A stretch of DNA of 33,152 nucleotides from positions 1 through 33,152 of the forward strand of contig CAMCZJ010000002.1 in NCBI GenBank assembly GCA_945886995.1, given 5' to 3'. This document shows, in pieces, positions 1 to 33,152 of the stretch (within the stretch, counting starts at the first letter, position 1; each line of letters starts with the position of its first letter). This DNA is from Asaia bogorensis (GTDB lineage Bacteria > Pseudomonadota > Alphaproteobacteria > Acetobacterales > Acetobacteraceae). The position numbers and the translations under genes are program-made. The notes beneath the pieces were generated by a model that saw only the letters and a program-made list of their open reading frames with translations, ran no database searches and had not been told where the DNA came from.

Positions 1-440
1 GGGCGAGCGCGGATTTCGGCATCATAGGCCGCGCGGATGCGTTCTTCCGTCACGAGCCCAGCCAATGCGCGGGAAAGATAGGCCTGCTGCAATTCCTGTT
101 CTTCGGCGCGGCGGATGCGCGCGCGCACAGCCTCATCCTTATCAAGCCCCGCCCGGCGGGCGGCGGCGGCCACGGCACGCCCGGCGATCATTTGATCGAG
201 CAGCAGGGGATAGAGCATCTGCGCCGGCGCGCCGCGCAATTCTTCGGGCAATTCCTGGGCGGCATTGGCAAGGTCTGAGAAGCGAATCTCCTCTCCATCC
301 ACCTTGGCCACAATGGGGTCAGCCGGCGGGGCGGCTGGGGCGGGCTGGGCCAGGCCGGGCTCCGCAAGGGTAACCCCCAGCAATAGCGCTAGGGTGGCGC
401 GAAGGGGGGCGGAGGCGGCCGGGCCGCGCAAATGGCGCAT
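1..440 (-). CDS. Parvulin/PpiC-type peptidyl-prolyl isomerase, N-terminal part (runs off left edge)
   Basis: Manual reverse-strand translation from ATG at 440: MRHLRGPAASAPLRATLALLLGVTLAEPGLAQPAPAAPPADPIVAKVDGEEIRFSDLANAAQELPEELRGAPAQMLYPLLLDQMIAGRAVAAAARRAGLDKDEAVRARIRRAEEQELQQAYLSRALAGLVTEERIRAAYDAEIRA. Signal peptide plus SurA/PpiC N-domain-like sequence; open to the window edge and absent from the ORF track. Confidence 0.8.
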   Translation of the reverse strand, partial: MRHLRGPAASAPLRATLALLLGVTLAEPGLAQPAPAAPPADPIVAKVDGEEIRFSDLANAAQELPEELRGAPAQMLYPLLLDQMIAGRAVAAAARRAGLDKDEAVRARIRRAEEQELQQAYLSRALAGLVTEERIRAAYDAEIRAR

Positions 441-617
441 AGGGGATGATCCCAATCTGGTGATTGGGCCGGAACATGGCCGATGCGCCCCTTCCCCACA
501 AGGCGCAAGCGTTGACCCGCCCCCCCGGGGCGCCTATTTCTGCGGCCAATCCGAAACATACTTTAGGCGCCGCGGCGCCGCGACCGGGCGCCCGCCCGCC
601 GGAGATTGACGCGCCAG

Positions 618-3347
618 ATGTTTGCCCGCCTTGCAGCCGCTATTTTCGGCACCTCCAACGACCGCGCCTTGAAGCGCTATCAATCCCGTGTTCCCGCGAT
701 CAATGCGCTGGAACCCCGCCTGCAGGCGCTGTCGGATGAGGCGCTGGCGGGGCAGACCGCGCTGTTCCGCGAAAGGCTGTCCAAGGGCGAAGCCCTGGAC
801 GCGCTGCTGCCGGAAGCCTTCGCGACCGTGCGGGAAGCCGCGCGCCGCGTGCTGGGCCTGCGCCATTTCGATGTGCAGATGATTGGCGGCATGGTGCTGC
901 ATGAAGGCAAGATCGCCGAAATGAAGACCGGCGAAGGCAAGACGCTGGTCGCGACCCTGCCGGTTTACCTGAATGCGCTGCCCGCCAAGGGCGTGCATGT
1001 GGTGACAGTGAATGACTATTTGGCGCAGCGCGATGCCGAATGGATGGGGCGCATCTATCGCTTCCTGGGGCTTTCCGTTGGCGTGATTATGCATGGGCTG
1101 ACGGATGACCAGCGCCAAGCCGCTTATGCCTGCGATGTGACCTATGGCACCAATAATGAATACGGTTTCGATTATCTGCGCGACAATATGAAGTATCGGC
1201 TGGAAGATATGGTCCAGCGCGATTTCGCCTATGCCATTGTGGATGAGGTGGATAGCATCCTGGTGGATGAGGCGCGCACGCCGCTCATCATCAGCGGGCC
1301 GACTGATGACACTTCCGACCTTTACCGCCGCACCGATGAGGTGATGAAGGAGCTGGTGAAGGATAAGGAGACCTTTGAGAAGGACGAAAAGCAGCGCACC
1401 GTGAGCCTGACCGAATTGGGCGGCGAAAGGGTGGAAGAATTGCTGCGCCAATTCGGCCTGCTGACCGAAGGCAATATGTATGACACGGAAAACGTGTCGC
1501 TCGTGCATCATGTGAACCAAGCCTTGCGGGCGCATGCGCTTTTCACGCGCGATGTTGAATACATTGTTCGGCAGGACAAGATTGTGATTATTGATGAATT
1601 CACCGGTCGCATGATGGAAGGCCGGCGCTATTCCGATGGCCTGCATCAGGCGCTGGAAGCCAAGGAACACGTGACAGTCCAGCCGGAGAATCAAACGCTG
1701 GCTTCCATCACCTTCCAGAATTACTTCCGGCTTTACCCGAAGCTTGCCGGCATGACCGGTACGGCGGCGACGGAAGCGGATGAATTTGCTGAAATCTACA
1801 AGCTGGAAGTGGTGGAAATCCCGACCAATGTGCCCGTTGCGCGCCTGGATCAGGATGATGAGGTGTATCGTAACGCCGAAGAAAAATATGAGGCGGTGGC
1901 GAAGCTGATCGAAGAAGCGCGCGGGCGCGGCCAGCCTTGCCTGGTGGGCACCACAAGCATCGAAAAATCGGAACTGATTTCGGCGTTGCTGAAGAAGAAA
2001 AACGTCCCGCACCAAGTGCTGAATGCGCGCTACCATGAACAGGAAGCGGAAATTGTGGCGCAAGCCGGGCGCGCCGGCGCGGTGACAATTGCCACCAATA
2101 TGGCGGGCCGCGGCACGGATATTCAATTGGGTGGTAATCTGGAAATGCTGGCGCGCCAGGAAGCCAATGCTTCCGAAGGGCCGGAATTTGAAACCGCTTT
2201 GGCGCGCCACAAGACCGAAGTTGACGCAGCGCGGCCCATCGTGCGCGAAGCGGGCGGGCTTTTCGTGATTGGCACGGAACGCCATGAAAGCCGGCGTATT
2301 GATAATCAGCTGCGCGGTCGTTCAGGCCGCCAGGGGGACCCCGGTGCTTCGCGCTTCTTCCTTTCCCTGGAAGATGATCTGATGCGTATCTTCGGGTCTG
2401 ACCGGATGGGTGGGATGTTGCAAAAGCTTGGCCTGAAAGAAGGGGAGGCGATTGTCCACCCCTGGATCAACAAGGCCCTGGAACGCGCACAGAAAAAGGT
2501 GGAGGCGCGGAACTTCGACATTCGCAAAAATCTGCTGAAATATGACGACGTGATGAATGACCAGCGCCGGGAAGTTTATGCCCAGCGTCGCGCCTTTATG
2601 GTGGCGAATGAAGTGGCTGAAACCATCACGGAAATGCGTGAGGAAACCATTGCGGATATCGTCGCGCGCGCCATTCCGGAAAACGCCTATCCCGAACAAT
2701 GGGATCTGGAAAAGCTTGACCGCGATGTACAGGAAATTCTGAACCTTGATCTGCCGGTGGCGGATTGGGCGCGGGAAGAAGGCATTGATGATGATGCGGT
2801 GCGCGAACGCCTGATGCAGGCTGCCGCGCAGGCTTATGCGTCTCGTGCGGCCAATGTGGGGCCGGAGATTATGCGACAGATCGAAAAATCCCTGCTGCTG
2901 CAGATTTTCGATCAGTCCTGGAAGGAACATTTGCTGTCCCTTGATCATTTGCGCCAGGGCATCGGGCTGCGCGCCTATGGCCAGCGTGACCCGCTGAATG
3001 AATACAAAAGCGAAGCCTTCCGGCTGTTCAATTCCATGCTGGAAAATCTGCGTGAGCGTGTGACCAGCCTGCTGCTGCGCATTGAAATCCGCCCGGATGC
3101 GCCACCGCCCGCGCCGGAAGGCATTGGCGTGTTTGACATGCGCCACCCGGACCCGACTTTGGCGGGGGCGGAGATGATGGAAGTGGATGGCCCGCCCATC
3201 ACCGCGCCGATCGGCACGGCGGCGCCGCGTTCCTTACCCGCAGCGGTGGACCCGAATGACCCAAGCACTTGGGCGGGCACGCCGCGCAATGCGCCCTGCC
3301 CCTGCGGTAGTGGCAAGAAGTTCAAGGCCTGTCACGGGCGGGTTTAG
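618..3347 (+). CDS. secA: Preprotein translocase subunit SecA
   Basis: Walker A region [15 protein letters not shown]-like [21 protein letters not shown]-terminal SEC-C zinc motif [14 protein letters not shown]. Track starts at TTG 606; ATG 618 has a better spaced GGAGA. Confidence 0.98.
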
Positions 3348-3388
3348 TGTATGTTCAAGCCAAATGGGCGCGCGGCTAAAAATCTGCG

Positions 3389-3418
3389 TTGACAGACCTT
3401 CCGGCGAACCACTAGCGT
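3389..3418 (+). promoter_or_regulatory. Candidate sigma70-type promoter
   Basis: TTGACA (3389-3394), 18-nt spacer, TAGCGT (3413-3418). The predicted start falls about on the ATG at 3426. The -10 match is weak (3/6). Confidence 0.4.
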
Positions 3419-3425
3419 CTGTTGC

Positions 3426-3521
3426 ATGGATGAAACTTGCCGCCGCATCGCAAACCGATGCCGTCGCTGCTTCTCAGCGGCGGCTTCTCTGGCTGCGTGC
3501 AGACAAGCCCCTCCCCGGTGA
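3426..3521 (+). CDS. Candidate Arg/Cys-rich leader peptide (31 aa)
   Basis: Manual translation: MDETCRRIANRCRRCFSAAASLAACRQAPPR*. Seven Arg codons (CGC CGC, CGA, CGT CGC, AGA, CGG) and four Cys codons. Sits between a promoter-like element and an intrinsic terminator. Confidence 0.4.
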   Translation: MDETCRRIANRCRRCFSAAASLAACRQAPPR

Positions 3522-3578
3522 GGTCCCGAGCGGTCCACGCCTGAGGCGGCATCAGCCCGCATCTTTGAACCCCCGCAG

Positions 3579-3599
3579 CCCCCAGCTTCGGGGGTTTTT
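3579..3599 (+). terminator. Intrinsic terminator / possible attenuator
   Basis: CCCCC-AGCTTC-GGGGG followed by TTTTT. AACCCCC (3568-3574) can alternatively pair with GGGGGTT (3590-3596). Confidence 0.75.
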
Positions 3600-3625
3600 C
3601 TTTGCCCAGATCACAGGAAAACATC

Positions 3626-4174
3626 GTGCTCAACAGCAACGCCGCCCAAGCCGAGTCTTCGCAAACACCTAAAGACGCCGGACACAAAACGCTACGGCGC
3701 GCCACCACCGCTGATGCGGTGACCGTCCGCGAACTGACCCGCGCAGCCTACGCGAAGTGGGTGCCCATCCTCGGGCGGGAGCCGCGACCGATGACCGCCG
3801 ACTACGATGCGGCACTGCGCGAACACCTTATTGACCTGCTGCGCGCGGACGGCGATGCCGTGGCGCTGATCGAAATGGCGCCCACGGCTGACCACCTGCT
3901 AATCGTCAATGTTGCGGTGGTACCCGCCGAGCAGGGCCGGGGCCACGGTCGTGCCCTGATGGCGCATGCGGAGGAAGTCGCCCGATCGCTCAAGCTGAGC
4001 GAGGTGCGGCTCTACACGAACGCGCTCTTTGCCGAGAATATTCGACTCTATGGCCGACTCGGCTACCGGGTGGACCGCGAGGAACAGCACCCGCAGTTCG
4101 GCGTCGCCGTGCATATGAGCAAGCGCCTCGACGCCATAGCCGACGCGCACTCCAACAGCAGGACATCACCATGA
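3626..4174 (+). CDS. GNAT family N-acetyltransferase
   Basis: RRATTADAVTVRELTRAAY...VAVVPAEQGRGHGRALMAHAEEVARS...NIRLYGRLGYR; acetyl-CoA loop Q-G-R-G-H-G-R-A. GTG start at 3626 preceded by AGGAAAA; track uses TTG 3602. Confidence 0.8.
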   Translation: MLNSNAAQAESSQTPKDAGHKTLRRATTADAVTVRELTRAAYAKWVPILGREPRPMTADYDAALREHLIDLLRADGDAVALIEMAPTADHLLIVNVAVVPAEQGRGHGRALMAHAEEVARSLKLSEVRLYTNALFAENIRLYGRLGYRVDREEQHPQFGVAVHMSKRLDAIADAHSNSRTSP

Positions 4175-5148
4175 GCATTCGCATTGGCATTGTCGGGATC
4201 AGCGGTTTTGGCGGTGGTGAGGCGATGCGCCTGGTAGCAAACCACCCGGATTTCGAATTGATCTACGCCGCAGGTGAAGGCAGCGCCGGCAGCCGGTTGG
4301 GGGATCGCTTCCCCGGTGTGCCAGCAAAGCTAGCCGAAATGGTGATCGAGAAATGGGATCCGGGGATGCTACCGAAGCTCGATCTGCTATTCGCCTCGCT
4401 GCCCACGGGCAGTTCGGCTGAAGCGCTGGCGCGTATCCCCAAGGGCGTGAAGATCGTGGATATCGGCGGCGACCATCGCTATGTCAAAGATTGGACTTAC
4501 GGCCTGGCCGATGTCTGGCCAGCGCAGATCGCGGGTCAGAATCGCATTGCCAATCCCGGCTGCTTCCCTGCGGCGACGCTTACCGCGCTGGCGCCACTGC
4601 TGGCCAATAAGCTGATCGAGCCCGGCAACATCGTGATTGACGCCAAGACCGGTATCTCAGGCGCTGGTCGGGGCGGCGGCGACAGCAGATTCGGCTATGC
4701 CGAGACCAACGAGAACCTGGTGCCCTACGGTCTGCTGAAGCACACCCACATGCCTGAAATGGCCAGAACGATTGAAAAGCTAAGCGGCAGCAGCGCGGCC
4801 GGGCTGGTGTTTACGCCACATCTGGTGCCGATGACCCGCGGCATACTCGCGACCATTTACTGCCGAGGCCGCGCTACCACGGACCAGTGCTTGGACGCGG
4901 CGCGGCGCTTCTATGCAGGGCGGGCCTTTGTGCGTGTGACCGACAAGCCACCGCAGACCAAATGGGCTACCGGGTCGAACCTTGCTTTCGTCAGCTACGC
5001 GGCGGACCCAGACCGCAACTTGGTGATCGCAATGGGGGTGGTGGACAATCTTGGGAAAGGAGCAGCCGGCCAAGCGGTGCAGAATGCGAATCTGATCTGT
5101 GGCCTGCCAGAAACTGCGGGGCTGGATGGCGTGCCTGTTTGGCCATGA
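4171..5148 (+). CDS. argC: N-acetyl-gamma-glutamyl-phosphate reductase-like protein
   Basis: IRIGIVGISGFGGGEAMRLVANHP, catalytic NPGCFPAATLTALAPLL, KTGISGAGRGG. ATGA overlap with the GNAT gene. Confidence 0.85.
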   Translation: MSIRIGIVGISGFGGGEAMRLVANHPDFELIYAAGEGSAGSRLGDRFPGVPAKLAEMVIEKWDPGMLPKLDLLFASLPTGSSAEALARIPKGVKIVDIGGDHRYVKDWTYGLADVWPAQIAGQNRIANPGCFPAATLTALAPLLANKLIEPGNIVIDAKTGISGAGRGGGDSRFGYAETNENLVPYGLLKHTHMPEMARTIEKLSGSSAAGLVFTPHLVPMTRGILATIYCRGRATTDQCLDAARRFYAGRAFVRVTDKPPQTKWATGSNLAFVSYAADPDRNLVIAMGVVDNLGKGAAGQAVQNANLICGLPETAGLDGVPVWP

Positions 5149-5318
5149 GATGCGCCAGCTTCCATATCTTCACCAGGAAGACAATCGAACTGACTAATCC
5201 GGCAGATCGAAGAATGCGCGAACGCAAGAACCGCCCGATTGGGGGGGCATCCGGCGGCGCAGACGCCGGAAAGGCGAAGCAGCCATCGCGGCCCCGGCTT
5301 CGCGCCCAAGATGCTTGC

Positions 5319-5379
5319 GCCCCCATGCAATGTGGGGGCACTTGGCTAAGCGACAAACATCGTCGCTTACTGACTTAGC
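5319..5379. repeat. Consecutive inverted repeats downstream of argC
   Basis: GCCCCCA(5319-5325)/TGGGGGC(5333-5339); TAAGCGAC(5347-5354)/GTCGCTTA(5362-5369), overlapping the alternative pair GCTAAG(5345-5350)/CTTAGC(5374-5379). Confidence 0.6.
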
Positions 5380-5414
5380 GCATGCCTACTGCAGAATAAG
5401 ATAGCAGACAGGCG

Positions 5415-5762
5415 CTAGCCCGCATCGCCCGAAAGGCCAGCAATCATCTGGTCGTTCATTTCGATCAGGAAGGCAAGATCCGGTTCGCTTTTTTCCATTT
5501 CGCGCTGGATGGAACGGCTCAGGCTCAGGATCGAAGCGCGCAAGGCTTGCGGCAATAGATTGGCCGGGTGAACAATGGCCGCTTCCACCGCCAACCACAG
5601 ACGGCGATTATCAGCCACTGCCCGGGCGCGTTCAATGGCATCGCCATTCAAGGCTGACTTCAGGCCGTAATTCACACGACGAAACACATCCGCTTCCTGG
5701 TCACGCTGGCTGCGGGCTTGCTGGGTGGCGCCATAGCGGCGCGTGGCGAGCATCTGGTTCAT
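5415..5762 (-). CDS. flaF: Flagellar biosynthesis regulator FlaF
   Basis: MNQMLATRRYGATQQARSQRDQEADVFRRVNYGLKSAL...LWLAVEAAIVHPANLLPQALRASILSLSRSI; adjacent to flbT. ATG at 5762 preferred over the longer track ORF. Confidence 0.85.
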   Translation of the reverse strand: MNQMLATRRYGATQQARSQRDQEADVFRRVNYGLKSALNGDAIERARAVADNRRLWLAVEAAIVHPANLLPQALRASILSLSRSIQREMEKSEPDLAFLIEMNDQMIAGLSGDAG

Positions 5763-5772
5763 GGCGTTGCCT

Positions 5773-6198
5773 CTATTCCGTTGCGGTGGCGAATTGTGCG
5801 ATGGGGTCAAGGCCCAGCACCACTTCTTCATGCCGCATGACGCGGCGTGCGAATTTCAGTGCCTGATAGCACTGATCTTCCTGGGCCAGCGTAAGCGCGC
5901 GGTCCAGATATTCGCGGGCGATGCCAGAAGTGGTGGCATCCTTGAATTCGACGATGAACCGCTTGGCAAGTTCCAGCCCTGCCATACGTTCTTCGTGATC
6001 GCCGATATAAGCGGTCTGCAAGGCGAAGTAGATGCGCCGGGCCGGGGTATTGGCCATATCGGGCGTCATCAATTGCTTGCCGAACAGGAATCGCGCCTTC
6101 GCGGTCAATTCGATTCGCGCGCGATTGCGAAACCGAATGGGTGCGCCATTGACGATCATCATGTCGCCTTGGCGGAGTTCTAGAACAAGCGTTGACAT
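5773..6198 (-). CDS. flbT: Flagellar biosynthesis repressor FlbT
   Basis: MSTLVLELRQGDMMIVNGAPIRFRNRARIELTAKARFLFGKQLM...ARRIYFALQTAYIGD; FlbT family signature. Confidence 0.9.
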   Translation of the reverse strand: MSTLVLELRQGDMMIVNGAPIRFRNRARIELTAKARFLFGKQLMTPDMANTPARRIYFALQTAYIGDHEERMAGLELAKRFIVEFKDATTSGIAREYLDRALTLAQEDQCYQALKFARRVMRHEEVVLGLDPIAQFATATE

Positions 6199-6223
6199 TT
6201 TTTGTCTCCGTTACGAAAGGGGT

Positions 6224-6251
6224 GGTGGTCCCGGCACCTGCCGGGACCACC
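6224..6251 (-). terminator. Strong hairpin between fla1 and flbT
   Basis: GGTGGTCCCGGC/GCCGGGACCACC, perfect 12-bp stem with a 4-nt loop. No strong U tract on the minus strand, so it may be a processing or stability hairpin instead of a terminator. Confidence 0.6.
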
Positions 6252-6260
6252 TTTTCAACC

Positions 6261-7169
6261 TCAGCGGAAGAGGCTGAGCAGTGACTGTGGCGTCTGGTTC
6301 GCCATGGATAGTGTCTGAAGGCTAAGCTGCTGGCGGGTTTCCAGCCCCTTCATCCGGGCACTTTCCTTCGCCAGATCGGCATCCACCAGCGCGCCAAGGC
6401 CGTCAGCGAGGGCGTCAAGGCGCTTGGAATTGTAATTGATCTGGTTATCCACGATCGCCGCCGAGGAACCAAACCGCCCCAGGGCAGAATTGATCCGCGC
6501 TTCGACCGAAGCGAAGTTAGCGCCGGTGCCAGAAGTGGCGATGCCGCCCTGGATCAAGGCCTGCGCATCAGCGGCGGAGGTTGGAACAGAGATAGCGGCG
6601 GTGCCCGTTATCCCTGCGCCACCAACGATAAGGGCAGCACCATCAGTCGCATTAATCGTATATTCATTGCCCGCTTCGTTGCGAAGACCCGTGATATTGC
6701 CACCGTTAATTGAACCACCCGCACCAATGTTGAGGGTGCCCTGGGTGACCAGCAGGCTGCGGCCATTATACGTGGCATCGGCCACGAAGGACCTAATCTG
6801 ACCAACCAGATCCCGGTACTGGCCTTCATACTGGGTACGCGAGTCTGCGGTGATGGCGCCATCCGCAAGGCGGGTGGCGGTGGTGCGCAGCTGCTGCATG
6901 GTATTGGAAACCTGCGTCAGTGCGGTCAGCGTGGTGGCAAGAATACCACGCGTGCCACCCAGCTGTTCATTCACCGCGGTCACACCGGCCATGTCAGAAC
7001 GGACGGTTTGCGCCACAGAGAACGCGCCCGAGTCATCCTGGGAATCGGAGACACGAAAGCCAGTTGAAACGCGCTTTTGAACGGCGTTCAGCTCCGCGTT
7101 GTTCTGATTCAGGGATTGCAGGGCGAAAACGGCCTGGCGGTTGGTGTTGATTGAATTGAAAATAGACAT
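6261..7169 (-). CDS. Flagellin (fla1)
   Basis: MSIFNSINTNRQAVFALQSLNQNNAELNAVQKRVSTGFRVSDSQDDSGAFSVAQTVRSD... and C-term ALVDADLAKESARMKGLETRQQLSLQTLSMANQTPQSLLSLFR. Confidence 0.95.
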   Translation of the reverse strand: MSIFNSINTNRQAVFALQSLNQNNAELNAVQKRVSTGFRVSDSQDDSGAFSVAQTVRSDMAGVTAVNEQLGGTRGILATTLTALTQVSNTMQQLRTTATRLADGAITADSRTQYEGQYRDLVGQIRSFVADATYNGRSLLVTQGTLNIGAGGSINGGNITGLRNEAGNEYTINATDGAALIVGGAGITGTAAISVPTSAADAQALIQGGIATSGTGANFASVEARINSALGRFGSSAAIVDNQINYNSKRLDALADGLGALVDADLAKESARMKGLETRQQLSLQTLSMANQTPQSLLSLFR

Positions 7170-7269
7170 TGGGGTCTTCCCCTTTCTTTTGGCGCTCGCT
7201 CTACCCAGAGTAGCGATAGCCAGTGTGCCTTCCGATTTTTTCGGTGCGTCCAGATCATGCGCAGGAGAT

Positions 7270-7287
7270 GGTTAACAAAAGCTAAAC
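7270..7287 (-). promoter_or_regulatory. Conserved upstream element of fla1 (CtrA-box-like)
   Basis: GGTTAACAAAAGCTAAAC (written on + strand); contains TTAA-N7-TAAAC; nearest base is 101 nt from the fla1 ATG, the same as at fla2. Confidence 0.5.
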
Positions 7288-7526
7288 ACAAAACCAAAAA
7301 ACTAAGGGTCGCTCAATTTTTTTTAATCGAAGCTTACCGCACCCCTTAAGGCGCAACCCTTAGGCTATTGCTTTGGTTAAGTCTTTTGACCGGCAGCCAA
7401 GGCTCAGGCGGCTGATAACCGCCCCGCTGAGACCGCTTTCACGGACCAAGCACCTGCCACCGCCACCCCTGAACCGGCCCCCTAAAGCCCCGGTATTGCC
7501 ACCGTTGCGGGTAAGGCGCCGGACTC

Positions 7527-7550
7527 GCGCCCAGCAATATCGCTGGGCGC
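7527..7550 (-). terminator. Hairpin downstream of fla2
   Basis: GCGCCCAGC-AATATC-GCTGGGCGC, perfect 9-bp stem. No U tract, so terminator function is uncertain. Confidence 0.45.
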
Positions 7551-7579
7551 AGGTCATTCAATCGGGAAAGGCCGGGTGG

Positions 7580-8419
7580 TTACCCCTGGAACAGACGCGT
7601 CAGCACCTGCGGGCCCTGATTGGCCAAGCTCAGGGTCTGCACGCCAAGCTGCTGGCGCGCCTTCAGCGCTTCCAATACGGCGCTTTCCTTGGCCAGATCG
7701 GCATCCACCAGGGCGCCAAGACCGCCTTCCAAGGCATCCGTCTTCTTGGAGTTATACAGCATTTGATTCTCCACGAATTTCATGGAGCTGCCAAACTTGT
7801 TCAGGGCCTCTGAGATTTCGTCGTTAACAAGGTCGAAGGTGCCGCCATTGTTGATCCAGGTCGCCGCAATAGCCGCGCTGGTCGGACCAGTGGCCGGGAG
7901 CGTGAGGAGGGTTGCGCCATCCACCGCCTCAATGGTGAAGGTGCCGCCAACTTCATTGCGGATCGCAACAATATTGCCACCACCAGCAGCGACGCCGGTC
8001 GCAAGTAGGGTGCGGCCATTGTACTTGGCGTCGTCCACGAATTCAGAAACCTGCTGCGACAAAAGGCGATACTGTTCCAGATAGGTGTCGCGCTGGCCCT
8101 GGGTGATCGCGCCATCGGCCAAGCGCGTCAGGGTCGTGCGTACCTGCTTCAAGGTGTCAGACACCATGGAAAGGGCCGCAAAGGTCGTGTCCAGCAAGCC
8201 CTTGACGCCGCCAATCTGTTCATTCGCAGCAGTAACACCGGCAACATCGGACCGAACGGATTGCGCCACGGCATAGGCGCCACCATCATCGCGGGCATCA
8301 GCCACACGAAAGCCGGTGGAAACGCGCTTCTGCGTTGCCGCCATCTGCATATTGGTGTTGTTAAGATTTTGCAGCGCGATCAGCGACTGCATGTTCGTAT
8401 TGATCGAATTCATCGTCAT
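7580..8419 (-). CDS. Flagellin (fla2)
   Basis: MTMNSINTNMQSLIALQNLNNTNMQMAATQKRVSTGFRVADARDDGGAYAVAQSVRSDVAGVTAANEQIGG...; C-term ARQQLGVQTLSLANQGPQVLTRLFQG. ATG at 8419 chosen over the longer track ORF. Confidence 0.95.
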   Translation of the reverse strand: MTMNSINTNMQSLIALQNLNNTNMQMAATQKRVSTGFRVADARDDGGAYAVAQSVRSDVAGVTAANEQIGGVKGLLDTTFAALSMVSDTLKQVRTTLTRLADGAITQGQRDTYLEQYRLLSQQVSEFVDDAKYNGRTLLATGVAAGGGNIVAIRNEVGGTFTIEAVDGATLLTLPATGPTSAAIAATWINNGGTFDLVNDEISEALNKFGSSMKFVENQMLYNSKKTDALEGGLGALVDADLAKESAVLEALKARQQLGVQTLSLANQGPQVLTRLFQG

Positions 8420-8519
8420 CGGAGTTTTTCCGTTCCTACGACGCGGATTCCCGTAAGGGGCCCAACACGCCTTTGGTTGCACCGCATTTTGCGACGTGGA
8501 GACAGTTAAAACCCGAAAA

Positions 8520-8537
8520 GGTTAACAAATCCTAAAC
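8520..8537 (-). promoter_or_regulatory. Conserved upstream element of fla2 (CtrA-box-like)
   Basis: GGTTAACAAATCCTAAAC (written on + strand), 16/18 identical to the fla1 element and 101 nt from the fla2 ATG. Confidence 0.5.
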
Positions 8538-8636
8538 GCTTCAGATTTTTTTTCACTTTGGGGCAATTTTTCTTAAAAATATGTTTATCACCAGGGGGTT
8601 GGGGCGGCCATTCCCAAGGCAGCCCCGCCCTGCGCC

Positions 8637-9203
8637 CTACTTCGCCCTTTCGTAATAGGTCCCGTCAGCGGTCTTCACCACAATCCTCTCCCCCGCCGTG
8701 ATGAAGGGCGGCACCATGACCTTGACCCCATTGGTAAGCAGCGCCGGCTTATAGGATGAGGAGGCAGTTTGGCCCTTAACCACCGGATCTGCCTCCATAA
8801 TTTCCAGCGTCACGGTTTCCGGCAGGTCCATCGAAACCGGCTCCCCTTCGATCAGCTTCACATTGACCGTCATGTTTTCCTGCAGGAAGGGCAGGCGGTC
8901 GCCCAATATGTCCTTGGGGACCAGGGTCTGTTCGAAGGTCTCGGGGTCCATCAGCACCAGGTTTGCCCCATCCTCATAGGAATAGGTGAATTCCTTATCC
9001 TCGGTGGTCAGGCGTTCCACCGTATCGGCGGTGCGCCAGCGCTGGTCCTTCTTGGCGCCGGTCTTCACATTGCGCATTTCGACCTGAATAACGGCGGCGC
9101 CCTTGCCGGGGATCATGATATTTTGCTTCAGGATCGTGTAGCGCTGGCCTTCAAATTCAATGACCATGCCGGCGCGCATCTGGTTGGCTTGCATTTTTGC
9201 CAT
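8637..9203 (-). CDS. efp: Elongation factor P
   Basis: MAKMQANQMRAGMVIEFEGQRYTILKQNIMIPGKGAAVIQVEMRNVKTG...; modifiable-lysine loop PGKGAA; 188 aa. Confidence 0.97.
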   Translation of the reverse strand: MAKMQANQMRAGMVIEFEGQRYTILKQNIMIPGKGAAVIQVEMRNVKTGAKKDQRWRTADTVERLTTEDKEFTYSYEDGANLVLMDPETFEQTLVPKDILGDRLPFLQENMTVNVKLIEGEPVSMDLPETVTLEIMEADPVVKGQTASSSYKPALLTNGVKVMVPPFITAGERIVVKTADGTYYERAK

Positions 9204-9485
9204 GGGAATACCTGCATCTTGGCGGTTGAAACGGGGCCATCCCGGGCGGCATGGCGTGTGGCGCCGGGTATAGGGGGCGGGGCGGGGCGCGGCAAGCTTG
9301 GCCCGGGGCAGGGGCGTTTGCGATGCCGCCGATTCGCCCTAGGCTGACGGGGCATGAAAAACCCCAAGGAAACGGCGATGGCCGAAGCCGCCACGCCCCA
9401 CCAGAAGGCGCCGCTTTGGTGCCGCCCGGCGCAAGGCGCCTGACCAGGCTTGGGGGAAGCGCCCCGATCGTTCCAGGAGAACACC

Positions 9486-10574
9486 ATGACCGCTGCCCCG
9501 ATGCTTCGTGTTGACCCCACCGCCCTGCGCGGCTTGGTCCATGCCATGATCCGCGCGGGGGGTAGCGCGGAAGATGAAGCGGCGATGGTCACGGATCATT
9601 TGCTGGAATCGAATCTGCAAGGCCATGACAGCCACGGCATCATGCTGCTGGTGCGCTATGTGGAGAATATGCGCGCGGGTAAGTTGCACCCGGGCGCCAT
9701 GCCGGAGGCGATACGCCAGGATGCATCTCTCGCCGTGTTTGACGGCAAGATGGGTTATGGCCAGCGCATCGGGCGCATCACCATGGAATGGGCGATCAAT
9801 GCCGCGCGCCAGCATGGCCATGCGGTGATGGCTTTGCGCAATGTGCATCATCTGGGGCGCATAGGTTCTTATGGTGAACAGGCGGCGCGGGCGGGCATGA
9901 TTTCGGTTCATTTCGTCAATGGCGTTTCCGGCCCCGGCGCAGTGGCGCCGTTTGGCGGGACCGATGGGCGCATGTCCACCAATCCGGTCTGCGTTGCCGT
10001 GCCGGCGGTGTCGGCGCGCGAACATCCGCTGATTCTGGATTTTGCAACGGCGGCCATCGCGCTTGGGAAGTGTCGCGTTGCCTTCAATGCCGGCAAGCCG
10101 GTGCCGGATGGCGCTTTGGTGGATGCTAAGGGAAAGCCCACCAATGACCCGGGCGTGCTGTATCGGGATCAGCCACGCGGTGCGCTGCTGCCTTTTGGCG
10201 GGCATAAGGGCTATGGCTTGGCGCTGATGTGCGAAATCCTGGCCGGGGCGCTGATTGGTGGCGTGACCGCCGCGCCGCATCACCCGAAGGATGGCAGCAT
10301 CGTCAATGGCTGGCTTGCCTTTGTGATTGACCCAGCGCGCTTCGGCGATTTGGCCGCCTTCCGGTCCGAAATGGCGGCGGTAATTGCGCATGTGAAGGCA
10401 TCGCCACCCGCTGATCCCGACCAACCTGTGTTGGTGGCGGGCGAGAAGGAAAGGGCAACGCGCGCGGCGCGGCTTGCCGGCGGCATTCCAGTGGATGCCA
10501 CCACTTGGGATATTCTGGCCGATACAGCGCGCAGCCTTGGCATCAATGCCATTCCGGCGCCGGACCCGCTTTAA
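9486..10574 (+). CDS. Ldh2-family (malate/L-lactate/ureidoglycolate-type) NAD(P)-dependent dehydrogenase
   Basis: ESNLQGHDSHGIMLLVRYVENMRAGKL, ALRNVHHLGRIGSYGEQAARAGMISVHFVN, PFGGHKGYGLALMCEILAGAL. ATG 9486 after AGGAGAA. Confidence 0.9.
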   Translation: MTAAPMLRVDPTALRGLVHAMIRAGGSAEDEAAMVTDHLLESNLQGHDSHGIMLLVRYVENMRAGKLHPGAMPEAIRQDASLAVFDGKMGYGQRIGRITMEWAINAARQHGHAVMALRNVHHLGRIGSYGEQAARAGMISVHFVNGVSGPGAVAPFGGTDGRMSTNPVCVAVPAVSAREHPLILDFATAAIALGKCRVAFNAGKPVPDGALVDAKGKPTNDPGVLYRDQPRGALLPFGGHKGYGLALMCEILAGALIGGVTAAPHHPKDGSIVNGWLAFVIDPARFGDLAAFRSEMAAVIAHVKASPPADPDQPVLVAGEKERATRAARLAGGIPVDATTWDILADTARSLGINAIPAPDPL

Positions 10575-10577
10575 CCT

Positions 10578-11309
10578 ATGCTGCGCTTCCTGCTGGTTGC
10601 GCTAAGCCTTTCCAGCGCCGGGGCTTCTGCGCAGGCACCCGATTGGCGCAGCGCTGCACCACCCTTGCCGCTCAGCGCGCCGATAACCCCAATGACAGCG
10701 GCAGTTTCCGTCGGTGGCGCCGCCTGGGGCCCGTGGCGGAGGCTCTGCCGTGAGCAATGGGAAAGGCTGGACAGCACGCCACGCCGCGATTGCTTGGCCG
10801 TTGCGGGGGTAGAACGTGATGCGCCGGCGCGTGCCGCGCGCATCAGCCTGGCGCCGGAGGTGTTGCGTGGTGAAAAGCTTGCCGTACAGCGCCGCGATGA
10901 TGGCAGCATCACAAGCTTTACCCATGACCCGCCGGATGCGGCGCGGGATGGCGCGTTGACCCCCTGGCGCCGGCATTTCGAAAGCTGGAGCCTGACGGCG
11001 CGACGCATCCAGCCCAGCGTCACCTTTGAATTGCCAGTACCCGATAACCCGCGCGGCGTGACCTGCCGCCCGGAAGGGCTTTCACGCATTGAAGCGCGGC
11101 AAGTGCTGGTCGCGATTTGCGCCGTGGAACTGGCTGGCCGGCTTGGCAATACAGGGCAGGAGGCACGCATCGCCATGGCGGGGCGGATTGCGATTGATGT
11201 GCCAAGCGCGATGATTGTGGCGCAGGGCTATGCCTCACGCATTGAGACTTTCGCCGGCGGGCGTTCCAATGGCGTGGTGATCACCGCAGCGCGGCACTGG
11301 TTGGAATAG
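10578..11309 (+). CDS. Hypothetical secreted protein
   Basis: 243 aa with N-terminal signal peptide MLRFLLVALSLSSAGASAQA; host-like codon usage; 3 nt after the preceding gene. Confidence 0.7.
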   Translation: MLRFLLVALSLSSAGASAQAPDWRSAAPPLPLSAPITPMTAAVSVGGAAWGPWRRLCREQWERLDSTPRRDCLAVAGVERDAPARAARISLAPEVLRGEKLAVQRRDDGSITSFTHDPPDAARDGALTPWRRHFESWSLTARRIQPSVTFELPVPDNPRGVTCRPEGLSRIEARQVLVAICAVELAGRLGNTGQEARIAMAGRIAIDVPSAMIVAQGYASRIETFAGGRSNGVVITAARHWLE

Positions 11310-11540
11310 CGCCAAATGATGTGTTTTCCCTTATTTTAAGGAAAAGGTTGCGATTGGGCTGGGAAAGGCCCATATGGACCCCGTCACCTCGTCCGGTTTG
11401 GGCGTCCCGGCCCGGCCTGATGAAGGTTGGGCAAGTCGCCTCGAACCTGCTTCCCGTGCCTTCCCATGGTTGGGCTGTAGCGATGGTCGGCCCGTAGCGC
11501 GATTCCGTGCGACGGCTTTTCCTCAACCGGAGCGAACAGC

Positions 11541-11747
11541 ATGGCAACCGGCACTGTAAAATGGTTCAACGCTACAAAGGGTTATGGCTTCATCCAGCCC
11601 GATGATGGCAGCAAGGACGTCTTCGTCCATGTCAGCGATGTCCAGCGTTCTGGCCTTCCTGGCCTGAATGAAGGCGACAAGATTGATTTTGAATTGCAGA
11701 AGGGTCAGCAGGGTAAGATTTCTGCCGGCAATCTGCGCAAGATCTGA
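11541..11747 (+). CDS. Cold-shock domain protein (CspA family)
   Basis: [56 protein letters not shown]1 KGYGFI and RNP2 VFVHV. Confidence 0.97.
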
Positions 11748-11785
11748 TCCGTCACTGCGGCGCTGTGGAGCATTCATACCACTGA

Positions 11786-11829
11786 CTAGATTTTGACTGC
11801 CGCGCAATGAGGCGGCGGTCAAAATCTAG
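11786..11829. repeat. 18-bp-stem palindrome downstream of the csp gene
   Basis: CTAGATTTTGACTGCCGC (11786-11803), loop GCAATGAG, GCGGCGGTCAAAATCTAG (11812-11829); one T-G wobble, otherwise perfect. Confidence 0.85.
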
Positions 11830-11910
11830 GGCGCTGCAATCGTCGGCAATCTATCGGGGACGGGGTGGCTCAGTGCCGCCCCGTTTCCTTTTCATGTGTG
11901 GAGAGGCGGC

Positions 11911-12099
11911 ATGGCGCGCAAACCGAATTACGGCCAGAATCGTGCTGATGTGAACAGGGCCAAGCAGGCGCGCAAGGAAGCAAAGCTGGAAGCGCTGAAG
12001 GAAGCGGTGGCGCGGCGCAAATCGGGCGAAGATTTGCAGGATGCCGACGCCGAAGACACGAAAGACTTAAAGACTGAAGGAGATTCGCATGGCCAATAA
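11911..12099 (+). CDS. Small basic hypothetical protein (62 aa)
   Basis: MARKPNYGQNRADVNRAKQARKEAKLEALKEAVARRKSGEDLQDADAEDTKDLKTEGDSHGQ; ATG after GAGAGG; overlaps the next gene by 11 nt. Confidence 0.7.
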   Translation: MARKPNYGQNRADVNRAKQARKEAKLEALKEAVARRKSGEDLQDADAEDTKDLKTEGDSHGQ

Positions 12100-12319
12100 G
12101 CCAGGAACCCAAGCGCGCTTTGTGCTTTTTGATGTTCTCTATGAAGATGGCAGCCGCCGTTCCAACCGCAAGGTGCCGGCGGAATTGCTCGGCGGGCTTG
12201 ATGGTGATCTGCCCGCGCGCAAGGAAATTGAAGCGCAGGACAATGAAATCGCCAAGGCGTCCGGCAAGTCTGCACTGCCCATCGCGTCCATGGAACGTGT
12301 TGGGGGCAAGAAGCGTTAA
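12089..12319 (+). CDS. Small hypothetical protein (76 aa)
   Basis: MANKPGTQARFVLFDVLYEDGSRRSNRKVPAELLGGLDGDLPARKEIEAQDNEIAKASGKSALPIASMERVGGKKR; GAAGGAGA upstream of ATG. Confidence 0.75.
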   Translation: MANKPGTQARFVLFDVLYEDGSRRSNRKVPAELLGGLDGDLPARKEIEAQDNEIAKASGKSALPIASMERVGGKKR

Positions 12320-12558
12320 ACGCTTCAGGCCAGGCGGCGCAAGGCGCCAAGGGGTGGTTTAGGATGGGGCTTCGACAAGAATAGTCCCGCCTTGCCGCTT
12401 GGTTTCACGCATGCAAAATTGGCGCGAATGTTGCTCCGCGAATGTCGCGTAACGCAGCGTGTTCTTCGGCGTCGGACGCTGGCTTCAAGGCCCTGCAGCG
12501 ATGACGACAAACACGCGCTCTGCGCCGCCATCTTGTGACCTATAGGGGATGCTCCGTG

Positions 12559-13032
12559 ATGCCGACTGATGCCGACCTTCTGTCCCGCCTAACCGCCCTT
12601 GGCCATGCCCTGCCGCCTGCGGCCACACCTGTGGCGGAATTCATCCTGTGGCGGCGTGAGGGTAACCTGATCTTCCTCGCCGGCCAGATCTGCGAACGCA
12701 ACGGTGTGCCCTACCCCACCGGGGTCTATGGCAAGGATGTTGACTTGGCCACCGCGCGCGCAGGCGGGTTGGCGATCGGCTTGCAGCTACTATCCACCCT
12801 GCGCACGGCGCTTGGCGGCGACCTTGGCCGCGTCCGCCAGGTGGTGATGGTGCGCGGCTTTGTGACCGCGGCCCCCGGCATGGGCGACTATCCCAAGGTG
12901 ATCAACGCATGTTCGGAACTGTTCATCGCGCTCTGGGGTGAGAATGGCCGGCATGCCCGGACCTCAATCGGCGTGGCGCAACTGCCGCTTGATGCAACAG
13001 TCGAAATTGACGCGGTGTTCGCCCTGGATTGA
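12559..13032 (+). CDS. RidA/YjgF/Rid family protein
   Basis: VAEFILWRREGNLIFLAGQICERNG...ALGGDLGRVRQVVMVRGFVTAAPGMGDYPKVINACSELFIALWGENGRHARTSIGVAQLPLDATVEIDAVFALD. Confidence 0.9.
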   Translation: MPTDADLLSRLTALGHALPPAATPVAEFILWRREGNLIFLAGQICERNGVPYPTGVYGKDVDLATARAGGLAIGLQLLSTLRTALGGDLGRVRQVVMVRGFVTAAPGMGDYPKVINACSELFIALWGENGRHARTSIGVAQLPLDATVEIDAVFALD

Positions 13033-13089
13033 GTGTCACCCGGTGGTGGAGGCTTCCGGCGTGAAGCTGGAATAGCGTAAAGACCCCGC

Positions 13090-14241
13090 GTGGAACCGAT
13101 TGCGCTTTACATCCATTGGCCGTTTTGCGCGGCCAAATGCCCTTATTGTGACTTCAACTCCCATGTCCGAGACAGGGTGGATGAAGCGCGCTTCCGTGCC
13201 GGCTTGCAGCGCGAATTGGCGTATGAAGCCGCGCTGATTGGCCGCCGCCCATTGGCGAGCATTTTCTTCGGCGGTGGCACGCCAAGCCTGATGGCACCGG
13301 AAACAGTGGCGGCGCTGATTGAAGATGCGAAGCGCTTCTTTGCCCCGCTGCCCGATATTGAAATCACTTTGGAAGCCAACCCGACCAGCGTGGAAGCGGC
13401 GAAGCTTGCGGCGTTTCGTGATGCGGGGGTCAATCGCGCCAGCCTTGGCGTGCAATCCCTGAATGCGGAGGCTTTGGGCTTTCTTGGCCGCAAGCATGAT
13501 GTGCCTCAGGCGATTGCCGCTTTGGAAGCCGCCCGCGCGATTTTTCCAAGGCTTTCCTTTGATTTGATCTATGCGCGGCCCGGCCAACAGGAAGCCGCCT
13601 GGCGGGCGGAACTGCGCCAGGCCTTGGCGCTCGCTGCCGATCATCTCTCACTTTATCAGCTGACGATTGAACCCGGCACGCAGTTTGAAACGCTCTATCG
13701 TCGCGGCGCCTTTGCGCTGCCGGCGGAAGATGACGCGGCGCGACTTTATCTGGCAACTGCCGAGGAGGCCGCGCGCTTCGGCCTGCACGCCTATGAGATC
13801 AGCAATTACGCCAAGCCGGGCGCGGAAAGCCGGCATAATCTGGCCTATTGGCGTTATGGCGATTACCTGGGCATCGGCGCCGGGGCGCATCAGCGCGTCA
13901 TGCGCGAAGGGCGCATCCAGGCATCCAGGCGGCATCGCGCGCCAGAGGAATGGCTCCGCCTGGTGGAAACCCAGGGCCATGCGGCGGTGGAAAGCGAAAG
14001 CCTGAGCCCCAAGGAAGTGGGGCGGGAAGCCATGCTGATGGGGTTGCGGCTGACCGAAGGCATAGACCCGGCCCGAATCGAAGCCCGCACTGGGCTTGCC
14101 TTTGCTGATGTGGTGGACCCGGCCATGCTGGCCGCCTGCCTGGATGAAGATTACCTCCTTTGGCGCGAAAATGGCCGGCTTTGCGCAACCCAGGATGGGC
14201 TTTTGCGCCTGGATTCCATGCTGCCGCTGCTGTTGCGCTGA
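13090..14241 (+). CDS. hemW: Radical SAM heme chaperone HemW
   Basis: GTG start; IALYIHWPFCAAKCPYCDFNSHV (CxxxCxxC), FFGGGTPSLM, ITLEANPTSVE, GVNRASLGVQSLN, SLYQLTIEPGTQF. Confidence 0.95.
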   Translation: MEPIALYIHWPFCAAKCPYCDFNSHVRDRVDEARFRAGLQRELAYEAALIGRRPLASIFFGGGTPSLMAPETVAALIEDAKRFFAPLPDIEITLEANPTSVEAAKLAAFRDAGVNRASLGVQSLNAEALGFLGRKHDVPQAIAALEAARAIFPRLSFDLIYARPGQQEAAWRAELRQALALAADHLSLYQLTIEPGTQFETLYRRGAFALPAEDDAARLYLATAEEAARFGLHAYEISNYAKPGAESRHNLAYWRYGDYLGIGAGAHQRVMREGRIQASRRHRAPEEWLRLVETQGHAAVESESLSPKEVGREAMLMGLRLTEGIDPARIEARTGLAFADVVDPAMLAACLDEDYLLWRENGRLCATQDGLLRLDSMLPLLLR

Positions 14242-14293
14242 CCCATGGCGATAAAGCTTGATCCTTCCTGAAGAAGACGTAAAAATATTCTTG

Positions 14294-15145
14294 ATGACAA
14301 TCACCCATGCCCCCGAACCACGCAGCGCGATCGAAGCCGCCGGCAGTCTGCCGGATCTGGAACTGGATATTGCGACCGTCGCCTTGCAATTGGCACGGGT
14401 GGATGCGCCGGAAGCGGATTGGCGCAAGGTGGCCGCGCATTTTTCCGATATCGCCCGCAAGGTGGTGGATGCCGCCAGCATGGATGGCAAGGCGGATGGC
14501 GGTGATTTGCAGGCAAGGCGGCTGATCTTGGCGGAAACCCTGCATGGGCATTTCGATTATCAGGGCGATTCCGAAACCTATGAGGATATGGCGAATGCCA
14601 ATCTGATCCGCGTGGTGGAACGCCGGCGCGGCCTGCCGGTGGCGCTGGGTATCCTGTGGCTGCATGCCGCGGATGCCGCGGGTTGGGGCGCTTTTGGTGT
14701 GGATTTCCCCGGCCATTTTCTGCTGGCGCTGGAAGGGCCCAAGGGCAAGCTGATTGTGGATATCTTTGCCGGCGGCAAGGTACTGGAAGCGCAGGATTTG
14801 CGTGCCCTGATCAAGCGCGTGGAAGGCGAAAAGGCGGAATTGCGCCCCGGCGTGCTGCGGCCCATGACGCGCCGCGAAGTGCTGCTGCGCCTGCAAAACA
14901 ACATCAAGCTGCGGCGCTTGCGCTCGGGCGAGATCAAGGCGGCGCTGACCACCACGGAAGATATGCTGCGCCTGGCGCCGGACCATGCCGCGCTTTGGCG
15001 CGAAGCAGGGCTGATGAACCAAAGGCTGGAACGGATTGGCGCAGCTTTGGGCTGCCTGGATCGCTTTCTGGAATTGGTGCCGGAAGGCGAAGCCGCCGCC
15101 CGCGTTCGTGCCCTTGCCGGCGAATTGCGCCAAAGGCTGAATTGA
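14294..15145 (+). CDS. SirB1/transglutaminase-like protein with C-terminal TPR-like region
   Basis: YEDMANANLIRVVERRRGLPVALGILWLHAADAAGWGAFGVDFPGHFLLAL...; TPR-like ALTTTEDMLRLAPDHAALWREAGLMNQRLERIGAALGCLDRFLEL. Start 14258 or 14294. Confidence 0.85.
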   Translation: MTITHAPEPRSAIEAAGSLPDLELDIATVALQLARVDAPEADWRKVAAHFSDIARKVVDAASMDGKADGGDLQARRLILAETLHGHFDYQGDSETYEDMANANLIRVVERRRGLPVALGILWLHAADAAGWGAFGVDFPGHFLLALEGPKGKLIVDIFAGGKVLEAQDLRALIKRVEGEKAELRPGVLRPMTRREVLLRLQNNIKLRRLRSGEIKAALTTTEDMLRLAPDHAALWREAGLMNQRLERIGAALGCLDRFLELVPEGEAAARVRALAGELRQRLN

Positions 15146-15194
15146 AGCGTTACCTCATATCGCCAGCTTGCACCGCCAAGGCTAAACTGACCCC

Positions 15195-15968
15195 ATGACC
15201 CAATCCCGCCCGCGCGTTGCGCTTTTTGTCACCTGCCTGGTGGACCTTTATAGGCCGACGGTCGGCTTTGCCGCCATCAAGCTGCTGGAAGAAGCCGGCT
15301 GCCTGGTGGAAGTGCCACCCAGCCAAACCTGCTGCGGCCAGCCCGCCTATAATTCCGGCGATCGCGCCAATGCCAAGGCACTGGCCCGCGCGGTGGTGGA
15401 TGCCTTCCAGGGCTATGATTACGTGGTGGCCCCTTCCGGTTCCTGCGCCGGCATGATCGCGCATCACTACCCGGCGCTGTTTGATGATGACCCGCATTAT
15501 CGCGGCAAATCTGAAGCGCTTGCCGCGCGCACGCATGAACTGGTTTCTTTCCTGACCGATGTGATGGGGATGGAGAAGGTAGCAGCGCGGCTGGATGGCA
15601 GCGTGACCTATCATGATTCATGTTCTGGCCTGCGGGAGATGGACGTGAAGGCCCAGCCGCGCAAATTGCTGAACAGTGTTGAAGGACTCAGCCTGATTGA
15701 ATTGGCGGAACCGGAAATCTGCTGTGGTTTTGGCGGAACTTTCTGTGTGAAGTATCCGGACATTTCCGTGCGGATGGTGACCGATAAGTGTCGTGATGTT
15801 CAGGCGACCGGCGCAGGCACCTTGCTTGCGGGCGATATGGGCTGCCTGTTGAACATGGCGGGGCGGCTGAAGCGCGAAGGGTCTTCGGTGAAGGTTCGCC
15901 ATGTGGCGGAAGTGCTGGCCGGCATGACACGCGATGCGGCGCCGATTGGTGAGGCGAAAGAAGGCTGA
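15195..15968 (+). CDS. LutA/YkgE-type (Fe-S)-binding CCG-domain protein
   Basis: RVALFVTCLVDLYRPTVGFAAIKLLEEAGCLVEVPPSQTCCGQPAYNSGD... and EPEICCGFGGTFCVKYPDIS. Confidence 0.9.
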   Translation: MTQSRPRVALFVTCLVDLYRPTVGFAAIKLLEEAGCLVEVPPSQTCCGQPAYNSGDRANAKALARAVVDAFQGYDYVVAPSGSCAGMIAHHYPALFDDDPHYRGKSEALAARTHELVSFLTDVMGMEKVAARLDGSVTYHDSCSGLREMDVKAQPRKLLNSVEGLSLIELAEPEICCGFGGTFCVKYPDISVRMVTDKCRDVQATGAGTLLAGDMGCLLNMAGRLKREGSSVKVRHVAEVLAGMTRDAAPIGEAKEG

Positions 15969-15969
15969 T

Positions 15970-16581
15970 TCACTCAGCCACGGCAAATGGCCGAATACGC
16001 GCCACCAGATCTTCCGCGGTATTCACGCCCCCAAGCGATGCGCCGAGCCCCATGGCGGTCAGTGCCTGCGCTGTCCAGCTATTGCAGGTATTGAACAGAT
16101 GAAATCGCCCTGTCGCCGGATAGAATAGGCTGAAGGGATAGATGCCCCGCGCCGAGACTACCGCGCGCCCCGCCCCGGCACGGTCAAAGCTATTGCGCAG
16201 GAAATCGAGCAACCGGCGTAAAGCTTCTGCGTTAACGGCAAAGGACAGGATGGTGACATTCGGCCAAATCCGCGCTGGATGATCCGTCAGGCCAGATACA
16301 TGCATCACCGCCGGCCCGGGAAAGGCGGCGCGGAGCGCAAGCCAGGCGCCGGCTTCGCGCGCTGGGTAGAATTCCGCATCGCCCCAGCCAAATTCGAAGA
16401 ACCGCGCATGCGGGAAATCGGCGATTTCCGGGATCACGCTTTCAGGCACATCGGCTCGGGCAAGCACAATTCCGCTATGCCAGCCATTGCTGACAACCCA
16501 AATTCGATGCGCTGCATTGGCCGCAAAGGCCAGTGTCGGGGCAAAAAGCAAAGCGCCAAGGACGGCGCGACGCTGGATCAC
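15970..16581 (-). CDS. TIGR02117/DUF2459-like protein
   Basis: HRIWVVSNGWHSGIVLARADVP...FFEFGWGDAEFYPA...NTCNSWTAQALTAMG. Confidence 0.75.
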   Translation of the reverse strand: MIQRRAVLGALLFAPTLAFAANAAHRIWVVSNGWHSGIVLARADVPESVIPEIADFPHARFFEFGWGDAEFYPAREAGAWLALRAAFPGPAVMHVSGLTDHPARIWPNVTILSFAVNAEALRRLLDFLRNSFDRAGAGRAVVSARGIYPFSLFYPATGRFHLFNTCNSWTAQALTAMGLGASLGGVNTAEDLVARIRPFAVAE

Positions 16582-17084
16582 GCCGGAATCAGCACGCCTT
16601 GCACAACATGCACCACGCCATTGCTCGCCATCAGATTGGCGCGGATGATGCTTGCCGAAGCACCGGAAGGCGCCTGGCCCGGGCGCGCCGCCTGAATACG
16701 CGGGCTATCAGCCGTTCCGCCCACCACGCGCACATCAATGCCGCTCAACATCCGGATGCGCCCGCCGCGCGCTTGGATATCCGGCAAGCGCAGCCGCCCG
16801 CCCGCGATCAGACTAAGCAACCCTTCGCGGTCACCGTTACGAATCCGCTCCGGCGCGCCAGACCAGGCAAGGTTGGTTGGCGCAAGAACGGTGTAGATGC
16901 CCGGACGGTCAAACAATTCGGAAGCAAGGCCGGAACTGCGCAGCGCAGCGCGGAAACTGGAGAGATTTGGATCACCGCCAATGACGTCCATGAGCGGCGG
17001 ACCGCCTTCCGGCGCGACCTGCGCGCAGCCATTGAGCAAAAGGGCGGCACCGCCGACGGCGAATAGGGAACGACGCGAAAGCAC
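16578..17084 (-). CDS. Fasciclin (FAS1) domain lipoprotein
   Basis: Lipobox-like LLLNGC; LFDRPGIYTVLAPTNLAW...ASIIRANLMASNGVVHVVQGVLIPA. 4-nt overlap with the 16581 gene. Confidence 0.85.
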   Translation of the reverse strand: MLSRRSLFAVGGAALLLNGCAQVAPEGGPPLMDVIGGDPNLSSFRAALRSSGLASELFDRPGIYTVLAPTNLAWSGAPERIRNGDREGLLSLIAGGRLRLPDIQARGGRIRMLSGIDVRVVGGTADSPRIQAARPGQAPSGASASIIRANLMASNGVVHVVQGVLIPA

Positions 17085-17176
17085 CGGCGCTTCTCCTTGG
17101 CTTTGGGCGCGAATCGGCCCTGTTTTCCTGACTCCTTCTGGGGCCGCGCGCAGGCTGGGGCAAGCCCCTTACCGCC

Positions 17177-17608
17177 TCACGGGGGCGGCATCAGCACAAT
17201 AGTGACAGTGCGAGATGGGGGTTCGGCCGCCCGGACCGCGGGGCTGAATTGGGCGCTGCGCGCTTCCGCCCGCAGCCTTTCGGCCCCCACGCCCTGCGCG
17301 GCCATGGCATTGCTCACCGCGCGGGCACGTTGTGCGGCAAGCTGGATGGAAGTTGTGGCGCCACCTTCCTGCCCCGCATGGCCCAGGATGCAGATATTGC
17401 GGTCAGGTTCCGCCAGCACGGCCTCAATGGCGGTGGCAAGCGGCGAACGGGCGGCTTCAGGGATTTTGGCGCTGCCGCGCGGGAAGGGGATGGAATACAC
17501 GTCATCTTCCAGCTTTTCGGCGCCAACGCAGGAAAAGCCGCGCGGTTGGGCAAGCGCCGGCAACGCAGAAAGCGTGATGCCAAGCGCAAGCAGTGTAAAG
17601 CGCTTCAT
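17177..17608 (-). CDS. OmpA-like domain protein
   Basis: MKRFTLLALGITLSALPALAQPRGFSC...YSIPFPRGSAKIPEAARSPLATAIEAVL...ILGHAGQEGGATTSIQLAAQRARAVSNAMAAQGV. ATG at 17608 overlaps the upstream stop by 4 nt. Confidence 0.75.
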   Translation of the reverse strand: MKRFTLLALGITLSALPALAQPRGFSCVGAEKLEDDVYSIPFPRGSAKIPEAARSPLATAIEAVLAEPDRNICILGHAGQEGGATTSIQLAAQRARAVSNAMAAQGVGAERLRAEARSAQFSPAVRAAEPPSRTVTIVLMPPP

Positions 17609-18813
17609 GTCGGCAGCAGGATTTCCGCCGCGCGCAGCTTTTCGATCAGCGCCGCCGCGTTGGCGCTGGGGCAGGCCAGGGCGAGAGAGGCTTCCGTAAT
17701 GCTCGGCTGGGTGATGATCCAAGCCGCGGCTTCAACTTCATGTGCATTGATGGCCAAGACGCCCATTTCAGTGCGCAGCCCGTAATCCGCGCCGCGACGG
17801 ACGGTCTTCACATTGGGCCGCACGCGCAATGTCTGCCCGCCGTCCGCTTCCGCCGCAGGGGTCGCGCCGCGCGCCGCAAGCAGGTCATAGCCGCCGCGTT
17901 CATAGCGGTAATTGGCCAGGAAGCTCTCCACCGCTTGCAGGAATTTCGGGTCCCGCGCCCATTCGCCGATGCGCTGGCCGAGCAAAGCGGCGCGCTGCGT
18001 CAGCGCATACTTCGCTGCTGTCGTGCCATCCTGCCGCGGCAGGGGCTTCCGAAATTCAGCGTCGTGGAAGGCGCGTTCTGTCAGTAGGCCCATGAAGTCA
18101 ACGCCCATCAGCGCATGCACACCATAGGCGACATGAACGGAATTGGGCGCTTCGGCCAAGGCGTCATGATACCAGCCGCGTGGCAGATAGAGCAGATCGC
18201 CCTTCTTCAGATGCGCCTTGAAACGCAGCCCGCCCTTGGCCTTGTCATGGAATTCCTGCGTCTGGCCGCGAAAAATCGCATGCGCCACCGGCCATTCCGC
18301 GCGGCCTTCCCAGATGTTCCAGATCTTCTCCCCTTCCACCTGCACGGCCCAGACATCATGCGTATCGTAATGGGCGTGAAATGCTTTGTGGCTTTGCCAG
18401 GATATGTAGACATTGGCCTGGGCCTTGCCGAGGCCAGCGCCTTCCAAGGCAGCGGAAACATCCGCCAAGCCAGGCGTCAGGCTATCCACATCATTCATGA
18501 CCACGGAAGCACCGCGCGCCACCCATTCCTGCACCTTGGCGGCGATGGGCTGCAGGGAATTGGCGCCATCACGCGACAGCGCGGTTTGGCTATACTGCGC
18601 GGGCGGGATGGTCGTGCTGTCCAGCACCAGCTTCAGGCTGCGTTCGGACCAGATATGGGTCATGCCGAGCAGGCGATTAATGCCGGCCCAATCCAGCACA
18701 CCCGCAAATTTTTCCGCAGCCCCCGGCAGATGCAGCGGCTGCTGGTCGTAATATTCGGCGAAGAAGCGTTCTGGCGGCATAGGCGCCAGGATATCGGCCA
18801 GGGTCATGCTCAT
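17605..18813 (-). CDS. JmjC/cupin-4 domain protein (putative 2-oxoglutarate oxygenase)
   Basis: HAHYDTHDVWAVQVEGEKIWNIWEGR (HxD facial triad), KKGDLLYLPRGWYHDALAEAPNSVHVAYGVHA. Confidence 0.88.
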   Translation of the reverse strand: MSMTLADILAPMPPERFFAEYYDQQPLHLPGAAEKFAGVLDWAGINRLLGMTHIWSERSLKLVLDSTTIPPAQYSQTALSRDGANSLQPIAAKVQEWVARGASVVMNDVDSLTPGLADVSAALEGAGLGKAQANVYISWQSHKAFHAHYDTHDVWAVQVEGEKIWNIWEGRAEWPVAHAIFRGQTQEFHDKAKGGLRFKAHLKKGDLLYLPRGWYHDALAEAPNSVHVAYGVHALMGVDFMGLLTERAFHDAEFRKPLPRQDGTTAAKYALTQRAALLGQRIGEWARDPKFLQAVESFLANYRYERGGYDLLAARGATPAAEADGGQTLRVRPNVKTVRRGADYGLRTEMGVLAINAHEVEAAAWIITQPSITEASLALACPSANAAALIEKLRAAEILLPT

Positions 18814-18827
18814 GGGGTCTTATATCA

Positions 18828-18864
18828 GGGAAGGGGGCGACTGGGGGAGGGGGCTTTAAGGGGG
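18828..18864 (+). other. Putative G-quadruplex motif
   Basis: GGG-AA-GGGGG-CGACT-GGGGG-A-GGGGG-CTTTAA-GGGGG: five G-runs (four of them G5), all loops 1-6 nt. Confidence 0.8.
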
Positions 18865-18992
18865 AAGAAGCTGGGCTCATTTGCTGGCGCCGCTCACCCT
18901 TGGGGTAGAGCCAGCCCGCGCGGTACGCCAAAGCTTTACTTGCTTGACGGCAGCCGATATTTCCCTGAGCCTATAAGTAATGGAACAGGTTA

Positions 18993-20201
18993 ATGGCTGA
19001 TCTCTCAGCAATCGCGTTTTCCAGCGAGAGCAATGACGGCATCCTGGCCTGGTGGACGAAATGCATTGCAGACCGCATGGTGCGTCATGGCATTTCGGTC
19101 GAGACGATCAATCTTCTGCACCCGGACTGGTCAACAGACCTGTCAGCGCATTTGAGGCAGCGGATTCCGGATTTTTGCTTCAGCTTTCAAGGCTTTGGTA
19201 TGCGGCTGTCCAATGGTTCTGAGAATCTATGGACTGCCATGAACATTCCTTTCGTCAGTTCCATGGGGGATGCGCCTTATTGGTCACCGCCGCTGCATAG
19301 CGCGTCGGGCAAAACGCTGGCGCATCTCTACACATCACAAGAATTTCTCGAATTTTACGTTGAGTTTTTGAAGGGAAAAAATTTCGCGACCTTCCTGCCT
19401 TTCGGCTATCCATCCAATCCCCATGCAAACGATCTGCCCTGGCACAAGCGCGATCTGGATTTGATTTTCGTTAAATCGGGCGTTGATCCAAATGCCCTGC
19501 GTGCTGCCTGGGCAGAATTACAGGCGACGTTACGAGAGGTGCTTGAAGAAGCTTCCGAAATTGCCTTGGCCGGCCAAACCGAATCGATCGGCAGGATTGT
19601 TGCGCGTGTTTTTTCCGCGCATCGCATCAATCTGAACGAAAACACTGAACCATTCATGTATAGCTGCCAACAAGTGGATGCTTATGTGCGGGCGACGCGG
19701 GCGGACCGTATGGCGCGCCAGATTATGCGCCGTGGAGGGCATATTTTTGGTGACTGGCCGCATCTTGATAGAGGTAAATCTCGGGCAGTCTTCCATGGGA
19801 AAATCCCTGCCGGTCAACTGAATAAACTTTATGCAAGAAGCCGCATTCTTGCGAATACCGCACCGTGCACGCTGACCGGAATGCATGAACGTATTCTAGC
19901 GGCCTTTCAGGCCAAAGCTTTTATACTGACTGATAGCTCCCCTTTTCTGGAGGAACGATTGGCAAGCTATCCAAGCTTCAAATCTGTCCCGATTGAGAGT
20001 GCGGAGTTTGCGGATATCCTGGACGCGCGGCTACTGGAGATTCGGCGTTTGGGCGCAGAACCTGCGGCCACCCGGGCCATGCTTGATGATGTTTGTGTGC
20101 GGGCGGAAGCAGAATTTGGCCTTGACCAGTTTATCAGCAGAATGCTCGACGTGGTTTCTTCATTGAAGGCTGGGCGAGGGAATGAGATCCATGCGAAATA
20201 A
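18993..20201 (+). CDS. Putative CgeB-like glycosyltransferase
   Basis: 402 aa; RSRILANTAPCTLTGMHERILAAFQAKAFILTDSSPF resembles the C-terminal donor-site region of CgeB-like glycosyltransferases; heads a sugar-nucleotide cluster. Confidence 0.5.
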   Translation: MADLSAIAFSSESNDGILAWWTKCIADRMVRHGISVETINLLHPDWSTDLSAHLRQRIPDFCFSFQGFGMRLSNGSENLWTAMNIPFVSSMGDAPYWSPPLHSASGKTLAHLYTSQEFLEFYVEFLKGKNFATFLPFGYPSNPHANDLPWHKRDLDLIFVKSGVDPNALRAAWAELQATLREVLEEASEIALAGQTESIGRIVARVFSAHRINLNENTEPFMYSCQQVDAYVRATRADRMARQIMRRGGHIFGDWPHLDRGKSRAVFHGKIPAGQLNKLYARSRILANTAPCTLTGMHERILAAFQAKAFILTDSSPFLEERLASYPSFKSVPIESAEFADILDARLLEIRRLGAEPAATRAMLDDVCVRAEAEFGLDQFISRMLDVVSSLKAGRGNEIHAK

Positions 20202-20236
20202 GATCGCCGGCGAGGTCACCATGCTGCTGTCTGCCC

Positions 20237-20737
20237 ATGCAGCCGAATAGCGCTAGCGCCAATGCCTTGCGGGCAAGCCAGGCGCCGGCCGTGGTAAGTC
20301 CGCTCAATCGTTGCCACTGGATTGATATGCCTTCCGTGCATGATTATCGGGGCAATCTCAGCTTTATGGAGGGTGGGCGCCATGTGCCCTTCGACATCAA
20401 GCGCGTCTACTATCTTTATGACATCCCAAGCGGCGCGGAAAGGGCCGGTCACGCGCATCGTGAGCTATCACAGGTCTTCATCGCCCTGTCGGGTAGTTTT
20501 GATCTTGTCCTGGATGATGGGCTGCGGCAGGAAACCGTTCACCTCAGCCGCGCCCATATGGGCTTTGTTGTCGTGCCTTTCGTCTGGCGTGTACTGAATA
20601 ATTTCAGCGGTAATTCTGTATGTTTGGTTTTGGCAAGTACTGAATATGACGCTGGCGATTACATTCGGGAATATGGCGACTTCATCCGGGAAACCGCTTT
20701 GCGCCATGGCTTTACTCATAACCTCCCGAAAGAATGA
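20237..20737 (+). CDS. FdtA/WxcM-like dTDP-sugar 3,4-ketoisomerase
   Basis: DYRGNLSFMEGGRHVPFDIKRVYYLYDIPSGAERAGHAHRELSQVFIALSGSFDLVLDDG...NNFSGNSVCLVLASTEYDAGDYIREYGDFI. Confidence 0.88.
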   Translation: MQPNSASANALRASQAPAVVSPLNRCHWIDMPSVHDYRGNLSFMEGGRHVPFDIKRVYYLYDIPSGAERAGHAHRELSQVFIALSGSFDLVLDDGLRQETVHLSRAHMGFVVVPFVWRVLNNFSGNSVCLVLASTEYDAGDYIREYGDFIRETALRHGFTHNLPKE

Positions 20738-20743
20738 CAGATC

Positions 20744-21862
20744 ATGAGGACCATCGCATTCTTTGATCTGAAGCGCGCGCATCAGGAAATTCGTGGCTCC
20801 CTGGATGGTGCTTTTGCCGCGGTCATTGGGCGCGGAAATTTCATTCAAGGTACGGCGCTGGCGCAGTTTGAAGACGAATTCGCGCGCTACTGCGGCAGCG
20901 CGTATGCCGTGGGCGTCGGTAACGGGCTCGATGCCCTTACCCTTATCCTGCGCGGCTATGATATTGGGCCAGGTGATGAGGTTATTGTACCAAGCCAAAC
21001 CTTCATCGCCACCTGGCTTGCCGTAACAGCCTGTGGCGCGACGCCAATTGCAGCCGATATAGATCTGCAAAGCTATAATCTCGATCCCGCCGCGGCGGCT
21101 GCCAGTATAACGCCACGCACCAAAGCCATCATTGCTGTGCATCTTTTCGGCCAGCCCGCGGATATGCACGCGTTGCGTGATCTCGCCGACAAACATCGTC
21201 TGCGTCTGATTGAAGATGCAGCCCAGGCGCATGGTGCTGAACTTGAAGGGAAACGCGCCGGCGCCTTGGGTGATGCCGCCGGTTTTTCCTTTTACCCCAC
21301 CAAGAACCTTGGCGCCCTTGGTGATGGCGGAGCGATAACCACCAATGACGAGCTACTTGCCAAACGGATCAGGCGGCTGCGCAATTACGGATCTGATACA
21401 AAATACGTACATGAGGAGTCCGGGACCAATTCCCGGCTTGATGAAATTCAGGCGGCATTTCTTTCTGTGAAGCTTGCGGGCCTTGAGTCGAAAATCCTGC
21501 GACGGAACGAAATCGCGGCGCAGTTTCAGGCGGCTATGCAGGGTCTGCCTGGTGTTAAGGCCCCGATCATCGCGCCAAAGGCGCGTTCAGCTTGGCATCT
21601 TTATGTGATTCGTTGCGAAAGACGAGACTCCTTCCAGCAGGCGCTGGCCGAAAAAGGGGTGCAGACCCTGATCCATTACCCCATACCCCCAGGCCGCCAA
21701 GCGCCCTATAGCCAGGGGGGCTTCCCATCCGCACTGCCAAACGGCGATATTGCCGCGGCGGAATGCCTTAGCTTGCCGTTATGGCCCGAAATGGCTGATG
21801 AGGAAGCTTCCTATGTCATTCAGGCTGTCCAGGGTGTGGCTGTTGAACTTGGCGACGCCTAA
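20744..21862 (+). CDS. DegT/DnrJ/EryC1/StrS aminotransferase (FdtB-like)
   Basis: [82 protein letters not shown]. Confidence 0.92.
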
Positions 21863-21880
21863 GTCTGCACAAGGGGGAAC

Positions 21881-22672
21881 ATGATGACCACTTCCATCAT
21901 TGATCCGCGTTTTAAGCTAGCTGAAGGCGTTGTCATTGGTAGCGGCTGCGTGCTTTCCGGCGATGGCTCCATTTCGGCTGGCGTGGTCATTGGCCATAAT
22001 GTGGTGATTGAAGGTGATGTGCAGATCGGCGAAGGAACAAGGATTGGGCATCATTGCGTATTGCAAGGCCCGCTCCGCATCGGCCCCAGGAATGAGATTT
22101 CCCCCTTTGTCAGCCTTGGCTTGCAGGCGCAGCATCCTGATTATCACGGGAAAGGTGGTCCGGTTATCATCGGGCAAGGCAATGTGCTGCGCGAATTTGT
22201 GACGATCCACGCTTCAACCCATGAGGAGTGGACCCGTTTAGGCGACCATAACTACATCATGGCGTATTGCCACATTGCGCATGACTGCAGGATCGGAGAT
22301 CATAACAAATTTGCAAATAACGCGACCTTGGCTGGTCATGTACGTATTGGCGATCACTGCTATCTTGGGCTTCACGCTGTTTTCCATCAGCGTTTGTCTA
22401 TTGGGGATTTCTGCATGATCGGCATGAATGAGACCATCAATCGCCACGTGCCGCCCTTTGCCGTTCTTGCAAATGGACGATTCATCAAGATCAATACGCG
22501 CGGACTGTCGCTCAATGGTGTGCCGCAAGATGAAATCCGCAAGATCGAAACCTGGTATAGAAGCGGAACCAGCGACGACCCACCAAGTGCGAACCAAACT
22601 GTAATTGATAACTTCTACGCCTCAGTAACGCAGGGCGGCGTTTATCAGTATGAGAAGGCTACCACTCGGTAA
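21881..22672 (+). CDS. LpxA-like left-handed beta-helix acyltransferase
   Basis: Hexapeptide repeats; VTIHAST, NYIMAYCHIAHDCRIGDHNKFANNATLAGHVRIGDHCYLGLHAVFHQ resembles the LpxA core including the HIAHDC motif. Starts at 21881 or 21884. Confidence 0.85.
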   Translation: MMTTSIIDPRFKLAEGVVIGSGCVLSGDGSISAGVVIGHNVVIEGDVQIGEGTRIGHHCVLQGPLRIGPRNEISPFVSLGLQAQHPDYHGKGGPVIIGQGNVLREFVTIHASTHEEWTRLGDHNYIMAYCHIAHDCRIGDHNKFANNATLAGHVRIGDHCYLGLHAVFHQRLSIGDFCMIGMNETINRHVPPFAVLANGRFIKINTRGLSLNGVPQDEIRKIETWYRSGTSDDPPSANQTVIDNFYASVTQGGVYQYEKATTR

Positions 22673-22709
22673 GTTGCGGCTTTGGCGTATCAGCTACCTG
22701 GATCAGGCC

Positions 22710-23534
22710 CTATCGTTCCGCATGTTTGCGTTCATAATGCTTGCGGTATTTCTGCGTCACCAGATCGGTCTTCACCACCACGGCGACATCAGTGGTGTTA
22801 AATGGTACATCCAGCACCGCACCATCGCCCACAAAACCGCCCAGGCGCAGATACCCCTTCACCAAGGGCGGCAGTGCGGCCAGGGTCGCGCGCTTGTCAA
22901 TTAAAGCTGGGTCCTTCCGGCGCATTTCCACATAGCGGCCCGGAACGGCGCGGGGGCGCAATTCTTCCGGCGCCAGGTGAAAGGCATGCAAATAGGTCAA
23001 TTGGTTGGCCAGAACGTCCAGATCGGTCCCGGGCAATGATGCGCAACCAAACATCAGCGCTATGTCATGGCGAAAGACATAGGCGGCGATACCATCCCAC
23101 AGCAATTGGAGCGTGCCGCGGCTGCGATACGCCACATCCACGCAGGAACGCCCCAATTCAAGCACCGGCCCTGGATAGGTGACCAGGCGGGAAATGTCGT
23201 ATTCCTCCGCCGAATACCACCGCCCTAGTTTTGCTGCCGCCGCACGCCTGATCAGACGGTAGGTGCCGACAACCGATTCCGGCCCCTCCCCGCGATCATG
23301 ATCCACCACTAGCAAATGGTCGGCGACAGCGTCGAAATCATCACGGTCCCTGTGGCTATCCGCAGTGGCGCTGTCGGCCTGCGCACCCATTTCGCCATAG
23401 AAAACCCGATAGCGCAGCGCCTGCACGGCATCTATTTCATCGGCGCTAACGGCAAGCCGCACGCCCAGATTGCCGGCGCGCAATTCTTCAAGGCCATCTC
23501 CGGCGCCGGCAGATCCGTCTTGATTTATTGGCAT
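22710..23534 (-). CDS. olsB: OlsB-like ornithine N-acyltransferase (hemolysin-like GNAT)
   Basis: VRLAVSADEIDAVQALRYRVFYGEMGA...ELGRSCVDVAYRSRGTLQLLWDGIAAYVFRHDIALMFGCASLPGTD...VPFNTTDVAVVV. Start 23534 or 23582. Confidence 0.8.
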   Translation of the reverse strand: MPINQDGSAGAGDGLEELRAGNLGVRLAVSADEIDAVQALRYRVFYGEMGAQADSATADSHRDRDDFDAVADHLLVVDHDRGEGPESVVGTYRLIRRAAAAKLGRWYSAEEYDISRLVTYPGPVLELGRSCVDVAYRSRGTLQLLWDGIAAYVFRHDIALMFGCASLPGTDLDVLANQLTYLHAFHLAPEELRPRAVPGRYVEMRRKDPALIDKRATLAALPPLVKGYLRLGGFVGDGAVLDVPFNTTDVAVVVKTDLVTQKYRKHYERKHAER

Positions 23535-23661
23535 CGGCAATCCGTCACAAACGGCCCGATTCCGGGAAAACCCCGAAATCACCCGCCGTCGCCCGCCTTA
23601 TATGGAGAGTTTGAGGGATAGCCAAATCCGCTATGGCAGCCGCGTGGGTGGGGGGGGGGCT

Positions 23662-24087
23662 TCAGCCGGCGGCAGCCCGGCGCTTGCGTGGCTTGGTGCC
23701 AAGGCCGATCTTCTTGGCAAGGGTGGAACGCTGCTTCGCGTAGCGCGGCGCAACCATGGGGTAATCGGCGGGCAGGCCCCAGCGTTCGCGGTATTGCTCG
23801 GGCGTCAGATTGAAAGATGTCTTCAAATGCCGCTTCAGCATCTTTAGTTTTCTGCCGTCTTCAAGGCAGATGATGTGATCAGGCGTGACCGATTTTGCGA
23901 TCGGTACCGCAGGATCGGGGCGCTTCGCCACCGCCGCTGGCACAGCTTCAATGGATGAAAGCGTGCGATAAACATCCTGGATGAGCGCCGGCAAAGACGA
24001 AGCGGCAACAGAGTTATGCGCCACATGCGCCGAAACGATTTGAGCAGTTAAGGTAAGGACATCGCCTTTTGGCTTGGCTTCGGACAT
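23662..24087 (-). CDS. MucR/Ros family zinc-finger transcriptional regulator
   Basis: VAHNSVAASSLPALIQDVYRTL...SVTPDHIICLEDGRKLKMLKRHLKTSFNLTPEQYRERWGLPADYPMVAPRYAKQRSTLAKKIGLG. Confidence 0.95.
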   Translation of the reverse strand: MSEAKPKGDVLTLTAQIVSAHVAHNSVAASSLPALIQDVYRTLSSIEAVPAAVAKRPDPAVPIAKSVTPDHIICLEDGRKLKMLKRHLKTSFNLTPEQYRERWGLPADYPMVAPRYAKQRSTLAKKIGLGTKPRKRRAAAG

Positions 24088-24130
24088 TCGTTAGTTTCTC
24101 CTAATAAATATGCTGAATAATTCTAATTAT

Positions 24131-24149
24131 GTTGAAGAACCTTTTCAAC
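24131..24149. promoter_or_regulatory. Inverted repeat in the AT-rich mucR/tusA divergent region
   Basis: GTTGAA-GAACCTT-TTCAAC in an AT-rich segment unlike the surrounding GC-rich DNA. Confidence 0.4.
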
Positions 24150-24217
24150 CATAATGAATGGTAGTATTGAAGGGTTGTAAATCTATCCGACCCAGCCTGA
24201 AACAAGAAATTCCTTAT

Positions 24218-24487
24218 ATGAATACAACCATTGCCATGCAAAGCCCTGAGCTGCAACCGGACCAATCCATTGATATTGTTTCGGAAACCTGTCCGATGAC
24301 CTTTGTGCTGGTCCGGCTTGCACTGGACCAGATGCAACTTGGGCAGGTTCTGGAAATCCACCTGCGCGGCGACGAACCTCGCCGAAACATTCCCCTGACC
24401 GCCCAAGAACAGGGTCATGAAGTACTTGGCGTGACTGATTTGCCGAATGGTCACTCCGTTTTGTGGCTTCGGCGTGGCCCGGCATGA
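24218..24487 (+). CDS. TusA-family sulfurtransferase-like protein
   Basis: IDIVSETCPMTFVLVRLALDQMQLGQVLEIHLRGDEPRRNIPLTAQEQGHEVLGVTDLPNGHSVLWLRR. Start ATG 24218. Confidence 0.85.
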   Translation: MNTTIAMQSPELQPDQSIDIVSETCPMTFVLVRLALDQMQLGQVLEIHLRGDEPRRNIPLTAQEQGHEVLGVTDLPNGHSVLWLRRGPA

Positions 24488-24499
24488 AGCGGCCGGCCC

Positions 24500-26203
24500 C
24501 TATTCCTCGGCGATAATCGCATCGGCAATCTTCTCGGCCGCCATCAGGGTTGGGAAGTTCGTATTGGCGCACGGCACGACTGGAAAGATCGAAGCATCAA
24601 CCACGCGCAGCCCTTCAATACCCTTCACCCGGCCATTCGTATCCACAACCGACATTGGATCTTCCAGGCTGCCCATGCGGCAGGAACAGGAAGCATGCCA
24701 AACGCCGATCGTTGCCTTGCGGATGAAGGCTTCCAACGCCGCATCATCAGCCAGCACCTGATCCATGCGGAAGCCTTCCACCACGAAGCGATCAATGAAA
24801 TAGCTGCGAATGAAGGCCGGGCCATCCAGAATCAGGCTGATAAGGGCAGTGATGATCTTGTTCTTGTTGTTAACAACGCCAAGCTTGCGTACTCGATCAC
24901 TATAGCTGGCCGGGAAATGGTCAGCGGTGATCTTGCCCAATTCGCCGCTCATCTGAATGGCGGCCATCATGCGAAAGCCGCTCATCAGCCGGTCAAGGTC
25001 ACGGTGGTCTGACAGCAGGTTGAATTCCACAATGGGCGGAACACGCCAATCTGCCGATGCAAGCCGAAGCTGCCCCGTTTCGGAATAGGTCTTGTTCACC
25101 CAAAGCAGCATGGAGGCGATTTGTTCGCCCACCGCGTGCCAGGCGGATTTGCTGACCACCGCAGCAAACATGTCACCAGGCGGAGTATCCTCAATGTTCG
25201 ATGAATAACGCAGGCCCAGCAGGATATGCCGGCGCGTTCGGTTATCCACCCGCGACCCACGCTTCAGAAAGGATGAAAGCGCGATGGAAGGATGATCCAT
25301 CAGCCCCCGCCCCACCCCTGGCAGCGGCATCCGTATGGGAATGCCAAGCTGGCGCAAATGTCCAACTGGGCCAATGCCAGCGCGCAGCAAATGCGCGGGC
25401 GAATGAATGGCACCGCAAGAAAGAATGATCTCCTTCGCCAAGAAGTATTGTTGCTGGCCGCGCACCTGCGCCACTACGCCAGCGCAGCGCCGATCTTCAA
25501 ACAGCAAATACTTCACTTGGGTATCACAGGAGATCGTCAGATTGCCGCGCGCGCGGGTTGTCCGATCCAGATAACCCATGGCGGCGGAAACACGCTGTTC
25601 GTCAGCATTGGAAATGGTGATGGGGAAGAACCCATCCTCAAAAACACCGTTTTGATCTTCAAGCGGCTTGAAGCCCGCCGCGGCAAAGCTCATGGCGGCG
25701 GCCTTCGCGTGGTTGTTCCATTGCTCAGGCTTGATGCGCCGAACCTTGATGGGCCCCTCCTTGCCGTGAAAGGGGCCGCCGAAATCAAGATCATGCTCGA
25801 TCTTCTTGAAATAAGGCAGCACCGCTTCCCAGTTCCACCCTGCGGCGCCGCGGGCCTCCCATTCTTCGTAATCGCTCGGGGCGCCGCGATTGGCCATTTG
25901 CCCATTGATGGAAGAACCGCCGCCCAGAACCCGCGCCTGTTCATATTTACGCAGCGGTGGAAGCTCCTGCGGATTGTTATGGGGGATGTTCTGCGTATGC
26001 ACGCGCAAGTCAGTCCAATGGAAGCGCGGATCGAAATATGCAGTGCCCGGGTAACTGTCGCGGATTTCCTGCGGCTCCTCACCGGGTGGCGCATCGGGCC
26101 CGGCTTCACAGAGCAGCACCTTATGCCCACTGCGTGCCGATAGCCGGTTTGCCAGCACAGAACCGGCGGAGCCGCCGCCGACAATGATTGTATCAAAAAT
26201 CAT
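24500..26203 (-). CDS. GMC family FAD-dependent oxidoreductase
   Basis: FDTIIVGGGSAGSVLANRLS, ARVLGGGSSINGQMANRGAPSDYEEWEARG, LSCGAIHSPAHLLRAGIGP, VVDASIFPVVPCANTNFPTLMAAEKIAD. Confidence 0.95.
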   Translation of the reverse strand: MIFDTIIVGGGSAGSVLANRLSARSGHKVLLCEAGPDAPPGEEPQEIRDSYPGTAYFDPRFHWTDLRVHTQNIPHNNPQELPPLRKYEQARVLGGGSSINGQMANRGAPSDYEEWEARGAAGWNWEAVLPYFKKIEHDLDFGGPFHGKEGPIKVRRIKPEQWNNHAKAAAMSFAAAGFKPLEDQNGVFEDGFFPITISNADEQRVSAAMGYLDRTTRARGNLTISCDTQVKYLLFEDRRCAGVVAQVRGQQQYFLAKEIILSCGAIHSPAHLLRAGIGPVGHLRQLGIPIRMPLPGVGRGLMDHPSIALSSFLKRGSRVDNRTRRHILLGLRYSSNIEDTPPGDMFAAVVSKSAWHAVGEQIASMLLWVNKTYSETGQLRLASADWRVPPIVEFNLLSDHRDLDRLMSGFRMMAAIQMSGELGKITADHFPASYSDRVRKLGVVNNKNKIITALISLILDGPAFIRSYFIDRFVVEGFRMDQVLADDAALEAFIRKATIGVWHASCSCRMGSLEDPMSVVDTNGRVKGIEGLRVVDASIFPVVPCANTNFPTLMAAEKIADAIIAEE

Positions 26204-26233
26204 GCTTCGCCTCCTTGGTTGTTCTTTTCAGCC

Positions 26234-26608
26234 TTATGCGATCATGCGGCCCAGCGGCCGGCCGGCGCAGATATGCACATGGAAATGCGGCACTTCCTGC
26301 CCGGCATGCACGCCCATATTCATCAGTACACGATACCCATCCGCTTCCAACCCCAAAGCCTTCGCCACCTGGCCCACTGCGCGCCAAAAGCCAGTGATCT
26401 CATCAGGCGCGGCAGTAGCGCTGAAATCAGCGATGGAAACGTAACGCCCCTTCGGGATGACCAGCACATGCACGGGCGCCTGGGGCGCGATGTCATGGAA
26501 GGCCAGCGCGTGATCATCCTCATGCACTTTCTTCGCCGGGATCTCGCCACGCAGGATACGCGCGAAGATATTGCTGTCATCATAGGGGCCAAGGCCGTTG
26601 ACGGGCAT
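26234..26608 (-). CDS. HIT family protein
   Basis: NIFARILRGEIPAKKVHEDDHALAFHDIAPQAPVHVLVIPKG...HAGQEVPHFHVHICAGRPLG (HxHxH). Start ATG 26608. Confidence 0.93.
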   Translation of the reverse strand: MPVNGLGPYDDSNIFARILRGEIPAKKVHEDDHALAFHDIAPQAPVHVLVIPKGRYVSIADFSATAAPDEITGFWRAVGQVAKALGLEADGYRVLMNMGVHAGQEVPHFHVHICAGRPLGRMIA

Positions 26609-26676
26609 GATTGTGCTTCCATCATGAATAAACTGAAAGCCTACCATGCCACGCATGGGCCGAATTGGAAGCCCGT

Positions 26677-27663
26677 TCAGCCCAATCCCAGCCAGGTTGT
26701 CGCTGCCTGCTCTGCACCACTTGGCAGGGGCGCTGCACGATCGCCCATCCAGGCCAGGATATCGCCGGCCACCGCCGCGCCGCCCAAATCACGCAGCAAC
26801 ATGTGGTGGCCTTCCGGGTAGAAGGCCACGCGCTGCGCGGCGCCGCGCGGTAATTGGGCCAGGGCAGCGCGAATGGGCGCTTGCGGCACAAGTTCATCCT
26901 TCGCGCCATAAAGTACCAGGGCCGGGGCGGTGAAGCGTGGCAAGGCGGCGGTGGCGGCATCCATCAGATCAACCAGGCCGGCCACGGCATCCACACGGGT
27001 CTGCTTCAGCACCTTGGGGTCGCCGGACCAACGCCGCCAGGCACCCAGATTATCGGTCGGGCGGAATAGCGGCGCGCTGGAAGAAAGCGCCATCCCCGGT
27101 GCCAGCGCCACCATGACATCCAGTGTCCAGCGCATTGGCCAGCCCAGGCTTGCTCGCCCGCGCAAGGCCGGGGCAGAAAGCACGAAGCCATCGGCGAACC
27201 GCGCCTTGGACCCGGCCAGCACCAGCACCGCGCCCCCCATGCTTTCGCCCAGCATGAAAAGCGGCAGGCCGGGATGGCGCGCACGGATCAGCCCAGCGGC
27301 GGTAATGGCATCCTGCGCCAGAGTCTCATGCCCCGGCCAAACCCCGCGCGGGGTGGTGCCGCCAAAGCCACGCTGGTCATAAGCGTAAAGCGCCACCCCC
27401 GCCCCGGTGAACCAGGGCGCTGCATCCTCGGCGAAGGACCGGCCATATTCATTCATGCCATGCAAGGCGAGCATCACGGCGCGCGGAGGCCCTTCCGGCT
27501 GCCAAGCATGCAGCGGCAACCGCACGCCATCGGCCATGACCAGCGCATCATCACGCAGAGCCGGCGTGGTAACTGCTGGCCCCATGGGCGCGCGCGCTTC
27601 CGTGCAGCCGGCCAGCGCCAGGCCGGCCAGCAGCGCCCTTCGCGGCATTATGATAGGCTTCAT
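26677..27663 (-). CDS. Alpha/beta hydrolase (monoacylglycerol lipase-like lipoprotein)
   Basis: MKPIIMPRRALLAGLALAGCTEARA (lipobox), VMLALHGMNEYGRSFAEDA, MLGESMGGAVLVLAGS (GESMGG), EGHHMLLRDLGG. The longer track ORF overextends upstream. Confidence 0.9.
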   Translation of the reverse strand: MKPIIMPRRALLAGLALAGCTEARAPMGPAVTTPALRDDALVMADGVRLPLHAWQPEGPPRAVMLALHGMNEYGRSFAEDAAPWFTGAGVALYAYDQRGFGGTTPRGVWPGHETLAQDAITAAGLIRARHPGLPLFMLGESMGGAVLVLAGSKARFADGFVLSAPALRGRASLGWPMRWTLDVMVALAPGMALSSSAPLFRPTDNLGAWRRWSGDPKVLKQTRVDAVAGLVDLMDAATAALPRFTAPALVLYGAKDELVPQAPIRAALAQLPRGAAQRVAFYPEGHHMLLRDLGGAAVAGDILAWMGDRAAPLPSGAEQAATTWLGLG

Positions 27664-27756
27664 GGTCATGAGCTTCAGATAGGGTGCCGGGCAAGGCTGG
27701 TCCATCACCCCCTGCCCCGGTATGATTGGCCAGAGCACAAGCAGATGAGGACTGAG

Positions 27757-27984
27757 ATGCGCGACCAGCAAATGACCGGCTATGGCCCGAAGCCCGTGGT
27801 GGGTGTCACGCCCGAACAGCGCGTCACTGTGCAAAGCCGCAATATCCCCTGCGATGGGGAAGCGGCGAGCGGGCTCGGCCATCCGCGCATCTGGCTGCAT
27901 ATTGAAGGGCATGATGTGACCTGCCCTTATTGTTCCATCACCTATGTCCTGGCCGAAGGCGCCGGCGAGGATCATGGGCATTGA
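27757..27984 (+). CDS. Zinc-finger (zf-CHCC, NDUFS6-like) protein
   Basis: MRDQQMTGYGPKPVVGVTPEQRVTVQSRNIPCDGEAASGLGHPRIWLHIEGHDVTCPYCSITYVL; C..GHPRIWL..CPYC pattern. Start 27745 or 27757. Confidence 0.85.
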   Translation: MRDQQMTGYGPKPVVGVTPEQRVTVQSRNIPCDGEAASGLGHPRIWLHIEGHDVTCPYCSITYVLAEGAGEDHGH

Positions 27985-30850
27985 AGACAGTTCCGGCCCT
28001 GAAGCCGCACGCCCGCATGGCAACGCCTTGAGCGAGGCGATTGCGGGGGCTGAGGGCCTGCCGGAAACCAAGCCGGGCGAACGCCATCTGATTCTGGTGG
28101 ATGGTTCGGGCTATATCTTCCGCGCCTACCACGCGCTGCCGCCCATGACGCGGCCAGATGGCACGCCGGTGAATGCGGTATTCGGCTTCACCAATATGCT
28201 GTCGCAATTCCTACTGCGCCATGCGGCCAGCCATATCGCGGTGGTGTTCGATGCCGGGCGCAATACGTTTCGCAATCAGATTTACCCCAATTACAAGGCG
28301 CATCGCCCGGACCCGCCGCCGGAGCTGGTCCCGCAATTTGGCCTGATACGTGATGCGACGGATGCTTTTGGTGTCGCGCGTGTGGAACTTGAAGGGTTCG
28401 AAGCGGATGATTTGATCGCCGCCTATGCCAAGGCTTTTGAGGCGACGGGCGGGCATGTCACGATCGTTTCTTCCGACAAGGATTTGATGCAATTGATCCG
28501 CCCTGCGGTACAGATGCTCGATCCCATGAAGCAGAAGCCGCTGCGCGCGCCGGAGGTGATGGAAAAATTCGGCGTCACCCCGGATAAGGTGGTGGAAGTG
28601 CAAGCGCTGGCCGGCGATGCCACGGATAATGTGCCGGGCGTGCCGGGCATTGGCATTAAGACAGCGGCGCAATTGATCAATGAATATGGTGATCTTGAAG
28701 CGCTGCTGGCCCGCGCAAGCGAGATCAAGCAGCCTAAGCGCCGGGAAGCCTTGCTGGAAAACGCCGAAATGGCGCGAATTTCCCGCCGCCTGGTAATGCT
28801 TGATGACAATGCGCCGCTGCCGCTGGATATCGCCGCGCTGGAAGCCAAGGCGCCGGGCGATGGCAAGCTGGAAGCGTTTTTACGCACGCAGGGGTTTCGC
28901 TCCATCCTGGCGCGCATGGGCTTTGGGGAAGCTGGGCCGCTGCGCCGACCCGCCGCCGCGGTTTCCACCAGCGAAGCAGCGCCCGCGCCAGAAGGTGGCA
29001 GTATCTCCGCCCCCTTCGGCGCTTATGATTGCGTGACGGATGAAGCCACCTTAGCGCGTTGGGTGGCGCTGGCGCGCGAAGCCGGCGTTGTTGCGGTGGA
29101 TACGGAAACCGATAGCCTGGATGCGCGCCGCGCTACCATGGTTGGTTTTTCGCTGGCTATCGCGCCGGGCCGCGCCTGCTACGTGCCAATCCGCCATGGT
29201 AGCGTGGGCGATATGCTGGCCGCCCCGGCGCCGGCGCAAATTGCGCCCGAAGCGGCCTTCGCGCTGCTTCGCCCGCTTTTCACCGATGCTTCTGTGCTCA
29301 AGGTTTTTCAGCACGCGAAATATGATCTGGAAGTCATGGCGCGGGCGGAAAATGGCGGCTTTGCCGACATCAGCCCAATTGATGATACCATGATGCTGTC
29401 CTACGCCATGGAAGCTGGGCGGCATGGCCATGGCATGGATGAGCTTTCCGTACTGCATCTGGGCCATCAACCCATCACGTTTGATGAAGTGACCGGCACC
29501 GGCAAAGCCCGCCTGCCCTTCAGCGAAGTGCCGTTGGATAAAGCCACCGCCTATGCCGCCGAAGATGCGGATGTGACGCTGCGGCTCTGGCTGCTGCTGC
29601 GCCCGCGTTTGCGCGCCGATGGTGCGCTGGCGAGTTATGAACAAATCGAACGCCGCATGATCCCCGTTCTGCGCGATATGGAAGCCGCCGGCGTGAAGGT
29701 GGATGGCGCGGAGTTGGCGCGCATTGGCGAAGATTTCGCGGGGCGCCTCGCGGTACTGGAAACTTCCATTCATACGCTTGCCGGGCGCGCCTTCAATGTT
29801 GGCTCACCCAAGCAATTGGGCGAGATTCTATTTGATGAAATGGGCCTTTCGGGCGGGCGCAAGGGCAAGACCGGCGCCTATTCCACCGATGCGGCGGTGC
29901 TGGAAGAACTCAGTGTCCAGGGCGTGGAATTGGCCGGCAAAGTGCTGGAATGGCGCCAATTGGCGAAGCTGAAATCCACCTATGTTGAAGGGCTCGCCGC
30001 GCAGATCGATCCAACTGATAAGCGCGTGCATACAAGCTATCAGATGGCGATCACCTCCACCGGGCGGCTTTCGTCAACTGATCCCAATTTGCAGAATATC
30101 CCGATCCGCAGCGAAGAAGGCATGCGTATCCGCCGCGCCTTCATCGCCGAAAAAGGCCATGTGCTGCTGGCCGCGGATTACAGCCAGATTGAACTCCGCT
30201 TGCTGGCGCATTTGGCCGATGTGCCGACGCTCCGCGAAGCCTTTGCGGGTGGTGAGGATATTCACGCCCGCACTGCATCGGAAATCTTCGGCATTCCGCG
30301 CGACAAGGTGGATAAGGAAGCGCGGCGCCGCGCCAAGATGATCAATTTCGGCATTATCTACGGCATGTCGGCCTTTGGCTTGGCGACCCGCCTTGGTATT
30401 CCGCCTGGTGAGGGCCGCAGCATCATTGATGCCTATTTCGCGCAATATCCGGGCATCCGGCAGGAAATGGAGCGCCTGAAGGAAGAAGCGCGTACGCATG
30501 GTTTTGTCCGCACACCTTTCGGCCGCAAGCTTTGGATTCCGGATATCGCAACGCGCGATCCGGTGCGCCGCGCCGGCGCCGAACGCGCTGCCATCAACGC
30601 CCCCTTCCAGGGGGGCGCTGCCGAGATCATCAAACGCGCCATGGTGCGCCTGCCGCGTGCCTTGCACGATGCGGGGCTGAAGGCGCGCATGCTGCTGCAA
30701 GTGCATGATGAATTGGTGTTTGAAGTGCCGGAGGCTGAGGTTGAAGCGACCTCCGCCATCGTGCGGGAAATCATGGAATCGGTTGCGACTCTCCGCGTGC
30801 CGCTATCGGTGGATATCGGGCAGGGCAATTCCTGGGCAGAGGCGCATTGA
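27974..30850 (+). CDS. polA: DNA polymerase I
   Basis: 5'-3' exo (LILVDGSGYIFRAYHALPPM), 3'-5' exo (VVAVDTETDSLDARRATMVGFS), pol motifs (LLAADYSQIELRLLAHLADV, AKMINFGIIYGMSAFGLA, LLQVHDELVFEVPE). Confidence 0.98.
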   Translation: MGIEDSSGPEAARPHGNALSEAIAGAEGLPETKPGERHLILVDGSGYIFRAYHALPPMTRPDGTPVNAVFGFTNMLSQFLLRHAASHIAVVFDAGRNTFRNQIYPNYKAHRPDPPPELVPQFGLIRDATDAFGVARVELEGFEADDLIAAYAKAFEATGGHVTIVSSDKDLMQLIRPAVQMLDPMKQKPLRAPEVMEKFGVTPDKVVEVQALAGDATDNVPGVPGIGIKTAAQLINEYGDLEALLARASEIKQPKRREALLENAEMARISRRLVMLDDNAPLPLDIAALEAKAPGDGKLEAFLRTQGFRSILARMGFGEAGPLRRPAAAVSTSEAAPAPEGGSISAPFGAYDCVTDEATLARWVALAREAGVVAVDTETDSLDARRATMVGFSLAIAPGRACYVPIRHGSVGDMLAAPAPAQIAPEAAFALLRPLFTDASVLKVFQHAKYDLEVMARAENGGFADISPIDDTMMLSYAMEAGRHGHGMDELSVLHLGHQPITFDEVTGTGKARLPFSEVPLDKATAYAAEDADVTLRLWLLLRPRLRADGALASYEQIERRMIPVLRDMEAAGVKVDGAELARIGEDFAGRLAVLETSIHTLAGRAFNVGSPKQLGEILFDEMGLSGGRKGKTGAYSTDAAVLEELSVQGVELAGKVLEWRQLAKLKSTYVEGLAAQIDPTDKRVHTSYQMAITSTGRLSSTDPNLQNIPIRSEEGMRIRRAFIAEKGHVLLAADYSQIELRLLAHLADVPTLREAFAGGEDIHARTASEIFGIPRDKVDKEARRRAKMINFGIIYGMSAFGLATRLGIPPGEGRSIIDAYFAQYPGIRQEMERLKEEARTHGFVRTPFGRKLWIPDIATRDPVRRAGAERAAINAPFQGGAAEIIKRAMVRLPRALHDAGLKARMLLQVHDELVFEVPEAEVEATSAIVREIMESVATLRVPLSVDIGQGNSWAEAH

Positions 30851-30852
30851 AC

Positions 30853-32073
30853 ATGGCCGCGGGGTGGAGTGCCGCTGAGAAAACCACGCTGGCGCAAATC
30901 TGTGCCGCGCATTTCGTCAGCCATTTGCACATCCTGATCCTGCCGCCACTTTTTCCGCTGCTGCGGGAATCGCTCGATGTTTCTTATATTGAACTCGGCT
31001 TGGCGCTGACCGTGTTCAATATTGTCTCCGCCTTCACCCAGGCGCCGATGGGCTTTGTGGTGGACCGTATCGGCCCACGCAAAATGCTGGCGGCAGCGCT
31101 GATGTTTGGCGGTTCGGCCTTTATCCTGCTTGGGCTTTTTCCAAGCTGGCCCATGCTGATAGTGGCCGCCGCCATGGCTGGGCTTGCCAATAGCGTCTAT
31201 CACCCGGCGGATTACGCGGTGCTGGGTTCCGATATCAGCGAAGGCCGTGTGGGCCGCGCCTTTTCGCTGCATACCGCATGCGGTTTTTTGGGGGGCGCCA
31301 TCGCCCCCGCCTTCATGCTGGGTGTTGCGGCACTCGGTGGCATGTCCTCCGCGATGATTGCCGGCGGTTTGGTTGGCCCGCTGGTCGCGATACCACTGAT
31401 ATTCGCCGCGCGGCGCGATGCGGCCAAACCCCGCCCGGCAACAGCAACGCAGCGCGCAGCGGAAGCGGGCGGCGTGCGCCGCGTGCTGACCCCGGCGGTG
31501 ATGGCGATGATGGTATTCTTCATCATGCTGGCACTTGCCAATGGCGGCATTCATAGCTTCTCGGTCGCTGCCTGGGTGGCGCAGGGCATGACCTTGGAAC
31601 TCGCGAATGGGGCTTTGACCGGGTATCTGTTCGCGAGCGCGATTGGCGTTCTGATGGGCGGCTATATCGCGGATTGGACCAAGCGCCATGGGCTGGTGGC
31701 GACTTTTGGTTTCATCGCCGCCGCATCCATCATGCTGCTGATCGGCAATGGCGTTTTTCAGGGCTATGCGCTGGTGGCAGCCATGATTTCATCCGGGCTG
31801 CTGACGGGCATGATCATGCCATCGCGGGATATGCTGGTACGCGCTGCGGCGCCGCCAGGGCAAGCAGGGGCGGTGTTCGGCATTGTGTCCACCGGCTTCA
31901 ATATTGGCGGCATGGTGGGGCCACCGCTATTTGGCTGGCTGCTGGAAGCGGGCGAACCACGGCTGATCTTCATCACCAGCGCGGGCTTCATGTTGCTGAC
32001 GGCGGTAATGGCGATTGGGCAGGAATGGCGGCTGGCACGGCGCCGCCGTGCCGCAATGACCGCGGCGGAATGA
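30853..32073 (+). CDS. MFS transporter
   Basis: About 12 hydrophobic segments; GFVVDRIGPRKMLAAALMFGGSAF (MFS motif A-like). ATG 30853 preferred over TTG 30847. Confidence 0.92.
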   Translation: MAAGWSAAEKTTLAQICAAHFVSHLHILILPPLFPLLRESLDVSYIELGLALTVFNIVSAFTQAPMGFVVDRIGPRKMLAAALMFGGSAFILLGLFPSWPMLIVAAAMAGLANSVYHPADYAVLGSDISEGRVGRAFSLHTACGFLGGAIAPAFMLGVAALGGMSSAMIAGGLVGPLVAIPLIFAARRDAAKPRPATATQRAAEAGGVRRVLTPAVMAMMVFFIMLALANGGIHSFSVAAWVAQGMTLELANGALTGYLFASAIGVLMGGYIADWTKRHGLVATFGFIAAASIMLLIGNGVFQGYALVAAMISSGLLTGMIMPSRDMLVRAAAPPGQAGAVFGIVSTGFNIGGMVGPPLFGWLLEAGEPRLIFITSAGFMLLTAVMAIGQEWRLARRRRAAMTAAE

Positions 32074-32997
32074 TCAGGCTTTGAAGTAAGCGAGCAACAC
32101 AGAAAGTGTTGCAATCGAAATCAGTGTGGAAAGCAGCACCGTGGCGCCAGAAGCGCCCACGCCGGTTTCATAGCGCCGAGCCAACAGAAACGCATTGGCA
32201 CCTGTCGGCAGCGCTGAGACTACCACCGCCACCGCCGTTTCCAAGGGCGAAAGCCCAAGCGCCAGACAAGCGCCCCAGGCCAGCGCGGGCATCAGGGCAA
32301 GCTTCAGGAAACTGGCAAAGCCAACCTCCGCCCGCGCACCAGCCAGCGAAAATCCCGCAAGCGATCCGCCAAGGCAAAACAGAGCAAGCGGTGGCCCTGC
32401 GGCGCCGAGCAATTCCAAGACGCGCCGCATGGGTGCCGGGACGGGAATGCCAAGCGCTTGCCACACGAAGGCAAGGAATACTGCCATCACAATCGGGTGG
32501 CGCAGCACACCTAGCAAGGTGGCGCGTAAAACGCGCGAGAGTGGCGCCTGGCTATGCAGCCCAATCTCCGCCACCACGGTTGCGACACTCAACAGCACCA
32601 TGGAATGCAGCGCCAGAATCGCCAGCAATATGGTCAGCCCCGCCTGACCGAAAGCTGCCGTGATCAGCGGAATACCCAGCATAACAGTGTTGCCGAAGCT
32701 GGCATTCAGCGCGAATAGCCCCGCCGCACCAATCCCCTGCCGCAACCTTGCGCGGCCCAACCACAGCGCAATGCCGTAAATCAGCATGGAGGCAATGAAA
32801 AACGCGAATGCCGCCGGCCCGCCGCCCTCATGGCCAGAAGTGCCGCCATTGAACAACAAACAGGGTGAGGCGATGGAGAAGGTGAAGAAATTCAGCCCGC
32901 GAAACCCGCCATCATCCACAAAACGCCAGCGCGAAGCCGCATAGCCCAGCGCGATAATCGCAAAAACCGGCAGGACAATGCCAAGAACGATACTCAC
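32074..32997 (-). CDS. AEC family (auxin efflux carrier-like) transporter
   Basis: GTG start; MSIVLGIVLPVFAIIALGYAASR...NASFGNTVMLGIPLITAAFG...LPTGANAFLLARRYETGVGASGATVLLSTLISIATLSVLLAYF. Confidence 0.92.
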   Translation of the reverse strand: MSIVLGIVLPVFAIIALGYAASRWRFVDDGGFRGLNFFTFSIASPCLLFNGGTSGHEGGGPAAFAFFIASMLIYGIALWLGRARLRQGIGAAGLFALNASFGNTVMLGIPLITAAFGQAGLTILLAILALHSMVLLSVATVVAEIGLHSQAPLSRVLRATLLGVLRHPIVMAVFLAFVWQALGIPVPAPMRRVLELLGAAGPPLALFCLGGSLAGFSLAGARAEVGFASFLKLALMPALAWGACLALGLSPLETAVAVVVSALPTGANAFLLARRYETGVGASGATVLLSTLISIATLSVLLAYFKA

Positions 32998-33152
32998 GCG
33001 CCAAGCAAGCCCTTGATGAAGCCCGCCATGCCTGGCTGGCGCGCGCGTGTGCTGCGTGCGGCATGCAACACGGCGCGTGCCGTCGCCACCGTGGCCGCAA
33101 AATCCTGATTGATCAGCACATGGTCGAATTCATCCCAATGGGCGATTTCTTC
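32994..33152 (-). CDS. gmk: Guanylate kinase, C-terminal part (runs off right edge)
   Basis: Manual translation: EEIAHWDEFDHVLINQDFAATVATARAVLHAARSTRARQPGMAGFIKGLLGA*. Stop overlaps the GTG start of the AEC gene (GTGA). Confidence 0.75.
   Translation of the reverse strand, partial: EEIAHWDEFDHVLINQDFAATVATARAVLHAARSTRARQPGMAGFIKGLLGA

Follow-up and report, generated by a model that had tools for sequence, protein, structure and literature searches.

The window analysed here, a 33,152-nt stretch of Asaia bogorensis DNA (contig CAMCZJ010000002.1), contains in order secA (ending at 3347), a promoter, a 31-codon open reading frame (ORF), a terminator, a gene for a GNAT-family acetyltransferase and argC (Table 1). 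A first-pass annotation of the sequence had interpreted this arrangement as an attenuator in which ribosomes stalling at Arg or Cys codons control the operon. The promoter TTGACA-N18-TAGCGT is present at 3389-3418 as it had described, as are the ORF at 3426-3521 with 7 Arg among its 31 codons, the GTG of the GNAT gene at 3626 and the ATGA overlap of that gene with argC (at 4171). The gap from the -10 element to the ATG, given as eight nt, is 7 nt on recount. A terminator reported at 3579-3599 also exists, although its conserved stem (3568-3575/3589-3596) is longer than was described; nucleotides 3577-3596 form an alternative hairpin in the window. Elsewhere in the window, the minus strand carries tandem flagellin-like genes (6261-7169 and 7580-8482), beside which two small ORFs (5415-6198) appear FlaF/FlbT-like by eye.

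Table 1. Leader elements and downstream genes, all on the plus strand, in window coordinates.
Feature	Position	Description
Promoter TTGACA-N18-TAGCGT	3389..3418 (+)	TTGACA 3389-3394, 18-nt spacer, TAGCGT 3413-3418; dedicated to leader
Leader peptide ORF, MDETCRRIANRCRRCFSAAASLAACRQAPPR*	3426..3521 (+)	31 codons, 7 Arg; predicted leaderless
Regulatory Arg-codon run	3456..3467 (+)	CGA TGC CGT CGC (R C R R) in window; RRRR/RRRRR in nearly all relatives
Hairpin HP2 (segments 1:2)	3460..3484 (+)	arms GCCGTCGCTG 3460-3469 / CAGCGGCGGC 3475-3484; 5′ arm is the Arg run
Segment 2, HP2 3′ arm, GCGGCGGCTTC	3477..3487 (+)	5′ side of antiterminator; predicted to pair with 3567-3576 while Arg-run codons occupy the A site
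Central structured domain	3491..3563 (+)	between segments 2 and 3; includes GGCTGCG 3491-3497
Intrinsic terminator (segments 3:4)	3568..3600 (+)	AACCCCCG 3568-3575 / CGGGGGTT 3589-3596, then T-tract
GNAT-family acetyltransferase	3626..4174 (+)	Pfam PF00583; GTG start 3626; first gene of controlled operon
argC, N-acetyl-gamma-glutamyl-phosphate reductase	4171..5148 (+)	TIGR01850 equivalog, 286 bits, cut-off 233.6

The -10 element TAGCGT is weak relative to the σ70 consensus and is absent from the promoter listing. Since only 7 nt separate it from the leader ATG, transcription is predicted to start on or adjoining this codon, giving a leaderless message. The spacing is conserved: 84 of 88 homologous leaders have TTGAC 35-38 nt 5′ of their start codon, 72 of them at exactly 37 nt. 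In 85 of the 88 distinct leaders an ATG lies 27 or 30 nt ahead of the CGN run and shares its frame; the leaders share descent, so that counts over these 88, or over the 59 sequences considered below, are of non-independent events. Among the three exceptions L136 can use GTG; the ATG is lost in L047, one start-codon defect among the 88, and L088 keeps its in-frame ATG without TTGAC. Counted from the ATG to the end of the run, 54 of 59 sequences measure 45 nt and three measure 39 nt, the remaining two being L047, with its defective start, and L098, which has a gap at the end of the run beside the hairpin loop. Insertions and deletions before the end of the run preserve the frame, the L047 start defect excepted, and single-base indels are present after it; length changes of 1 or 2 nt occur just past the run in 11 of 59 leaders. 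Residues N-terminal to the run vary, as in MSFPLFTVVS-RRRR (L135) versus MLRNRTLCD-RRRRR. This pattern of length and residue variation fits a peptide, of predicted translation, in which the Arg run is what matters.

The segment from 3389 to 3600, comprising promoter, ORF and terminator, is conserved in these 88 leaders. They come from Roseomonas-like Acetobacteraceae, Reyranella, Bosea, Methylobacterium and others, and argC or GNAT-argC nearly always follows them immediately. When 59 related genomes were searched at the DNA level, about 20 same-genus genomes contained the segment, with 75-86% nucleotide identity in most copies; the two most divergent copies stand at 71 and 56%. Where contigs cover the downstream genes, these copies precede argC with or without GNAT between, and the upstream gene varies. 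Most genomes in the genus sample with an argC of the window's kind have a leader match, and most of those lacking this argC have none. A wider search with a covariance model built from the same-genus leaders placed a match upstream of argC for 56 of the 80 named argC relatives (Acetobacteraceae, Reyranella, Bosea, Methylobacterium and others). Among 300 family genomes it matched 38, in some cases weakly. No leader was found at 23 of the 80 argC loci, all with their upstream region covered; in such leaderless relatives, among them Bradyrhizobium, Cupriavidus and Kiloniellaceae, the DNA 5′ of argC is different. Many leaderless loci (L045-L111) have in common a short upstream motif resembling TTCGCTCACTCCAGCAGTAGGACACCACC-ATG, with variable DNA 5′ of it. 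Sampled searches of the class and phylum yielded few extra strong matches, three with argC and one with an argC remnant, and weak matches of about 27 bits (L150, L151 and L154) that have no argC alongside and are probably due to chance. At L152 (1515-1700) a leader is fused to a 3′ fragment of argC, which looks like a remnant of the cassette; the same genome has an intact leader-argC. Two leader-argC copies occur in one genome, that of Rhizobiales bacterium 2SD (L077 and L087). The window's own genome gave one significant match only, with no second leader copy.

Given the same-genus identity, the presence in other families and a stall contrast that exceeds that of shuffled sequences (below), conservation of the leader is more than chance. 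Orthologous loci conserve the ORF together with its start codon, its frame and its Arg run, contrary to the loss of ORF or Arg codons that had been named beforehand as refuting the first-pass reading; conservation operates at the codon level and not only on structure. The segment could in principle be an ordinary secA terminator next to an ORF that is Arg-rich by chance, as secA ends at 3347 in the window and GC-rich DNA gives frequent CGN codons by chance. This reading is already contradicted by synteny, several same-genus and many other relatives having the element before argC without secA just upstream, as well as by frame and codon conservation, and its probability is minimal.

The GNAT gene is absent in many relatives, in which argC directly follows the leader. 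Three genomes have the leader before GNAT and no argC within the stretch covered (L135, 1490-2935; L136, 1505-3187; and L131); the gene after GNAT encodes a LysE-type translocator (PF01810) in L135 and, judged by eye, an EamA-like transporter in L136. The window's draft genome is Roseomonas-like within the Acetobacteraceae, the nearest named relatives of its argC being from Roseomonas metagenome-assembled genomes. Since all eight leader-argC genomes tested contain a second, weaker argC-like match, and a TIGR01851 argC scores above cut-off in most same-genus genomes, the gene under the leader appears to be an additional argC. The window's own genome, a draft that is about 90% complete, gave no TIGR01851 match above cut-off. 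Leader and leaderless copies are interleaved in a poorly resolved argC tree that needs about seven changes. Leader-argC is also plasmid-borne, on pTiCFBP4996 of Agrobacterium leguminum (L155, with the run shortened to two Arg, DRRC) and p546-1 of Roseomonas haemaphysalidis (L156), the leader being unannotated on both, and in Methylobacterium aquaticum, by DNA match only. The interleaved tree and the plasmid copies suggest that the leader-argC cassette has been transferred between genomes.

Arginine is encoded by 345 of the 352 codons at run positions 1-4 of the 88 leaders, as 157 CGC, 139 CGA and 49 CGT; CGG, AGA and AGG are absent. CGC, CGA and CGU are the codons read by tRNA-Arg(ICG). The usage is only suggestive of a role for this tRNA, since pairing in HP2 also disfavours G at some third positions of the run. 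The window copy is slightly atypical, with Cys (TGC) at the second run codon, where nearly all relatives have Arg, and without 6 nt near 3528 that most relatives carry. In clade 2 the third base of one run CGA mismatches HP2 (39 of 59 sequences are unpaired at that pair), yet Arg is still kept. Cys often follows the run, yet Phe, Asn or Ser stands there in several homologs, and the run Arg is not replaced. Cysteine was therefore rejected as the sensed signal, its positions varying while the CGN run is constant, and arginine is the likely one; of the stalling codons first proposed, codon-level conservation supports Arg, and with it the kind of element, but not Cys. The codons match the product pathway of the downstream enzyme, RRRR or RRRRR preceding a TIGR01850 argC.

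HP2 and the terminator show modest covariation, with a joint score above those of 500 of 500 shuffles, and 98.3% of terminator-stem cells are paired across 59 sequences. A first hairpin had been drawn between GCATCG (3444-3449) and CGATGC (3456-3461); both sequences are in place, but the hairpin is specific to the window, its pairing is lost in relatives, and it was rejected as part of the switch. In the central domain GGCTGCG has two possible partners, CGCA (3558-3561 region) and CGCAGCC (3574-3580), and another helix shows a clade-level compensatory change (columns 141-144 with 167-170) that may be a single event. A structured cis-regulatory RNA resembling a riboswitch, with arginine or another metabolite perhaps as ligand and an incidental ORF, would account for the central domain being highly conserved in clade 1, for GCTGCG/CGCAGC being invariant and for a leader fold more stable than shuffles (z -2.85). 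It would not account for a start codon conserved at a near-fixed distance from the promoter, a frame held up to the Arg run and not beyond, variable N-terminal residues with Arg retained where pairing is lost, or a central domain that differs strongly between the two clades, and we regard it as very improbable.

Folding with a ribosome placed at each codon was predicted for 69 homologs, with RNA exposed from 13 nt past the first base of the A-site codon; offsets of 11 and 15 nt gave a similar picture, shifted by about one codon. The antiterminator considered is formed between the HP2 3′ arm and CCCCCGC. In transcripts ending just short of the terminator 3′ arm, its mean probability with the A site on run codons 1, 2, 3 and 4 was 0.76, 0.94, 0.95 and 0.90, respectively; codon 5, which is Arg in most of clade 2, gave 0.61, and the next codons 0.19, 0.02 and 0; with the A site three or more codons 5′ of the run it was at most 0.06. 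The window gave 0.94 one codon before the run and 1.0, 1.0, 1.0 and 0.95 at the four run codons. Stalling at the regulatory codons is thus predicted to favour the antiterminator before terminator completion only. With the full-length terminator present, the stalled state is still 78-84% terminator at equilibrium (mean 0.78-0.84, run codons 2-4); since the finished terminator wins even then, the switch must act kinetically, and co-transcriptional order matters. The stall-specific contrast was compared with 30 dinucleotide shuffles of the leader body per sequence: for 11 of 14 sequences no shuffle matched it, and for the other three 1, 2 and 4 shuffles did. The model fits part of clade 2 (L054) less well, and the agreement between stall window and Arg codons is partly built in, as the Arg codons themselves form the HP2 5′ arm. 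The extended antiterminator has 94.7% standard pair cells in 59 sequences, mostly invariant, and no covariation was found in these, its arms being nearly invariant and so giving it no covariation support.

The pairing of GGCTGCG with CGCAGCC had earlier been proposed as the antiterminator. Its complementarity and conservation hold, GCTGCG/CGCAGC being invariant in 59 of 59 sequences and part of the RNAalifold consensus, but position-dependent folding did not bear out an Arg-specific role, and it was rejected as an Arg-dependent antiterminator. With HP2 intact it reaches a probability of about 0.6 before terminator completion, independently of a stall at the Arg codons, and it is lost once the terminator is complete. 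A leader peptide working through this pairing, or sensing Cys or general translation rather than Arg, would draw on that invariance and on the frequent Cys after the run; the independence from Arg stalling and the replacement of that Cys argue against it, and we consider it highly unlikely. The HP2 3′ arm with CCCCCGC is the best-supported antiterminator and takes its place.

Very probably, the segment is a ribosome-mediated attenuator of the (GNAT-)argC operon, acting on transcription in response to the level of charged tRNA-Arg. The transcript would begin at or beside the leader AUG. When arginine is sufficient, the ribosome would clear the CGA-CGN-CGN-CGC run, HP2 and then the terminator would form, and transcription would stop. 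When charged tRNA-Arg is scarce, the ribosome would stall as an Arg codon occupies its A site, covering the HP2 5′ arm; the freed 3′ arm GCGGCGGCUUC would pair with GAA-CCCCCGC of the terminator 5′ arm across the central domain, and RNA polymerase would continue into argC. The direct basis for this reading is the sequence, its conservation, frame, codon bias and argC association, and thermodynamic prediction; from these we infer the start site, translation, stalling, termination and the response to arginine. The conservation and codon evidence is strong, and the switch itself is predicted. The agreement between gene product (argC) and sensed amino acid, and the precedent of the leaderless trp attenuator of Sinorhizobium (PMC10117765), were also counted in its favour. 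The first-pass interpretation is supported, with two structural details changed, the first hairpin and the antiterminator.

Rfam gave no match above gathering score, the best being 22 bits against 40, on the opposite strand inside GNAT, and no T-box match in the region. No attenuator of argC or arginine biosynthesis in bacteria was found in the open-licence literature, subscription papers not being excluded; we thus found no Rfam family or paper describing an arginine leader attenuator of this type. Somewhat more probable than not is an undescribed class, an arginine-sensing leaderless attenuator that moves between genomes, plasmids included, with a second argC and reads specifically the charging of the tRNA-Arg that decodes CGU, CGC and CGA. 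The element would fill a gap: in the literature found, leader-peptide attenuation is known for the synthesis genes of other amino acids in bacteria, but not for those of arginine. It would provide a switch testable codon by codon, and with it an extra argC acquired by transfer could respond to arginine in a new host without a host regulator.

Leader-peptide attenuators are known in Proteobacteria for Trp, His, Leu, Ilv, Thr and Phe. The argC leader resembles these in its short ORF with a run of end-product codons, its alternative 1:2, 2:3 and 3:4 hairpins and an intrinsic terminator before the biosynthetic gene, and differs in its Arg codons and its target argC, the large structured domain between segments 2 and 3 and its unrelated sequence. 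One survey (PMC1262725) lists T-boxes in the case of arginine and attenuators in that of other amino acids. The arginine T-boxes, which belong to other bacteria, likewise place RNA-level control under tRNA-Arg charging, but bind the tRNA directly and have no leader ORF. The trpL (rnTrpL) attenuator of Sinorhizobium meliloti is leaderless, its transcript starting at the leader AUG (PMC10117765). Both are alphaproteobacterial attenuators, the AUG start being only predicted for the argC leader, and trpL has Trp codons and trpE where the argC leader has Arg codons and argC. Pausing at consecutive Arg codons alters mRNA folding in orf34, the Salmonella speF leader (PMC6386406), which differs in its target, ornithine decarboxylase rather than arginine synthesis, and in its means, RNase G, Rho and access to the ribosome site rather than an intrinsic terminator. 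The rbfL leader peptide of Staphylococcus aureus senses arginine limitation (PMC13009471), but uses rare AGA/AGG codons and acts on translation initiation, blocking the ribosome site of a biofilm regulator. The uORFC-8-2 motif upstream of cysS in Rhodobacterales has tandem regulatory codons and was proposed as a ribosome-mediated attenuator (PMC8632094); it is, like the argC leader, an alphaproteobacterial upstream ORF, with Cys codons, another gene and another RNA.
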